A stretch of 64,000 nt of DNA from contig CAIZFE010000035.1 in the NCBI GenBank assembly GCA_903932145.1, positions 62,001 to 126,000 of the forward strand. Reading direction: 5' to 3'. A model generated the notes under the pieces. That model saw only the letters and a list, made by a program, of their open reading frames with translations. It was not told where the DNA came from and searched no databases. A program made the translations under genes and the position numbers. Every line of letters starts with the position of its first letter. Position 1 is the first letter of the stretch. The DNA is from an uncultured Rhodopila sp. Lineage in GTDB: Bacteria > Pseudomonadota > Alphaproteobacteria > Acetobacterales > Acetobacteraceae. Positions 1 through 64,000 of the stretch are shown one piece after another.

Positions 1-11
1 GCACGCGGTTG

Positions 12-2051
12 ATGAACAGGTTTCTGGTTACACTGCGTCGTCGCGTGGCCGGCGTGGGGATCATTCCCCGGCTGTTGCTGGCCTCTCTGGCAGCGGTCGT
101 CATGGCCGTGTTCGTGGTGCAGGCATGGACGCTGCATATCGTTGGAGAGTCGGAAGACCACGCCGCGCAACTGCGGCTGGACGTCAATCTCGCGGTTCTG
201 AAAGCCGAGTTGCAGCATCGCGGCACTGATTGGCGCCTGAGCGATGACCAGAAGCTGACTCTGGCCGGGCAGCCGGCCGAGGGACTTGCGACCGTGGTTG
301 ACGATGTTGGCCGGATCACACAGGGCCTGGTAACGATATTCGCTGGCGATACGCGTGTGGCAACGACCGTCAAGCGCCCGGATGGATCGCCCGCGACCGG
401 AACGAAACTCGCACCCGGACCGGCGCACGACGCAGTGGTCGGCCAAACCCAATCTTATCGTGGGACCGCGGATATTCTCGGCACGCGGTACTTCACCGTT
501 TATGAGCCATTGCGCGATCAGGCCGGCCGTCAGGTTGGCATCCTGTTCGTGGGCGTACCAAATGCAAGCGTCCAGGCCATGCTGGATAAAATTGTCAGGC
601 AATCGTCCCTGGCGGCACTCCTGGTGATTCTGGTCGTGGCTGCAATCCGGTGGCTGATGCTCCATGCCACCATGCGTCCGCTTCAGGCCCTGGCGAGTGC
701 GGTACGCTCCATCAGTGATGGCCAGTTCGACCTTTCCGTGCCCTGTGCCAATCGTTCGGACCAACTCGGAGACATTGGCCGGGCGGTGGAAATGTTGCGG
801 GAAAAGGCTCAGCGGGGCCAGGCGTTGGAGGCACAGGCGACGGCGGCCCGGGACGCCGCCACGAGACGGCAGCAGGCCATGGACGACCTGACGCAGGATT
901 TTGGAACGTCGGTATCCGGCGTGCTGGAGGGACTGGTCGACTCCGCCCGGTCGATGCGTGGGGCAGCGGGGGAGATGGCCGATGCCGCCGAACATACCAG
1001 CAGGGATATGATCGCCACCAGTACGGAAGCCGACTCATCCTCGCAGAACCTCTCCAGGGTCGCCGCCGCCGCCGAAGAACTGACCGCCAGCGTGAATGAG
1101 GTCTCCCGTCAGGTCGGCGAAGCCGCTCAGGCCGCGGAAGAAGCCGTGAAGCAGGCCAGGACAACGGATGTGACCGTCCGAAGCCTCAGTGAGGCTGCCA
1201 AGCAGATCGGCGAAGTTGTCAGCATGATCAGCAACATCGCTGCCCAGACCAATCTGCTCGCGCTGAACGCGACCATCGAGGCGGCGCGTGCCGGAGAGGC
1301 GGGCAAAGGTTTCGCGGTCGTCGCCAGCGAAGTGAAGCAACTGGCGACCCAGACCGCTCAGGCGACCCAACAAATCGGAGTGCAGGTCAACGCCATCCAG
1401 CTCGCCACCGAGGAAGCCGCCGTCGCGACCCGCGGTGTGACTGGCGCGATCGGCAGAGTGAGCGATGTCGCGAGCGCGATCTCCGCGGCGGTGCGGGAAC
1501 AAGGATCCGCCACAAGAGAGATCGCGGCCCAGGTTCACGCGGTGGCAGAGGCCACCACCAAAGCGTCCCGAGCGCTGTCTGATGTGACGACCACGTCCGA
1601 ACGGTCGGGCGTGATCAGTCAGACAGTGCTGGTAGCGTCCGACAAGGTGACAGAGATTTCTGCCACCCTGCGTGAGGACATCGATCATTTCATGACGGCG
1701 GTGCGCCAAAGTCAGAAAAGCGCGGATCGCCGTCAATATGAGCGGATTCCAGGCGACCAGGCGGCGGTGACACTGCGCATCGACACGCATGGGCCGGTAT
1801 CGGCGTCGCTCGTGGATATCTCGTTGGGCGGGGCAGGCTTGTCTTGCGGCATTCCCTGCAAAGCGGGCACCGAGATTTGGGTCACGCTCCCTGGCAGCGG
1901 CCTGGACGTTTCCTCGCGTGCCGTGAACATCCGAAACAACGTGCTGGGTGTCGCCTTCCGGCAAGATGCGCCAACGCTCTCCAAGGTCAGGCAGGCCATC
2001 GATTGGATTGCCGCCAAGGCCGAGTCTGAACACCGCCCACGCGCGGCCTGA
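12..2051 (+). CDS. Methyl-accepting chemotaxis protein with C-terminal PilZ domain
   Basis: Transmembrane chemoreceptor that should signal to CheA/CheW and also bind c-di-GMP. One N-terminal membrane helix (about 18-42) leads into a periplasmic sensor of single-Cache type (about 43-195). A second helix (about 196-216), a HAMP linker and the long signalling coiled coil follow. The conserved MCP hairpin tip ([18 protein letters not shown]) starts near residue 411. The C-terminus carries a PilZ domain with RRQYER at 573-578 and DISLGG at 602-607, matching the RxxxR and [D/N]xSxxG c-di-GMP motifs. MCP-PilZ fusions are known, for example Tlp1 of Azospirillum. A TTG lies directly before the chosen ATG. 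The window starts 11 bases upstream, so a longer N-terminus cannot be excluded. The ligand is unknown. Confidence 0.93.
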
Positions 2052-2166
2052 TCCGTCGGAATGATGCCACGGTCATTTCCATTGTTCGCGGACGGGCGGA
2101 TGCCTGCTTGCATCCCGACCGCGCCTATGGTCGGAGACGCCCCTCTCGGCGGATAGGCAGCGGAAC

Positions 2167-3420
2167 ATGACGGTCATCGGGGTGGATTTTGGCACGACCA
2201 ACAGCGTCGTGACCCTGTTACGGCCGGACGGATCGGTCGATACGGTGCGGCATGCGTTCGGCATGGCGGAGATGGATGTCATCCGCTCCGTCCTGTGCTT
2301 TTGGAACGACGGCGCCCGCAATCAGGTCATTTTGCGGAATGCGGTGGGACCGGCGGCGATCGAGGCATACCTCGACGATCCGCTGGAAAGCCGGTTGATG
2401 ATGTCGCTGAAGAGCTACCTGGCGCAGCGCAGCTTCACCGAAACACGGGTTTTCGGCCGCCCGTTTACCCTGGAGGCGCTGATCGGTCTGTTCCTCGGCC
2501 AGATCCTGCCGGCCCCGCGCGCCGCGGTTCTGGTCGCCGGCCGCCCCGTCCGATTTGCCGGCGACAACCCCGACGACGCGCTGGGTGAGCAGCGGCTGCA
2601 CGGATCGTATGGTGTCGCCGGCTGGGCGAACGTCCAGACAGCGCTTGAACCGGAAGCCGCCGGCTACCGCTTCGCCCGCGGCCTGGATAAACCGGCGACC
2701 GTGCTGATCGGCGATTTCGGCGGCGGCACCAGCGATTTCTCGGTCATGCGCTTTGAACCCGCTAGCAATCGCCCCGTTCAGGCGCTCGGTCACGCGGGCG
2801 TCGGCATCGCTGGCGATACGTTCGATTTCCGCATTATGGACCATGTCGTCTCACCGCGTTTGGGTAAGGGCACCACCTATCGTCCCGGCAACACGGACCT
2901 TCCGGTACCGCCGGAGTATTATTCCAGCTTTGCGCGCTGGCATCGCCTGTCGCTGATGCGGGCACCGAAAACGATGCGCGACATCGAAGCGGTGATGGGG
3001 TCGGCGAAGTATCCTGATCGTCTGGGCGCCCTGCTGAAGTTGATCCGGGACGAACTTGGCTACGAACTATATCGTTCGGTATCCGGGGTGAAGGCGGCTT
3101 TATCCAAGGCGGAGACGGCGGTGCTGAATTTCAGCCACGCCGATTTCGCTATTGAGGAAACGATCGCCCGAGCGGACTTCGAACACTGGATCGCACCCGA
3201 CATCGCGCGGATTGCCGCGACGGTGGATCTCGCACTGGCCGAGGCCGGCTTGAAACAGGACGCGGTGGACCGGGTGTTCCTGACCGGAGGAACGTCCTTG
3301 GTTCCGGCGGTCCGCGGGCTGTTCATCAGCCGGTTCGGCGAACATCGTGTCACGGGCGGCGGGGAGTTTGTGTCAGTTGCAGAGGGTTTGGCTCTGATCG
3401 GGCGGGATCGGCACCCTTAG
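2167..3420 (+). CDS. Hsp70-family protein, YegD-like
   Basis: Actin/Hsp70-fold ATPase of the YegD type, 417 residues and essentially only the nucleotide-binding domain. The phosphate-1 motif DFGTTNS is at 7-13, phosphate-2 is GDFGGGTSD near 182-190, and the adenosine motif LTGGTS starts near 372. There is no room for the substrate-binding domain and lid of DnaK, so this is not the housekeeping chaperone. It lies 115 bases after the chemoreceptor on the same strand and converges on a PEP-CTERM gene. No DnaJ or GrpE partner is nearby. The cellular role of YegD-type proteins is poorly defined, so the family is confident and the function is not. Confidence 0.88.
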   Translation: MTVIGVDFGTTNSVVTLLRPDGSVDTVRHAFGMAEMDVIRSVLCFWNDGARNQVILRNAVGPAAIEAYLDDPLESRLMMSLKSYLAQRSFTETRVFGRPFTLEALIGLFLGQILPAPRAAVLVAGRPVRFAGDNPDDALGEQRLHGSYGVAGWANVQTALEPEAAGYRFARGLDKPATVLIGDFGGGTSDFSVMRFEPASNRPVQALGHAGVGIAGDTFDFRIMDHVVSPRLGKGTTYRPGNTDLPVPPEYYSSFARWHRLSLMRAPKTMRDIEAVMGSAKYPDRLGALLKLIRDELGYELYRSVSGVKAALSKAETAVLNFSHADFAIEETIARADFEHWIAPDIARIAATVDLALAEAGLKQDAVDRVFLTGGTSLVPAVRGLFISRFGEHRVTGGGEFVSVAEGLALIGRDRHP

Positions 3421-3482
3421 ATCACCCCGGTTCCAATCGGGAAGCACACGTCCCGCGGACTGTATTTCCTTACCTCGCGGAT

Positions 3483-4247
3483 TCAGCGGGTAGCGGCCCG
3501 GCGGCGTGCGAGAAAGAGACCCGCCAGTCCAATCCCGAACACGGCGAACTGCGACGGTTCCGGGACACTCATAATCAGGCTCTGGAAATTGTAGGTCATC
3601 CCGTCAGACATGAATGAATCCGCTTCGGTCTGATGGCCGGCCGGTAGAGTCGGCGCCATGGCGAGCAAGTCATTGAACAACGGGAGCAGGTCAGGATCGA
3701 TGGTGCCGGTAAAACCGCTGTAATCGATATGAAGATTATATTCCAGGCTCCAGATCGCGGCCTGCACCGCCGCCGACATGGTCGCGGTCGGGTCGATTGC
3801 CATTTGTTGGTCGCCATAATTGGCCAGGCCGAGGATTTCCTGCGCGACGAACGCCGACACCGGCGTGGACGTCTGGGCATTGTTGCCCGAATGATCGTCG
3901 GTCAACGTTCCGAGGGTATAGACGGCCGTGGAGTCGCCGTTGCCCATCTCGTCGAGATTGCCGGTTGGCCCGATGTTGTGCACCAGGTCGATGCACCAGG
4001 CGTAGATGACGAACGATGTCAGCGGATCAAAGATGCTGCCATAGTTGATGGCCATCACGTCCTGCGCGGCATACTGTGCCTCGGGTGGATCGCCGTAGGC
4101 GTCGGCCAACGGCACCCATTCGTACAACGGCGTCTCGTTGGCTGACAAAGTGACCGTTTGCGCGGCGTGCGCCGCCCCTGGCAAAAATGGCGTCCCGACA
4201 AGAAGGCTGAGTCCAAGCAGGCAGGTGCGCACGGGTGTTCCGGCCAT
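3483..4247 (-). CDS. PEP-CTERM surface protein with putative Cys-Gln thioester motif
   Basis: Secreted protein of 254 residues. It has a hydrophobic signal peptide (about 8-28, likely cut after AHA) and a C-terminal sorting signal: VPEP at 228-231, a hydrophobic helix and a final RRR cluster. This is the classic PEP-CTERM layout recognised by exosortases. The mature part contains a WCID motif with Cys85 and a VQAAIW motif with Gln162. That pair resembles the Cys and Gln of internal-thioester (TQXA/TED) domains of Gram-positive adhesins. A paralogue at 46994-47683 has the same architecture and both motifs. An AAGGA ribosome site lies about 10 bases before the ATG. PEP-CTERM sorting is well supported; the thioester is an inference from motifs alone. 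Confidence 0.85.
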   Translation of the reverse strand: MAGTPVRTCLLGLSLLVGTPFLPGAAHAAQTVTLSANETPLYEWVPLADAYGDPPEAQYAAQDVMAINYGSIFDPLTSFVIYAWCIDLVHNIGPTGNLDEMGNGDSTAVYTLGTLTDDHSGNNAQTSTPVSAFVAQEILGLANYGDQQMAIDPTATMSAAVQAAIWSLEYNLHIDYSGFTGTIDPDLLPLFNDLLAMAPTLPAGHQTEADSFMSDGMTYNFQSLIMSVPEPSQFAVFGIGLAGLFLARRRAATR

Positions 4248-4859
4248 TTGATCAGATCCTTGAATATCTATTTTTAGACCTATCTCTCTTTACGGGAGAA
4301 TTATGCGTATTAATCACACTTATTGTCGGTTGAAAACAAGCGTTTTATACGATCGTGCGGCGCGCGCGATTCCGAAACAGCGTGCCATCAAAATAAAATT
4401 GAAATGAGATTCATTCCTGATAACTGCATTTCTCCTGAATTTTTCGTCATGTTTGGTCGTGGCAAGGATCAGCACAGACGACACGATGCCGCAGGCGAGG
4501 GAGTTTTCGAAAAGTTAGGCTGGCATCATTCATTCGTGATCGGGTCAATTTATGGATGATTCGGGATCACGAATCCGCCGGACCCTGCCCATCGCCCAAT
4601 CCGTGTCGTCCACGGGAAGGATCGGGCGGATTTCGATTTCAGCCGTTTGCAAACGACGCACGGGACTGAACTACGCTTGCTCGTGCACATCCGAGGTATC
4701 CGGATCAGACAAATGGTCCCCCGACATCGCAATGTCACGCGAAGGTGACGGAAAGAATCAGATCGTTAACTTCTTGGTAAGATTATTCCGTCAGAGTTGC
4801 CTACGGATCGATCGATCCGAACGCCCGCGGACCCTGACTGCTTACCAAGGACCAACCTC
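4248..4859. other. Intergenic region between divergent PEP-CTERM and chemoreceptor genes
   Basis: About 610 bases without a convincing gene. The first 170 bases are clearly AT-richer than the surroundings and must hold the promoter of the leftward PEP-CTERM gene; a CATAAT hexamer on the minus strand is a possible -10. The last 120 bases should hold the promoter of the rightward chemoreceptor. The short open frames here have no family features and no ribosome sites. Confidence 0.5.
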
Positions 4860-6881
4860 ATGTCGGCCCAATCGACCCTGACAAACCTCAAAGTGCGCAC
4901 AAAAATCCTCGGTGGTTTTGGTTGCGTGCTGGCCATTTTGGCGGCTGTCGGAGGCAGCGCTCTGGTCGCACTGAATCATATCGGCGACGTCAACGGCGCG
5001 GTCGTGCAGCGCACCGGGGTCGTCGCCATCGCCGTCGATATCGAACTGAAGTTCATGGCTGTTCGACTGTTTGCCAGGGATTTCGCCTATACTGGCAATC
5101 CGGACATGTCGGCACGATACGATGCGGGCATGGCGAAGACCCGGCAGGCCATCGATCACGCCCTTGAGGAGATCAGAAACCCTGAACGGTTGGCGATGGC
5201 GCGCGCCGTCTCCGCCGCAGCGACGGACTACGCTAAATCCTTTGATCGCCTGCGGGGGCTGATCAAGGAACGTCAAACGTCACAACACGACACCCTCGAT
5301 CCATCGGGTTTGAAGCTGCGGCAGGACTTCGACGCTCTGGCGGCTGGCGCGGGCCGAAATGGACGCACGAATGTGCAGACGGTCGCACTGAAAGGCGCTG
5401 AGAGCCTGATGGCTGCCCGCCTGGATGCCAACAAGGCACTCGCCAGCCACGATGATACCCTGTCCCGAAAAGCGGAGGAGTCCTTCGCGGAGCTGACCGA
5501 AGACCTCACCCGCATTAAGCCCTTGGTCCAGGGCACCGACCTGAAGCCGTTGTTCGATGACATCAAACACCTGACCGACACCTATTCGGACGCCTTTCAC
5601 AGGACCCTGAACGTCGCCGGGGAAATCGACACATTGGTGAACGGCGACATGCTGACGACGGGAACACGCATCAGCGCGGACGCCGAAGCAATCGCGCAAA
5701 GTGCCGGCGCCGAACAAGCACTGTCGGCATTGGCAATTCATGACACGATTGCGTCCGACCTGAATATCAACCTGATCCTGGTCGTCTGCGGACTTGGACT
5801 GGGCGTCGCCCTTGCCATGCTGATCGGCGGCGCGATCGGCAAGCCAATCCTGGGCATGACAGCGGCGATGCGGCGTCTTGCGGGTGGCGACACCAGCATG
5901 ATCATTCCGGGAGTTGGCCGTACCGACGAAGTCGGGCAAATGGCGGCTGCGTTGCAGATCTTCAAAGATCAAAGACTGGCCGCGGATCGGCTGTCGTCGG
6001 ATCAAGCGGCGGAGCGCGCTGCAAAGGAGCAACGGGTGGTCCGGCTTGATACACTGACACGGTCGTTTGAGATGAAGGCCGGCGAATTGGTCGGGCTGGT
6101 ATCCTCGGCGGCGACCGAGTTGCAGGCCACCGCCCAATCCATGACCGGCACCGCCGGGCAGGCCACCCAACAGGCAACCCATGTCGCGGCAGCGGCGGAA
6201 GAAGCCAGCGTCAATGTGCAGACCGTGGCGGCGGCGGCCGAGGAACTGGCCTCCTCGATCACGGAAATCTCACGTCAGGTGGCGCAATCGGCGAAAGTCG
6301 CAGGCAAGGCGCTGGACGACGCGAAACGTACCGACGGCGTCGTGCAGGCCCTGGCCCAGGGCGCGCAGAAGATCGGCGAGGTTGTCGGCCTGATCAGCAA
6401 TATTGCCGGTCAGACCAACCTGTTGGCGTTGAATGCGACGATCGAGGCAGCCAGGGCGGGCGATGCCGGCAAGGGCTTCGCGGTGGTTGCTTCCGAGGTC
6501 AAAAGCCTGGCAACCCAGACCGCCAAGGCAACTGACGATATCGCGCGTCAGATCACCCAGATACAAACCGCGACCAGGGATGCGGTGGAGTCCATCCGCG
6601 GCATCGGCACCACGATCGGGGAAATCAGCGAAATCGCCGCCGCCATCGCCGCCGCGGTGGAAGAGCAAGGTGCCGCGACTCAAGAGATCGCCCGCAACGT
6701 GCAACAGGCCGCGACCGGCACGCGGGAAGTTAGCTCCAACATCATCGGTGTCAGTCAGGGTGCCAATGATGCCGGCGCGGCCGCGACTCAGGTGTTGGGT
6801 GCGGCCGGCGAATTGTCACGACAGGCCGAACAGCTTCGCAGTGAGGTCGGCCGCTACATCACCGGCGTGAAGGCGGCATAG
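4860..6881 (+). CDS. Methyl-accepting chemotaxis protein
   Basis: Chemoreceptor of 673 residues. The first membrane helix is at about 16-38. A mainly helical periplasmic ligand-binding region of roughly 260 residues follows, which fits an HBM or four-helix-bundle sensor rather than Cache. The second helix is at about 303-327, followed by HAMP and the cytoplasmic signalling domain. The conserved tip begins at residue 513 ([20 protein letters not shown]). It ends without the PilZ domain found in the receptor at the window start. The ATG at 4860 was chosen over one 63 bases upstream because AAGGA sits 8 bases before it and the membrane helix then falls at the N-terminus. It converges on nadK with 4 bases between stops. 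No che genes are adjacent. Confidence 0.93.
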
Positions 6882-6885
6882 TCGC

Positions 6886-7674
6886 TCACACCGTGAACTG
6901 TTCCGCGATAATCCTTTCCGACAAGCCCCGATCCGGGTCGAACAGCACGGTGACCGTAACCGTCCGGTCCTCGCTGACGGCGACGGAGACGACGTTTCGC
7001 ACTTCGGTGAAATCGGCCACCGCGGCGGTTGGACGCTTGTCGGCCTCCAAGACTTCGAACAGCACATCGGCGGTGCTTGGCAGCAGCGCGCCGCGCCAGC
7101 GCCGCGGACGGAAGGCACTGATGGGAGTTAATGGAAAAAGGTTGGCGGACAATGGAACGATCGGGCCGTGCGCCGACAGATTATAGGCGGTCGAGCCGGC
7201 TGGGGTGGAGATCAGAACGCCGTCGCACGACAACTCCTCCAGCCGCACGCGGCCATCCACCGAGATACGGATCTTGGAGGCCTGACGCAGTTGCCGCAGC
7301 AGGCTGACTTCGTTGAAGGCGAGTGCTTCCTCGACCGACCCGGTGGCGGTGATGGCGTGCATGCGGAGCGGATGCAGTTCGGCGGCCTGGGCGTGGGACA
7401 GACGGCCGGGCAGATCGTCCTCACTATACGTGTTCATCAGGAAGCCGACGGAGCCGCGGTTCATCCCGTAAACCGGGACATTGAGCGCCAGCACCTGATG
7501 GATCGTTTCCAACATGAAGCCGTCGCCACCCAGAGCGACCACGACCTTGGCTTGCGCCAGCTCGCATTCGCCGTAGCGCGTGATCAGCCGGGTCCGAGCG
7601 TCCGCCGCCAGCGGGGTTGGGGCAGCGATGAAGGCGATCTGGCCCGCAAGAAAGGCAGGCGAAACTTGGGTCAA
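6886..7674 (-). CDS. nadK: NAD kinase
   Basis: ATP-dependent phosphorylation of NAD to NADP, the only de novo route to NADP. GGDG, the nucleotide-binding motif of the NAD/diacylglycerol kinase superfamily, is at 49-52. It is followed by [12 protein letters not shown], an NE pair, and [20 protein letters not shown], all diagnostic. The length of 262 residues is normal. The start is a TTG whose last bases overlap the stop of the upstream nitrilase gene (TTGA), with AGGA a few bases before it, so the two genes are probably translationally coupled. No in-frame ATG exists before the catalytic GGDG region. Confidence 0.95.
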
Positions 7675-8507
7675 ACGCGCTTCCTGTGTTCCAGAACCGG
7701 CATATCGCCGCGCACCTTGGCCGTCAGGTCCTGGTCGATGCGTGTGGTGGTCCAGCCAACGCCGTCAGAAACCTGCGCCACGACATGGCCCCAGGGATTC
7801 ACCACCATGGAATGACCATAGGTGAAGCGAGGGTCGCCCTTGCCCTCCAAATGCTTGCCCCACGTCGCGGGGGCGGCGAACCAGCACTGCGTCTCAATCG
7901 CTCGGCCTCTGATCAGCGCCTCCCAATGGTCTTTGCCGGTGGCCGCCGTGAAGGCGCTGGGCAGGAAAATCAGTTCGGCGCCCTGCTCGCGCAGTTTCCA
8001 GAACAGGTCGGGGAAACGAATGTCGTAACAGATGGCACAACCGACTTTCATGCCGTCGGCCTCGTACGTAACGACCTCGTCCCCGGCGCCGTAGCTGTTG
8101 CTTTCGCGATAGCCGGTGCCGTCGGGGGCGACGATGTCGAACAGATGCATCTTGCGATAGCGCGCCAGTTCGGTGCCGTCCGGGTTGAACACTACCGTAG
8201 TGTTGAACAGTTTTTCCGGACCCTGCTCGATGATCGAGCCGCCGTGGACGTGAACTTTGGCCTGGCGCGCGGTTTCGCGAAGGAACTCGTAGGCCTCGCC
8301 ACCCGGTTCGTTCGATCCCCTGGCCGGCAGCACTTCCGCGTTGGCCGCTCGGGTGGAGCGGTCGCCACCGAGCGAGTCCCAGACTTCGGGCAGGCTGACG
8401 ATGTTGGGGCGGTCTTGCTCGACGGCGTTCTCGATCAGGCGGCGGGCCTGGGCGATGTTGTCGGACTTGTTGGCGCCGGGGTTCATCTGCATCACGCTGA
8501 CGCGCAT
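7671..8507 (-). CDS. Carbon-nitrogen hydrolase (nitrilase superfamily, Nit-like)
   Basis: Nitrilase-superfamily amidase of 278 residues. The catalytic triad is visible as Glu41 (LPEVWD), Lys119 (YRKMHLFD) and Cys160 ([13 protein letters not shown]). The context of these motifs and the length fit the Nit1/Nit2 branch, whose members act as omega-amidase or deaminated-glutathione amidase. Which substrate applies cannot be read from the sequence. The ATG at 8507 was chosen because the beta-strand [10 protein letters not shown] is the normal start of the family; upstream codons read as low-complexity, Arg/Pro-rich nonsense. It overlaps nadK by 4 bases and is divergent from the cytochrome b gene. 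Confidence 0.9.
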
Positions 8508-8599
8508 AGTCGGCCTCCGGTTACGATTGGTGGCAGAGAAGCGTATCCGCCGGTTGGACGCAACTGGCATGGTGCGGTGCGGAATCGAGGGATGGGTGC

Positions 8600-9247
8600 A
8601 TGCAGCGGATGAAGGTGTGGGATTTGCCGGTGCGGCTGTTCCATTGGGTGCTGGTGGTGCTGATGGCCGCGTCCTGGCTGACACAATACCGCAACAAAAT
8701 GGACGTGCATATGTGGGTGGGCGAGTGGGTCCTGACACTGGTGCTGTTCCGCGTGGTGTGGGGCTTCGTCGGCAGCGACACCGCTCGGTTTTCAAGGTTT
8801 CTGCGGAGCCCGGTGGAGGCGCTGCGGCATCTGACGCATCTGGGCCGGCGCGAACCGGACCACGAGATCGGACACAACCCGGCCGGCGGCTGGATGGTGC
8901 TGGTGATGCTGGCCCTGATCGGAGCGGTGTGCGCGACCGGAATGCTCAGCAACGATGACGGCGATACCGAGGGGCCGCTGACTCATTTTATCGGCAAGGA
9001 CCAGAGCGATTGGCTGACCCGCATGCATTACTGGAGCTTCAAGGCGATCGAAATCGTAATCGTGCTGCATGTCCTGGCAATCGCGGCGTACGCGGTGCTG
9101 AAACGACAGAACCTGGTGCGGCCGATGGTGACGGGGGTGAAACTGATGCCGGAGGGCGTACGCGCTCCCGGGTTGGTGAATCCGCTGTGGGCGTTGGCGG
9201 TGCTGGCGCTGGCGTTTGGGGCTGTGGTTTTCATGGTGAAGCTGTAG
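8600..9247 (+). CDS. Cytochrome b561/hydrogenase-type b cytochrome
   Basis: Integral-membrane di-heme cytochrome of 215 residues with four main hydrophobic helices, plus a possible fifth near the C-terminus. The opening KVWDLPVRLFHW is the hallmark of the Ni/Fe-hydrogenase-type cytochrome b family (PF01292). Further candidate heme ligands are His in VHMWVG, GHNP, MHYWSF and VLHVLA. The family moves electrons between quinone and a periplasmic partner. No hydrogenase, formate dehydrogenase or cytochrome c gene is adjacent, so the partner is unknown. GAGGGA precedes the ATG. The gene is divergent from the nitrilase gene. Confidence 0.9.
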   Translation: MQRMKVWDLPVRLFHWVLVVLMAASWLTQYRNKMDVHMWVGEWVLTLVLFRVVWGFVGSDTARFSRFLRSPVEALRHLTHLGRREPDHEIGHNPAGGWMVLVMLALIGAVCATGMLSNDDGDTEGPLTHFIGKDQSDWLTRMHYWSFKAIEIVIVLHVLAIAAYAVLKRQNLVRPMVTGVKLMPEGVRAPGLVNPLWALAVLALAFGAVVFMVKL

Positions 9248-9418
9248 GGGCGTGAGCTGAGGGCCACGCCAAGATCAACTGAGACGGTACGAGTGGCGCT
9301 CCCGAATTTGTTTGGGCCGAAGCGATGACCCGGGCCGTCGGCGGCAATGGGACCGTCTCCGCCGCGTTAGCCTCGGTAGAGATGGGGTGCGCAGGGATGG
9401 CCCAATATTCTGGAAGCC

Positions 9419-9430
9419 GTATTTCAATAC
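9419..9430. promoter_or_regulatory. Operator-like palindrome upstream of toxin-antitoxin pair
   Basis: GTATT-TC-AATAC is a perfect inverted repeat with 5-base arms. It ends 16 bases before the antitoxin start codon. Ribbon-helix-helix antitoxins usually repress their own promoter through such sites. Function is inferred from position only. Confidence 0.35.
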
Positions 9431-9446
9431 CTGCTAACGATCGGAG

Positions 9447-9689
9447 ATGGAAAAGAAGCTCACCATAACTGTCGATGCCGAGGTCTATGACGGCCTTCTT
9501 GCTGTGGTCGGACGCCGACGCATTAGTCGCTTTCTAAACGATCTGGCTCGTCCGCTCGTCGTTGATCGCGACCTGCGAGCCGGCTACGCCGCCATGGCCG
9601 CCGACGAGGAACGTGAGGTCGAGGCGGATGCATGGTCGGAAAACCTCATAGGGGACGTGGCTGACGAACCGTCTCGTCATGACGGATGA
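9447..9689 (+). CDS. Type II antitoxin, ribbon-helix-helix type
   Basis: Small acidic protein of 80 residues. The N-terminal segment KKLTITVDAEVYDGL, followed by a helix with RRRISRF, fits a ribbon-helix-helix DNA-binding domain. The acidic C-terminal half, rich in Asp and Glu, is the likely toxin-neutralising tail. It overlaps the MazF-like toxin gene by 11 bases, the usual arrangement of a co-translated addiction module with the antitoxin first. GGAG lies right against the ATG, which is tight spacing. It probably represses its own operon through a palindrome just upstream. Confidence 0.82.
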   Translation: MEKKLTITVDAEVYDGLLAVVGRRRISRFLNDLARPLVVDRDLRAGYAAMAADEEREVEADAWSENLIGDVADEPSRHDG

Positions 9690-10014
9690 AACGCCGCAGC
9701 GCGGCGAGGCGTGGATCGTGTGGTTTGGCCCCTCGACCGGCGTCGAGATCCAAAAGACCCGCCCCTCCGTCGTGCTGAGCAACGACACCGCAAACGCCCT
9801 TCTGAACCGTGCTCAGTTGGTTCCGATCTCCAGCCAGGTATCCCGGCTCTACCCGGCGGAGGCGTATGTGACCCTGAACGGAGAACCAAGAAAAGCGATG
9901 GCGGACCAGATCACCACTATCAGCAAGGTACGCCTGCAACGGAGGTTGGGCCGTTTGTCGCCGGAGGATGTTGCGGCCGTCAAAAGGGTTGTTGGCGTGA
10001 AACTTGGCCTTTGA
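9679..10014 (+). CDS. MazF/PemK-family toxin endoribonuclease
   Basis: Toxin of 111 residues belonging to the MazF/PemK family of sequence-specific mRNA interferases. The family landmarks are present in order: RGEAWIVWF at the start, KTRPSVVLSNDTAN, then LVPISS, and KAMADQITTISKVRL before a C-terminal helix. The Arg of KTRP and the Thr/Ser after LVPIS correspond to the usual active-site region. The length is standard and the frame is intact, so the toxin looks functional. It is inhibited by the overlapping upstream antitoxin. The cleavage sequence cannot be predicted. Confidence 0.9.
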   Translation: MTDETPQRGEAWIVWFGPSTGVEIQKTRPSVVLSNDTANALLNRAQLVPISSQVSRLYPAEAYVTLNGEPRKAMADQITTISKVRLQRRLGRLSPEDVAAVKRVVGVKLGL

Positions 10015-10146
10015 CGAGGCAGGGCTTTTCCCGATATGCGTGACAATGGCTCTATACTAAGATTACTTCTCCAATGACTGGAACCTAAGATGAATTCAAG
10101 AAATTCCAGGAAGGGCTAGGAGTTACAATTTCGAACTCATTTAGTA

Positions 10147-10262
10147 TTAATGGGCTTTCCAGGCTTCCGTGATCCGCCCTCGAAACTCCCCAACCGTTTC
10201 TCCCTTGGCCTCCCGGACAATCTCCGGAAGGCCAAGCTTGAAAATAATCGGGACGGTGCCGC
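10147..10262 (-). pseudogene. Possible 3' remnant of a gene, downstream of clpB
   Basis: Directly after the clpB stop, a different minus-strand frame stays open for about 38 codons and ends in TAA at 10147-10149. The peptide contains VPIIFKLGLPEIVREAKGE and ends FRGRITEAWKAH. It has a balanced, protein-like composition unlike the other short frames here. No start codon or ribosome site is visible. It could be the tail of a decayed gene or an unrecognised very small gene. I do not recognise the family. Confidence 0.3.
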
Positions 10263-12842
10263 CTACGCAGCCTCCGCCAACTGCCCGTTAATCACCAGCC
10301 CCTCGGCGCCGGCCGAGACATGCACCGTCTCGCCTTCCTTGACGCCGCCTTCCAGGATCAACCCCGCCAGCGTGTTCTGCAACGACCGCTGGATCACCCG
10401 CTTCAGAGGCCGCGCGCCATACGTGCTGTCGTAACCCTCGGCCGCCAGCCAATCCAACGCGCTGCGATCCAAATCGAGCCCGATCTTCCGGTCCCCCAGC
10501 AGCTTGCGCAGCCCGGCCAACTGGATCTCCACGATCGAGGCCATATCGCTCCGCTGCAACCGCCGGAACAGCACGATCTCGTCCAACCGGTTCAGGAACT
10601 CCGGCCGGAAATGCTGCCTTACGACCTTCATCACCTCGCCCTGCACCATCGCCGCCGGCTCACCCTCCTTCTGGTGCGCCAACACGTCGCTTCCCAGGTT
10701 CGACGTCAGCACGATAATCGTGTTCTTGAAATCGACCGTCCGCCCCTGGCCATCCGTCAGGCGTCCGTCGTCCAGAACTTGCAGCAGGATATTGAACACA
10801 TCCTCGTGCGCCTTCTCGACCTCATCGAACAGGATCACCTGGTACGGCCGCCGCCGCACCGCCTCAGTCAGCACGCCGCCCTCGTCATAGCCGACATACC
10901 CCGGAGGCGCGCCGATCAGCCGCGACACCGCGTGCTTCTCCATGAACTCGCTCATGTCGATCCGCACCATTGCCTTGTCGTCGTCGAACAGGAAGGACGC
11001 CAGCGCTTTGGTTAGCTCCGTCTTGCCGACACCGGTCGGGCCGAGGAACAGGAAGCTGCCGATCGGCCGGTTCGGGTCCTGCAAGCCAGCCCGGGCCCGA
11101 CGGACGGCATTGGCAACGGCCTTCAGAGCCTCTTCCTGGCCGACCACCCGCTGCCGCAGCTTGTCTTCCATTTGCAGCAGCTTCGAACGCTCACCTTCCA
11201 GCATCTTCTCCACCGGCACGCCGGTCCACTTCGAAACCACGGCGGCGATGCTTTCCTCGGTCACCGCCTCGTTCACCAGCTTGCCGTCGGCCGATTTGGC
11301 CAACTGCCGCTCGATATCCGGGATGATGCTGTAGGTCAGTTCACCGGCCCGCGTGTAGTCGCCGCGCCGCTGCGCGATCTCGACCTCCGACCGCGCCTGA
11401 TCCAGCCGCTCTTTCAGCTTCTGGGTTTCCAGCACCTGGTCCTTCTCGTTCTTCCACGCCGTGGTCATGGCGTTCGAGCGGTCTTCCAGGTCGGCCAACT
11501 CCTTCTCGAGCTTCCCGAGCCGGTCCTTCGACGCGGGGTCGGTTTCTTTTTTCAGCGCCTCGCGTTCGATCTTCAACTGCATAACCCGGCGATCGAGTTC
11601 ATCAAGCGCTTCGGGTTTCGAATCCACTTGCATGCGCAGGCGGCTCGACGCCTCGTCGATCAGGTCGATCGCCTTGTCCGGCAGGAACCGGTCGGTGATG
11701 TAGCGTTTTGATAGAGTCGCCGCCGCCACCAGGGCCGCGTCAGTTATGCGCACGCCATGATGCAGTTCGTACTTCTCCTTGATTCCGCGCAGGATGCTGA
11801 TCGTGTCCTCAACCGTGGGTTCGCCGACGAAAATCGGCTGGAAACGCCGAGCCAACGCCGCGTCTTTTTCGACATGCTTGCGGTATTCGTTCAGCGTGGT
11901 GGCGCCGACGCAATGCAGCGTGCCTCGGGCCAGCTCCGGCTTGATCAGGTTGGAGGCGTCCATTGCGCCATCCGCCTTGCCCGCGCCGATCAACGTGTGC
12001 ATCTCATCGATGAACAGGATCACCTGTCCCTGGGCGTCCTCGATCTCTTTCAGCACCGCCTTCAGGCGTTCCTCGAACTCGCCGCGATACTTCGATCCGG
12101 CGACCATCGCGCCCAGATCCAAGGACAGAAGTTGCTTGTTCTTCAGCGCCTCCGGCACGTCGCCGTTGACGATGCGCAGCGCCAGACCCTCGACGATGGC
12201 GGTCTTGCCGACACCGGGCTCGCCGATCAGCACCGGATTGTTTTTCGTGCGCCGAGCGAGGACCTGGATGGTGCGGCGGATTTCCTCGTCGCGGCCGATG
12301 ACCGGGTCCAGCTTGCCCTCGCGCGCAATCGCGGTCACGTCGCGGGCATACTTCTTGAGCGCGTCAAAATTGGATTCCGCGTTCGGGCTGGTGACTTTGC
12401 GGCCCTTGCGGACGTCGTTAACCGCTTTTTCCAGAGACTGAGGCGTCACGCCGCCCGCCTTCAAAGCCCGCCCGGCCGGTGTGTTCGACTCGGCCAACGA
12501 CACCAGCAACCGGTCCTGGGCGACATACTCATCACCCGCCCGTGTGGAGGTCTGCTGCGCCGCGTCCAGGACCCGCACCAGTTCCGGGGTCAACTGCGGT
12601 TGGCCCGCGCCCCCGCCACTGACTTTTGGTTGCTTCGCCACCTCGGCGTCGTTAGCGGCCGCGGCCGCCTTGGGATCACCCCCGGCGGCTCGGATCAACC
12701 CGGCAGCGGCGCCTTCCTCATCATCCAGCAGCGCCTTGAGCAAATGCTCCGGCGTAATCCGCTGATGAAACTCCCGTATCGCGATTGTGCTGGCCGCCTG
12801 GAGAAAACCCTGGCAGCGTTCGGTGAACTTTTGAATATCCAT
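10263..12842 (-). CDS. clpB: ATP-dependent disaggregase ClpB
   Basis: Hsp100 chaperone that extracts and unfolds aggregated proteins together with DnaK. The 859 residues give the full layout: the N-terminal Clp repeat domain (about 1-145), AAA-1 with Walker A GEPGVGKT near 206, the long coiled-coil middle domain with EREALKKE repeats that separates ClpB from ClpA/ClpC, and AAA-2 with GPTGVGKTE near 605. Pore-loop contexts [11 protein letters not shown] and GYVGYDEGG are intact. AAGGGA lies ahead of the ATG. A heat-shock-type promoter is visible about 75-100 bases upstream. No neighbouring gene appears to share its operon. Confidence 0.97.
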
Positions 12843-12915
12843 GACATGTCCCTTTCGTCAGGCGACAGCCCCTTCATGCCCCTGCAAGAGGCAGCATGAA
12901 CAGGCTTTCGTCCCA

Positions 12916-12944
12916 AGGTGGGGCCGTGCAGACTGTCGCTCAAG
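12916..12944 (-). promoter_or_regulatory. Putative RpoH (sigma-32) promoter of clpB
   Basis: On the minus strand CTTGAGC is followed by 14 bases and then CCCCACCT. The sigma-32 consensus is CTTGAAA, 11-16 bases, CCCCATNT, so the -10 box matches at all but one position. The predicted start leaves a leader of about 65 bases before the clpB ATG. It sits between clpB and the divergent MOSC gene. Heat-shock control of clpB is well established in proteobacteria. Confidence 0.7.
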
Positions 12945-12956
12945 GGGGATTGAACC

Positions 12957-13715
12957 ATGCGAATCGAATATCTGTACCGCTACCCGGTCAAGGGTCTCAC
13001 CGCCGAAGCATTGGAACACGCACAGGTGGATGCTGGCGGGGCGATTCCCTGGGACCGGGCGTTCGCCCTGGCGCATGGCGACTCGGGGTTTGACCCGGCC
13101 AATCCGGCGTGGCTGCCGAAATGGAATTTCCTGTGCCAGATGAAGCACGCCAAGGCGGCGCTGCTGTTCAGCGTGTTCGACCCCGGCTCGAAGATCCTCC
13201 GAATTCGCGCGCCCGATGGTTCGGGGGTCGAGGCGAACGCTTTGACACCGGCAGGACGAGAGAAGATCGCCAGCTTCCTGACTGCCTTTATCGGTGAGGA
13301 AGCGCGCGGCCAACCAACCTTCCACCACATCGCCGGTCATGTGTTTGGCGACCAGAAGACCCCCGTGGTCAGTCTGAACAACCTGGCCAGCCTGCGCGAT
13401 TACGAAGCCAAGGTCGGCGCCCGCCGTCATCGCCGGCGCTTCCGTGCCAACATCTGGTTCTCCGGCGCCCCGGCCTGGGCCGAACGCGACTGGATCGGCC
13501 GAGAAATTCAGGTGGGCGGAGCGGTATTGCGGGTCGTCAAAGGCACCACCCGTTGTCCTGCTACCGAAGTAAATCCGGAGACAGGAGAGCGCGATGCTGA
13601 CCCCGTCGCCGAACTTCGTTCTTTGTACGGCCATGTGGAGTTAGGGGTTCATGCCGAAGTCATCGATGGTGGCCGGTTTGCAATCGGTGATGCAATGGAA
13701 TTACTCGATATTTGA
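12957..13715 (+). CDS. MOSC-domain protein
   Basis: Protein of 252 residues with a MOSC N-terminal beta-barrel-like segment (RIEYLYRYPVKGLTAE) and a C-terminal MOSC domain. The conserved MOSC cysteine is Cys200 in TTRCPATEVNPETGERD, the motif by which these proteins handle molybdenum cofactor or transfer sulfur to it. mARC/YcbX-like proteins of this build reduce N-hydroxylated compounds, but this one lacks the ferredoxin domain of YcbX. AAGGGGG lies upstream of the ATG. It is divergent from clpB and stands alone. Confidence 0.85.
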   Translation: MRIEYLYRYPVKGLTAEALEHAQVDAGGAIPWDRAFALAHGDSGFDPANPAWLPKWNFLCQMKHAKAALLFSVFDPGSKILRIRAPDGSGVEANALTPAGREKIASFLTAFIGEEARGQPTFHHIAGHVFGDQKTPVVSLNNLASLRDYEAKVGARRHRRRFRANIWFSGAPAWAERDWIGREIQVGGAVLRVVKGTTRCPATEVNPETGERDADPVAELRSLYGHVELGVHAEVIDGGRFAIGDAMELLDI

Positions 13716-13894
13716 TAAGAGCCCGTGAGGAGATCGATCCCCGGCTGTCGCCAGCATTCGGCGGCCGGAACTCCCTGATCCATGACGGCAGGGAACGCGA
13801 GTCTATCCGTGAAAAGACCAACTCAACGGTCGTTTTCTGAAGTATGTTTCGATAGAGAACTTTATTTGTGATCGTTAATTTTAAAAATGCAGTT

Positions 13895-13978
13895 GCAAGC
13901 TAACGAAACCGTGAGATAGACAACTCATGTTTCCTCCCTGAACCTTGCCGCGGGAGATTACTCCCGCGGCGCTTTTTT
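13895..13978 (+). ncRNA. Candidate trans-acting sRNA of the MmgR/suhB (alpha-r8) type
   Basis: An AT-rich stretch at about 13840-13890 could hold a promoter. It is followed by CTAACGAAACCGTGAGATAG and then the anti-Shine-Dalgarno decamer TTTCCTCCCT at 13930-13939. The segment ends in a perfect terminator hairpin with six T. An unpaired UUUCCUCCCU next to a strong terminator is, as I recall it, the hallmark of the alphaproteobacterial MmgR/suhB sRNA family, which acts on mRNAs via Hfq. The order and spacing fit well. The 5' end is approximate. No open frame overlaps it, and the MOSC gene ends about 180 bases earlier. Confidence 0.68.
13947..13978 (+). terminator. Rho-independent terminator
   Basis: Perfect 10-bp stem GCCGCGGGAG / CTCCCGCGGC with an ATTA loop, followed by GC and TTTTTT. 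It is the clearest intrinsic terminator in the window. It most likely forms the 3' end of the sRNA candidate, since the nearest upstream gene stops 230 bases before it. Confidence 0.9.
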
Positions 13979-14717
13979 AGGGGATGGCGCAGTTGTCAGA
14001 TGGTTGCTGAACTGTAGCGGTCAACGGGTTTTGACTATGTAAGTCAATGCTTGTCATTCCGCAGCATTCGGCCAGATAACCAGGTCCAGTTCGTTGGTTT
14101 CAGGCGGGCATCGTTACGGCACGCCCTGGGCAAGCCGAGTTTTGATTGATGCCGGCAATGACCGTTTCGGAAAGATGAATTCCACAGATTGTTTGGCAAC
14201 TTTATTGAGGCGATTGACCTTCGATCCGCTTGCGAGGGCCGACCCCGCTGGGGGGAGGAAAAACTGCGAGGCCGACCGTCGCAAAGCCAGAGTCGGGGGA
14301 AACTCTGTGGCGGTTCTTATGTCGCCGCGACGGCTCTGAGTCAAATATTTTATACGATAATGAAACCAATTTCCGCCACAAAATCGCAAAATGGTTTATA
14401 TTTGGGATACGGTCCGATTTTTATGACTTACCGCAAGCCTTTGTATCCGGAACCCCGCCTTATGCCACTTGAAACTCAGGCGCTCCGATTTCCCCGAACC
14501 CATCTGGACCATGTCCCGTCACGCTTGGTCGCCAGCGTGCTTCATCTCAATACCGTGCCACGACCCTCGCCGCGAACGCGGCGGGGCCGCTTGAGGCAGC
14601 GGTCAGAAACTCCCATTCGGCTCCAGGACAAATCGAATACGGCCGGGGGAACAGCGACTCCCCCCGGGCACCATCACGACCTCTTTGGCAGGCGGATCGA
14701 GCAGCCACGCAGGCCGC
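13979..14717. other. Intergenic region, no gene seen
   Basis: About 740 bases with no open frame that shows family features or a ribosome site. An AT-rich patch lies at about 14340-14430. Two GC-rich hairpins lie at about 14565-14586 (CGCCGC-GAAC-GCGGCG) and 14643-14667 (CCGGGGG / CCCCCGG). The second could help end leftward transcription of the CoA-transferase gene but lacks a T-run. Confidence 0.45.
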
Positions 14718-15956
14718 TCAAACTCGCCGTTTCGTATGCAAAACGCCACTTTCGCGCAATGCATCGATCTCGGCTTCCGAGTAGCCGTGTTGCGTCAGAA
14801 CCTCGGTCCCATGCTGGTTGAAAGACGGCGGTGGCCGGCGGGTGCCCCCTTTGGTGCGGCTGAATTTGATGGGTGTGCCAATCCCTTTATACCAGTCCAG
14901 TTCGGTCACCATCTCCCGATGTTCGGTATGCGGCGCGGCCGTCGCTTCATCAACCGCCAGCACCGGACCGGCTGGCACGCCGGCCCGTATTAGTCGCAAC
15001 GATAATTCCTTGCCATCCTGATCGGCAAACGCGGCTGCCAGCGCCAGGGTCAGGGCGACCCGGTTGATGTTGCGCTCCCCGTTGTTAGCGAAACGCGGAT
15101 CATCCGCCAGTTCCGGGCGGCCGATGAGTTCGGTCAGTTTGCGAAACTGCCCGTTGTTGCCGCTGGCGATGAAGATTTCGCAGGTGCGCGTGGGATATTT
15201 GTCGTAGGGCACCAGATTAGGATGCGGATTGCCGGTGCCGGTCGGGCGTTTGCCGTTCAGGAAGAAATTGGCTGCCTGCGGGTGCAGCAACGACATGCCG
15301 CAGTCGTACAAAGTCATGTCCAGGTATTGCCCCAGACCAGACCGGCCACGCTCATGCAACGCCATCAGGATACCAATGGCGGAATACAGGCCGGTGCCCA
15401 TATCGACCATCGCTGTCCCAAGTCGCATCGGGCCGGTACTGGCGTCGCCGTTAACGCTCATAAGACCGGTCATCGCCTGCAAAATGGCGTCGTAGCCTGG
15501 CAGGCCACCCAACGGTCCATCGCCGCCAAACCCGGAGACGCGACAATGGATCAGACCCGGAAAGCGCTGCGACAGGACGTCCTCATACCCCAGGCCCCAT
15601 TTCTCCATCGAACCAGGCTTGAAATTCTCGATCAGCACGTCGGCGCCCTCCAGCAGGCGCAGCAGCACCGCCTTACCGTCCGGCTTCCCGAGATCAAGCG
15701 CAATCGCGCGTTTGTTGCGGTTGACACCAATGAAGTAGCTGGCGTCGCCTTCGTGGAACGGAGGCCCCCAGTCGCGAACCTCGTCACCCTGCGGCGGTTC
15801 GATCTTGATCACGTCGGCACCATGATCCGACAGGATCATCGTGCAATAGGGGCCGCCGAGAACACGGGTCAGGTCGATGACCTTAATCCCCGCCAGAGCC
15901 CCTGCCGTCTTCGCCAATCCCTTGCCGACAGGCGCCGGGATGTTTGAACCATCCAT
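14718..15956 (-). CDS. Family III CoA-transferase (CaiB/BaiF)
   Basis: Transfers CoA between carboxylic acids through an aspartyl-CoA intermediate. Family landmarks are LAGIKVIDLTRVLGGPYCTM near the start, GADVIKIEPP, YFIGVNRNKRAIALDL, and MVDMGTG, where Asp185 is the expected catalytic aspartate. The 412 residues match formyl-CoA transferase-like proteins. The acid and CoA donor cannot be told from sequence. The ATG at 15956 has GGAG 11 bases upstream. A second ATG 24 bases further out lacks a ribosome site but is possible. A dienelactone hydrolase gene lies 111 bases upstream on the same strand. A second family III enzyme is at 28982-30166. Confidence 0.92.
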   Translation of the reverse strand: MDGSNIPAPVGKGLAKTAGALAGIKVIDLTRVLGGPYCTMILSDHGADVIKIEPPQGDEVRDWGPPFHEGDASYFIGVNRNKRAIALDLGKPDGKAVLLRLLEGADVLIENFKPGSMEKWGLGYEDVLSQRFPGLIHCRVSGFGGDGPLGGLPGYDAILQAMTGLMSVNGDASTGPMRLGTAMVDMGTGLYSAIGILMALHERGRSGLGQYLDMTLYDCGMSLLHPQAANFFLNGKRPTGTGNPHPNLVPYDKYPTRTCEIFIASGNNGQFRKLTELIGRPELADDPRFANNGERNINRVALTLALAAAFADQDGKELSLRLIRAGVPAGPVLAVDEATAAPHTEHREMVTELDWYKGIGTPIKFSRTKGGTRRPPPSFNQHGTEVLTQHGYSEAEIDALRESGVLHTKRRV

Positions 15957-16067
15957 TAGATCGTTTGCTCCACTACACATTTTATTCTATTTGTAAAAAC
16001 CGTCGGTGAATGCTGATAAGAGAACCAGACGCTCCAACGGTTCAAATTATTTCTTGAATTTTAAGCG

Positions 16068-16766
16068 TCAGCCTAACGCCGCCACCAAAGCCTGCGCGCT
16101 GCGCCCGTTGGCAATCGTCGCCGATCGCCCATCCCAATGGATTCCGCCAACCCGAGCAAATGCGTGATCCGCATGCGGGTACACATAAGCAACCGCATGG
16201 CTATGGCCCTGCAGCGCCGAAACCACCGCCGCGCGCCCCTCTGGCGGGAAGAACGCGTCCTTATCGGCGATATGCACGACCAGTGGCTTCGACACCTTGC
16301 CCAAATCGCCCAAAAGCCCATCCAGCCCGACGCCATAGTAGGAAATATTCGCATCCGCATCTGATTGCTGCGCCATCATGAAGGCCAGCCGCCCGCCCAG
16401 GCAGTAACCCATGGTGGCGACTTTACCGTTCGAGCCTTCCAGGCCACGGCACGCGGCAACGGTGGCCTTCAGGTCCTCGATCCCCTTGACCTGATCGAAC
16501 GCCTGAAACAATTCGAACGCCCGTTTCCACTCGGCATCCGATTTGTCTGTGATGTCGATCCCGGGTTCGATCCGCCAGAACAGGTCGGGGCACACAGCGA
16601 TGAACCCAAGATCACCCACCCAGGCCGCGATGTCGCGCATCGCCTGATTGACCCCGAAAATCTCCTGGATCAGCACAACGACGCCGGCCGGCTTCGCTTT
16701 CGGCTGCACCACGTATGCCGAAAACGCACCGCTGCCGTCGGTCGCCTTGATCGAAATGCTTGTCAT
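16068..16766 (-). CDS. Dienelactone hydrolase family protein
   Basis: Alpha/beta-hydrolase of 232 residues. The triad is Cys122 (GYCLGGR), Asp170 (ADKDAF) and His201 (ADHAFAR), with Glu35 (QEIFG). These fall almost exactly where the dienelactone hydrolase of chlorocatechol pathways has Cys123, Asp171, His202 and Glu36. The protein is therefore a genuine DLH-type enzyme, acting on dienelactone or a related lactone or ester. No catechol dioxygenase or muconate enzyme is nearby, so the pathway is open. GGGGAGG lies 6 bases before the ATG. It follows the acyltransferase gene by 47 bases on the same strand and could be read from the polysaccharide operon. Confidence 0.93.
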   Translation of the reverse strand: MTSISIKATDGSGAFSAYVVQPKAKPAGVVVLIQEIFGVNQAMRDIAAWVGDLGFIAVCPDLFWRIEPGIDITDKSDAEWKRAFELFQAFDQVKGIEDLKATVAACRGLEGSNGKVATMGYCLGGRLAFMMAQQSDADANISYYGVGLDGLLGDLGKVSKPLVVHIADKDAFFPPEGRAAVVSALQGHSHAVAYVYPHADHAFARVGGIHWDGRSATIANGRSAQALVAALG

Positions 16767-16813
16767 GGTCCACCTCCCCTGATCGACTGGAACCCAGCAG
16801 TGTTAGCGTCCTT

Positions 16814-17884
16814 TCACACCGACTGGAAGCGGGTCGCGGTTTGCCGCCACCTCCTGGTTTGCTGACCGGCCCGGCGCGTCAAACCGCCGCGAAGCGCGGC
16901 CCGCACGCGGGCCTCAGCCACATGCAGTGCCATGCCAACCAGAACACTGAAGATCACGGACAATGCGATCACCACCGGGCGGGCAAAATGCAGATGCGCG
17001 GTCAGGTTCAGGACCGAGGCGTGTACCAGATAAATCCCATACGATCCGTCGCCAATCGTCTTGAGCGCGGTCATCCGCGGCATCAAACGCTCAACCGCGA
17101 TCACACCATACAGGACCAGGAGAGTCGGCACCCCGGCCTCCAGGAAGCGCCAGGTCTGGTAATGCGGCAGGGGCAGAACAACATGCCCGACGCCCAGGAT
17201 GACCAAACCGGCGATGCACAACAGTCCACCAACACGCGGTTCGGGGATCCATCCGGACAACCACAGCTTCGCCGCGGCGGCGCCGAACAGGAACTCCAGG
17301 ATGATACCGCTGGTGTAGGTCCGGCCGATCGCCGTCTCGGGATGCGCGACCAGGCCAGTGACCACCAATCCGATCAGAACCGTGGCCAGGGCGGGCAACT
17401 GCCACTGGCGGCGCAGCAACAGGATCGCTGTCATCACCAGGTAGAAAAACATTTCGTAGTTGATGGTCCAACCGGGGTATAGAACGGGCAGAATATTACC
17501 GTCCGCGGACTGGTACGGGATGAACAGTAGCGAGTGAACCAGGTTTGAATATGTGAACGCCGTTGTTGGACTGTAGCCCGGCAACGCCGACGTTTTCACA
17601 AATATCGCCAGCGTTATCAGCCAGTACAGCGGCACGATCCGGACGATCCGGCGCCACAGAAAGTGCCGTGGTGCGGCTTCCCGATGCTCCGTAATGGTCC
17701 ACATGATGAAGCCGCTGATCACGAAAAACAGATCGACACCGGTCTGGCCGATATTGAAGACGCCACCGAGGTCCTCGGCGGCATGAAACACCACCACCGC
17801 GATGCAGGCGATCGCACGCAGATACTGGATCGATACAACGGTGGCCTTCGGCGTTGGCCGAACGAGTGACGGGGACGCGGTCAT
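16814..17884 (-). CDS. Membrane acyltransferase 3 (ExoZ/OafA-like)
   Basis: Polytopic inner-membrane O-acyltransferase of 356 residues with about ten hydrophobic helices. QYLRAIACIAVVVFHA carries the family His in the first helix. It is followed by GVDLFFVISGFIM and the Arg-rich FLWRRIVRIVPLYWL, all typical of acyltransferase family 3. Such enzymes acetylate or succinylate sugars of exopolysaccharide or O-antigen. AGGAG precedes the ATG. It is the fourth gene of a leftward run with a polymerase/ligase, a polysaccharide deacetylase and an unknown protein, which supports a role in decorating a surface polysaccharide. Confidence 0.92.
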   Translation of the reverse strand: MTASPSLVRPTPKATVVSIQYLRAIACIAVVVFHAAEDLGGVFNIGQTGVDLFFVISGFIMWTITEHREAAPRHFLWRRIVRIVPLYWLITLAIFVKTSALPGYSPTTAFTYSNLVHSLLFIPYQSADGNILPVLYPGWTINYEMFFYLVMTAILLLRRQWQLPALATVLIGLVVTGLVAHPETAIGRTYTSGIILEFLFGAAAAKLWLSGWIPEPRVGGLLCIAGLVILGVGHVVLPLPHYQTWRFLEAGVPTLLVLYGVIAVERLMPRMTALKTIGDGSYGIYLVHASVLNLTAHLHFARPVVIALSVIFSVLVGMALHVAEARVRAALRGGLTRRAGQQTRRWRQTATRFQSV

Positions 17885-17937
17885 CGAAAACTCCTGAATG
17901 CTATATGATCCAGGTAAGCAACCGGGGTGCCAGGACT

Positions 17938-19380
17938 TCAGGCAGTCCGCATTGCATTTTGCGGGACTGTTTTCGTCGTCTCGATGTAACGTCCGACCGC
18001 CACGGCGAAACTGAGCAAGATGTACAGCGGCCAGGTGAACGCCTGGGTCAGGAACGAGCCGCAGACCACGAAACCGGCCATCCCGGCCAGCACCGCCTGC
18101 GCCATCCCGAACGACGCTGGCTCATACAAAGCGCCCATCGCGGCGGGAGACAATAATTTGACGCTGCGCAGCGAGCTGCGGAAGGTGTTGACAATCAACG
18201 TTATGAAAACGGCGAACCCCGGAAAGCCGCTTTCGGCGAGCGCCGCGAACCAGGTGCTATGGACCGCCTTGGCAAACCCTTCCCACCAGTCCTGATAGTA
18301 GTAGTAGTTTGAAATATAACAGTTCAGACCGACTCCGGTCAGCGGCCGGGCGAGGGCCATGCGCCACGCCGCACCCCAGGCGCGTAAGCGTCCCTCGGCA
18401 CTTTCATCCACCGCCCCCGCTTCCGCCGCGCCACCTGACGAACGGCCACTGATCCCGGCCACGGCGAACAACGCCAGAATTCCCACCACGCCGATGGTAA
18501 TCAGCAAGGCTTTGCTTTTGATCAGCCTCGTGCCGAACACGCCGAACACCGCGACCATGCCCAACAGACCGCCCCGGCTTTGCGTGTCCAGGATCGCGAT
18601 CGCGATGGTGAGGATACCGGCAAGCCCCAACACGCGGCCAAAGAACGGCGTTGCCCGGGTCACTACCAATGAGACAGCAAAACTGAGTGGGAACAGCAGC
18701 ACCAGCGACAGATCGTTGGGATCGCCCAGGGCCGAACCGGTGCTGCGGCCCACCGTGACCCGCGTGCCCTCCACCTCTTCAAGCCCGTGCGCATGATTGT
18801 AGATCGCGATTGCCGCGATCAGCATGCCCGAAATCACGAACGCTCGGCTGGCCAACGCGAAGTCCTTCGGCCGCCGGGCCAGACTGGCGATGGCGAACAC
18901 CATGATCGCGATTTTGGAGAAAGTATCGATCCAGTAGCCGAACGCCACGTCCCGGCCCGAGGCAACCGTGCAGCCGAACGTGATCATGCCGAAGAAGATC
19001 GCGAACAGCTTCAACTCCGGTGTCCAGGCGACCTGCATGCGTTTGAACAAGACCTGTGTGCCCAGCACGATCAACGTCCCCACCGCCAGCATCTGCGGAA
19101 TATGCAGCGGGTTCAGCATCATGAAGGCCTCATGGATGCGGAAAAAGCTGAAGCATATGAACAGCAGGCACAGCACGAACGGATTGTGGAACGCATACAC
19201 GATCAGCAGCGGCAGCAGACCGATGGCCACCATCACCACCGGTTGGCCGATGGCAAACGCCGCCGCGACGCTGACCAGGCAGGCAACCACGGAGATCACA
19301 ATCTGCGAACGCCGTGACGAACCGCCGCGCGGGTTCGGCAGCCTTGGGGTCAGGCGTTCCGGAAGCTGAAATCCATCCAT
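17938..19380 (-). CDS. O-antigen ligase/polymerase family membrane protein
   Basis: Membrane protein of 480 residues with about twelve hydrophobic helices. The periplasmic loop signature RSTGSALGDPNDLSLVLL and the later GVGLNCYISNYYYY with an AESGFPGFAVF helix fit the WaaL/Wzy family. Members join or polymerise undecaprenyl-linked glycans at the periplasmic face. Related proteins occur in exosortase systems as O-glycosylation ligases, which would fit the two PEP-CTERM proteins in the window. That link is inference. ATG at 19380 was chosen over a TTG six bases upstream. It lies 53 bases before the acyltransferase gene and 73 bases after the deacetylase stop. Confidence 0.87.
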   Translation of the reverse strand: MDGFQLPERLTPRLPNPRGGSSRRSQIVISVVACLVSVAAAFAIGQPVVMVAIGLLPLLIVYAFHNPFVLCLLFICFSFFRIHEAFMMLNPLHIPQMLAVGTLIVLGTQVLFKRMQVAWTPELKLFAIFFGMITFGCTVASGRDVAFGYWIDTFSKIAIMVFAIASLARRPKDFALASRAFVISGMLIAAIAIYNHAHGLEEVEGTRVTVGRSTGSALGDPNDLSLVLLFPLSFAVSLVVTRATPFFGRVLGLAGILTIAIAILDTQSRGGLLGMVAVFGVFGTRLIKSKALLITIGVVGILALFAVAGISGRSSGGAAEAGAVDESAEGRLRAWGAAWRMALARPLTGVGLNCYISNYYYYQDWWEGFAKAVHSTWFAALAESGFPGFAVFITLIVNTFRSSLRSVKLLSPAAMGALYEPASFGMAQAVLAGMAGFVVCGSFLTQAFTWPLYILLSFAVAVGRYIETTKTVPQNAMRTA

Positions 19381-19453
19381 ACGCAACAGCCTATCAGCCT
19401 GGCGGGCCTCAAGCGATGTGATTAAGCCGCGTCGGTTCCGATCCCGAAGCGGA

Positions 19454-20452
19454 TTATCCCCGCCGGACGGGCTTCAGGACGTCACGCAGGCCGCGCAGAA
19501 TATCGGCAAAACCTGACAGTTCCGCCTCGAACTCCACCTCGGTCACCTGCTCGCCATCCAGCAGTCGCGGCAGCAGATAGGGGTTCATGCCCGGCCACGC
19601 GATTCCTTGTTGCGTCGTGGTCGCGCTGACGACCCCGGCACGCGCCAGGGCGTCCCCGGCCTCTCGCGAACACACGCCGCTGGGGTAGCAGAAATGCACC
19701 AATGGCGCGGCGGTCCCGGGTAGCATATGCCCCAACGCCTGGCGGTTCGCCGCGACCTCGTTCGTCACCGTCGCGGGCGATAGATCGCCTAACGTGTGGT
19801 TATGAGTATGAAGCTGCACGTCGAGACCGAGCGAGGCGGCTTCGTGAAGCTCTTCGGGCAACATATATTCGAATGCGCGCGTGGAGCGGTATGGCATCTG
19901 ATCGATCCCGGCTTCAGTGGTGAAGCGGTCCAACGCCTCCAGCCGCTCCGTCAACGGAGCAGACACATTGGTCGCGGCCGCGAAAGCTTGTTCCGCTGAC
20001 GGCAGCATGGCCCGATTGCCGGAAACCCGGCGCAGCCAGCGCGCCATGACGTGCGGCACCGACTGGCGGGTCAGCATATGCGCACTGTCGCAGTAAAGCG
20101 TTGCTGGCATCTGATGGTCGCGAAGCGCCGGCACCATGTCGGCATAGGTGCCAAACCAGCCGTCATCGATGGTGATGGCCACGCTGCCGGCCGGCACACG
20201 GCCTGCCCCCCGCAACGCGCGAACCGCATCGTCAAGCGACACAACAGGGTAGCCCAGGCGACGAATTGTCTCCAGCCGGCGGCGAAACGTCTCCTGCCCC
20301 ATGAACATCGCGTCCCCGGCGAATCCGTCGGCCGCGCGCCATGTGCCGTGATAGCAAAGAATGCGCACGCCGCTCCGGGTCATCCGGCGGGCCAGCGCGA
20401 ATCCGCCCAACGCCCGCACGGTGCGGAGCATGGCGAGTTTGACGCGCCTCAT
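19454..20452 (-). CDS. Polysaccharide deacetylase (NodB homology)
   Basis: Carbohydrate esterase family 4 type protein of 332 residues. The metal-binding start motif is VAITIDDGWFGTY, and LHTHNHTLGDLS supplies the His-x-x-x-His-type ligands, as in family enzymes that remove N- or O-acetyl groups from glycans. It begins inside the stop of the upstream unknown gene (ATGA), so the two are translationally coupled. A candidate membrane anchor or signal is weak (GFALARRM), so location is uncertain. It is the second gene of the leftward polysaccharide operon. Confidence 0.88.
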   Translation of the reverse strand: MRRVKLAMLRTVRALGGFALARRMTRSGVRILCYHGTWRAADGFAGDAMFMGQETFRRRLETIRRLGYPVVSLDDAVRALRGAGRVPAGSVAITIDDGWFGTYADMVPALRDHQMPATLYCDSAHMLTRQSVPHVMARWLRRVSGNRAMLPSAEQAFAAATNVSAPLTERLEALDRFTTEAGIDQMPYRSTRAFEYMLPEELHEAASLGLDVQLHTHNHTLGDLSPATVTNEVAANRQALGHMLPGTAAPLVHFCYPSGVCSREAGDALARAGVVSATTTQQGIAWPGMNPYLLPRLLDGEQVTEVEFEAELSGFADILRGLRDVLKPVRRG

Positions 20453-21372
20453 TGAACGTCTCCCTTGCGGGCGGCGGCCCAGGCCAGCAACGCCTTGCGC
20501 GGCCAGATCATCAACCAGCGGGTCGGCATATACTCACCCTTCTCAACCAGGGTTCGGCGGGTGGCCGACGTGGCGGTGGCCAGTTCGGTATCTTCCTCCG
20601 ACGCACCAAGGCGAACGCGGAAAGCGCCACCGGCGATCGGAGTGTCGGCCAAATAAGTCAAGCGTGGGCTGACGGTGGCGAGGGCCGGATCATAGAACCA
20701 GCTTCCGCCCACCAGGCCGAGACAATCCGGCCGCATTTTCAGCAGTTCCGCCGTTAATTCGTAGCAACGGTCCCAGCCATCCGGGTTGAACCCGTCCAGC
20801 ATCGGCGTGTGGGTGTGGATTTCGAAATAAGGGCCGGAACGAAGTCCCGTCGTGGCAAAATGCCTCGCCAGCCGCATCGCCTGCCCGATCCCTCCGGTCG
20901 TCACCGCCCTACGTGGCACGCCGCCGGTTTCCTCGACCACCTGCGCGACGCAGGGGAAGGACAGCATCAGGCAAATCGAGAGGTCCTTGCGAAATGCGTC
21001 GTCGTCGAGCGACGGTGTGTCAATGCGCAGGATGCGCATCGCCTGGCGATAGAATTCCGGAAGAATCGTATCCGGCACCGCACGGGCGATCTGGCGGCCG
21101 GTCGCATCGGCCAGCAGGCGGGCCGCAAGCAGCGGGGCGAAAGCAGGCTCGCTTCCGGCAAGGTCGAACAGATCCTGTGGCAGGTCACTGTAACCGCGGC
21201 CCGGCATTGTCAGATCCAACAGGTGGATCGCGGTGTCCACCCGGTTCATCAACGCCGGACTGGCATCCATGCACAGAACGGCCACGCGAAGACGGGCTGC
21301 CATGACAATCTCGGCCAGGGCTTTATCGGGTTGAAGCGGCCAGATGGTGCTTGGGCGGATCATGACGTTCAT
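20449..21372 (-). CDS. Uncharacterised protein, first gene of polysaccharide operon
   Basis: I do not recognise this 307-residue protein. It is mostly helical in character, without a signal peptide or clear membrane span. The most conserved-looking stretch is in the second half: FEIHTHTPMLDGFNPDGW, then GLVGGSWFYDPALATVSPRL and EKGEYMPTRWLMIWPRK. The dense His, Trp, Tyr and Arg residues suggest a binding or catalytic site. GGGAGG precedes the ATG. It overlaps the deacetylase by 4 bases, so it should act in the same pathway, perhaps as a sugar-modifying or transferase enzyme. No function is claimed. Confidence 0.85.
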   Translation of the reverse strand: MNVMIRPSTIWPLQPDKALAEIVMAARLRVAVLCMDASPALMNRVDTAIHLLDLTMPGRGYSDLPQDLFDLAGSEPAFAPLLAARLLADATGRQIARAVPDTILPEFYRQAMRILRIDTPSLDDDAFRKDLSICLMLSFPCVAQVVEETGGVPRRAVTTGGIGQAMRLARHFATTGLRSGPYFEIHTHTPMLDGFNPDGWDRCYELTAELLKMRPDCLGLVGGSWFYDPALATVSPRLTYLADTPIAGGAFRVRLGASEEDTELATATSATRRTLVEKGEYMPTRWLMIWPRKALLAWAAARKGDVQ

Positions 21373-21485
21373 TGCGGGCCTCCCTGAGAGAGCGGCCAGT
21401 GATCAGCCGCACCTGGAACTCAGCAAGACCGATGCCAAAGAAATAAGGCGAAATGCTTCGCGATTTGCGAATCGGCCGGCGCCGC

Positions 21486-22370
21486 CTACCCCGCCTTGCG
21501 CATCACGATCGTCGTCCATGCCCCCTGCGGCAACATCCGCTCCAGATGCAGCCCCTGCGCGCGATGCGCCGACAGCACCCAGCGGGCCTGGTTCGCCAAC
21601 AGCCCCGCCAGGATCGCCGTCCCGCCCGGAGCCAGGTTCAGCGCCAGATCCTTCGCCATCATGCATAACGGCCGCGCCAGGATATTCGCGAACACCAGAT
21701 CGTAGGGACCCGACCGGCTGAGCAAAGGATCGCGCCATCCATCCGCCAACCGAACGGTCACCAGATGCGCCACCGCGTTCAATTCGGCATTCTCCGCCGC
21801 CACCCGCACCGACCAGGGATCGATATCGGTCGCCAGGACGCGACGATTGAGCAACTTGGCGGCACCCATCGCCAGAATTCCCGACCCGGTGCCCAAATCC
21901 AAAATCCGCCGGGGCCGCCGCCGCGCCACCGTTTCCAGTGCCACCAAACAGCCGCGCGTCGAGCCATGCTCGCCGGTGCCAAACGCCAATCCCGCGTCCA
22001 GTGTCAGCGCAATGCGGTTCGCCGTCGCCGGCCCCGTCAAATGCGTCCCCCTGACCGCGAAATGCCGCCCGATCAACTGCTCGGGAAATGACGCGTACGT
22101 CCGGGCCAACCAGCCACCCGCTTCTGTCGCGGACCGTTCGAGCACAGGAGACAGTCCTGTCACGATCGAGGCAATCGCCAATGACGACGACAGTTCGGCT
22201 TCGTTCACGCCGACCTGCTTGACACCCTCCACCCGCCAGATGCCGGTGTCCTCGTCCAGGAAAAACCCGACCGTCAGACAGGCATTGCCCAGCGCTGCTT
22301 CGAACGCTTCCAGCGCATCCTCCGTGACACTGACGGCGACGGTTTCAAGCGGAATCGGGTGATTGGCCAT
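21486..22370 (-). CDS. prmA: Ribosomal protein L11 methyltransferase
   Basis: SAM-dependent methylation of ribosomal protein L11. The 294 residues contain the PrmA signature LDAGLAFGTGEHGSTRGCL, followed by the SAM site LDLGTGSGILAMGA, the acidic loop ATDIDPWSV and the NPPF-like DLVFANILARPL. Length and order match the family. The ATG overlaps the stop of the uvrD gene by one base (TGATG), so expression is coupled to the helicase. It ends 113 bases before the polysaccharide operon start. Confidence 0.95.
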   Translation of the reverse strand: MANHPIPLETVAVSVTEDALEAFEAALGNACLTVGFFLDEDTGIWRVEGVKQVGVNEAELSSSLAIASIVTGLSPVLERSATEAGGWLARTYASFPEQLIGRHFAVRGTHLTGPATANRIALTLDAGLAFGTGEHGSTRGCLVALETVARRRPRRILDLGTGSGILAMGAAKLLNRRVLATDIDPWSVRVAAENAELNAVAHLVTVRLADGWRDPLLSRSGPYDLVFANILARPLCMMAKDLALNLAPGGTAILAGLLANQARWVLSAHRAQGLHLERMLPQGAWTTIVMRKAG

Positions 22371-24574
22371 CAGGCACGCTCCACGAAGCGATCAAGCACA
22401 CGCTTGTCGCCGGATGTTTCAAAATGCACGTTCAGTTTGTCGTCATCGACCGACGTCACTGTGCCGTAACCGAATTTTTGATGGAAAACCCGAGATCCAA
22501 CCGGAATTTTCGCCGCCTGAGCCGGACGCGACACTTGTTCCCAGGCATCGATCACCCTCGGCGGGCGCGCGATCACCGGAAACTGGCCGGAGAACGCCTG
22601 AACCTTCGACCGCTGGTTGCCGCCGACCATCCTGACATGCTCGCCGGGTATTTCCTCCAGGAAACGGCTCGGAATACTGACCTGCCAGTTGGCGTAAATC
22701 CGTCGGTTGGCCGCATGGCTGACCACCGCCAGCTTACGTGCCCGGGTCAGGCCGACATAGGCGAGCCGCCGTTCTTCCTCTAACCCTTTGTTACCGGATT
22801 CATCCATGGACCGTTGGTTGGGAAACACGCCTTCCTCCCAACCCGGCAGAAACACTGTATCGAATTCCAACCCCTTGGCGCCGTGCAGGGTCATCAGGCT
22901 GACCTTGTCGGTGTCGGAACGGTCTTCGTTCTCCACCACCAGGGCGACGTGCTCAAGGAACCCGGCCAGCGTCTCAAAGTCGGCCAGCGCCCGCACCAAT
23001 TCCTTCAGGTTTTCCAATCGTCCCGGAGCCTCGGGAGATTTGTCCTGCTTCCACATTTCGGTGTAGCCGCTCTCATCAAGCATTGTCGCGACCGTCACGA
23101 CGTGGCCCTCACCCGCCAACATGTCGCGCCAATGGGCCATGTTCCGCAGCAAGGTACCGATCGCTTCCCTGACCTTGCCCTTCAGGCCGCCGGTTTCCAC
23201 CAACCGGGCGGCCGCAACCGCCAACGGAACGTCCCATGCACGCGCCGCCTCGTGCATGGTCCGTAAGGCCGATTCACCAACACCACGCCGAGGCACGTTG
23301 ACGATCCGTTCGAACGCCAGATCATCGGCCGGCTGCGTCGTCGCACGCATATAGGCGATGGCATCGCGGATTTCGGCTCGCTCATAGAACCGCAGCCCGC
23401 CTACCACGCGATACGGCACGCCGATCGTAATCAGTCTTTCTTCAAACGCCCGTGTCTGGAACCCGGCGCGGACCAGCACCGCCATCTCGGCCAGCGACTC
23501 GCCCGATCGGCGCAACTCTTCGATTTTGCCCGCGACCATGCGGGCTTCCTCGTCGGAGTCCCACAGTTCGACAATCTGGACCTTTTCGCCGCCTTGAGCA
23601 TCTGCCCGGCCAGGCCTAAGCGTCTTACCCAATCGCCCCTCGTTATGCGCGATCAGCCCGGACGCCGCCGCCAGGATGGACGCGGTGGAGCGGTAGTTCG
23701 ACTCCAGCCGGACGATCCGCGCGCCTTCAAAATCCTTTTCGAAGCGCAGGATGTTTTCCACCTCGGCACCGCGCCAGGAGTAGATCGACTGGTCGTCATC
23801 CCCCACGCAGCAAATGTTGCGGTGCCCCTGAGCCAGCAGCCGCAGCCACATGTACTGCACCAGGTTGGTGTCCTGATACTCGTCCACCAGGATGTACCGG
23901 AAGCGCCGGTGATAGTCGGCCAGCACGTCCGGCTGCGTCCGCAAAATCTCCGTCATATGCAGGATCAGGTCGCCAAAGTCCGCCGCGTTCAGCGTCCGCA
24001 ACCGTGCCTGATACGCCTCGTACAGAATCGAGGCGTTGCCGTTGGCGAAGTCGGAATCCTCGTTCGGCGTGATCCGCGCCGGTGTCAGGCCGCGGTCCTT
24101 CCAACGCTGGATTACCGCCATCAACGCCGCCGGCACCCAGCGTTTGGTATCGACGCGTTCGGCCTCCATCACCTGCTTCAGCAGGCGCATCTGGTCGTCG
24201 GTGTCCAGGATGGTGAAATTCGACGCCAGCCCGACATGGTCGGCGTGCCGCCGCAGCATGCGGGCGCACAGGGCGTGGAAGGTGCCAAGCCAGAGGCCCT
24301 CGGCCGGTTCGCCGAGTATGGCACCGACGCGTTCGCGCATCTCGCGCGCCGCTTTGTTGGTGAAGGTGACGGCCAGGACCTGGTTCGGGAAGGCGCGTTT
24401 GGTTAGCAGAATGTGGGCGAACCGCGTGGTCAGCACGCGGGTCTTGCCGGTCCCCGCGCCGGCGAGGACCAGCAGCGGCCCATCGATCGTCTCGACGGCG
24501 GCGCGCTGTTCGGGATTCAGGCGGGACAGGTATTCTGTCACCTGGTCTGTTTGTCGAGTCGGATGATGTTGCAC
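22370..24574 (-). CDS. uvrD: UvrD/PcrA-type DNA helicase
   Basis: Superfamily 1A 3'-5' helicase acting in nucleotide-excision and mismatch repair and removing RNA polymerase or RecA. The Q motif LNPEQRAAVE is followed by Walker A AGAGTGKTRVL, motif Ia TFTNKAAREM, Walker B VDEYQDTN, motif III GDDDQSIYSWRGA, and motifs V-VI MTLHGAKGLEF and YVGLTRARK. The C-terminus has a Tudor-like tail (VGSRVFHQKFGYGTV), as in PcrA. At 734 residues it is complete. The start used is GTG. A GTG 11 codons downstream (TEYLSRLNPEQ) is an equally possible start. It is coupled to prmA. Confidence 0.95.
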   Translation of the reverse strand: MQHHPTRQTDQVTEYLSRLNPEQRAAVETIDGPLLVLAGAGTGKTRVLTTRFAHILLTKRAFPNQVLAVTFTNKAAREMRERVGAILGEPAEGLWLGTFHALCARMLRRHADHVGLASNFTILDTDDQMRLLKQVMEAERVDTKRWVPAALMAVIQRWKDRGLTPARITPNEDSDFANGNASILYEAYQARLRTLNAADFGDLILHMTEILRTQPDVLADYHRRFRYILVDEYQDTNLVQYMWLRLLAQGHRNICCVGDDDQSIYSWRGAEVENILRFEKDFEGARIVRLESNYRSTASILAAASGLIAHNEGRLGKTLRPGRADAQGGEKVQIVELWDSDEEARMVAGKIEELRRSGESLAEMAVLVRAGFQTRAFEERLITIGVPYRVVGGLRFYERAEIRDAIAYMRATTQPADDLAFERIVNVPRRGVGESALRTMHEAARAWDVPLAVAAARLVETGGLKGKVREAIGTLLRNMAHWRDMLAGEGHVVTVATMLDESGYTEMWKQDKSPEAPGRLENLKELVRALADFETLAGFLEHVALVVENEDRSDTDKVSLMTLHGAKGLEFDTVFLPGWEEGVFPNQRSMDESGNKGLEEERRLAYVGLTRARKLAVVSHAANRRIYANWQVSIPSRFLEEIPGEHVRMVGGNQRSKVQAFSGQFPVIARPPRVIDAWEQVSRPAQAAKIPVGSRVFHQKFGYGTVTSVDDDKLNVHFETSGDKRVLDRFVERA

Positions 24575-24624
24575 GCGACCAGATATAGGACACTCCGGCC
24601 CGGGCGGACAGAGTGCGCCTGACG

Positions 24625-25209
24625 TCAGGCCGTTTCAGCCAGCCATGTACCGTCGTACAGGGCAGTGATCGGAACCTGGAAGCCGATGCTCTCCAGGATG
24701 ACATCGCCGGTGTGGATCGCCAACGGGACGTCCGGCCACGATCCGTCGGGTTCCCGGCGCAGCAGTTGCACGCCGATCGAGGCGGTGCGGACCACCAGCA
24801 CCTCTTGCATGCTCGGGATGGTCGGGTAGGTCCAGACGTTCGCCCAGGTTTGCATTGGGTTGCCGGGCGAGAGGATCTCGATCAGCAGGACCGGTTCGGC
24901 GATTTCTACCGTGCCGCGCGGAACCGGAGAGCAGGTCACGCCCAGGTCGGGGATGCGATAATTCTCCTTGCCATCGACACGGGGGACGACGCCAGGGGCG
25001 ATCAGTACCCGGCACCCGGGACGGTGCACGGCAAGATGCGCGTGAAGCAGGGCGCAAATCTGGCCTTGCATCACAGCATGGGTGCCGTTCGCGGGCGCCA
25101 TCGCCACCGGGATGCCATCGATCAGTTGCCAGGCCGGCCCCGCAGGGGCGTCCCACGCGACGAATTCGGCGACCGTCATATGCTCGGGGGTTTTCCGAAG
25201 TACGACCAT
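24625..25209 (-). CDS. Uma2-family putative nuclease
   Basis: Protein of 194 residues of the Uma2/DUF820 family, which has the PD-(D/E)xK nuclease fold. MTVAEFVAWDAPAGPAWQLIDG is the usual opening. The catalytic core is RIPDLGVTCSP followed by PVLLIEILSPGN, with Asp, Glu and a polar residue in place. Family members are numerous in cyanobacteria and alphaproteobacteria and their biological role is not known. The ATG at 25209 starts the conserved domain; longer frames upstream are Arg-rich and unlikely. The gene lies 50 bases upstream of uvrD on the same strand. Confidence 0.85.
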   Translation of the reverse strand: MVVLRKTPEHMTVAEFVAWDAPAGPAWQLIDGIPVAMAPANGTHAVMQGQICALLHAHLAVHRPGCRVLIAPGVVPRVDGKENYRIPDLGVTCSPVPRGTVEIAEPVLLIEILSPGNPMQTWANVWTYPTIPSMQEVLVVRTASIGVQLLRREPDGSWPDVPLAIHTGDVILESIGFQVPITALYDGTWLAETA

Positions 25210-25395
25210 GGGCCGTAATTTGGCACGACGGGCCCGCGATGGCACGCTCAAACCCCCGGCACCCCGGAGCAATCGGGTGAAACCGCAAGCCGCGAAACGG
25301 TCTGCCCAGTGGCGCCCGATCCCGCTGATGCTCCGGCGCGCGCGCATGCGCCCCCGGCATCCCGAGGGTGCGACGCAGGTCGGGGAGGATGATAG

Positions 25396-26220
25396 TCAGG
25401 GAGGAGCGGTGGCCAATAATGGATCGAACGGGTCCAAAATGGGCAACTCGCCGATCATGTATCCCAGCACCTGGCGAACCGTCTCCGGTCCCGGATGCCT
25501 CCAGACAAAGCCCCAGGTGTCCGGTTTCTTGTCCCGCTCTTTCTGAAACGATGTCTCGCGGTATTCCCGCATTTTATACAGGGTGGTGAAGCTGCCGCCG
25601 TAATTATTCAGCGTGTCGAAAATCTGATTCCAGAAAGGGCCGGTACAGAAACTCGGAATGACCGCGAGATCCATGCAAATAGCAAGGATGGTGCGCCCCA
25701 ACGGACGGCGGCGTACCTCTGCGTCGAGTTCCTCGGGCCCGGGGATGCGGAGATCGTCAGGATCGAACGCGGGGCGCTTGGGCGTCCTCTCGTCATAGCC
25801 CGGCTTGGCCCGGCCACCCGGGACTTCGCTGGCCGACTCGGCGTCTTTCGGCCCCTCTGGCGGCTTCGCCGGCGGGCGTTCGCGCTGGTATACGAAACCG
25901 ATTTCCCGCCCTTTTGCGGCGCGCGACAGCAGATAACGCTCTAACGCCATGGCGCGCAGAATGCCGCGCTGTAACCGGATGAGGATCGTCGGAAGCGTGT
26001 AGGTGCCCCAGACCCCGGCCAGGGTGGCGAATTCCACGGTGGCGGCGCGTTCTGGGACCGTCTCAACAAGACGGCGGCCGTGGCCGAGCAGGACGCGGAC
26101 GACATGCAACAGGGCGGCGAGGCGTTCCGGTATCGTGGGGGTGGGCACGCTGCGGCCCGCCCGGTCCTGCGTGGGATCGGGCGGGGCTGGAAGGGCAGTG
26201 ATTGGTGCCGTATGCTCCAT
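25396..26220 (-). CDS. Uncharacterised, probably lineage-specific protein
   Basis: Not recognised. The 274 residues divide into a Pro-rich N-terminus, a helical segment with FATLAGVWGTYTLPTILIRL, a charged linker of Pro, Lys, Glu and Asp (about 110-165), and a C-terminal region. That last region contains LGRTILAICMDLAVIPSFC and WNQIFDTLNNYGGSFTTLYKM and is the best candidate for a folded domain. There is no signal peptide. The start chosen sits 7 bases behind a plausible promoter with a palindromic operator, so the message could be leaderless. It stands alone next to an inverted repeat. Confidence 0.72.
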   Translation of the reverse strand: MEHTAPITALPAPPDPTQDRAGRSVPTPTIPERLAALLHVVRVLLGHGRRLVETVPERAATVEFATLAGVWGTYTLPTILIRLQRGILRAMALERYLLSRAAKGREIGFVYQRERPPAKPPEGPKDAESASEVPGGRAKPGYDERTPKRPAFDPDDLRIPGPEELDAEVRRRPLGRTILAICMDLAVIPSFCTGPFWNQIFDTLNNYGGSFTTLYKMREYRETSFQKERDKKPDTWGFVWRHPGPETVRQVLGYMIGELPILDPFDPLLATAPP

Positions 26221-26227
26221 GCCTGTA

Positions 26228-26256
26228 TTACTAACATTATAGTTAGTATGTGTCAA
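26228..26256 (-). promoter_or_regulatory. Promoter with overlapping palindromic operator
   Basis: On the minus strand TTGACA is separated by 17 bases from TAGTAA, which ends 7 bases before the ATG of the uncharacterised gene. Between and over these boxes (26229-26248) lies TACTAAC-N6-GTTAGTA, a perfect inverted repeat with 7-base arms. Its position is ideal for a repressor that blocks RNA polymerase. No regulator gene is adjacent. Confidence 0.55.
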
Positions 26257-26331
26257 CCTTGACGTGCATGCCCCGCAGCGTAATCGCCGTTGGAATTTCG
26301 ATGGCCCGGCAGGCGGTGAAGCGGTGCGAAG

Positions 26332-26494
26332 GAAGATTTTTCCAAGACAGATGAACACAGATAAGCAGGGATGAACACGGATGAGCCGCGAAGCTGATGG
26401 GGACCCTGTCCAAGGGTGCGCTTTGGCTCGTCGTAGGGGTGCCCATCCGCGTTCATCCCTGCTTATCCGTGTTCATCTGCCTACAAAAATACTG
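26332..26494. repeat. Imperfect inverted repeat with about 55-base arms
   Basis: The left arm at 26332-26386 and the right arm at 26441-26494 are reverse complements with few differences. Each contains GATGAACAC and AAGCAGGGATGAAC. The arms are separated by 54 bases. The core resembles the 'ATCCGTGTTCATCTG' type of dispersed intergenic repeat found in many unrelated bacterial genomes. The rest of 26257-26826 holds no gene I can support. Confidence 0.8.
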
Positions 26495-26826
26495 ACTTTG
26501 GCCGCCTCACACCGCGCGGTCGCCGCACCTGTCTTTGAAATGAAATGGCCCCCCGGATGCCGGACGAACGGTGCGACGTTGGGGAGGCCGCTCGTTCACC
26601 CGATTGCCCGGGATCGCATGCCGCCGCGGGTTGACCTTGGCAGCCTGCTGTTCAGGCCGGGGCTGCCGCGGCCCGCACATGCGGCAGGATCAATGCCAAA
26701 TTCCGGGTGGGACCCGAACCGCGAGCGGATCGTCATGACTGTATACCAGGGCTCATCGTGAGATCAGTTTGCCTTGGACGCCCAATCGTCATTCGGATGA
26801 CATGGGAATCCAAGCCTGCCAAAAGT

Positions 26827-27393
26827 CTAGCCCAATCGCCGGGCAAAAGCCGCAAAGGCCTTCAACTGACCGGCGATGAAGTCGCGCGTCACCTGATCGG
26901 TCAGTTCCAGGGTCGCGGCGTCCACCTTCGACATGATCTGGCTAACCATGACCTCCGGCTTGTTCAGCACGCTGGCGTCGAGGAACACCAGGCTCTGCCG
27001 CAACTGATACTGCGCCCGGGCGCCGCCCAACACGCCGGGGGAGCCGCTTTGGATCGCCGTCGGTTTCCCCGCGAACGGCTGCGCCGGCAGGCGCGACAGC
27101 CAGTCGATAGCGTTCTTCAGGCCTCCCGGAATCGAGTAGTTGTATTCCGGCGTGACGATGATGATGCCGTCCGCTTTGGTGATGGCCTCGCCCATCGCCA
27201 GCACGGCTGTGGGAAAGCCCTCGGCCTGGATATCGGCATTGTAAAGCGGCAGGTCGCCGACGGAACCGAGCGGCTGGATCGTCACGCCGTCCGGGGCGAG
27301 GCCGGGAAGGGCGCGCGCGATGGCTCCATTATACGAGGCTTTGCGGAGGCTACCGAGCAGAGTGACAAACTGAAGCGGTTTCTGGCCTGACAT
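26827..27393 (-). CDS. NAD(P)H-dependent FMN reductase (ChrR/YieF-like)
   Basis: Flavodoxin-fold oxidoreductase of 188 residues. The FMN phosphate loop is GSLRKASYN near the start. The isoalloxazine loop is PEYNYSIPGGLKNAIDWLSR, characteristic of the FMN_red family that includes the quinone/chromate reductase ChrR and azoreductases. Such enzymes reduce quinones, azo dyes or metals with NAD(P)H by two-electron transfer. The ATG at 27393 has AGGAG 8 bases upstream. An in-frame ATG 33 bases earlier has no ribosome site. It follows the MFS efflux gene by 33 bases on the same strand, so export and reduction may be part of one stress response. Confidence 0.9.
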   Translation of the reverse strand: MSGQKPLQFVTLLGSLRKASYNGAIARALPGLAPDGVTIQPLGSVGDLPLYNADIQAEGFPTAVLAMGEAITKADGIIIVTPEYNYSIPGGLKNAIDWLSRLPAQPFAGKPTAIQSGSPGVLGGARAQYQLRQSLVFLDASVLNKPEVMVSQIMSKVDAATLELTDQVTRDFIAGQLKAFAAFARRLG

Positions 27394-27426
27394 GGGTTGG
27401 CTCCTGTTGATCCGGGTGATTGACAA

Positions 27427-28872
27427 TCATGCGGCGGGTTTCGATGCCACCGCCCGGTCGCGGTGTCCGGACAGTTCCGCCCCCGCCTGCCTGTCCAGGC
27501 GCGTTGCCAGCAGCGGCGCCAGGAACGACACGGCGGCGACGAACAGGAACGCGACGGAGAAATCCGGCAGCATCGGTTCGGCATGGCCGGTAACGCTGAT
27601 GGATGCCGCCAGCGCCGCCGCCGATACAGCGATGCCGAGCGTCAGCGACATTTGCTGGAACGTCGTGTAGAAACTGGTCGCCGCACTCATGTCCTCGCGC
27701 GGGACGTCGGCATAGGCGATGGTGTTGTAGGCCATGAACTGCAACGACTGGAAAAATCCGTTGGCGATCAGCACGCCATAGATCAGCGGCAACGGCCAGT
27801 CTGGCCGGAACGCGGCGCTGAGCGCCAGCAACGTGTTTGCGAGCGCTCCGACCCAGATCAACACGGTGCGGAAGCCCAGTTGCTTCAGGAACCACGGCGC
27901 GCAGGTCCGCATCATCAGCGAGCCGATCGACGACACGAACGTGATCAACCCGCTGTTGACCGCCGACAGGCCAAAACCGAGCTGAAACATCATCGGCATC
28001 AGGAACGGCATTGCTCCCACGGCAATACGCGACAGCGAGCCGCACAGCAGCGACATCCGGAATGTGGTGATGTGCAATAACCGAAAATCCAGCATCGGCC
28101 GGAGCGTGCGGCGGGCGTGGAACCAGTAAAGGGCCGCCGATGTCGCGCCCACACCCAGTAGAGCAGCGACGATTCCGGCTGACCCGGCGCCTCTGCTGGC
28201 GACCTCGATCCCGAACATCAGGCAGGCCAGCGCGGTGCCCGACAGAAACAGGCCGCGCAGGTCGAATTTGGTGCGCGCCGGTTCCTTCATCTCATCGATG
28301 AAGATCGTCACAAGGGCGATCCCGGCGAGGCCGATCGGCACGTTGATGTAGAAGATCCAGTGCCAGGACAGATAGGTGACAATGAACCCGCCGACCGGCG
28401 GTCCGACGATCGGGCCGATCGTGGCGGGTATCATCAGCCACGCCATCGAGCGCACCAGTTCGGCCTTCGACACCACCCGCAGCATCACCAGCCGGCCGAC
28501 CGGCGACATCATCGCGCCGCCCGCGCCTTGTAGCATCCTCGCCGCCACCAGCGCCCACAAGGTCGGCGCCTGCGCGCACAGGATGGACCCCAGCGTGAAA
28601 AGCGCGATGGCGGCGCGGAAAGTGGAGCGGGAGCCGAACCGGTCGGCGATGCGCCCGCTGGCCGGGATGAACATCGCCAGGGTGAGCAGATAGGAGGTCA
28701 GCGCGATATTCATGTGCAGCGGGTCGGCGTCGAAGCTGCGCGCCATGGCCGGCAGCGCGGTCGCCAGCACGGTGCCGTCGAGTTGCTCCATGAACATCGC
28801 GCTGGCGACGATCATCAGCACGGTGCGCGGGCGGGCGTGACGGTCGGTGTTAATACGAGGCTGGTCAGTCAT
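27427..28872 (-). CDS. MFS drug-efflux transporter, DHA2 family (EmrB/QacA-like)
   Basis: Proton-driven exporter of 481 residues with about fourteen predicted helices. FMEQLDGTVLATALPAMA is the DHA2 motif D1 in helix 1. GRIADRFGSRS follows as motif A after helix 2, and RMLQGAGGAMMSP as motif B in helix 4. These identify the drug:H+ antiporter-2 group that includes EmrB and QacA. No EmrA-type adaptor is adjacent, so it may work alone in the inner membrane. The start MTDQPR was chosen because upstream codons, though open, lack transporter features. It is divergent from a CoA-transferase gene 109 bases away. Confidence 0.92.
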   Translation of the reverse strand: MTDQPRINTDRHARPRTVLMIVASAMFMEQLDGTVLATALPAMARSFDADPLHMNIALTSYLLTLAMFIPASGRIADRFGSRSTFRAAIALFTLGSILCAQAPTLWALVAARMLQGAGGAMMSPVGRLVMLRVVSKAELVRSMAWLMIPATIGPIVGPPVGGFIVTYLSWHWIFYINVPIGLAGIALVTIFIDEMKEPARTKFDLRGLFLSGTALACLMFGIEVASRGAGSAGIVAALLGVGATSAALYWFHARRTLRPMLDFRLLHITTFRMSLLCGSLSRIAVGAMPFLMPMMFQLGFGLSAVNSGLITFVSSIGSLMMRTCAPWFLKQLGFRTVLIWVGALANTLLALSAAFRPDWPLPLIYGVLIANGFFQSLQFMAYNTIAYADVPREDMSAATSFYTTFQQMSLTLGIAVSAAALAASISVTGHAEPMLPDFSVAFLFVAAVSFLAPLLATRLDRQAGAELSGHRDRAVASKPAA

Positions 28873-28981
28873 CGGATGCAGCTTAACGCGGGCATGCCGG
28901 TTCCGGATACGGGCCGCATGACATTGCCAAGCCGGCGTTCGGCGATGATGCTCGCGCTCACCAACCAATGAGGAAACCAAC

Positions 28982-30166
28982 GTGACACAGGCAACCGGCC
29001 CGCTGGCGGGTGTTCGGGTGATCGACATCACCACTGTCGTGCTGGGTCCGATGTGTGCCCAGACACTCGGTGACATGGGCGCAGACGTGATCAAGGTGGA
29101 GACGCTGCAGGGGGACAGCACAAGGCTGATCGGTCCGTCCCGCACGCCGGGCATGGGCGCGTATTTTGCCAACCTCAACCGCAACAAGCGCAGTCTCGCG
29201 CTCGATCTGAAGAAGCCGGCGGCGCGGGAGGCGATCCTGAAGCTGGTCGAAACCGCCGACGTGTTCGTCCACAACATGCGGATCGGCGCGGCTCAGCGCC
29301 TCGGACTGGATTATGAGACACTGTCGGCGCGCAATCCGAAGCTGATTTACGCCTGTGCATCCGGCTTCCGCAAAGGCAGTTCGATGCAGGAGTTCCCTGC
29401 GTATGACGACCTGATCCAGGGCGTGTCCGGCACCGCGTCGCTCAACGCCGGCCCTGACGGCGCGCCGCGCTATTTCCCCACCGTCATGGTGGACAAGCTG
29501 ACCGGGGTGACGCTGGCCTCGATGATCGGCATGGCGCTGTTTCACCGCGAGCGCACCGGGCAGGGGCAGGAGATCCATTTGCCCATGATGGAAACCATTC
29601 TGTCCTTCATGCTGGTCGAACACATGTGGCACGGCACCCTCGGTGAGCCCGAGAAGGGCCTGACCTACCCCCGCATGATGACGCCGCATCGCCGGCCCTA
29701 CCCGACCAAGGACGGCTATATCAGCGTGATCGCCCACAGCGACGCGCAATGGGGCAAGCTGTTCGAGGCGATGGGCGTCCCGGACCTGATCCACGATCCG
29801 CGATTTCATTCCGTTCCCGCTCGGTCAAAGAACATCGACGCGGTCTATGCCACCCTGACCGAGGGCATGAAGCTGCGAACCACCGATGAATGGCTGAACG
29901 AGCTGCGGCCGGCGGACATTCCATGCGGGAAGGCCAATAGTCTCGATGATTTGTTCACGGATCCGTACTTGGCGGAAACCGGTTATTTCGAAGCCCACGC
30001 GCATCCCGTGGAGGGCGACGTCATCATCCCGGCGATCCCGGCGCGATTCTCCAAAACGCCTCCGAACGTGCACCGCCCCTGGCCACAACTGGGCGAGCAC
30101 ACCCGCGAGATTCTGACTGAGGCTGGATACTCGGCCGCGGAAATCGCATCGATCATGCGGGCCTAA
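28982..30166 (+). CDS. Family III CoA-transferase (CaiB/BaiF)
   Basis: CoA-transferase of 394 residues. LAGVRVIDITTVVLGPMCAQ, GADVIKVETLQGD, YFANLNRNKRSLALDLK and the later VDKLTGVTLASMIG, which carries the expected catalytic Asp, show the family. The sequence differs enough from the enzyme at 14718-15956 to suggest a different acid substrate. Start is GTG with AGGAAA 8 bases upstream. It stands alone, divergent from the efflux pump. No acyl-CoA dehydrogenase or hydratase is near to suggest the pathway. Confidence 0.92.
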   Translation: MTQATGPLAGVRVIDITTVVLGPMCAQTLGDMGADVIKVETLQGDSTRLIGPSRTPGMGAYFANLNRNKRSLALDLKKPAAREAILKLVETADVFVHNMRIGAAQRLGLDYETLSARNPKLIYACASGFRKGSSMQEFPAYDDLIQGVSGTASLNAGPDGAPRYFPTVMVDKLTGVTLASMIGMALFHRERTGQGQEIHLPMMETILSFMLVEHMWHGTLGEPEKGLTYPRMMTPHRRPYPTKDGYISVIAHSDAQWGKLFEAMGVPDLIHDPRFHSVPARSKNIDAVYATLTEGMKLRTTDEWLNELRPADIPCGKANSLDDLFTDPYLAETGYFEAHAHPVEGDVIIPAIPARFSKTPPNVHRPWPQLGEHTREILTEAGYSAAEIASIMRA

Positions 30167-30489
30167 GCCTCGTCGTTCATGCGAGCCATGAGCGGACACG
30201 AGCGTTTTGCCAGGCGCAGACGGTTATACGTTGGCGTTACATCACGGTCGCGTTGACGTATCGACTTCAATGCGACGTGATTTCTCCGGTCGCGCCGGGA
30301 CCGTCATAGTTGTGTTCGCGGAAATCATCGATCGCATCCTGTGGTCTACGATTTCGTGAGTTCACAACAGGCTCCGTGGAATAAGTTTCAAGCACTGATA
30401 AAAGGCCCGGTTTGGCGCCGGTGGCGCTTTGTCGTTTCGGTATAGTGCAACTACGGAACTGTTCCTGGTCCCAAGGAAAAGGCAGGCAG
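30167..30489. other. Intergenic region upstream of the repeat protein
   Basis: About 320 bases with no supported gene. It must contain the promoter of the large secreted protein. A TATAGT hexamer at about 30441 is a possible -10, but no convincing -35 is spaced from it. Confidence 0.4.
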
Positions 30490-33381
30490 ATGGCAAGCAT
30501 TAATTGGACGACGGGCGCGAGTGGCGACTGGAATACAGGCACCCTCTGGAGCTCCGGTACCGTACCGGCCACGGCGGACGATGTGACCATCGACGCGCTC
30601 GCACCGGTGGGGGCCGATTACACGGTCACCATCGCCACAGGCGAATCTGAAATTGTGACCAGCGTGACCTTAAATGCGGTCAACAATTTGGCGGGTGCGA
30701 ACGTAACACCCTATAACGCGGCGGTGCTGGAAATTGACGGCACGCTGACCTTTGCCCCTGGATCCGCCGGATCGATCAGCGGTCCGCCGCAGAATTTTGT
30801 GATTTTGAATGGCGGCACGCTGGTGAATGCCGGCACGGTCTCTGCCTTCGTTCAGGCGAGCGGCAACGCCGTTATCACGGGCACGAACGCTGTTGACATC
30901 TCGAATTACTTGCAAGAAGTGGGCGGCTCAATCACGATCGATACTCCGTCGATCGTTGGCATTGCCGGCACTACATTGTCGAGCGGCTTTTACGAGGCCC
31001 AGGGCACGGGCGCGGTGATTAACCTGGGCGGCCCGCTGCAAAACGGGACTGTCGATATCCAGACCATCGCGGATCCGGGAATAAACGTCTATGACGCGCT
31101 GACCCTCAACGGTCCGACCTCCGAGATCTATGAATGGAATGGCACCGGGTATGTTACGGTCGAATCGACCGTAACCCATGTCGGGGAAAATGCCTTCCTG
31201 GATGTGTACAACGGCCGAGACTATAACACAACCAACGTCCTGAACATTGACGGGGCTTCAGCCGCATACGAGGCCGGGATTTTCAACCTCACGGCCGGCA
31301 CGGTTACGACCGCTGGCTTGAATATCAATAGCGATATCGTTGGCGGCATCAACAACGGCGGCATTGTTCAAGGATCCGCGACGATCGTCGGCCCGGTTGT
31401 CAACAACGGCACCCTGATGGCGCTGCGGCGTGGCGCTCTGGACCTGACCGGCACCATGGACGTGACCGGCAACCTGACCGGCACCGGACTTGTGGAATTC
31501 GATTACAACAACGATGGCGGCACGCTCTATACGACCGGCGCGACGATGGAGCTCAACGGCGTCTCGGCTGGCCAGACGATCATCATGAGTGGCCGCGACA
31601 CGCTTCAGCTTGATAACGTAGCCAACTTTTTCGGCACGATCCAGGCGATGGTCAACGATCAGATCGTGCTGACGGGCCAGACGGTGACCAGCGCCGTGGA
31701 CACCAATGGCACGCTGATGGTGTTTGACGGTTCCCTGAGCGTCGCGTCGCTTGTGCTTGCCGGCAACTACGCCGCGGACCACTTCACTACGACCGGTTCT
31801 ACGATTGCGGTCGCGGCGGGGGCGGCCGTCTCGCCTTCGATTACCGGAGCCGTCGCCGGACAAAGCATTACCGATGCGGCGACTGTGTCACCATTCTCGA
31901 ACATCGCCCTGACGGACCCCAACATCGGTCAGACCGAGACCCTGACGGTCGCTTTGACAGCAACGGCCAACGGTGCCCTGAGTAATGTGGGCGGCGGAAG
32001 CTATAATGCCACGACAGGGGTCTATACGGATATAGGGGCGATGGCATCGGTCATGGCCGATCTGGATGGCCTGGTGTTTACGCCGACCGCCCATCAGGTG
32101 GCGCCGGGTCAGGTCGTTACGACTGGGTTCTCGATCAGTCTTGTGGACTCTGGAATGGCCAGTGCGACCGACAACACCACGTCGGTTATTGCTACGGCGG
32201 GCACCATCGCGCGCGCATCTAATACGGACATCCTGTTCCAGAACGACAGCGGCCAGTTGTCGCAGTGGCAAATGAACGGCCTGGCCGTGACCACGGCCGG
32301 CGGAATTGGGGTGTTACCCGGACCCGCCTGGTTCGCGATGGGCACCGGCAACTTCTTCGGCGACGGCAACACCGACATCCTGTGGCAGAACCTCAGCGGT
32401 CAGGTCGCGATCTGGGACATGAGCGGCGGAACGATCCTGCAAGGCGCCTTCGTCGACGTGAACCCCGGTTCGGCATGGCATATCAAGGCAACCGGCGACT
32501 TCTACGGCGATGGCAAAGCTGACGTTCTGTGGCAGAACGACAATGGCCAGGTCGCCATCTGGGAGATGAATGGCGGAGCCATTGCTCAAGGCAACTTCGT
32601 TGACGTGAACCCGGGCCCGACGTGGCATATTGAGGGAACCGGCAATTTCTATGGCAACGGCGATACTGACATCCTGTGGCAGAACGACAGCGGCCAGGTC
32701 GCGATCTGGGATATGCATGGCGGCCAGATCTCCCAAGGCACGTTTGTTGACGTGAACCCCGGGCCGGCGTGGCGCATTCAGGGAACCGGTGACTTCTACG
32801 GCGACGGCAACACCGACATCCTGTGGCGGAACGACGATGGCCAGGTCGCCATCTGGGACATGCAGGGCGGCACGATCGTTCAAGGTGACTTCGTCGCGGT
32901 TAACCCCGGCCCCGCGTGGCATGTTGAGGCCACCGGTGACTTCAATAACGATGGCAAGACCGATATCGTCTGGCAGAACGACAATGGTCTGGTTGCAATC
33001 TGGGAGATGAACGGCGCCACGATCGCCTCCGGTGCGTTGATCACTAACTCCGATAAATCCTGGACCGCTCTGGGCAGCGATCACAATATGCGGTTCATCT
33101 ACAGTGCCTCCGCCAACGAAACGCTGACCGCGGCGCCGACCACGCCGGACGAGTTCGTCTTCACCAATGCCGCGAGCGGTGCCCACACGATCGCCGGCTT
33201 CAATGCGACACAGGACATCATCGAACTGCCTGGTGCGCAGTTCGCCGGCTTCGCCGCGGTCCAGGCTGCGATCACCGCCACAGCGGGCGGTGCGATGATT
33301 AATCTGGGCAATTCCACTTCGTTGCTGCTCTCAGGGGTCGATGCCACCACGTTGCATGCCAGCAATTTCGCCCTGGCGTGA
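30490..33381 (+). CDS. Large secreted protein with beta-strand and FG-GAP/VCBS-like repeats
   Basis: Protein of 963 residues, low in charge and rich in Gly, Thr, Asn and Val. It begins MASINWTTGASGDWNTGTLW without a Sec signal. Residues 1 to about 570 read as a beta-helical or autotransporter-like fold. Residues about 580-873 are six tandem units of 49 residues, each with DILWQN, GQVAIW and GDFYGDG. The GDFYGDGNTD piece resembles the calcium-binding loop of FG-GAP/VCBS repeats. The tail (FVFTNAASGAHTIAGF, DIIELPG, SNFALA) looks like a type I secretion signal. It may be an adhesin or extracellular matrix protein. Upstream in-frame codons were rejected because a purine-rich GGCAGG site precedes this ATG. 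No secretion genes are adjacent. Confidence 0.85.
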   Translation: MASINWTTGASGDWNTGTLWSSGTVPATADDVTIDALAPVGADYTVTIATGESEIVTSVTLNAVNNLAGANVTPYNAAVLEIDGTLTFAPGSAGSISGPPQNFVILNGGTLVNAGTVSAFVQASGNAVITGTNAVDISNYLQEVGGSITIDTPSIVGIAGTTLSSGFYEAQGTGAVINLGGPLQNGTVDIQTIADPGINVYDALTLNGPTSEIYEWNGTGYVTVESTVTHVGENAFLDVYNGRDYNTTNVLNIDGASAAYEAGIFNLTAGTVTTAGLNINSDIVGGINNGGIVQGSATIVGPVVNNGTLMALRRGALDLTGTMDVTGNLTGTGLVEFDYNNDGGTLYTTGATMELNGVSAGQTIIMSGRDTLQLDNVANFFGTIQAMVNDQIVLTGQTVTSAVDTNGTLMVFDGSLSVASLVLAGNYAADHFTTTGSTIAVAAGAAVSPSITGAVAGQSITDAATVSPFSNIALTDPNIGQTETLTVALTATANGALSNVGGGSYNATTGVYTDIGAMASVMADLDGLVFTPTAHQVAPGQVVTTGFSISLVDSGMASATDNTTSVIATAGTIARASNTDILFQNDSGQLSQWQMNGLAVTTAGGIGVLPGPAWFAMGTGNFFGDGNTDILWQNLSGQVAIWDMSGGTILQGAFVDVNPGSAWHIKATGDFYGDGKADVLWQNDNGQVAIWEMNGGAIAQGNFVDVNPGPTWHIEGTGNFYGNGDTDILWQNDSGQVAIWDMHGGQISQGTFVDVNPGPAWRIQGTGDFYGDGNTDILWRNDDGQVAIWDMQGGTIVQGDFVAVNPGPAWHVEATGDFNNDGKTDIVWQNDNGLVAIWEMNGATIASGALITNSDKSWTALGSDHNMRFIYSASANETLTAAPTTPDEFVFTNAASGAHTIAGFNATQDIIELPGAQFAGFAAVQAAITATAGGAMINLGNSTSLLLSGVDATTLHASNFALA
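32227..33108 (+). repeat. Six tandem in-frame repeats of exactly 147 bases
   Basis: The GAC/GAT of the 'DILWQN' codons occurs at 32227, 32374, 32521, 32668, 32815 and 32962, an exact 147-base period (49 codons). Units two to five are most alike in DNA as well as protein; the first and last are more diverged. The constant length suggests expansion by unequal recombination under selection for fold. Confidence 0.93.
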
Positions 33382-33426
33382 GCCCCGGAGTCTGAACCGT
33401 CGATTACCATGTGCTGTTGTTTGGTG

Positions 33427-33452
33427 GGAGCCGCCTTCAAAAAGGGCGCTCC
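33427..33452 (+). terminator. Possible weak terminator after the repeat protein
   Basis: GGAGC and CCTT pair with AAGG and GCTCC around a short loop, with two mismatches inside the stem. A T-rich stretch follows about 15 bases later. It lies 46 bases after the stop codon. Confidence 0.3.
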
Positions 33453-33613
33453 GACCGAACATTTCAGATTTTATTCTATTCTTTTGCTGTATGTGCCTCT
33501 TGTCGACAGTCGGCTCGGATTCAATTAAAAGCGGAATTAGATTTCGATCTTATTGGCTGATAATCGATGTCGCGAGGTAGAGTTAGCCCAAAATTGCTAA
33601 CGTCGGATGCGTC

Positions 33614-34654
33614 TCACCCAGCCAACTCCCGCCGCACGATGGCCGCCCCCTCAGCCAGCGCACGCAACTTGCCGAAGGCAGACGCCCGGGTCAGATACTT
33701 CATCCCGCAATCCGGCGCCGGCACCAGCTTCTCGGCCGGCACGTAACGCAGTCCGTCCCGTATCCGTGCCGCAACCGTCTCCGCCGCTTCGACCCCGGCA
33801 TCGCCCAGGTCCAACACACCCAGCATCACCGTCTTGCCCGCCAGTTCCCGCAGCACGCCCAAATCCAGCCGTGGCTGCGCCGCCTCGATTGATATCTGCT
33901 GCGCGATGGTGCCGCCAAGCTCCGCCAGGAAGTCGTAGCCGCTGGGCTTTTCCGCCACGACGGCGGCATAGCCAAAACAAACATGCACCACTGTCGGCCC
34001 CTCGATCCCCTCCAGCGCTCGGTTGATCGCCTTGATGCCGTAACGGATCGCCTTGTCGGGGGCCGTGCGAACCCAGGGCTCGTCCAGTTGCACCACATCG
34101 ACGCCGGTCGCCTTCAGCGCCCGCAGTTCTTGGTTGACCGCGATGGCGTAATCCATCGCCAGTTCTTCCTCGTCCTGATAAAAGTCGTTCTGCACTTGCC
34201 GCGACAGCGTGAACGGCCCCGGCAGCGTGATCTTCGTCGCCCGTGTGGCGTTGTCCCGCAGGAACACCGCGTCCCGCGTCTCCACGCCCGACACCCGGCG
34301 GATCGGCCCAACCACCCGAGGCACCTGCGTCACCCGGCCGGCCTTATTCGTCAGTTCCCCCGGCCGGTCGCCGTCGATCCCCTCCAGCGCCATGGCGAAG
34401 CGGTTGGAGTAGCTTTCGCGCCGGATCTCGCCATCGGTCACGATGTCGATCCCGGCCCGCTCCATATCGCGGATCGCCAGGATCGTGGCGTCGTCCTGCG
34501 CCTGTTCCAGCAATGCCTCCGGCACGCGCCACATATCGTGCGCATGGGCACGAGGCACCCCGTGATGGTGCAGCGTGGCGCGATCCACCAGCCAGTTCGG
34601 CTGCGGATAACTGCCGACAACGGTGGTCGGCAACAGATGGGTTGGATACGGCAT
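33614..34654 (-). CDS. Cobalamin-independent methionine synthase-like protein (MetE C-terminal domain)
   Basis: Single-domain MetE-like protein of 346 residues, about half of true MetE, which has two such barrels. VVGSYPQP opens the family. Zinc ligands are visible as HVC in VVHVCFGY and Cys in APDCGMKYL, with VVQLDEPW between them, as in the catalytic domain of MetE. The family includes core methionine synthases and methyltransferases for unusual donors, so the methyl donor is uncertain. GGAGG lies 8 bases before the ATG. It is divergent from the CitE-like lyase with 84 bases between. A second member at 45249-46424 is coupled to a PLP enzyme. Confidence 0.88.
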   Translation of the reverse strand: MPYPTHLLPTTVVGSYPQPNWLVDRATLHHHGVPRAHAHDMWRVPEALLEQAQDDATILAIRDMERAGIDIVTDGEIRRESYSNRFAMALEGIDGDRPGELTNKAGRVTQVPRVVGPIRRVSGVETRDAVFLRDNATRATKITLPGPFTLSRQVQNDFYQDEEELAMDYAIAVNQELRALKATGVDVVQLDEPWVRTAPDKAIRYGIKAINRALEGIEGPTVVHVCFGYAAVVAEKPSGYDFLAELGGTIAQQISIEAAQPRLDLGVLRELAGKTVMLGVLDLGDAGVEAAETVAARIRDGLRYVPAEKLVPAPDCGMKYLTRASAFGKLRALAEGAAIVRRELAG

Positions 34655-34738
34655 GAAACGGAACCTCCGGCACGCACGATTGCACCATGCGGCACATCCT
34701 CGCAAACTCCAGGCGAAACGCCCAAGGAGACCAGACCA

Positions 34739-35623
34739 ATGTGGCCCATTCGATCCGCCCTGTTCGTGCCCGCCCATCGCCGCGACTGGGTCGGCAAGGC
34801 CATTCGCGTATCTCCCGGCGCTGTCGTACTGGACATCGAGGATTCCGTGCCGCCACAGTTCAAGCCGCAGGCAATGGCGCATCTCAAAAGCGAAATCCAC
34901 GAACTGCGGGATGCAGGCGTGGGCGCATTCGTCCGCATCCAGCCTCTGTATGACGGGACCGAAGCCGAGATCGACGCGGCCGTCACCGACGGCCTGACCG
35001 CCATCGTGCCGCCGAAAGTGTCGTCAGCCGACGAAATCCGCCGCCTGCACGATCTGTTAAGCTATGCCGAAGGCCGCGCCGGTGTCGCGCATGGCAGCGT
35101 CGGAATCCTGCCCCTGCCGGAGACAGCGCAGGGCATGTACGATGCCTACCACCTCGCTAAAGCCAGTCCCCGCGTGCGCGGCATCCACGGCGCCTTCAGC
35201 GGTCCGGTGTCCGGCGATTTCGCCCGCGCCTTCGGATTTCGCGCGACCAGCGGCGGCGAGGAACAACTGTATCTCGCATCGAAAATGGTGTTGGACAGCC
35301 GCGCGGGCGGGGCGATGTATCCGATCGCAGGCATTTTCGGGGTTGCGCAGGACGATCTGCCGGCGGTGGAGCGGCTGATCCGCCGCGCCCGCGACATTGG
35401 TTATACCGGGGTCGCGGTGATGCATCCCTCGCATGTCGCCATCGCCAACGCGGTGTACCGCCCGACCGCGGAAGAAGTGGCCTATTTCAAAGGCTTGCTG
35501 GAGGCGTTCGACGCAGCCGAGAAAGCCGGCCTGGGTGCCGTGACGTATCAGGGTGCGATGATCGACTATGCGATGCTGCCCATGGCGAAAGAACTGCTCG
35601 CCGAGGCTGGCCGGAACCGATAG
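34739..35623 (+). CDS. CitE-like CoA ester lyase (HpcH/HpaI aldolase family)
   Basis: TIM-barrel carbon-carbon lyase of 294 residues. RSALFVPAHRRDWVGKA, GAVVLDIEDSVPP with the metal-binding acidic residues, FVRIQPL, ILPLPETAQGM and GVAVMHPSHV follow the CitE/malyl-CoA lyase pattern. Substrates in this family are malyl-CoA, citramalyl-CoA or beta-methylmalyl-CoA. No citrate lyase alpha or gamma subunit is near, so it acts alone and not in a citrate lyase complex. AAGGAG lies 10 bases before the ATG. pepN starts 39 bases after its stop. Confidence 0.88.
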   Translation: MWPIRSALFVPAHRRDWVGKAIRVSPGAVVLDIEDSVPPQFKPQAMAHLKSEIHELRDAGVGAFVRIQPLYDGTEAEIDAAVTDGLTAIVPPKVSSADEIRRLHDLLSYAEGRAGVAHGSVGILPLPETAQGMYDAYHLAKASPRVRGIHGAFSGPVSGDFARAFGFRATSGGEEQLYLASKMVLDSRAGGAMYPIAGIFGVAQDDLPAVERLIRRARDIGYTGVAVMHPSHVAIANAVYRPTAEEVAYFKGLLEAFDAAEKAGLGAVTYQGAMIDYAMLPMAKELLAEAGRNR

Positions 35624-35662
35624 CGTCCCCACATTCAAGCCCGATCAGACGCCGGAGATAGC

Positions 35663-38299
35663 ATGCCTGCCGATTCCATCAGCACCGATACCGCCCCCGT
35701 TGAAATCCGATTGGTGGATTATGCTCCGCCCGCCTTTCTGATCGATACCGTGGATCTTCGTTTCGATCTCGATGAGACGGCGACCACTGTCGTCGCCGTC
35801 CTGGCGCTACGGCGGAACCCGGCCGCGCCGGCAGACTCGCCGCTGCATTTGGACGGGGAGGCGCTGCAACTGGTTCGTCTGACCCGGGACGGAGCACCGT
35901 TGGTGCCGGGCGATTATCACGAAACGAAGGCCGGCCTGACGATCCCGGATATGCCCGACGCCTGCGTGCTGGAGATCGCAACGCTGATCTCGCCCAAAGA
36001 CAATACGGAACTCAGCGGGTTGTACGTGTCCGGTGGCAATTATTTCACCCAGTGCGAGGCGCAGGGTTTCCGCCGCATTACGTATTTTCCCGATCGGCCG
36101 GACGTGATGTCGCGGTACACCACGACCATCGTCGCCACCTGTCCGGTGATGCTGTCGAACGGCAATCCGGGTCCGATCGCTGACCTCGGCGGCGGCCGGC
36201 GTTCGGTCACCTGGACAGATCCGCACCCGAAACCGTGCTATCTGTTCGCTTTGGTGGCCGGCGATCTGGTGTCGGTGAAGGATAGTTTTGTCACTAAGTC
36301 TGGCCGGAACGTCGAACTCGGCATCTATGTTCGTAGCGGCGACGAGGACCGGTGCGCCCATGCGATGCGGTCGCTGAAGACCTCCATGACCTGGGACGAA
36401 GAGGTGTTCGGTCTGGAATACGATCTGGACGTATTTAACATCGCCGCCGTGTCGGATTTCAACATGGGCGCGATGGAGAACAAGGGGCTGAACGTTTTTA
36501 ATACGAAATACGTTCTGGCCCGCCCGGAAACCGCGACCGACACCGATTACCAGGGCATCGAATCGGTGATCGCGCATGAGTATTTCCACAACTGGACCGG
36601 CAATCGGGTGACCTGCCGCGACTGGTTTCAGCTTTCCCTCAAGGAAGGCCTGACGGTCTATCGCGACCAGGAATTCTCGGCCGATCAGGGCAGCCGAGCG
36701 GTCAAACGGATCGGCGATGTGCGGGCATTGCGGGCGGGTCAGTTCCGCGAAGATGGCGGCCCGCTGGCGCATCCGGTGCAACCCGCCGCCTATATGGCGA
36801 TCGACAATTTCTACACCTCGACGATCTACAACAAGGGCGCCGAGGTCATCCGTATGATGGCCACCATCATCGGATGGTCGGCATTTCGGCGCGGCATGGA
36901 CCTGTATTTCGAACGCAACGACAACAAAGCCGTGACGATCGACGATTTCGTCAGTGCCATTCAGGATGCGTCCGGTGTCGATCTGGAAAGTTTCAAGCTT
37001 TGGTACCATCAGGCGGGAACGCCGGAACTGACGGTCGATGACCTCTACGATCCGGAAACCAAACGCTACTCCCTGACCATCCGCCAGGGCACCAAGCCGA
37101 CTCCGGGTCAGCCCGACAAATATCCGTTGGTGATCCCGGTTTCGATGGGTTTGCTGGATGGCAACGGTCAGGAACTGCCGACCCGTCTGGACGGTGAACC
37201 GGACGCACTGACGGGCACTCGCGTGCTGCTTGCGACACATGCCGAAAACCGTTTCGAATTCGTCGATGTCGCGAGTCAGCCGGTGCCGTCGCTGTTGCGC
37301 GGTTTTTCAGCGCCGGTGAAACTGTCCGGACTGTCGCCGGATCGGTTGCGCTTTTTGGCCGCGCACGACACCGATCCGTTTGTCCGGTGGGAATCAGGCC
37401 AGCAATCCGCTGCCTCCGCCCTGCTGGCTATGGTCGCCGCGATTCAGGACGACGCCGAACCGGTGGTCGATCCGGCGCTGATCGATGCGGTCGCGTCAGG
37501 GCTTACGCAGGAACCCGGCTTCGCGGCCGAGGTTCTGTCGCTGCCGGGGGAGGCGACGCTGGCCGACAAGATGGACGTGGTCGATGTCGATGCGATTCAC
37601 GCGGCCAGGGATATGGTTCGCCAGGCGATCGGCCGCGAACTGGGCACTCGGTTGCGTGCCACCTATGACGACCTGATCGACACCAGTGGTTATGCCATCG
37701 GCGGTGCGGCCATCGGCCGGCGGTCGTTGCGCAATGCCTGTCTCGGTTATCTTGTCGCATCCGGGGACGCGTCGGCGGTGCAACTGGCCAAGGCGCAGTT
37801 CGATGCCGCCCAGAACATGACCGACGTATTGGCGGCTCTGGCGATTCTGTCCAACGTGGACTGTGACGAACGCCAAGAAGCCTTGGCCGCGTTCTATCGG
37901 TTGTGGCATCACGATCCACTGGTGCTGGATAAATGGTTTACAATCCAGGCGTTCTCGTCCTTGCCTGACGCGGTCGGTCAGGTGCAATCGCTTAAGGCGC
38001 ACCCGGATTTCGACCTGCGCAATCCGAACCGGGTCCGTGCCTTGATCGGTAGTTTCGCGGGTAATCAGGTTCGCTTCCACGATCCATCGGGGGCGGGTTA
38101 TCGGTTTTATACCGATACGATCATCCAGCTCGATCCCACCAATGGTCAGGTCGCGGCCAGAATGGTCTCGCCATTGGGGCAGTGGCGCCGGTTTGATGCC
38201 AACAGGCAGCGTCTGATGAAAACTGAGCTACAGCGGATTCTGGACTTGCCCGGCCTGTCGCGGAATACGTTCGAAATGACCTCCAAGAGTCTGGCATGA
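35663..38299 (+). CDS. pepN: Aminopeptidase N
   Basis: M1-family zinc metallopeptidase removing N-terminal residues from peptides in the cytoplasm. GAMEN, which binds the substrate amino group, is at 269-273. The zinc site HEYFH is at 305-309 with the third ligand Glu328, exactly the HExxH-x18-E spacing. The 878 residues and the C-terminal helical domain match the E. coli PepN type. GGAG lies ahead of the ATG. The last bases overlap the start of tenA (ATGA), which suggests co-expression, although the two have no known functional link. Confidence 0.96.
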   Translation: MPADSISTDTAPVEIRLVDYAPPAFLIDTVDLRFDLDETATTVVAVLALRRNPAAPADSPLHLDGEALQLVRLTRDGAPLVPGDYHETKAGLTIPDMPDACVLEIATLISPKDNTELSGLYVSGGNYFTQCEAQGFRRITYFPDRPDVMSRYTTTIVATCPVMLSNGNPGPIADLGGGRRSVTWTDPHPKPCYLFALVAGDLVSVKDSFVTKSGRNVELGIYVRSGDEDRCAHAMRSLKTSMTWDEEVFGLEYDLDVFNIAAVSDFNMGAMENKGLNVFNTKYVLARPETATDTDYQGIESVIAHEYFHNWTGNRVTCRDWFQLSLKEGLTVYRDQEFSADQGSRAVKRIGDVRALRAGQFREDGGPLAHPVQPAAYMAIDNFYTSTIYNKGAEVIRMMATIIGWSAFRRGMDLYFERNDNKAVTIDDFVSAIQDASGVDLESFKLWYHQAGTPELTVDDLYDPETKRYSLTIRQGTKPTPGQPDKYPLVIPVSMGLLDGNGQELPTRLDGEPDALTGTRVLLATHAENRFEFVDVASQPVPSLLRGFSAPVKLSGLSPDRLRFLAAHDTDPFVRWESGQQSAASALLAMVAAIQDDAEPVVDPALIDAVASGLTQEPGFAAEVLSLPGEATLADKMDVVDVDAIHAARDMVRQAIGRELGTRLRATYDDLIDTSGYAIGGAAIGRRSLRNACLGYLVASGDASAVQLAKAQFDAAQNMTDVLAALAILSNVDCDERQEALAAFYRLWHHDPLVLDKWFTIQAFSSLPDAVGQVQSLKAHPDFDLRNPNRVRALIGSFAGNQVRFHDPSGAGYRFYTDTIIQLDPTNGQVAARMVSPLGQWRRFDANRQRLMKTELQRILDLPGLSRNTFEMTSKSLA

Positions 38300-38949
38300 C
38301 CGGTTTCTGCGACCGCGCCTGGCAGCGCACGACAGAGCTCCGGGCCGCGATCGACGGCCTAAGCTTCAACCGTGAGCTGGCCGCCGGCACGCTGGAACAG
38401 GCGAAGTTCCAGTTCTACATCCAGCAGGATGCGCTTTATCTCGATCAATACGCCCGCATCCTGTTGATGGCCGGCGCCCGAGGGCCGGATGTGGCGACGC
38501 TGCGGCTGTTCGCGGACGCCGCTATCGGGGCGATTGCGGTCGAGCAAGCGCTGCATGGAATGTATCTGACTCAGTTCGGTGCCGGCGCAGCAGAGCCATC
38601 GCCCGATTGCCTGAGCTACACCAGCTATCTGCTGGCCACCGCCTATCATGAACCGAGCGAAGTCTTGATGGCGGCGCTATTGCCCTGCTTCTGGATTTAC
38701 TGGGATGTCGGCAACACCATCGCCCGGGAGGCCGCCCCTGGTAATCAATACCGGGCATGGATCGATACTTATTCGGACGCGGGATTTGGCGATGCCGTTC
38801 GGGCGGTCATCGCGGCGACCGACAAGGCCGCCGAGGGCACGACGGATGCGATACGAGCCCGAATGATGACGGCTTTCGTCCGGTCCAGCCATTATGAATA
38901 TCTGTTCTGGGATGGTGCCTATCAACAGCGCGGCTGGCCCGCTGGTTAG
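38296..38949 (+). CDS. tenA: TenA-family thiaminase II / aminopyrimidine aminohydrolase
   Basis: Thiamin salvage enzyme that converts aminomethyl-pyrimidine breakdown products to HMP. The 217 residues form the all-helical TenA fold. The catalytic residues of TenA can be aligned: Asp45 (QQDALYL), Cys131 (LLPCFWIYW) and Glu201 (SSHYEYLFWD), matching Asp44, Cys135 and Glu205 of the Bacillus enzyme. The active-site Cys places it in the classical TenA_C group. Its start overlaps the pepN stop (ATGA) and its stop overlaps the cynS stop on the other strand. No thi genes or TPP riboswitch are nearby. Confidence 0.92.
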   Translation: MTGFCDRAWQRTTELRAAIDGLSFNRELAAGTLEQAKFQFYIQQDALYLDQYARILLMAGARGPDVATLRLFADAAIGAIAVEQALHGMYLTQFGAGAAEPSPDCLSYTSYLLATAYHEPSEVLMAALLPCFWIYWDVGNTIAREAAPGNQYRAWIDTYSDAGFGDAVRAVIAATDKAAEGTTDAIRARMMTAFVRSSHYEYLFWDGAYQQRGWPAG

Positions 38950-39428
38950 TCCTCCTTGTACCCGACCTCGGGGATTCCCTGTTCATTGCCATAATACTTA
39001 TAGGGCAAAAACTTCCCGGACATGCTGATCCGAACGCGATCGCCTTTGGGATTGGCCTCCCGGTCGATCTGCATGTCGAAGTCGATCGCCGACATGATGC
39101 CGTCGCCGAACTCCTCTTCGATCAGTGCCTTCCAGGCGGGACCGTTGACCATCAGCAACTCATAGAACCGGTACAGCAACGGGTCGGTCGGCGGCATGTT
39201 CGTGCCGCGGTGGGGCACCTCATTCAGCATCCGCTCTTCCGTCGCGCTCAGTCCGAACAGGTCGGCGGCCTTCCTCGCCAGCGGCTTCACCAGCTTCATT
39301 TGCCCCAGCAACGCGCCAACAATCAGAACCTCGGACATGCCACCAATCTGCTCGCAAATATAACGCCAGCTCCAATCCTTCTCGCGCTTTACGTCCAGGA
39401 TTTTCTCAGTCAGTTCCGCTCGGTTCAT
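38946..39428 (-). CDS. cynS: Cyanase (cyanate lyase)
   Basis: Bicarbonate-dependent breakdown of cyanate to ammonia and CO2. The 160 residues contain an N-terminal helix-turn-helix-like bundle (LTEKILDVKREKDWSWRYI) and the C-terminal catalytic domain. Arg87, Glu90 (YRFYELL) and Ser113 (GIMSAIDF) correspond to Arg96, Glu99 and Ser122 of the E. coli enzyme. It lacks the cynT carbonic anhydrase and cynR regulator neighbours of E. coli. GGAG is 7 bases upstream of the ATG. A strong hairpin separates it from the CDGSH gene upstream. Confidence 0.96.
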   Translation of the reverse strand: MNRAELTEKILDVKREKDWSWRYICEQIGGMSEVLIVGALLGQMKLVKPLARKAADLFGLSATEERMLNEVPHRGTNMPPTDPLLYRFYELLMVNGPAWKALIEEEFGDGIMSAIDFDMQIDREANPKGDRVRISMSGKFLPYKYYGNEQGIPEVGYKED

Positions 39429-39460
39429 GCAACATCTCCGCCAAATGATATAGAAACGAA

Positions 39461-39488
39461 ATACCGCCCGTCCGAGGACGGGCGGTAT
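39461..39488 (-). terminator. Perfect hairpin between CDGSH gene and cynS
   Basis: ATACCGCCCGTCC and GGACGGGCGGTAT are perfect 13-base arms around GA. It begins 8 bases after the leftward CDGSH stop codon. The following minus-strand bases are only mildly T-rich (ATTTCGTTTCT). It most likely ends transcription of the CDGSH gene, but it sits 33 bases ahead of cynS and could also act in its leader. Confidence 0.7.
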
Positions 39489-39496
39489 CGAAACCC

Positions 39497-39745
39497 CTAC
39501 GGCAGGTTCTTGTGCGATCCGTCGCAGCGCGGCGCCTTACCGGTCGCCTTGCAACCACAGAACGAGACGATACCGGATTCCTCGGCGTCGAATTTCAGCG
39601 GCGAGAATGTGGAACCCTTGTGCGAGCCATCGCAGAACGGCTGCTTGCCGCTCTTGCCGCAAGAACACCACCAATAGGATTTTCCGGCCTCGACCTCGAT
39701 CTTGTAGGAGCCCTTTTGGGCGATGACCGGCAATGATTCAGACAT
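39497..39745 (-). CDS. Double CDGSH-type iron-sulfur protein
   Basis: Protein of 82 residues with two CDGSH zinc-finger-like motifs, each binding a [2Fe-2S] cluster through three Cys and one His. The first set is Cys27, Cys29, Cys38 and His42, and the second is Cys63, Cys65, Cys74 and His78. The tandem arrangement resembles bacterial and mitochondrial Miner2-like proteins. It is small, soluble and without a membrane anchor, unlike mitoNEET. Electron- or cluster-transfer roles are assumed for the family. GAGGGG precedes the ATG. It is followed by the strong hairpin before cynS. Confidence 0.93.
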   Translation of the reverse strand: MSESLPVIAQKGSYKIEVEAGKSYWWCSCGKSGKQPFCDGSHKGSTFSPLKFDAEESGIVSFCGCKATGKAPRCDGSHKNLP

Positions 39746-39852
39746 GCTGTTCCCCTCGTGTTATGGTAGCCCGGCATGACGCCACGCAGATGGCGTGCTT
39801 CCGCCAGGGCAGCGTAACCATCCGGCCTGGCTTCGGAAAGGGCAAGCAACGC

Positions 39853-42831
39853 TTATGCTGCCGCCATTGCGTCGCGGATGCTGGCCAGCGCGGCAAACGC
39901 TCCGGTTGCGACCTGTTGCAGATGCGCGAACCCTTCGCTCGCGTCCAGGATGGCGCCCTGCTTGCAGGCCCGCTCGACATCGCGCGCCAAACCGCTGAGG
40001 GACGTCGCACCGCAATTGCCGGCGACCGAAACCAGATCGTGCGCTTCCTTTGCCGCCGCCGCCGCGTCTGACGCCGCCAGCAGCCCGCCCAGGCGGACGA
40101 TCCGTGCCTCCATGTCGTCCAGCGACTCGGTCAGCAAGGCCTGCAACTGATCCGGCTTCATAAAGCTGCTCAGCGTTTCGATGACCGACTCATCCAGTGC
40201 CGGCATGGCGTCGGCCGCGGCATGCTTCGGCCGCCCCCCATTGTTGGTCATATCATTCAACATCCTAAACAAAAGCGGAGCCGATAATGGCTTACTCAGA
40301 TAGCCATCCATCCCCGCGGCGCGATAGCGCTCCGCCGATCCTTCCAGCGCATCGGCGGTCAGAGCGACAATCGGAACGTCCCGACGCGGCGGTTGCATGG
40401 CCCGGATATGGTTGGTTGCCTTGATACCATCCATCAACGGCATCTGGATGTCCATCAGAACGACATCGAATTGTTCTCGGGTCACGGCTTCGACGGCTTT
40501 GCGGCCATCCCCTGCAACCGTAACGGTATGACCGGCGCCGGTTAGCAGCGCCGTCATCAGCCGTTGATTGATCGCGTTGTCGTCGGCAACCAGGATATGC
40601 AGCGGACGAACGCTGGGTTCCGGTTCGCTGTCCGCGGCCACCGCCGGTGCATGGCCGATTGCATCGACGGCCGGAAGCAGCACACAAAAGACACTGCCGG
40701 TGCCAACCCGGCTGTGCGCCGACAGGCGGCCGCCCATTAGCTCGGTCAATTCCCGGCTGATGGCCAGGCCCAACCCGGTGCCGCCAAAGCGACGGGACGT
40801 CGAACTGTCAGCCTGGGCGAATTTTTGGAACAGCCGTTCGAGCGTCGCCGGTGCCATGCCGATGCCGCTGTCTTCGACGTCGATCCGGACCATCGAGTCC
40901 TCGACCGCGGCCCGGATGCGTACATGTCCGGTTTCGGTGAATTTGACGGCGTTGCCGATAAGATTGAGTAACACTTGGCGCAGCCGGAACCGGTCGCCAT
41001 TGACCTGCCGGTCCGCCGCAGGACTGACGATACACTCCAACTCCAGCCGCTTGTCCTGTGCCGACGGCGCCATCAGCGCCACCGCGGATCGGATTGTGTC
41101 CCCGAGATGGAAGTCGACACACTCCAGCTCCAGTTTTCCCGCTTCAAGCTTGGAAATGTCCAGGATGTCGTCAACGATACTCAGCAGGGCACCGGCCGAA
41201 TCACGAATGGCTGTGGAGTAATCGTGCTGTGCGGTATCCAGGCCGGATCGCAACAGCAGGTCGTTCATCCCGATGATGCCGTGTAGCGGCGTTCTGATCT
41301 CATGCGACATGTTGGCCAGGAATTCTGTCTTGGCCTGATTGGCCTTTTCCGCCAACAGGCGGGCGGCCTCGGCCTGATCCCGGGCGGTGGCGGCACGCTC
41401 TTCGGCGCGCTTGCGGTCGGTGATATCGGAATAGGTTCGGACAACACCACCGTCCGGGGTTGGCGTACTGTGAACCTCCAGGATACGGCCGTTGGGTCGG
41501 GTCCGTTCGTACACATGCGGCTTCATGACGATGCCGCCTTTTCGGATCAGGGTCTTCAGGTCTTCGCTGGCGGTGTCAAATTCACCCGTGGACCACTGGT
41601 AATCGGTGACCGCATCGATATGCGGCCGGCCGGCCAGAAACTTCTCTGGTAGTCCGAGTAATTGGGCGGCGCGCGGGTTGGAGGCCGCGACTGTCAGGTC
41701 GGGCGCGATCATAACCAGACCCTGGTTCATATATTGCATCGTCGTCTCCAGCAGCCGGGATTTGGCTGCCAGGTCTGCTTCACTGGTCCGCAGGGCCGTT
41801 GCTGTGTCGCTGAGTTCACGCGCGCCGTCGGTCATTCGTTGGATCTGCCGGCGCAGCAGTTGAAACAGTCCCAGCAGGGTACCGACAACGACCGCCGCAC
41901 CCAAACCGATATACAAGGTCTGACGCCGCCAATCCGCCAGCGCGATTTCCTCATCCGTGCCGACATCGATCACCAGCGGATAATCGCGAACCGGCCTGAC
42001 CGAGGTGGAGCGTGCCGCCCCGCCGTTCAGGATGCCGGCCGTTTTATACACGCCGCCCCCGGCTGCCAGAATCGCATACCAGGGCGATGTCGCCGGCAAT
42101 CGCCCTCCGATGGCGGCAGGTGATGGCGGATGGATGACCAGGAACGTGCCATCCTGCCGAAGCAGGGTCATCAGGCTGCTGCCGTCGCTGTCAAGGGCGG
42201 CAAAAAACTCCGCGAAATAATTGAGCGAAATCGTGGCGGCCACGATGCCGGCCAGATGTCCATCGCGATCGACGATTCGGCGACCCAAAAGCACAGTCCA
42301 GGTAGCACTCAGCCGACCTTTCCCGGGACTGCTAAGGTATGGCTCGTTATCCGTCGCAGTACGGAAGTGGCGATAAATATCCGTGGTGCTCAGATCTGTC
42401 CCGAGTGACGGCCAATACCAGGATGTGTTCACCACCTGCCCGTCGGCGTCCAACAGGGTCAGCCCGTCGAGTTGCGGAAGATTGCGTAATTTCTGCCGCA
42501 GCTCTGTATGGAAGGCCTCGGTTGCCAGGCTGTCGCGCAGCACGCCAGAGGTTACCACGCCACTGGCCTGGAGTTGTTCGATCGTCGCGGCCACGACCAG
42601 ATCGACCGCCTGCAAGGCTCGGCCGGTTTGTTCGGCGAGAACCACGCCCAGGCGTGATTGCCGGTCTTCATAGGTCCGGATCGCGGTCTGGCGACCGTCC
42701 CAAACGGCCAGGGCAGTCGCCGCGGTCACCAACAGAATCAGGCAGGTAAACGCCCCGGCCAACGCCCGGCTGGCGCCGGCGGTTTTGACCGTTACGGCCG
42801 GGAGGTCGGTGGCGGACGGGGTGCGTGACAT
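39853..42831 (-). CDS. Hybrid sensor histidine kinase with receiver and HPt domains
   Basis: Membrane-bound phosphorelay protein of 992 residues. Two helices (about 22-44 and 300-322) flank a large periplasmic sensor of double-Cache type. A PAS domain follows (about 360-470). HisKA has the phospho-His at 510 (MSHEIRTPL). The ATPase domain ends [19 protein letters not shown], the receiver has Asp794 (VVLMDIQMP), and the C-terminal HPt domain has His931 ([15 protein letters not shown]). It thus holds the whole His-Asp-His relay and needs only a final response regulator, which is not adjacent. The signal is unknown. It stands alone. Confidence 0.93.
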
Positions 42832-42898
42832 GCGGTTACGATTAGACCACGTCCCTCCGCCATGCGAAACGTTTTGTTTGCCGGCCGATTGGTGCCGT

Positions 42899-43207
42899 TC
42901 AGCTACGGCGGTGGGACCGGTGTGTCGTCTTGCGGTTGGACAGAGACAGCGACAGTCCGGCGCAAATAATCCCCATCGAGGCCGGGATCAGCCAGGCCGG
43001 ACGCACCAGCATCGGCTCGATCATCGCGGTCCGTACCCAGTTGCCCAAAACCCGCCCTGACCAGGCCGGGAGCTTATCGAGGATATCATGATCGAACAGA
43101 TACAACGCCCGGCCGAGCGATATGCTTTCCGCCCCGAACGTCGCGATACCGACGGCGGCGACAAGCAGGACGGCAGCAAGCACGGCCAGGGCGCGTTGAG
43201 CGATCAC
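42899..43207 (-). CDS. Small two-helix membrane protein coupled to msrP
   Basis: Protein of 102 residues with one hydrophobic helix at about 5-25 and a second at about 70-90, joined by a loop containing [20 protein letters not shown]. It ends in a basic, His-containing tail. The start is GTG overlapping the msrP stop (GTGA), so translation is coupled to the reductase. The position is that of msrQ, the heme-b quinol-oxidising partner. However, MsrQ is about twice as long, with six helices, and this protein shows no MsrQ similarity that I can see. Its job as a membrane partner of MsrP is inference from position. Confidence 0.75.
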
Positions 43208-44121
43208 ATGAATAACTTCTCGGACTTCCGGTCGGAGTATAGCGCAGCTACCTGTTCGGCGTACCCATTAAAAATTTGTGTAGGCACCCGTTCGTCGCTC
43301 CCGAGCAGACGTTCGGACGCCTGGCTCCAGCGGGGATGCGCGACCGCGGGGTTCACGTTGGCCCAGAAACCGTATTCCGACGGGCCGATTTCTTCCCAAA
43401 ACGTTTTCGGGCGCTTGTCGGTGAAGGTGATTTTCACGATCGCCTTGGCCGACTTGAAGCCATATTTCCACGGCAGGGTCAGTCTGATTGGCCCGCCGCT
43501 TTGCGGTGGCAACGGCTTGCCATACAGCCCGGTCGAAATGAAGGCCAGGTCGTTGGCGGCTTCGTCGATCGTCACCCCTTCCACATAGGGCCACGGATAA
43601 AACGGCGCGTTCAGACCGGACATCGTTTTGTCCTGCGCGGTTTCGAACACCACATATTTGGCGGACGACAGCGGTTCCGCGATCTTCAGAAGCTGAGATA
43701 ATGGAAAGCCGGTCCAGGGAACCGTCATGGCCCAGGCCTCGACGCAGCGGTGCCGGTAAATGCGTTCCTCGGTCGAGACCTGTTTCAGCAGATCGTCGAT
43801 GTCGATGGTGCGCGGCTTTGCCATCATGCCGTCCAGTTTGATCGTCCAGGGCCGTTGCTTCAGCGCCTGAGCGTCCCGCCAGATGTTTTTGCTCTCGCCG
43901 AATTCGTAATAATTGTTGTAGGTCGTGGCATATTTTTCCTCCGTCAGGGCACGCCCTGGAGCGAATGCCGGCACCGAGTTGGCGTCCGCCTTGGCCGTCA
44001 GTGCCGGCAGGATGGTCATCGCACCGGCGGCGGCCAACAGCGAGCGGCGCTTCAAAACTACGTGTTCGGGGGTCACTTGGCGTTCCGAGACCTCCCAGCC
44101 GCGCCGATGGATGATGTGCAT
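43204..44121 (-). CDS. msrP: Periplasmic methionine sulfoxide reductase, molybdenum subunit MsrP
   Basis: Repairs oxidised methionine in envelope proteins. It has a Tat signal ([13 protein letters not shown], twin Arg at 25-26) and the sulfite-oxidase-fold molybdopterin domain. The molybdenum ligand is Cys126 in [26 protein letters not shown] and the C-terminal [11 protein letters not shown] are family-specific. The 305 residues are normal. The ATG at 44121 has GGAAGG 9 bases upstream; a longer frame upstream lacks this. The usual next gene msrQ is replaced by a small membrane protein. It is divergent from the PLP-dependent desulfhydrase/sulfo-lyase gene, so two sulfur-related units share the 123-base gap. 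Confidence 0.94.
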
Positions 44122-44244
44122 GGTCGTGATCCTTCCTGTTGCCGTTCTTATACGTGTCCAAGACCACACATTGCCGTATCGGACGGGATGGAGGAACTTA
44201 AACATAAGTCACACTTCGAAACCGACGCACCCAGGAGCACGCCC

Positions 44245-45249
44245 ATGCATCTCGCCCGATTCCCGCGAGTCCGCCTTTTTCCTGCCCCGACTCCGCTGGA
44301 GCGGCTGGACAACCTGACCCGCACCCTGGGTGGGCCGGAGATCTGGATCAAACGCGATGACTGCACCGTGGTGGCGACCGGCGGCAATAAGGTTCGAAAG
44401 CTTGAATGGCTGATCGGCGAGGCCAGGGCGCAGGGCGCCAGCCACATCGTCACCCAGGGCGCGGTGCAATCCAACCATGTGCGCCAGACCGCCGCCGTCG
44501 CGCGCAAATTCGGCATGACCTGCACCGCCCTGCTGGAGCACCGCATCGACACCAACGACCGGGACTACCTCGGCAGCGGTAACGTTCTGTTGGACAAGCT
44601 GTTCGGCTGCAAGATCGAATATCGTCCCGGTGGCACCGACATGAACGCCGAAGCGGAAAAATATGGCGCTGAACTGCGGGCGGAAGGGCAGGCGGTCTAT
44701 GTCATTCCTGGCGGCGGATCGAACAAGGTCGGGGCGCTGGGGTATGTGTCCTGCGCCCAGGAACTGATGCAGCAGGCCGACGAGATGGGCCTGCGGATCG
44801 ACCGCATCGTCACCGCGACCGGCAGCGCCGGAACCCATGCGGGTCTGGTGGTCGGGCTAGAGGGCATGAACGCCAACGTCCCCGTGCTGGGGATCGGCGT
44901 TCGTCTGCCACGCGACCGGCAGGAGGAGAACGTGTACAAACTCGCCCTGGCCACAGCCGAGTATGTCGGCATGAAAGGTGGCGTGCCGCGCGAATCGGTC
45001 GTCGCCAATTGCGACTACGTCGGCGCCGGCTACGGCATCCCCACCGAGGGCATGGGCGAGGCGGTGCGCATGCTGGCGCAGGAGGAAGGCATCCTGCTGG
45101 ACCCGGTTTACTCGGGCAAGGCGATGGCCGGCATGATCGATCTGATCCGCAAGGGCGAACTCGCGGCCGGGCAGACCATCGTCTTCCTGCACACCGGCGG
45201 CGCGGTCGGCCTGTTCGGCTACAACACGTTCCTGGAAAGCGCGCTCTGA
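44245..45249 (+). CDS. PLP-dependent D-cysteine desulfhydrase / L-cysteate sulfo-lyase
   Basis: Fold-type II PLP enzyme of 334 residues in the ACC-deaminase/DcyD/CuyA group. [21 protein letters not shown] holds the Schiff-base Lys49, and [15 protein letters not shown] follows as the substrate loop. [14 protein letters not shown] binds the PLP phosphate, and [10 protein letters not shown] ends the protein. DcyD releases sulfide, pyruvate and ammonia from D-cysteine, while CuyA releases sulfite from cysteate; motifs alone do not settle which. AGGAG lies 7 bases before the ATG. Its stop overlaps the next ATG by one base, so it is coupled to a MetE-like gene. Confidence 0.88.
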
Positions 45250-46424
45250 TGCTTGGCAGCACGGATCGAATTCTGACCACCCACACCGGCAGCCTGCCGC
45301 GGCCGGCGGCGCTGACTGAAATGTACGCGCGTCGGGCGGAGGGCGAAACCATCGACGAAGCGGCGTTGGAGGCCGCCGGCAAAGTCGCGACGCGTCACGT
45401 CGTGCGGCAGCAGATTGCCTCCGGAATCGACGTCGGCAACAACGGCGAGCAGCAGCGCGAGGCGTTCTTCCTGTATGTCCGCCGTCGCATGACCGGGTTT
45501 GGCGGAAGCTGGGTCCGCCGCCCAATGGCCGATGTCACGAAATACCCCGGCTACCGCGCCTGGGCCGCTGAACAGGACGGCGTCAAACGCTCGGTCAGCA
45601 ATCGCGGCGCGTTGCCAAAGGCAATCGGTGCGGTGTCGTATCTGGACCCAGCCCTGGTGAAAGCCGAATGTGACGAGTTCCTGGCGACACTGTCCGAAGT
45701 CGATGGCGGCTTTGCCGAACCGTTCATGACCGCGCCGTCCCCCGGTATCATCGCCGCCGCTCTGTTGAACGAACATTATGACACCGAAGACGCCTATCTC
45801 CACGCGCTCGGGCAGGCCCTGCGGGTGGAATACGAGGCCATCGTCGGAGCCGGGTTCCTGTTGCAGATTGATGCTCCAGATCTGGCGCTGGAACGGCACG
45901 TTTCATTCCAGGACCGTCCGCTGGGCGATTTCATCGACTTCGCCGAACGGGTGGTCGGAACGATCAACGAGGCATTGGTCAATGTCCCGCGGGACCGTGT
46001 CCGCATCCACGCCTGCTGGGGCAATTACGAGGGACCGCATGATTGCGATGTCGATCTGCACGCTATCTTGCCCGCGATCGCCCGGGCTAAGGTCGGCGGC
46101 TGGGTGCTACCGTTTGCCAACCCGCGCCACGCCCATGAGTACCGCTGCCTGAAGGACCTGCCCCTGGACGACGGCCAGATCATCGTCGCCGGGGTGATCG
46201 ATCCGCTGACCAATTTCGTCGAGCATCCTGAAGTCGTGGCCGACCGGCTGGAACGCGTGATCCAGGTCGTCGGCGACCCGACCCGCGTGATGGCGGGCAC
46301 GGATTGCGGTTTCGACACATCCGCGGGCCGCGGCAAGGTCGCCGCGGATGTCGTCTGGGCGAAGCTGAAGGCGATGGCCGATGGCGCACGGATCGTGTCG
46401 GAACGGTTGGGGATGCCAGGTTAG
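45249..46424 (+). CDS. MetE-like methyltransferase (methionine synthase II family)
   Basis: Single-barrel MetE-family protein of 391 residues. ILTTHTGSLPRP is the opening. Candidate zinc ligands are His and Cys in RIHACWGNYEG and Cys in AGTDCGFDT, arranged as in the catalytic domain of MetE. The N-terminal barrel of full MetE is missing, as is usual in this subfamily (for example YxjG-like proteins). The ATG shares one base with the stop of the PLP sulfur-lyase (TGATG). The pairing hints at a joint C-S pathway, perhaps methyl transfer from or to a sulfur compound. The paralogue at 33614-34654 is only distantly similar. Confidence 0.85.
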   Translation: MLGSTDRILTTHTGSLPRPAALTEMYARRAEGETIDEAALEAAGKVATRHVVRQQIASGIDVGNNGEQQREAFFLYVRRRMTGFGGSWVRRPMADVTKYPGYRAWAAEQDGVKRSVSNRGALPKAIGAVSYLDPALVKAECDEFLATLSEVDGGFAEPFMTAPSPGIIAAALLNEHYDTEDAYLHALGQALRVEYEAIVGAGFLLQIDAPDLALERHVSFQDRPLGDFIDFAERVVGTINEALVNVPRDRVRIHACWGNYEGPHDCDVDLHAILPAIARAKVGGWVLPFANPRHAHEYRCLKDLPLDDGQIIVAGVIDPLTNFVEHPEVVADRLERVIQVVGDPTRVMAGTDCGFDTSAGRGKVAADVVWAKLKAMADGARIVSERLGMPG

Positions 46425-46937
46425 GCGAACCGGCCACGGGCCTGGATAACCGGATCGGCTGACCTGTTCTGACACTGCGGGGCACCTCTGCTCCGGCGGG
46501 GCATGGCGATGTTGAAGAATTCCATGTGTGATTGCCCTGGTTATCGCGCCGGCCGAGGCGCGTGACTCGGACGCGTGTCCATACGAAACCGCCGGCGGGA
46601 TTCGCGGCAGGGACGATTTCGGTCTGACGACTCGTCGTTTTGGCGGTGACCCATCCCATCATGGCAGGCGAAGCGGACGATGCCGCGGGGTATCGGGCCA
46701 CCCGGCCATACGAATCAGCGTCGCCCGCGATTGCCACGAAGGACTCGCGACAATCCCCCCCGCGGTGTTCTCGCGGCGGTTCTATTTCCGTGTCAGTCGG
46801 CATTCATCACATTCGTGTTATTATTGATATTATACGTAAATATGTCCATATTCTATTTTTATAGAGAGATTTTTGAAACGATAAGGCCAGTTTCTGCGTT
46901 AAATATGCACCAATGTTGAAATTTTTGGAATATTTTG
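46425..46937. other. Intergenic region upstream of the second PEP-CTERM gene
   Basis: About 510 bases with no supported gene. The first 370 bases have ordinary GC content. From about 46800 on the sequence becomes strongly AT-rich (runs such as TATTATTGATATTATAC), as is also seen upstream of the other PEP-CTERM gene. Confidence 0.5.
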
Positions 46938-46966
46938 TTGACAATCGATAGCTGTCGCTGCATGAT
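46938..46966 (+). promoter_or_regulatory. Putative sigma-70 promoter of PEP-CTERM gene
   Basis: A perfect -35 TTGACA is followed by exactly 17 bases and CATGAT, which has four of six -10 consensus bases. The predicted start lies about 20 bases before the ATG at 46994. An AT-rich stretch upstream may act as an UP element. Confidence 0.6.
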
Positions 46967-46993
46967 ACGCTCATGCAACAGGGGGTTTTGGCG

Positions 46994-47683
46994 ATGCGTA
47001 TCCGTGTAATCACAACCATTTTCGCTGGTTTTATGGCCAGCGCCGGTTTCATCGGTCATGCGAGCGCAGACACCTTCAGTTACAGCGGATACAGCCTCAG
47101 CGGCGGTGAGAACCTTCACGTCACCGACGCTGCCCTGGCCATCGACAATGAGTATGGCGGAGCCGGACTGATCGGCCTGGACGGGTCGTACACCATACAG
47201 GCATACTGCGTGGACCTAGCTGACTGGCTGTTATCCAGCGGCAGCTACATCACTAACGTCAACCCATTGTTCAACCCAAACCTCGCGGGAACATCCAGCA
47301 TTACGGGTGACAGTAAAATCGCGGATATCAATGCCCTGATCGCCAACGGCGGCAATTTCGCCGCGGTTCAACTTGCGATCTGGGAAACCGAATATGGCGC
47401 TGCCGCCTCTTTCACCCCTGATGATTCGGGATTGCAGGCGGTGGCAACGGGCTATTTGACCAATATCGAAAATGGTTCCTGGACGGGTCTGATTGGTCAA
47501 ACCATTGCCGAACTATCTCCGGTGGATGGCGTGGCTAATCAAACCTTGATTTACATGACCGCGGATATGGATATGTTGGGCTCATCAACTTCATTAAATG
47601 CGGTACCTGAGCCAACAACGCTGGCACTGCTGGGTGCTGGTGTGATGATGATGATTGGCGGCGTGAGAAAGCGCCGCGCGTGA
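46994..47683 (+). CDS. PEP-CTERM surface protein with putative Cys-Gln thioester motif
   Basis: Secreted protein of 229 residues. A signal peptide (cut likely after ASA near residue 25) precedes the mature domain. VPEP followed by a hydrophobic helix and RKRR forms the PEP-CTERM sorting signal. In the mature part, Cys72 lies in QAYCVDLADW and Gln126 in AAVQLAIWETEYG, the same two motifs as in the paralogue at 3483-4247 and as in thioester (TQXA) domains. The ATG at 46994 has AGGGGG 8 bases upstream; the in-frame ATG seven codons earlier lacks this. It has its own promoter and no operon partner. Outer-surface anchoring by an exosortase elsewhere in the genome is expected. Confidence 0.87.
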   Translation: MRIRVITTIFAGFMASAGFIGHASADTFSYSGYSLSGGENLHVTDAALAIDNEYGGAGLIGLDGSYTIQAYCVDLADWLLSSGSYITNVNPLFNPNLAGTSSITGDSKIADINALIANGGNFAAVQLAIWETEYGAAASFTPDDSGLQAVATGYLTNIENGSWTGLIGQTIAELSPVDGVANQTLIYMTADMDMLGSSTSLNAVPEPTTLALLGAGVMMMIGGVRKRRA

Positions 47684-47871
47684 TCGTTCCAGACTGAGCA
47701 CGCGGACGATTAGCTAATCAAGGGGCGGTCGTGACTACTCGGGCCGAACGGCGACGAGGCGATTTTTCCACAGGTGCCCATGCGACGGTTCAGAGTTGGG
47801 CTCGGCTTCCCCGTGATACCGCTTGCTTTCGTGACTACTTCCCGGCCATCCGCCTGATCGTTCCAGACTGA
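47681..47871 (+). repeat. 17-base direct repeat flanking a 157-base segment
   Basis: TGATCGTTCCAGACTGA occurs at 47681-47697 and again at 47855-47871. The first copy starts with the stop codon of the PEP-CTERM gene. GTGACTACT also occurs twice within (47731 and 47831). The region up to the flavin oxidoreductase holds no gene. Confidence 0.85.
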
Positions 47872-47940
47872 CCGCCCGGATCTGGTCCAACCGAACCAAC
47901 GCGGCTACTCATGGTGCAACGTCCCTAAGGAACCAGCACC

Positions 47941-49113
47941 ATGACCAAGCCCCTGTTGTTCACCCCGTTGCAGATCAGAAGCGTCACCCTCCGCAATCGT
48001 GTCGTTCTCGCCCCGATGCACCAATATGCCGCCAAGGAAGGCTTCGCCACCGACTGGCACCTGATGAATGCCGGTAAATACGCGGCCGGCGGCTGCGGCC
48101 TGGTCATGGTCGAATCGACGAAAGTCGAACGCCGTGGCGCCGGGACCGTCGGCGACCTTGGCCTCTGGAAGGACGATTTCATCCCCGGCCTGAAGCGCAT
48201 TACCGACTTTATCAAATCGCAGGGCGCAACCTCCGCCATCCAGATCGGCCACTCCGGCCGCAAGGCGCGCCTGACCCGCCCGTGGGAGGGCCAGCAACCG
48301 CTGACCGAAGACCACCCGGAGATGTTCGACTGGGACGGCTGGGACCTGATCGCCCCGAGCGCCATTGCGCACAGCGACCGGATGCCAACCCCGCGCGCCC
48401 TCAGCCGCGACGAAATCCCTGACCTGGTCAGCCATTGGGGCGATGCCGCCGCCCGCGCCGACAAGGCCGGGTTCGAGGTTCTCGAGATTCACGGCGCCCA
48501 TGGCTATATGGTGCATCAGTTCCTCTCCCCCGTCGCCAACCGGCGCAACGACGAGTACGGCGGCTCCGACAGCAACCGCATGCGCTTCGCCCTGGAAGTC
48601 GCGGAATGCGTCCGCGCCCACTGGCCGGCCGAAAAGCCGCTGTTCATGCGTTTGTCGTGTGAGGACGATGCCGGCTGGGGGCCGGAACAGAGCGTCGCCC
48701 TGTCACGCGAACTGAAGCTGAAGGGCGTCGATGTCATCGATTGCAGTGGCGGCGGCATCCTGGAACGCTCTCCCATGGACAGCGTCCGGGCGAAGTACTA
48801 CGGCTATCAGGTCCCTTACGCCGAGAAGATCCGGAACGAGGCGGACATGATGACCATGGCCGTCGGTCACATCGTGCATGCCGACCAGGCCGAGGCCATT
48901 CTCCAGACCGGTAAAGCCGACCTCATCGCGCTGGCCAGGGAATTGCTCTACAGCCCGAACTGGGCGCTGGACGCGGCGCAGAAACTCGGCGCCGATCCGG
49001 ATTTCGTCAGCGTTCCGCCCGCGATGGGCTGGTGGCTGGGCAAGCGCGCCAAATCGGCGTTCGAAGGGGTGCCGTCCACTTATCAGCGCGGCGCCATGGC
49101 GGCGGTGGAATGA
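47941..49113 (+). CDS. NADH:flavin oxidoreductase, Old Yellow Enzyme family
   Basis: FMN-dependent TIM-barrel ene-reductase of 390 residues. FTPLQIRSVTLRNRVVLAPM opens the barrel. IQIGHSGRKA, EIHGAHGYMVHQFLSPVANR and NDEYGGSDSNRMRF are family hallmarks that hold FMN and substrate. The Cys and HGAHGY pattern suits the YqjM-like, thermophilic-like subgroup. Such enzymes reduce activated alkenes or nitro-compounds with NAD(P)H. AAGGA lies 9 bases before the ATG. It stands between intergenic repeats and a hybrid kinase. Confidence 0.93.
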   Translation: MTKPLLFTPLQIRSVTLRNRVVLAPMHQYAAKEGFATDWHLMNAGKYAAGGCGLVMVESTKVERRGAGTVGDLGLWKDDFIPGLKRITDFIKSQGATSAIQIGHSGRKARLTRPWEGQQPLTEDHPEMFDWDGWDLIAPSAIAHSDRMPTPRALSRDEIPDLVSHWGDAAARADKAGFEVLEIHGAHGYMVHQFLSPVANRRNDEYGGSDSNRMRFALEVAECVRAHWPAEKPLFMRLSCEDDAGWGPEQSVALSRELKLKGVDVIDCSGGGILERSPMDSVRAKYYGYQVPYAEKIRNEADMMTMAVGHIVHADQAEAILQTGKADLIALARELLYSPNWALDAAQKLGADPDFVSVPPAMGWWLGKRAKSAFEGVPSTYQRGAMAAVE

Positions 49114-49159
49114 GACGCCATGAAATATAATTCTTATTCGAACTGAATAGTGCGGAACG

Positions 49160-49191
49160 CGCGCTATCACCTAAATGAATGTGATAGCGCG
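49160..49191. terminator. Hairpin after the flavin oxidoreductase gene
   Basis: CGCGCTATCAC and GTGATAGCGCG form a perfect 11-bp stem with a 10-base loop, 47 bases after the stop codon. No T-run follows. Termination or mRNA stabilisation are both possible. Confidence 0.5.
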
Positions 49192-49269
49192 GCGCCGCCA
49201 GCAAAATTCCATTGCGTTTAATTGCGCCCGGAGTAGTGGCTTACTCGAAATCCGGGAGCAAAGAGCGGC

Positions 49270-52200
49270 GTGGCGCCTCCGATGGACGCACACAATGAGT
49301 CGGCTGCTGGTGAGGCAGCGACTTTAAGTCTGGAACGCTGCCCCCCGGCGCCGCGTCGTCGGCGCTGGCTACAGGGGCTGTCGTTGCGTGCCAGATTGCT
49401 GTTGCTGGTTGTCGCCGGCGTCGTGCCGCTGATCGGCTTTAGCATAGCCCGCGAATATCTCGATTACCGGACCGAGCGTCAGGCGATTTATGACGGTCTG
49501 TTGACGATCGTGCGCGGCACCGCCCTTGCCGTGGAGCGCGATCTGCAGCTTCGGATTGCTTCGCTGGAAACCCTCGCGCTGTCTCCGGCATTGTCGCGGA
49601 ACGATCCGGGTGCGTTTGATCAGCAGGCGGAGATCTACCTGGCCGGGCTGCCGCCGGGAAGCTTGTTGGGGATCGTCACGCCTGATCGTCAGCTCCAGCG
49701 GATATTCGGTTTGCCGGCTAACATGTCGAGCACCCCGGTGCGGCGTGACGCCAGCGCCAAGGGCTTGCAGGTCTTCGAAACCCACAAACCGGTGATCACA
49801 GATCTACATGTCGGTCATTTCACCGGCATTCTTGGCTTCAGCGTCGATGTACCCGTCATCCGGGACGGCAACGTGATTTACGACCTGTTCGTCCGGTTGC
49901 CGGTGTCGGTTCTCGGCGACCTGATCCAACGGCAATATCTGCCACCTCGCACGGTCCTGACATTGGCCGATACGGCCGGCGCGATCGTGGCACGCGTTCC
50001 CAACGGGGATCACTTCGTGGGGTCATCCGTCGTTCCCGGCTTATGGTCCGAGGTGCGAATGCATCCGGAGGGCAGAACCCTGGCCCCCACGCTGGAGGGC
50101 GTTCCGGCCATTGCGATCTACACGCATGTGGCTCCATTCGACTGGGCAGTGCTGGTTGGCGCCCCGGAGGACATGATCTTCGCCCCGATGCGGGATGCCA
50201 TCATCACCGCCATCCTGGTTGGAGCGGCCGTGTTAAGCGCCTGCCTGCTGTTGGCGATGATGGCGGCCAGGGGCATTACGCGTCCGATCGAGCAGCTTCG
50301 GTGGTTCGCGGCGCATGACCATCAAATGGAGCCGGCGGTCGTGGTGACCGGTCTGCCGGAAACCGACGCGGTCGCATCCGCCCTGTTCACCGCGGCGGCC
50401 GAGCGTCGGCAAGCCGCCCGCGCTTTGGCGGAAAGCGAGCAGCGGTTCCGCATCCTGTTCGAGCAGTCGCCAGGGGGAACGATCTTGCTCGATCCCGATA
50501 CCACGCAGGTTATCGATAGCAATGCGATCGCGGCTGCCAGCCTGGGGTTCACGGTCGAGGAGTTTCGTGGCCGTCCGATGACCGATTTCGCCAGTCAACT
50601 GACTAAGGAGCGCGTTCAGGATCTCTGCCGGTCGGTCGGCGATGGCAAAACCTATAGCTATGAAACCCGCATCGTCGGCCAGCGTGGCACGCGGGACATG
50701 CTGATCGCAGTCGCACCGGTGCAGGTCGCCGGCCGGACCCTCGCGCTGGTTAATCAAATCGATGTCACCGATCAGAGGCGAGCGGAAGCTGGCCTGCGGG
50801 TCAATCAGCAGCGCCTGGACCTGGTTCGGGAAGGTGCCAACCTGGGTATCTGGGACTGGGATATCGTCAACCGCGCGCTCACCTGGAGCGAACATAACTG
50901 GCACCTGCATGGTCTGGAACCGAAGCCGAACGGCCCGACTCCGGCCGATTGGCAACGGGTCGTGCATCCCGACGATCTGCCGGGCGCGTTGGATGAGATG
51001 CGTGCCGCGCTGAAGATGCCGGACCATCCGTACACCATCGAATTCAATGTCGTGCTGGCGGACGGCTCGCTTCGGCGGCTATTCAGCCGCGGCCAGACCA
51101 TTTGGGACGCGGACGGGCTCCCCATTCGTATGGTCGGCATCACCATGGACGTGACCGCGCGGTATCAGGCGGAAACGGCACGGGACCGGCTGATCGCAAT
51201 GCTGGAAACCGAACGGAACCGGTTGTCGGAAATCGTCGAGATCCTGCCGGCCGCCGTTGGCATCGTCGATCGGACCGGGCGGGTTGTCCTGGGCAATGCG
51301 GCGATGCAGCGCCTGAACGGGCCGGTCATTCAGTCGATGGCGGCGGAACCGCGTGGCGAATGGATTGGCTACCATCCGGATGGTCAGCGCGTGGCACCGG
51401 ACGACTACCCGATCCGGCGGGCGTTGCGCCTGGGCGAAACCACCCTGCCGGGGATGGACTTCGTCTATCGCGAGCAAGACGGTAAACAAACATGGTACCG
51501 CGTGGCCAGTCTCCCGTTGCGGCGGGAGAGCGGTCAGGTCCAGGAGGTCCTCGGCATCTTCCAGGACATCGACGCCGAAAAGCGCCTCCTGGCCATTCAG
51601 CAAGAGATCAACGCCAGTCTGGAACAGCGGGTTCAACAGGAAGTGGCGGCTCGGGAGGCCGCCCAGCAGCGCGCCGCCCATGGCGAGAGAATTCAGGCAC
51701 TGGGTCAACTCGCGGGCGGCATCGCTCACGATTTCAACAATGTTCTCCAGGCCGTCGCGGGCGGCGCCGCGCTGATCGAGAATCGTCCGTTGGATGTGGA
51801 GCGCGTGCTGCGCAATGCGCGCATGGTGATCGATGCGGCGAGGCGGGGTGCCGCGATCACCAGCCGGTTACTGGCGTTTTCCCGGCGAGGCGACCTGCGC
51901 GCGGAAAATGTCGATGCCGCCGCGCTGTTGGCCGATATGGCGGATGTGCTCAGCCACACTCTGGGCGGTTCGGTCGTCTGCGCCCTGGATGTCTCACCGG
52001 GGTTGCCGCCGCTGTTCGCCGATCGGGAGCAACTGGAGACCGTGCTGGTCAACCTGGCCACCAACGCTCGGGACGCGATGCCGTCAGGAGGCACCCTGAC
52101 GCTTGCCGCCCGGGCCAAGACAGTGAGTGCGAGGGATCCCTCCGGCCTGGAACCGGGACTGTACGTCCGGATCGAGGTCAGCGACACGGGGACCGGCATG

Positions 52201-52821
52201 GATCAGGCCGTGCTCGATCGGGTAACGGAGCCGTTCTTCACGACGAAGGAACCGGGGAAGGGGACCGGGCTGGGTCTGGCGATGGCGAAGGGCTTCGCGG
52301 AACAAAGCGGCGGCGCTTTGGCCATCGACAGCGCCCCGGGCACGGGCACCCGGGTCAGCCTCTGGCTGCCATGCGCGTTCGGAACGTCGGGGGCCGAGCG
52401 GGGTGCCGTCGTGGCGCCAGATGACCCCGACAGAGCGTGTGTGCTTCTGGTCGATGACGATCCAATCGTGCGCGACGTGCTGACGATGTCGTTGGAGGAT
52501 GCCGGCTACGCGGTCCTGTCGGCCGATGGCGGGGCGGCTGCTTTGTCACTGCTGGACTCGGCCGGCCGGGTGGATGTGCTGGTGTCCGATTTGACAATGC
52601 CGGACATGGATGGACTCGCGCTGATCAAGGCGGCGCATGAACGCCGGCCACGATTGCCGGCCGTGCTGCTGACGGGATACGCCGGCGATGGGGCCGAACT
52701 GGCAGTCAGTGGTGCGATCAGCGGCGCGTTCTCGTTGTTATGCAAACCGGTGTCAGGGGCGCTGTTGGTGGACCGGATCAAGGCGGTCATGGAATCGCGG
52801 ACAGTTAGTGGCCGCGCGTAA
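49270..52821 (+). CDS. Hybrid sensor histidine kinase with Cache, PAS and receiver domains
   Basis: Membrane kinase of 1183 residues. A helix at about 38-60 and another near 312-335 enclose a periplasmic Cache-type sensor. Three PAS-type domains follow (about 390-500, 510-635 and 650-770). A HisKA of the GGIAHDFNNVLQ type has phospho-His at 820. The ATPase domain with GKGTGLGLAMAKGF comes next, then a C-terminal receiver with Asp1107 (LVSDLTMPDMDG). The HDFNN context is typical of kinases with their own attached receiver. Start is GTG at 49270 or ATG four codons later; neither has a strong ribosome site. No partner regulator is adjacent. Confidence 0.92.
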   Translation: MAPPMDAHNESAAGEAATLSLERCPPAPRRRRWLQGLSLRARLLLLVVAGVVPLIGFSIAREYLDYRTERQAIYDGLLTIVRGTALAVERDLQLRIASLETLALSPALSRNDPGAFDQQAEIYLAGLPPGSLLGIVTPDRQLQRIFGLPANMSSTPVRRDASAKGLQVFETHKPVITDLHVGHFTGILGFSVDVPVIRDGNVIYDLFVRLPVSVLGDLIQRQYLPPRTVLTLADTAGAIVARVPNGDHFVGSSVVPGLWSEVRMHPEGRTLAPTLEGVPAIAIYTHVAPFDWAVLVGAPEDMIFAPMRDAIITAILVGAAVLSACLLLAMMAARGITRPIEQLRWFAAHDHQMEPAVVVTGLPETDAVASALFTAAAERRQAARALAESEQRFRILFEQSPGGTILLDPDTTQVIDSNAIAAASLGFTVEEFRGRPMTDFASQLTKERVQDLCRSVGDGKTYSYETRIVGQRGTRDMLIAVAPVQVAGRTLALVNQIDVTDQRRAEAGLRVNQQRLDLVREGANLGIWDWDIVNRALTWSEHNWHLHGLEPKPNGPTPADWQRVVHPDDLPGALDEMRAALKMPDHPYTIEFNVVLADGSLRRLFSRGQTIWDADGLPIRMVGITMDVTARYQAETARDRLIAMLETERNRLSEIVEILPAAVGIVDRTGRVVLGNAAMQRLNGPVIQSMAAEPRGEWIGYHPDGQRVAPDDYPIRRALRLGETTLPGMDFVYREQDGKQTWYRVASLPLRRESGQVQEVLGIFQDIDAEKRLLAIQQEINASLEQRVQQEVAAREAAQQRAAHGERIQALGQLAGGIAHDFNNVLQAVAGGAALIENRPLDVERVLRNARMVIDAARRGAAITSRLLAFSRRGDLRAENVDAAALLADMADVLSHTLGGSVVCALDVSPGLPPLFADREQLETVLVNLATNARDAMPSGGTLTLAARAKTVSARDPSGLEPGLYVRIEVSDTGTGMDQAVLDRVTEPFFTTKEPGKGTGLGLAMAKGFAEQSGGALAIDSAPGTGTRVSLWLPCAFGTSGAERGAVVAPDDPDRACVLLVDDDPIVRDVLTMSLEDAGYAVLSADGGAAALSLLDSAGRVDVLVSDLTMPDMDGLALIKAAHERRPRLPAVLLTGYAGDGAELAVSGAISGAFSLLCKPVSGALLVDRIKAVMESRTVSGRA

Positions 52822-53163
52822 CGGGCGCCCCAGGTGGACCCTTGCGGATTGAGGCAAGCAATGACGGCAGGGAATTGGCATGCTGCTTGCGTATTGTTCC
52901 GAATGAAAACTCTGTCGCGCCTGACTTTGATCGTATCGAACATCCGGCGGCTTGAGCCCTTGTCGGCTACGAGCATTCCCAAAGGGTTTCGGACTTTTCG
53001 CGAGGCTTGCAAGGCTCTGTTTGGACCCGGTGCGGTGCATACGTGGACCGTCCGGCTCGAACCGCGCCGGACGGCAGAACTCAGCCCGTGCCGGAGATGG
53101 GTCGTAATCACGCCAATGCCTATTACCAGCGGCCTTAAGTTTCGACTGGTCGGCCCAAACCCA

Positions 53164-53188
53164 TCATGGCGGGCCTTCGCCCGCATGA
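53164..53188. repeat. REP-like hairpin between convergent genes
   Basis: TCAT-G-GCGGGC pairs with GCCCGC-ATGA around a CTTC loop, giving ten base pairs with one bulged G. It lies in the 465-base gap (52822-53286) between the convergent kinase and acr3 genes. That gap otherwise has a smaller stem, GCCTGC/GCAGGC at 53254-53272, and no gene I can support. It could serve as a bidirectional terminator or be one copy of a dispersed palindrome. Confidence 0.5.
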
Positions 53189-53286
53189 CGGCGGGGAGTC
53201 GTCACTTAGGCCCATTGGTATGATTCCGTTCCGGGAATAGTTGGGCACGTCGCGCCTGCGGAATAAGCAGGCAGGTCATTATTTGG

Positions 53287-54351
53287 CTACCGGCCCGGGT
53301 TTCGGCGGGACGCGCCGCCTTCGTACCATCCTTTTGATCGCCGCACGATGTGGACGACGGACAGCATGACCGGCACCTCCACCAACACGCCGACCACGGT
53401 CGCCAATGCCGCGCCGGACTGGAAACCGAACAGAGCGATGGCCGCCGCCACGGCGAGCTCGAAAAAGTTGCTGGCACCGATCAGGGCCGAGGGGCCGGCG
53501 ACGCACCACTCCACGCCGAGACGGCGGTTCAGCCAGTAGGCAAGCCCGGCGTTGAAATAGACCTGGATGATGATCGGCACCGCCAGCATGGCGATGACCA
53601 GTGGCTGGCGGATGATCTGCTCGCCTTGCAGGCCGAACAACAACACCAGGGTCAGCAGCAGCGCGGACAGCGACAGTGGGGCCAACCGACGGAGGGTGCG
53701 CTGTAATCCGCCACGGGCCAACAACGCGCGGCGCCAAAGCTGGGCCACGATCACCGGAACGACGATATACAGGACGACTGACAGGACCAGCGTGTCCCAG
53801 GGAACAACGATCGAGGACAAACCGAGCAGGAACGCAACGATCGGGGCGAAGGCGACGACCATGATCATGTCATTCAACGCGACCTGCGACAGGGTGAAAT
53901 GCGGTTCGCCCTCCACGAGGCTGGACCAGACGAACACCATTGCCGTGCAGGGGGCGGCGGCGAGCAGGATCAGCCCCGCGATGTAGCTGTCGATCTGGTC
54001 CGGCGGCAGGAGCGGCCGGAACAGATGCGCGATGAAGACCCAGCCGAGCAGCGCCATGGAGAACGGTTTGACCAGCCAGTTGACGCCGACGGTCGTGGCG
54101 ATCCCGCGCCAGTGTTCGCCCACCTGCGCCAGGGCGCTGAGGTCGATCTTCAACAGCATCGGCACGATCATCAGCCAGACCAGTACCGCGATCGGTAAAT
54201 TCACCTGCGCCACGGTCGCGTTCCCCAGCGCATGGAATATGCCGGGCGATAACTGCCCCAGGCCGATCCCGGCGACGATGCAAAGCGCGACCCACAGGGT
54301 GAGGAATCGCTCGAAAATGCCCATGGCGGGCGCCTTGGTGGCTTCAGTCAT
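53287..54351 (-). CDS. acr3: Arsenite efflux permease Acr3
   Basis: Inner-membrane arsenite exporter of 354 residues with about ten helices. The essential Cys of Acr3 lies in LAAAPCTAMVFVWS, and GASNFFELAVA near the C-terminus is also diagnostic. It belongs to the ACR3 family and not to the unrelated ArsB. It is the last gene of an operon with the arsR-arsC fusion, gap and arsJ, 22 bases after the arsJ stop. It removes the arsenite made by the ArsC domain. Confidence 0.95.
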   Translation of the reverse strand: MTEATKAPAMGIFERFLTLWVALCIVAGIGLGQLSPGIFHALGNATVAQVNLPIAVLVWLMIVPMLLKIDLSALAQVGEHWRGIATTVGVNWLVKPFSMALLGWVFIAHLFRPLLPPDQIDSYIAGLILLAAAPCTAMVFVWSSLVEGEPHFTLSQVALNDMIMVVAFAPIVAFLLGLSSIVVPWDTLVLSVVLYIVVPVIVAQLWRRALLARGGLQRTLRRLAPLSLSALLLTLVLLFGLQGEQIIRQPLVIAMLAVPIIIQVYFNAGLAYWLNRRLGVEWCVAGPSALIGASNFFELAVAAAIALFGFQSGAALATVVGVLVEVPVMLSVVHIVRRSKGWYEGGASRRNPGR

Positions 54352-54373
54352 GGATGGGAACCTTGTTGAAAAT

Positions 54374-55600
54374 TTACGCGGGTAAGCGTCTGGCGGTGGC
54401 GACCCCGGGTAGCAGGAGCGTGATTGCCAGGCAGATCGCCAGCATGACCGCCGATCCCCAGAGGCAGGCGGGCAAGCCTCCCGCCTGTGTCAGCACGCCC
54501 GACAGCACAATGCCAAGAAGACGCCCACCGGCATTGGCGGCATAGTAAAAGCCGACATCCTCGGCCGCCTTGGATGAGCCGGCATAGGCCAGGATCAGAT
54601 AGGAATGCAGTGAGGAAATGACGGCGAAGGCGAAACCGAACAAGCCGAGGCCGATGGTGACCACCAGATCAGGCCGGGCGATGCCCGTATTGCTAATGAT
54701 GACAGCAAGAATAACCGGGATGGCGGTCAGGACCGCGCCCCACAGCCGGGCATCCGGGACTTCACGGGACAGGCCGTCGTTACTGCGCCGGACAACGGAC
54801 GGGGCGATAGCCTGCACCAGCCCGTAGCCAATGGTCCAACTGGCGATGAAACCGGCCACCTCCATGTAATGCCAGTCCTGGCTGTACAGAAACACCGGCA
54901 GTCCGACCACGAACCACACATCGCGGGACCCGAACAGGAAGATACGCGCTGCCGCCATTAAATTGATGCTGCGTGTTTTGGCGAACAGTTCGCGAAATGA
55001 TTTCGAGGCTTTCGCTTTCCCGAGCGTTCGCGGCAAGCTGAGTGTCACGCCGATCAGCACGCAGGCCAACATGGCGGCCATGAGCCATAGCGCCCCCGCG
55101 AAGCCGATCGTGCCCAGCATCAGGCCTCCCGCGAAGAAGCCAACGCCCTTCATGGCGTTTTTCGATCCGGTGAACCATGCGACCCAGCGGAACAACTGGC
55201 CGGACCCGCCCTCCGACGTCGCCTTGATCGCGGATTTCGATGCGGTCTTGGTGATGTCCTTGGCGACCCCGGCAATGCCTTGCGCGGCGACGACCCAGGC
55301 GACGGACAGGGTCGCGCTCCAGTTGGGATTAAGCGCGGACAGAAACAGTAGACCGGTGATCTGCAGGCACAGCCCGGTCATCAGCATGCGCGGGATGCCG
55401 AACCGGGTTGCCAGCCACCCGCCGCCCAGGTTCGCGAAAATGCCGGCCGTTTCGTACAGCAGGAACAGAAACGCCAGCATAAACGGCGTGTAACCCAGCG
55501 CGTAGAAATGCAGGAGGATCAGCATACGCAGGGCGCCGTCGGTCAGCGTGAAACACCAATAACTCGCGGTGACGACGGCGTAGTTGCGCACGGCGGACAT
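54374..55600 (-). CDS. arsJ: Organoarsenical efflux MFS protein ArsJ
   Basis: MFS transporter of 408 residues that exports 1-arseno-3-phosphoglycerate, which then breaks down outside to arsenate and 3-phosphoglycerate. RNYAVVTASYWCFTLTDGALRM at the start and the GGGWLATRFG loop are the ArsJ signature and differ from drug-efflux MFS proteins. It follows gap directly: the ATG shares one base with the gap stop (TGATG), and a GTG lies one codon upstream. The gap-arsJ pair is a known two-gene arsenate resistance unit. Confidence 0.95.
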   Translation of the reverse strand: MSAVRNYAVVTASYWCFTLTDGALRMLILLHFYALGYTPFMLAFLFLLYETAGIFANLGGGWLATRFGIPRMLMTGLCLQITGLLFLSALNPNWSATLSVAWVVAAQGIAGVAKDITKTASKSAIKATSEGGSGQLFRWVAWFTGSKNAMKGVGFFAGGLMLGTIGFAGALWLMAAMLACVLIGVTLSLPRTLGKAKASKSFRELFAKTRSINLMAAARIFLFGSRDVWFVVGLPVFLYSQDWHYMEVAGFIASWTIGYGLVQAIAPSVVRRSNDGLSREVPDARLWGAVLTAIPVILAVIISNTGIARPDLVVTIGLGLFGFAFAVISSLHSYLILAYAGSSKAAEDVGFYYAANAGGRLLGIVLSGVLTQAGGLPACLWGSAVMLAICLAITLLLPGVATARRLPA

Positions 55601-56640
55601 CACAGGCCCCTGTCGATCACGATATTGGCGAGATCGACCATGCGGCAGGCGTAACCAACCTCATTGTCGTACCACGCATAAATCTTCAGCATCGTCCCGT
55701 CCGTTACCATCGTGCTCGGTGCATCGACGATCGCGCTGCGGGTGTCGTTGGTATAGTCGGCGGACACCAGCGGGCGGGTTTCGAAACCGAGGATGCCGGC
55801 GAGCGATCCCTCGGCAGCGGCGCGGAACAACGCGTTGACCTCTTCCACGGTGACCGGCCGGGACATTTCAAACACGCAATCGGTCAGGCTGGCGTTCAGA
55901 ACCGGCGCGCGGATGGCATGGCCGTTCAACTTGCCCTTCAGTTCCGGATAGATCAGCGCGATGGCGGTCGCACTGCCCGTTGTCGTGGGCGACAGCGACA
56001 GCATCGCCGAACGCGCACGCCGCAAGTCCCTGTGCGGCGAATCGACCACGACATTGGTGTTGGTCGGATCGTGGATCGTGGTGATCTGGCCGTGCCGGAT
56101 GCCGATCGCGTCCTGCAGCACTTTGACCACGGGCGCCAGGCAGTTCGTCGTGCAGGATGCCGCTGTCAGCAAACGGTGCCGTGCCGGATCGTAGAGATGG
56201 TCGTTGACGCCGACGACGATGTTCAGCGCAGTGGCTTCTTTGACCGGAGCGGCAACGATCACCCGTTTCACACCGCGCGCGAAATACTCCGCCAATGCGT
56301 CCGCGGTCAGGAATTTTCCGGTGCATTCCAGGACGATGTCGCAGCCCTGGTCACCCCATGCGACGGCGTCCGGCGTCGCGGCATCCGTGAAATCGATCCG
56401 CTTGCCCCCAACGGACACCGAATGTTCATCGCTGTCGAACGAGGTCCTCCAACGACCGTGGATGCTGTCGAACTCCAGCAGATGCGCGGCCGTTGCGGCA
56501 CCACCTTTGACTTCGTTGATGTGGACGATGTCGAGCCGGTTGCTGGCGCGCGGGTCATCCGGCGCCCGATACAGGCCGCCCATCGCCGCCCGCAGTGCCA
56601 GGCGCCCGATCCGGCCCATGCCATTGATGCCGACGCGCAT
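55600..56640 (-). CDS. gap: ArsJ-associated glyceraldehyde-3-phosphate dehydrogenase
   Basis: GAPDH of 346 residues that uses arsenate in place of phosphate to form 1-arseno-3-phosphoglycerate, the ArsJ substrate. The NAD site [11 protein letters not shown] is at 4-14. The catalytic Cys163 lies in [11 protein letters not shown] and His190 in [22 protein letters not shown] is near the end. The HDPTNTN segment in place of the usual HAYTxxQ of glycolytic GAPDH marks the ars-linked subgroup. It starts 2 bases after the arsR-arsC stop. The genome presumably has another, glycolytic copy elsewhere. Confidence 0.94.
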
Positions 56641-56642
56641 GG

Positions 56643-57506
56643 TCAGCGTACTCCGTTCCGGGCAGGAATGCCGTTGGTTGCGATTTCATTCAGCCGGGCC
56701 TTGACGGCCATGCGATCCAGCGAGGCAAATGGCAGAGCGGTGAAGATCTGCAGCCGCCGGTGCAGACTCGCGTAGAGTTCGTTCAGCATCGTTGCGCGCT
56801 CTGTTGCGTTGCCGGTGAATTTGGCGGGATCGGGCAGCGGCCACGCGGCGGTGACGGCCAGATCGCCAAAATCCGGGCAGGTTTGGCCCTCTAGCGTGTC
56901 GCAGAGGGCGATCACGAAATCCATGCGCGGCGCATCCGGACCGGTCAACTCGTGCCATGACTTACTGCGCAGGGCACCAATGTCGTGACCGAAGGTGCGC
57001 AGCTTGTCGATCACCTCGGGGTTGGGGGCGGCGTTCGGGTCGGACCCGGCCGAGTAGGCCTGGAACCGGGACCCGCTGATCTGCCGCAAAATCGCCTCGG
57101 CCATGATCGAGCGGGCTGAGTTGTGCGTGCACAGGAAAAGCACGTTGAAGGCGGGGGTCATGCCTTTGTCCTCGTCTGGCGGTGGGGGAAGCATGCGCGC
57201 GAGGTCGCCGCAGAGTTCGGGACGGCCGCTGCAACAGGTTTCGGTCAGGAACGCGAGCAATTGACGAAGGCCCGCCAGCCGCACGGCATGGATGATTTGC
57301 CGGCCATGACGGGTCGATTGGGTCAGTCCGGCCCGCTCCAATGCCGCGAGATGAAACGATAGAGTCGAGGGCGGCAGGCCAAGCCGGAGACTGAGGTCGC
57401 CTGCGGGGAGGCCGCTGGCGCCCTCGGCGATCAGCAGGCGCATCAGGTCGAGCCTGGTTGCCTGCGATAGGGCGGCAAAGGCGGCGGCAGCATCGGATGA
57501 TTCCAT
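56643..57506 (-). CDS. ArsR regulator fused to ArsC arsenate reductase
   Basis: Two proteins in one chain of 287 residues. Residues 1-100 are an ArsR/SmtB winged helix ([30 protein letters not shown]). The As(III) site is not the usual CVC motif. Instead Cys91, Cys92 and Cys99 follow the helix, like the C-terminal Cys trio of the Acidithiobacillus ArsR. Residues about 119-260 are a low-molecular-weight phosphatase-type arsenate reductase: the P-loop CTHNSAR has Cys126 and Arg132, and [11 protein letters not shown] holds the two relay Cys. It should sense arsenite and reduce arsenate with thioredoxin. It is the first gene of the ars operon. Confidence 0.94.
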
Positions 57507-57512
57507 GTTTCC

Positions 57513-57541
57513 AGAATAACCGAAATTTACGCCCAAGGCAA
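57513..57541 (-). promoter_or_regulatory. Putative promoter of the ars operon
   Basis: On the minus strand TTGCCT, 17 bases and TATTCT end 6 bases before the ATG of the arsR-arsC fusion, so transcription may begin at or next to the start codon. The ArsR operator probably overlaps; TTTC and GAAA flank the -10 box but no long palindrome is seen. Confidence 0.4.
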
Positions 57542-57722
57542 GAGATCCGGCCAATCCGCGATGAGTATCAAGCCGACGCCGTTTCAGGCCCTATGATTAT
57601 CCTGTCGGTAGGGCAGCGGTCTGCCGAGCCGTATCATTCCAACCCGCGCTAAGGTCCGCCGCCGCGTTCCTCGCCGCCATCCAGGTATCGGTGCGGGACG
57701 GCGGGACAAAGGCGGTTCTATT

Positions 57723-58385
57723 TCACTTGCCGAGTGCCAGTTTAAGTTTGGCGACGGCTGCAGCCGGACTGGTATGCACCGGCACGCTGATCGCCGCGCG
57801 GACCGCGGCCTCGGCACGGGATGTCGAGAAATGCGCGAGCAGCACGGCATCGCAGCCGGCTAGGCCGGGGGCGGCCTCGGCGAGCAGGCGGTTGTGGGTG
57901 TCCGCGTCACCGGTGCGCAACGCCGCCATCGCTTCCGGAACGCAGATCGTGGTGATGCGGGCATCGCTCAGGCCTCGCTGGCGGGCGAGCTCGTAAAATT
58001 CCTGTTCCATGCCGGCGACCGACGGGCCGAACGTGGCCAGCATGCCGATGTTGCTGCCGGCTTCCAGCGCGGCTTCAAACATGGCTTCATTTGGCTTCAG
58101 AACCGGGACGCTCAGGCGCTCGGCGACCTGTTCAATGGCTTCGCCGAAGGCGGAGCATGTGTAGAGGATGGCGTCCGCACCGGTGGACAGCACGTAATCG
58201 GCCAGGGTGCCAATCCGCTGCCGCATGGCATCGGTCAGTTCGCCGTCGCGCTCCCGATCCGCACTCAACGAATCATCCAGCAGGCTGGTGCATTGCGCTT
58301 CCGGCCAGAGCTGCCGGAAGGCGGCGGCCACCGGGTCCATGGCGACGGCAACGGCGTGGATCAGGGCAATGCGGGGCTGTGTCAT
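57723..58385 (-). CDS. Asp/Glu racemase superfamily protein with one active-site Cys
   Basis: Protein of 220 residues of the aspartate/glutamate/hydantoin racemase and arylmalonate decarboxylase superfamily. The first catalytic Cys is present in ILYTCSAFGEAIE. The second, expected after the VLLAHF strand, is missing (LLAHFSTSRAEA), so classic two-base racemisation is unlikely. A lyase, isomerase or decarboxylase activity using a single Cys is more probable. The ATG at 58385 begins the first beta strand (RIALIHAVAVAM). It lies 71 bases after rsmA on the same strand and 216 bases ahead of the ars operon. Substrate unknown. Confidence 0.8.
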   Translation of the reverse strand: MTQPRIALIHAVAVAMDPVAAAFRQLWPEAQCTSLLDDSLSADRERDGELTDAMRQRIGTLADYVLSTGADAILYTCSAFGEAIEQVAERLSVPVLKPNEAMFEAALEAGSNIGMLATFGPSVAGMEQEFYELARQRGLSDARITTICVPEAMAALRTGDADTHNRLLAEAAPGLAGCDAVLLAHFSTSRAEAAVRAAISVPVHTSPAAAVAKLKLALGK

Positions 58386-58456
58386 GGCGTTTCCAGTGGC
58401 TTGGTTTGTGGCCCTGTAAAGCACGATCACCCCGTCCATGACCAGGAACGCCCCGG

Positions 58457-59272
58457 TCAGACGCCTGTCAGCTTCACCAAACGGTCAAACTCTGCCACCG
58501 ACAGCGTCTCCGCCCGTCGCTCGGGATCGATTCCCGCCTTGTTAAGCAGCGTTTCGCCGCCCAGTCCGCGCAGCGAGCCGCGCAACATCTTGCGGCGTTG
58601 GCCGAACGCGGCGGCGGTCAATGCTTCCATGCGCGAGAACAGCTTCGGGTCGGGCTGTACCGCCAGCGGTGTCAGGCTGACTACGGCCGAGAAAACCTTC
58701 GGCGGCGGCGTGAACGCGGTGGGCGGCAGGCGCATAACGATCCGTGCCTCGCAGGTCCACTGCGTCAACACCGATAGCCGCCCATACGCCGAGGTGTCCG
58801 GTTCGGCGCAAATCCGTTCCGCGACTTCCTGCTGGAACATCAGGATCAGCCGCTCAAACGACGCAGCCTGCCGCAGCCAGCGCACCAGCAGCGGCGACGC
58901 GATATTGTACGGCAAATTCGCAACAATCTGCCGTGGTTCCGGCACCAGCGACGGCATATCGACGGACAACGCGTCACCCTCGATCACCCGCAGTCGATCA
59001 CCGACGAGTCCCACCAGATCGGTCATCGCGCCGATCGCGCGGAAATCCAGTTCGACGGCGGTGATCGTGGCGGCGGCGGACGCCAGCAGTGATCGCGTCA
59101 GACCGCCCGGTCCCGGCCCAACCTCGATCACATGCCGGCCGGTCAGGTCCCCGGCCTCGCGCACGATGCGGTCGGTCAGATTGCCGTCGAGCAGGAAGTG
59201 CTGCCCGAGCGAATGTTTGGCGGCAAGGCCGTGACGGGCGATGACGTCACGCAGTGGTGGCAGTTCAGCCAC
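58457..59272 (-). CDS. rsmA: 16S rRNA dimethyladenosine transferase
   Basis: Dimethylates two adjacent adenosines near the 3' end of 16S rRNA (KsgA). The 271 residues show LGQHFLLDGNLTDRIV, the SAM loop VIEVGPGPGGLTRSLL, acidic VELDFRAIG and the catalytic NLPYNIASPLL. The start is GTG; no ATG precedes the conserved region. It lies 17 bases downstream of surA, so it is in the lptG-lptD-surA operon. In most proteobacteria pdxA sits between surA and rsmA; here it is absent. Confidence 0.96.
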   Translation of the reverse strand: MAELPPLRDVIARHGLAAKHSLGQHFLLDGNLTDRIVREAGDLTGRHVIEVGPGPGGLTRSLLASAAATITAVELDFRAIGAMTDLVGLVGDRLRVIEGDALSVDMPSLVPEPRQIVANLPYNIASPLLVRWLRQAASFERLILMFQQEVAERICAEPDTSAYGRLSVLTQWTCEARIVMRLPPTAFTPPPKVFSAVVSLTPLAVQPDPKLFSRMEALTAAAFGQRRKMLRGSLRGLGGETLLNKAGIDPERRAETLSVAEFDRLVKLTGV

Positions 59273-59289
59273 GGTTTGAGAGTCTCAGT

Positions 59290-60645
59290 TCAAACTCCGC
59301 CGTTGCGTAAATCGATGGTGGCCTTGCGGTGCAGATCGCGCATCATCTGGCGGGACAGCATCTCGACCCGTTCGCCCACGAGTCGATGCTCGATTTCCGC
59401 TGAGGTGACTTCGCCAACGTTCTTTTGCTCACGCGAGCAAACCGTGATCACCGCGATGCCGTCGCGCGAGATCAGCGGTTCGGTAGGCTTGCCGACCGGA
59501 ATTGTCTCCAGCAACTGGCGAAACGCTGGCGGATTGATGGTGTCGGTACGCACGTCGCCCGGGTTGATCGGATGGCTGGGGGTGTTGTTGCTCTTCGCAA
59601 AGGCTTCCATCTGGTCGCAGCCCTTGATGGATGCCTGCGCCGCATGTGCCTTGGCCAACTCGGAACGCTGTTGATCGGTCGGATTTTGCGGATCGGTCAG
59701 AGGCACGGCAAAGGCAAAAAATGCCTGACGCAGCGATACCATGGTCGCCAGATCGCGGCCGATCTCGCGCTTGCCTTTCAGCGCGATGACGGAAAAACCG
59801 CCCGGAACGCGCACCGGATTGCTGACGGCGCCGACCGGCATCTGGGTCACGATCTGCGCGACGGCGGGATCAAGCTGGTTGGTCTGCACCCAGCCAAGCT
59901 CGCCACCTTCAAGCGCGCTTTGAGTCTGGCTGAACTGCGCCGCGACCAGCGGGAACGGGGCGCCGGCATGCAATTCGGTAATGACGGTTTCGGCGAAGTG
60001 CTGTGCGTCGGCGGTATTGGCGGGATCATCGACCGGGATGAAAATCTCCGCCACACGATATTCCGTCTGGCCGGCGCGTGCGGCCACCAGGGCTTGCTGT
60101 TCCTTGATCTCGGCCGGGCTGACATTCAGGCGGTCGCTGACCGAATCGCGCAGCATTTGCGACCAGGCGAGCTGTGCGCGGATCTGATCGATCAAAGTAC
60201 GGGTGCTGACCCCGTCGGACGCCAGTTTCGCGCGCAATGCGCCGGGCTGCATGCCGTTGCGGGTTTCAATATCTTTGATCGCGCCGGCGATCTGGGCGTC
60301 CTGAATGATGATCTTGCGTTTCTGGGCTTCCTGCACACGCAGCCGCTCATCGATCAACTGCCCACGGATTTGCGGCCGCAGCCGAACGATCACATCGGGC
60401 GACATCGGCAAACCGGTGGAGATGGCGAACAGGCGGGCACGATTGGCGATATCCGCGTCCGTGATGACGTCGCCATTGACCACGGCAGCAATGCGGCTGC
60501 CGCCTGTCAACGGTTGCTCGGCGGCGTTGGCGGCCGGTTTGGCAGGCACACCGGCCGCGAAGCCGGCGACCGGAAGTGCCAGCAGCAGCGCAAGCCCGCC
60601 AGCCGCGAGGGTGCGCGGGCGAGGGCTGCGAAGAGAGGTCGGCAT
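59290..60645 (-). CDS. surA: Periplasmic chaperone / peptidyl-prolyl isomerase SurA
   Basis: Escorts unfolded outer-membrane proteins through the periplasm. A signal peptide (LAAGGLALLLALPVAGFA) opens the 451-residue protein. It is followed by the N-terminal chaperone domain (IAAVVNGDVITDADIANR, VRLRPQIRGQLIDERLRVQ) and a parvulin domain (GGELGWV, NPVRVPGGFSVIALKGKR). A second, degenerate rotamase-like region follows. The ATG at 60645 has GGGAG 8 bases upstream. An ATG seven codons earlier overlaps the lptD stop (ATGA) but lacks a ribosome site and lengthens the signal. The operon context with lptD fits its known client. Confidence 0.93.
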   Translation of the reverse strand: MPTSLRSPRPRTLAAGGLALLLALPVAGFAAGVPAKPAANAAEQPLTGGSRIAAVVNGDVITDADIANRARLFAISTGLPMSPDVIVRLRPQIRGQLIDERLRVQEAQKRKIIIQDAQIAGAIKDIETRNGMQPGALRAKLASDGVSTRTLIDQIRAQLAWSQMLRDSVSDRLNVSPAEIKEQQALVAARAGQTEYRVAEIFIPVDDPANTADAQHFAETVITELHAGAPFPLVAAQFSQTQSALEGGELGWVQTNQLDPAVAQIVTQMPVGAVSNPVRVPGGFSVIALKGKREIGRDLATMVSLRQAFFAFAVPLTDPQNPTDQQRSELAKAHAAQASIKGCDQMEAFAKSNNTPSHPINPGDVRTDTINPPAFRQLLETIPVGKPTEPLISRDGIAVITVCSREQKNVGEVTSAEIEHRLVGERVEMLSRQMMRDLHRKATIDLRNGGV

Positions 60646-60662
60646 GTCAGGCACTCCCGAAT

Positions 60663-62945
60663 TCATAGCGCGCGATAGCCGAATTGGCCGATCGTCTTGA
60701 AAGTCAACAAAAACAGCACCGTAGTCGCACCGCCATCGCCGTTGATGGTGGTATAGCGGCGGAACATCCGCAAATCAAAGATGAAGCACTCGTCTTCGTA
60801 AATCGCGTCGGCACCGGCGGCGACCATCTGATTGGTGGCCAGGTCGCGGCGGACGTAGCCGCTGAACCGGTAGTCGCCCCATTTGGACGCAAGGCCAACC
60901 GTGGCTTCGTTGCGCGGAAAATAATAGGCGCTGCCCGCCGGCGGCGGCGGCGCCTGATCGTAATACGTGTACGGATTGAACGTGGTGTAGATGTAGCCCA
61001 GGGAGGCGCGGAATTTCTCCACGCCGGCCGATGCGACGGCGTCGGCGAACCGGGTTGCCAGAGTATTCTTGTCCAGGCGGGTGCGATACGTCAGATCCAG
61101 CCATGGAGCGGGTGTAAAGGTGCCGCGCGCGACAATATCGGATGTCGCGTCGTGCAGTCCCGATGCCTCCGGAAAAAGGTTGTCCGTGCCGGTTCGGTAA
61201 GATTGGCCGATCAGTCCATCGAAGGTCGTGCCGCCGAGATACCACGCCCCATGCAGGGCGACATTGGCGCGCGTGCCACCTTCCAGCCGATCCGTGCCGG
61301 AGAACCGGTTAAAGCCGAACAGATTGGCATCGGTGAATTCGAAGTCCAGGCTGTCCTCGTTCGGATAGCGGCGAAGCTGGCTGTCCCCGGTTTGTGGCGC
61401 GATGACGATCTGCGCGATTGGCTCAATAAGCTGCGTGCCCCAGGCGCCGCCATCTCGGGCGAACGGCCAACGGAAATCGACCGCCACCTGCGGCAGGCCG
61501 CGCGCGGTGTTCAAAGAATTGAGGTTGCTGTAGTTCGGCAGTTCGTTGGCCTGGGTCGCATCATAGGCGTCGGCATCGCCGTGCAGCGTGACCTTCCATT
61601 GATCGCCCAGCAGGCCGGCGAACGGACGCTCGTAGTCCACCGTCAATGCGCCCCGGCGGGTATTGGTGCCGTTGTCGCGAACCACGTTGAACGCGCTGGT
61701 CGCAACCGACAGCCGGCCGCCCAGCGAATCCGGTGTGCCGAAATAGCTGTATTGATAGCGCGGCAGCACCACCGGCAGCGCCGCGGTGTTGATCGCGGTA
61801 TTGAGGCCTTGGTACAATTTCGAATCGAGGCGGGTGTAGGATCCCTCACCAAAGCCCTCGACGAAGAACTGGCTGGTCAGGACGTTCGGATCGCCGCTCA
61901 GCCCCTCCACCAGATGGAAGGCCCGCACATAATCGATCGACGACGCGCGGTTGATGTTGAAACCGTAACGCCAGGTGTCGTCATAATTGAACCGAGCCTC
62001 GGAGGTGAAAGAACCCTGCGGTCTTTCATCCACGTAACCCATCGAGGTGTTCATCGTGAACGTGCCCTCGTTGAACCGGCGGCGGTATTCGACATCGAGT
62101 TGCGGACCCGCCCGCGTGGTCATCATCGGCAGCAAGGTGGCATCGGACTGGTCGTCGAGGACCAGATAGTAAGGCTGGCCATAGAACGCGCCCAGGCTTG
62201 ACGACACGCCTAACAGAGGCGGCAGAATACCGGATTCGCGCTTAACCGACGGATCGGCGTGCGACATGTAGGGGAAATACGCGACGGGAATACCGAACAT
62301 TTCCATCGTCGCGTCGTGATACTCGATCTTCTTGTGTTCGAGGTCCTGCACGGCCGAGGCCGCTCGGATTTGCCACAACGGCGGCCGGCCAGGGTCGTCG
62401 GCGCATACGTTGCAGGTGGTATAGACGACCTTCGACAGCTCGTTGATCTGGCCGCCGGTGCGTTGGGCGCCATTCGCCGCCAGCCTGCCGTTCTGCTGCA
62501 GCAACGCCCGCATATCCTTCAGGATGCCGTCCTGCATGTTGTTCTGCATCTCGGCGTAGTCGGCGAACATGGTCTCGCCGTCCGGTTCCAGCAGCACGAC
62601 GTGGCCTGTGGCGGCGGCCACGCCGGTGTTGCGGTCGAACGTGATCTTGTCGGCGCGCATCACATGGCCGTTTTGCCATGCCTCGACATGGCCGGTCGCG
62701 GTGACCAGGGATTTGTCCTTGTCGTAATCGACTTCGTCGGCCGAGAACGTGACCGGTTCGTTTTTGTTGGGACCAGAGCCGGACGGGGTGGTCAGGGCGC
62801 TGAACTGCGCTTGCGCGTGGTTAGCGCCGCAGCAGCAAGCATACGCGGTCAGCATCATCGCGCCGGCGAGTACCTTGCGCAGGTCCGCGCCGCGCCCGGT
62901 TACAGCCGGGGATCGTTCCAGTTCCGGGTGCCGCGGTCGATCCAT
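60663..62945 (-). CDS. lptD: LPS-assembly outer-membrane protein LptD
   Basis: Outer-membrane beta-barrel that inserts lipopolysaccharide into the outer leaflet together with LptE. The 760 residues start with a signal peptide containing a CCC cluster. The periplasmic jellyroll (OstA-like) domain follows: FSADEVDYDKDKSLVTATGHV and DKITFDRNTGVAAATGHV. The C-terminal two thirds form the barrel, with LPPLLGVSSSLGAFYGQPYY marking its start. VVYTTCNVCADDP holds a Cys pair that may form the disulfides needed for maturation. It lies 2 bases after lptG and overlaps or abuts surA. Confidence 0.95.
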   Translation of the reverse strand: MDRPRHPELERSPAVTGRGADLRKVLAGAMMLTAYACCCGANHAQAQFSALTTPSGSGPNKNEPVTFSADEVDYDKDKSLVTATGHVEAWQNGHVMRADKITFDRNTGVAAATGHVVLLEPDGETMFADYAEMQNNMQDGILKDMRALLQQNGRLAANGAQRTGGQINELSKVVYTTCNVCADDPGRPPLWQIRAASAVQDLEHKKIEYHDATMEMFGIPVAYFPYMSHADPSVKRESGILPPLLGVSSSLGAFYGQPYYLVLDDQSDATLLPMMTTRAGPQLDVEYRRRFNEGTFTMNTSMGYVDERPQGSFTSEARFNYDDTWRYGFNINRASSIDYVRAFHLVEGLSGDPNVLTSQFFVEGFGEGSYTRLDSKLYQGLNTAINTAALPVVLPRYQYSYFGTPDSLGGRLSVATSAFNVVRDNGTNTRRGALTVDYERPFAGLLGDQWKVTLHGDADAYDATQANELPNYSNLNSLNTARGLPQVAVDFRWPFARDGGAWGTQLIEPIAQIVIAPQTGDSQLRRYPNEDSLDFEFTDANLFGFNRFSGTDRLEGGTRANVALHGAWYLGGTTFDGLIGQSYRTGTDNLFPEASGLHDATSDIVARGTFTPAPWLDLTYRTRLDKNTLATRFADAVASAGVEKFRASLGYIYTTFNPYTYYDQAPPPPAGSAYYFPRNEATVGLASKWGDYRFSGYVRRDLATNQMVAAGADAIYEDECFIFDLRMFRRYTTINGDGGATTVLFLLTFKTIGQFGYRAL

Positions 62946-62947
62946 GT

Positions 62948-64000
62948 TCAGCCGTCTTCCGTGTGTAGCAGCAGGGCAACGGCGAGCATAAGGCCGGATG
63001 CGGCTGGCGCCCAGGCCGCGAGAGCAACGGGCAGTGCGCCGGACTGGCCGATTTCCTCGGCGATCTTGGAGACGACGAACAACACGAACCCGGCGGAGAC
63101 CCCGCTGCCGATCATTTTCGCCACGCCGCCGCGGCGGGCCGGCCGCATGGAGAAGCCGGCGGACACCAGAGTCATCGTGCCTGCCAGCAATGGCAGCGCC
63201 AGCAATGCCTGAAAATGCAGCCGGTGACGGATGGAGGAAAATCCAGATCGGTCCAACAGGGAAATAAAGCCCGGCAAAGCCCAGAAGGATAATGTGTCGG
63301 GTGAGGCGAAGCTCTCCTGCACACGGCGGACCGTCAGATCGGTTGGCAGGTTCATCAGTTGCGGCGGTTCCGGCAATTGATCAGGGCGGATGGTCCGGGC
63401 GCTCTCCAGCACCCAGCTTCCGTCGCCCAGTGTCGCTCGGGCGGCCTCGATTCGCGATAGCAGCCGGTCGGTCTCATCCAGGCGGAACACGCTGACCTGT
63501 TGGGCGCTGAGCTGTTTGCCGCGCAGTTCCACCCGTTGCGCATGAATGATGGCGACGCCGCGTGGCGAGGTCTGCCGATCCGATTGACGCAGCCAAAGCT
63601 GGCCACCGTTCAAGGCCAGAGGGCCGCCGCTCGACCTCAGATAGGCGTTGTCCAGGGCTTCGGCCTTGGCCAGCATAACAGACGACACCGGGCTGACCAG
63701 GACGGTGGCGATAACGCCCAGCAGGACGGCGAAGAACGTCGGCGCCGTCAGGAACTCCCACGCCGAGATACCGGCGGCACGCGCCACGATCAGTTCCGAT
63801 GACCGGGTCAGGCGCCAGAAACACAGGATGCCGCCCAGCAGCACCGCGAAGGGCAGGATCTGCATCGACACATAGGGCAGGCGCAGGGCGGCGATTTGGC
63901 TGACCATGCCGAAACTGACCTCGGGGTGGCTTGCGGAACGGCGCAGCAGCTCGATGAAGTCGAACATGGCGACCAGGCCGGACAGCGCCAGCAGCATGCC
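62948..64000 (-). CDS. lptG: LPS export permease LptG (5' end outside window)
   Basis: Inner-membrane permease that, with LptF and the LptB ATPase, extracts lipopolysaccharide and feeds the LptC-LptA-LptD bridge. At least 350 residues are visible, with three N-terminal helices (LPYVSMQILPFAVLLGGILCFWRL), a periplasmic beta-jellyroll (about 130-255) and three C-terminal helices (FVLFVVSKIAEEIGQSG). The SELIVARAAGISAW coupling-helix motif is intact. The beginning lies beyond the window end, but only about 10-20 residues should be missing. lptF is expected next. The lptD ATG follows its stop by 2 bases. Confidence 0.93.
   Translation of the reverse strand, partial: GMLLALSGLVAMFDFIELLRRSASHPEVSFGMVSQIAALRLPYVSMQILPFAVLLGGILCFWRLTRSSELIVARAAGISAWEFLTAPTFFAVLLGVIATVLVSPVSSVMLAKAEALDNAYLRSSGGPLALNGGQLWLRQSDRQTSPRGVAIIHAQRVELRGKQLSAQQVSVFRLDETDRLLSRIEAARATLGDGSWVLESARTIRPDQLPEPPQLMNLPTDLTVRRVQESFASPDTLSFWALPGFISLLDRSGFSSIRHRLHFQALLALPLLAGTMTLVSAGFSMRPARRGGVAKMIGSGVSAGFVLFVVSKIAEEIGQSGALPVALAAWAPAASGLMLAVALLLHTEDG

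Follow-up and report, generated by a model that had tools for sequence, protein, structure and literature searches.

The 64,000-nucleotide stretch of DNA analysed here, referred to as the window, carries two genes coding for PEP-CTERM proteins that resemble proteins with a thioester domain (TED). The coordinates of both genes and of their features are given in Table 1. The gene for the first protein, P0001, starts with ATG and is read from the minus strand, the plus-strand reading of the same interval being interrupted by stops. The initial annotation had recorded a PEP-CTERM open reading frame over this interval, leaving out its strand, and the predicted tail indeed matches PF07589 with 27.1 bits (cut-off 20.7). 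The N-terminus resembles a Sec signal peptide when judged by eye (GAAHA followed by AQT at the apparent junction). With a tail above the cut-off and an exosortase encoded in the same genome (a single PF09721 match, E = 2.1e-62, 212 bits), P0001 shows both hallmarks of a PEP-CTERM substrate; 25 of the 26 PEP-CTERM matches listed for this genome are above the cut-off.

A Pfam search of P0001 at E ≤ 10 returned, beyond the TED-like match described below, PEP-CTERM alone and no stalk domain. The layout that the available text of PMC4450167 gives for TED proteins, almost always with an N-terminal TED and an LPXTG anchor and mostly with isopeptide or ester stalk domains, is thus absent from P0001. 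A stand-alone open reading frame coding for an Hsp70/DnaK-like protein adjoins the gene. The neighbours of P0001 (Hsp70-like and chemotaxis-receptor-like open reading frames, named by eye) suggested no partner, nor did those of the Magnetospirillum homologue gene, also inspected by eye. A sigma-54 promoter scan of the window gave 32 matches for 31.6 expected, and sigma-70 and terminator scans around the P0001 gene remained at chance level.

Table 1. Features of the two TED-like PEP-CTERM genes and of one adjoining gene in the window.
Feature	Position	Strand	Basis
P0001, TED-like PEP-CTERM protein, 254 aa	3483..4247	minus	ORF translation and homologues; stop codon 3483-3485
P0001 signal peptide, residues ~1-29	4161..4247	minus	by eye from translation
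Cys85 codon, predicted thioester Cys (AWCID)	3993..3995	minus	PF08341 profile position 4; 172/173 aligned
AVQAAIWSLEY, residues 160-170, TQxxΦW-type helix motif with Gln162 and Trp166	3738..3770	minus	173/173 aligned; role from available text of PMC4450167, PMC6194298
Gln222 codon, predicted bond-forming Gln (F-Q-S-L-I)	3582..3584	minus	169/173 aligned, 3 more off by one
PEP-CTERM sorting signal of P0001, residues 227-250	3498..3569	minus	PF07589
Hsp70/DnaK-like stand-alone ORF	2167..3420	plus	GVDFGTTNSVV, by eye
Second TED-like PEP-CTERM protein, 236 aa	46973..47683	plus	A3 profile E 9.8e-11; ORF
Cys79 codon, second protein (AYCVD)	47207..47209	plus	translation
Gln133 to Trp137, second protein (QLAIW)	47369..47383	plus	translation
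Gln190 codon, second protein (NQTLIY), predicted bond-forming Gln	47540..47542	plus	translation
PEP-CTERM sorting signal, second protein	47600..47677	plus	PF07589 23.2 bits

The P0001 family and its distribution

Apart from a fragment of P0001, a direct search with this protein yielded just one relative, at 89%, and a scan of genome contigs with P0001 alone gave no match. Matches at E ≤ 1e-4 were found in 13 of the 193 genomes around G000, the genome of P0001. Seven of the matched proteins besides P0001 bear the motif signature discussed below (L037-L041, L043 and L046, in a count that leaves out L044, L045 and L047), and L042, L048, L049 and, in the P0001 genome, L005 match through their tails only. 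The seven genome homologues in alignment A1 keep both the Cys and the Gln162 motifs at 23-40% identity, which argues for more than chance; the invariant columns of A1 are Cys85, Leu141, Gln162, Trp166, Tyr170, Gly216 and PEP. With the A1 profile, the best 8000 of 5.8 billion candidates yielded 276 proteins at E ≤ 0.001.

A domain-only profile, A3, detected members at E ≤ 1e-5 in at least 32 of 299 genomes of the family, 5 of 398 genomes drawn from the phylum, 23 of 349 genomes from the order of G539 and 10 of 299 genomes from the order of G440, all of these counts being lower bounds because at most 9-12 candidates per genome were scored. The genome sets overlap, G000 belonging to both the family and the phylum sets. 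Named relatives come from an Alphaproteobacteria MAG, a Rhodospirillales MAG and Magnetospirillum moscoviense BB-1, and homologue protein records also bear the names Acetobacteraceae and Pseudorhodoferax. Plasmid homologues of P0001, P0010 and P0028 were absent at E ≤ 1e-5. The family carries PEP-CTERM, PEPxxWA-CTERM and VPLPA-CTERM tails, the last on the TED-like proteins L055 and L056, so the domain is common to several exosortase tail types. TED-like genes also occur as adjacent pairs, at L065 (G643:C5) and L123/L143 (G1029:C64).

The A3 profile at E ≤ 1e-5 found two members in the P0001 genome, where 12 of 21 first-look candidates were scored. The second one, also located in the window, has AYCVD, AVQLAIW and NQTLIY, all ahead of VPEP, and matches PF08341 with 13.2 bits, below the cut-off of 22.

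Resemblance of P0001 to known thioester domains

The initial annotation had pointed to two TED profiles, PF08341 and TIGR03934. The former matches P0001 from Cys85 onwards, although with 18.2 bits (E = 0.0034) it stays below its cut-off of 22, and the latter (cut-off 30.4 bits) does not match P0001 at E ≤ 10. Among nine relatives scanned with TIGR03934, just L064 was matched, at 12.1 bits and thus below the cut-off. The PF08341 match extends to 61 of the 105 family members of the first alignment described below at E ≤ 1, leaving 44 unmatched; the next family other than C-terminal sorting motifs matches 4 of the 105, and TIGR03934 is absent among the 25 families listed of the 57 matching these members. 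One relative, P0010, passes the PF08341 cut-off (24.2 versus 22 bits). Further scans matched 8 of 9 additional members and 7 of 10 proteins, eight of the latter 10 being within the 105-member set. None of 10 tail-only PEP-CTERM controls (of 21 available) was matched.

PF08341 also matches TIEpLS20 (23.6 bits), with its Cys (Cys57 in the record used) at the same profile position 4; TIEpLS20 is matched by PF20610 as well. According to the available text of PMC8092201, TIEpLS20 is an adhesin with a class II TED; its C68S mutant lacks activity, and its bond to Gln256 was modelled. The class II family of TIEpLS20 was also compared at the profile level (hhalign), 5 of 24 relatives without the pattern used being dropped and 19 kept; the match was weak, with a probability of 0.7-10.9%, and placed Cys on Cys. 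No TED chain was found in the PDB with either the P0001 sequence or a nine-sequence profile, whose matches were noise.

P0001 departs from the published motifs by a Trp before the Cys, where Y, F or L are published, and by a Val in place of the Thr of TQ. Its Cys motif therefore reads WCID, not the published form to the letter, and that of the second protein YCVD; the C-terminal ΦQζΦΦ motif (FQSLI) and the QxxΦW helix motif (VQAAIW) are both present. P0001 could be an ordinary PEP-CTERM matrix protein whose TED resemblance reflects chance or composition, as its PF08341 score and the lack of PDB and TIGR03934 matches would allow, yet we judge this very improbable given the matches to most of its relatives and to no control, the relative above the cut-off, and four near-invariant columns that correspond to the TED signature. 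By sequence comparison, P0001 looks like a distant relative of the TEDs, the "chemical harpoons" that attach Gram-positive bacteria covalently to surfaces, and not like a formal Pfam TED member; there is good sequence support for a TED-like domain on an exosortase substrate.

Gln222 is the predicted partner of Cys85

The initial annotation had also proposed a thioester between Cys85 of WCID and Gln162 of VQAAIW, in a domain lying between a signal peptide and VPEP in a Gram-negative bacterium. The translation of P0001 has both residues at these positions, and a TED-like domain does lie there, so that part stands; the pairing is not supported. It took the Gln of a Q-x-A-(I/V)-W context for the bonding residue of TEDs, which the structures described in the available text of PMC4450167 and PMC6194298 contradict: the bond joins the Cys of [YFL]CΦζ to a Gln in a weak C-terminal ΦQζΦΦ strand motif, and the Gln of TQxxΦW lies on helix 2, where it mostly forms hydrogen bonds to the Cys backbone, and is inessential for the thioester. 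The TED fold described in PMC6194298 combines a beta-barrel with three helices, its Cys and Gln being bonded. The portion of PMC4450167 available further reports that the TQxxΦW motif is present in most TEDs, not all, and that the bonding Cys and Gln are the sole fully conserved residues of the published set.

All three TED motifs occur in P0001 in the published order (C85-IDL within AWCIDL, Q162-AAIW and F-Q222-SLI). We therefore predict a thioester between Cys85 and Gln222, with Gln162 and Trp166 forming a supporting helix motif. The two residues are 137 positions apart in P0001 and 102-188 apart (median 117) in homologues with both columns filled (134 of 138), compared to 129 in CpTIE, 152 in SfbI and 153 in PnTIE (from the residue numbers available in PMC4450167). 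A single Cys is present in 105 of 138 trimmed mature regions, which disfavours a disulfide.

One homologue, P0082, has a Ser for Cys85 and a Thr in the Gln222 column while retaining QLAIW, a natural double loss. It is the sole aligned homologue without the Cys and also the sole one without a Gln at or beside the Gln222 column, and this co-loss is known from P0082 only. The invariance of Gln162, partly a product of selection, and the old motif name TQXA, which invites such a reading, would speak for a Cys85-Gln162 bond; such a bond is nonetheless hardly probable, and we rejected Gln162 as the partner, because the bonding Gln of solved TEDs in the same two sources is more C-terminal and because P0082 keeps the helix Gln after losing the other two residues.

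Conservation of the motif columns

The predicted pair was followed through three alignments. The first, built with E-INS-i, has 105 members, comprising 9 of A1 (P0002 among them) and 96 of the 120 proteins listed among the 276 matches. Visual inspection of the motif table led to the exclusion of P0003 (a fragment of P0001), P0085 and P0099 (truncated), and of the tail-only proteins P0100, P0102-P0104 and P0106-P0121. P0042, which begins at the Cys, was removed before the 138-member alignment, and L053, L059, L060, L061 and L068 repeat earlier proteins. The third, of 173 members, excludes L143, which duplicates L123, and L154, whose N-terminus is broken and which contains one TAA.

The Cys, helix Gln, Trp and C-terminal Gln are present in 103, 105, 105 and 103 of the 105 members, the helix motif being partly conserved by construction because its members were chosen by reference to the motif table. 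The corresponding counts are 137, 138, 138 and 134 of 138, and 172 (Cys85), 173 (Gln162), 173 (Trp166) and 169 (Gln222) of 173, conservation that is again partly by construction because the family's own profile served to collect most of these proteins. Homologues thus keep both residues singled out by the initial annotation. Trp166, Gln162, Cys85 and Gln222 are the four most conserved columns outside PEP among the 173, and in a weighted ranking of the 138-member alignment just the letters of PEP mix with these four. The four proteins without a Gln in the Gln222 column are P0082 and P0049, L119 and L120, the last three having a Gln one residue away.

As a means of lessening the circularity, we considered the loci for which the genome-search match stops short of model position 162, that of Gln222. 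All 31 such proteins have a Gln in the column, compared to a Gln frequency of ~3.2% in the flanking positions; the check takes in loci only. The second open reading frame of L065 (match to 160), outside this list, also has the Gln.

A TED-like fold could also exist without a thioester, with a Cys and a Gln that are retained because they contribute to packing, bind a metal or line a site for a non-covalent ligand. Sequence cannot show the bond, and known TEDs keep a non-bonding Gln and Trp beside it (available text of PMC6194298). Such a fold is unlikely, however, considering a mostly lone, near-invariant Cys and a distant near-invariant Gln that are jointly absent in one exception, and the fact that these same two residues alone are fully conserved in the TEDs of PMC4450167, as far as its available text goes.

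The Gln222 equivalent precedes PEP by 6-28 residues (median 9, n = 134), and Gln222 itself is seven residues ahead of the PEP proline. This proximity could mean that the Gln serves exosortase recognition or belongs to a common, non-bonding strand motif of PEP-CTERM proteins, since 4 of 20 further PEP-CTERM proteins of the P0001 genome and 2 of 3 PepA-type proteins have a loose Q-x-hydrophobic motif among their 30 C-terminal residues, and 7 of 21 tail-only controls have one within 45 residues of the tail. We consider this highly unlikely: all 173 family members carry the loose motif in the 30-residue stretch, and both this proportion and that of the aligned Gln are far above the controls; the Gln persists on the VPLPA-CTERM tails of L055 and L056; and it is missing in the Cys-less P0082. 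None of the 23 control proteins of the 30-residue comparison also has the Cys motif, and one, L023, has Qxx(hydrophobic)W. Loose windows discriminate poorly, 68% of shuffles passing the 45-residue version, and we therefore relied on the aligned columns; P0082 passes the 30-residue version through other Gln residues.

Comparison with known systems

P0001 shares with class I TEDs (SfbI, CpTIE, PnTIE and Cpa; PF08341) the order of the motifs, a similar Cys-Gln spacing and the fact of being secreted and sorted. It differs from them in its Gram-negative origin, in an exosortase tail in place of LPXTG, in the lack of an isopeptide or ester stalk, in a predicted bonding Gln near the sorting signal, in the Trp before the Cys and in its score below the Pfam cut-off. 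Class II TEDs (BaTIE, SaTIE, EfmTIE86 and TIEpLS20) share the Cys motif and the weak Cys-on-Cys hhalign match. They have an insert of ~75 residues before the bonding Gln, according to the available text of PMC6194298, compared to the 60 residues from Gln162 to Gln222 in P0001.

The flocculation protein PepA (NF033554) is, like P0001, a small protein with a signal peptide, a PEP-CTERM tail and a likely matrix or surface location. P0001 matches NF033554 with 18.7 bits (cut-off 80) at residues 206-251 only. We considered floc_PepA itself as a TED protein and rejected it: 105 of 105 family members match NF033554, but the PepA-type proteins L088-L090, unlike P0001, lack the Cys motif and QxxΦW. The A3 profile against the open reading frames of 30 floc_PepA loci (L088-L117) gave a best E of 0.22. 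Six floc_PepA-type genes above the cut-off lie within ~16 kb at G457:C1:1313481-1329238. Proteins of the complement C3/alpha-2-macroglobulin type also use a Cys-Gln thioester, and their likeness to P0001 would be functional only. Their thioester forms within a contiguous CxEQ motif (PMC8416519, available text) that is absent from P0001, where Cys85 is followed by IDL.

The combination of 'thioester domain' and 'PEP-CTERM' returned nothing among 5.39 million open papers, most subscription papers being outside this scope, and open-literature matches for exosortase and thioester, covered in part by titles and the beginnings of abstracts, reported no TED-like exosortase substrate. At the level of titles and abstract beginnings, open-literature searches for PEP-CTERM with adhesin and covalent, for PF08341, TIGR03934 or TQXA, for internal thioester with Proteobacteria and, among the matches listed, for Gram-negative surface proteins with a thioester domain gave nothing comparable. 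The available portions of PMC8286594 assign the fibrillar adhesins that bear TEDs to Firmicutes and Actinobacteria, and those of PMC9210967 describe further TED clusters, without PEP-CTERM. A family combining all three motifs with exosortase tails would bring Gram-negative bacteria into the range of covalent surface chemistry.

Proposed mechanism and role

We propose, with a probability of roughly 0.7, that P0001 is processed by exosortase and consists, once mature, of a diverged thioester domain with a Cys85-Gln222 bond, acting as follows. After export by Sec and removal of the signal peptide, suggested by its N-terminus as read by eye, folding would bring Cys85 and Gln222 together and an internal thioester would form with loss of ammonia, as the conserved signature suggests. 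Gln162 and Trp166 would correspond to the helix residues which, in known TEDs, pack against the backbone of the Cys. Exosortase would process the chain at the PEP tail, as the tail and the exosortase gene indicate. By analogy with SfbI, an amine of a partner, either a protein Lys or an exopolysaccharide amino sugar, would then attack the thioester, linking the partner to Gln222 and releasing Cys85.

Since P0001 has no stalk and its predicted bonding Gln lies beside the sorting signal, it would most likely attach to the matrix of its own cell or to immediate neighbours and not reach for a distant receptor; the median of 9 residues before PEP would put the reactive site near wherever exosortase leaves the chain. 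What connects PEP-CTERM proteins to exopolysaccharide is their genome context, together with a small number of genetic studies. PEP-CTERM sorting correlates with exopolysaccharide (PMC1569441), and overexpression of pepA in Aquincola decreased soluble and increased bound polymers (PMC9850573), both as given in the available text, but the PepA-type proteins L088-L090 are not themselves TED-like. Matrix cross-linking is thus the role that we prefer, though unproven, with partner and matrix role both putative.

More tentatively, exosortase-sorted thioester proteins might act as short, two-ended covalent linkers of the Gram-negative matrix, the exosortase end anchoring and the thioester end acylating. 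It is conceivable, at the same low level of confidence, that the former end sits on a surface or export-linked anchor and that the latter reacts with lysines or amino sugars, either in the matrix or on neighbouring cells. If true, this would provide concrete covalent chemistry for PEP-CTERM biology and would mean that thioester adhesion spread to, or arose in, organisms far outside the Gram-positive bacteria. Small thioester domains of this kind could be used as bioconjugation tools. If the bond is real, covalently reactive surface proteins are also made by some Gram-negative bacteria, and a three-motif family on exosortase tails would give the poorly understood PEP-CTERM proteins a testable activity.
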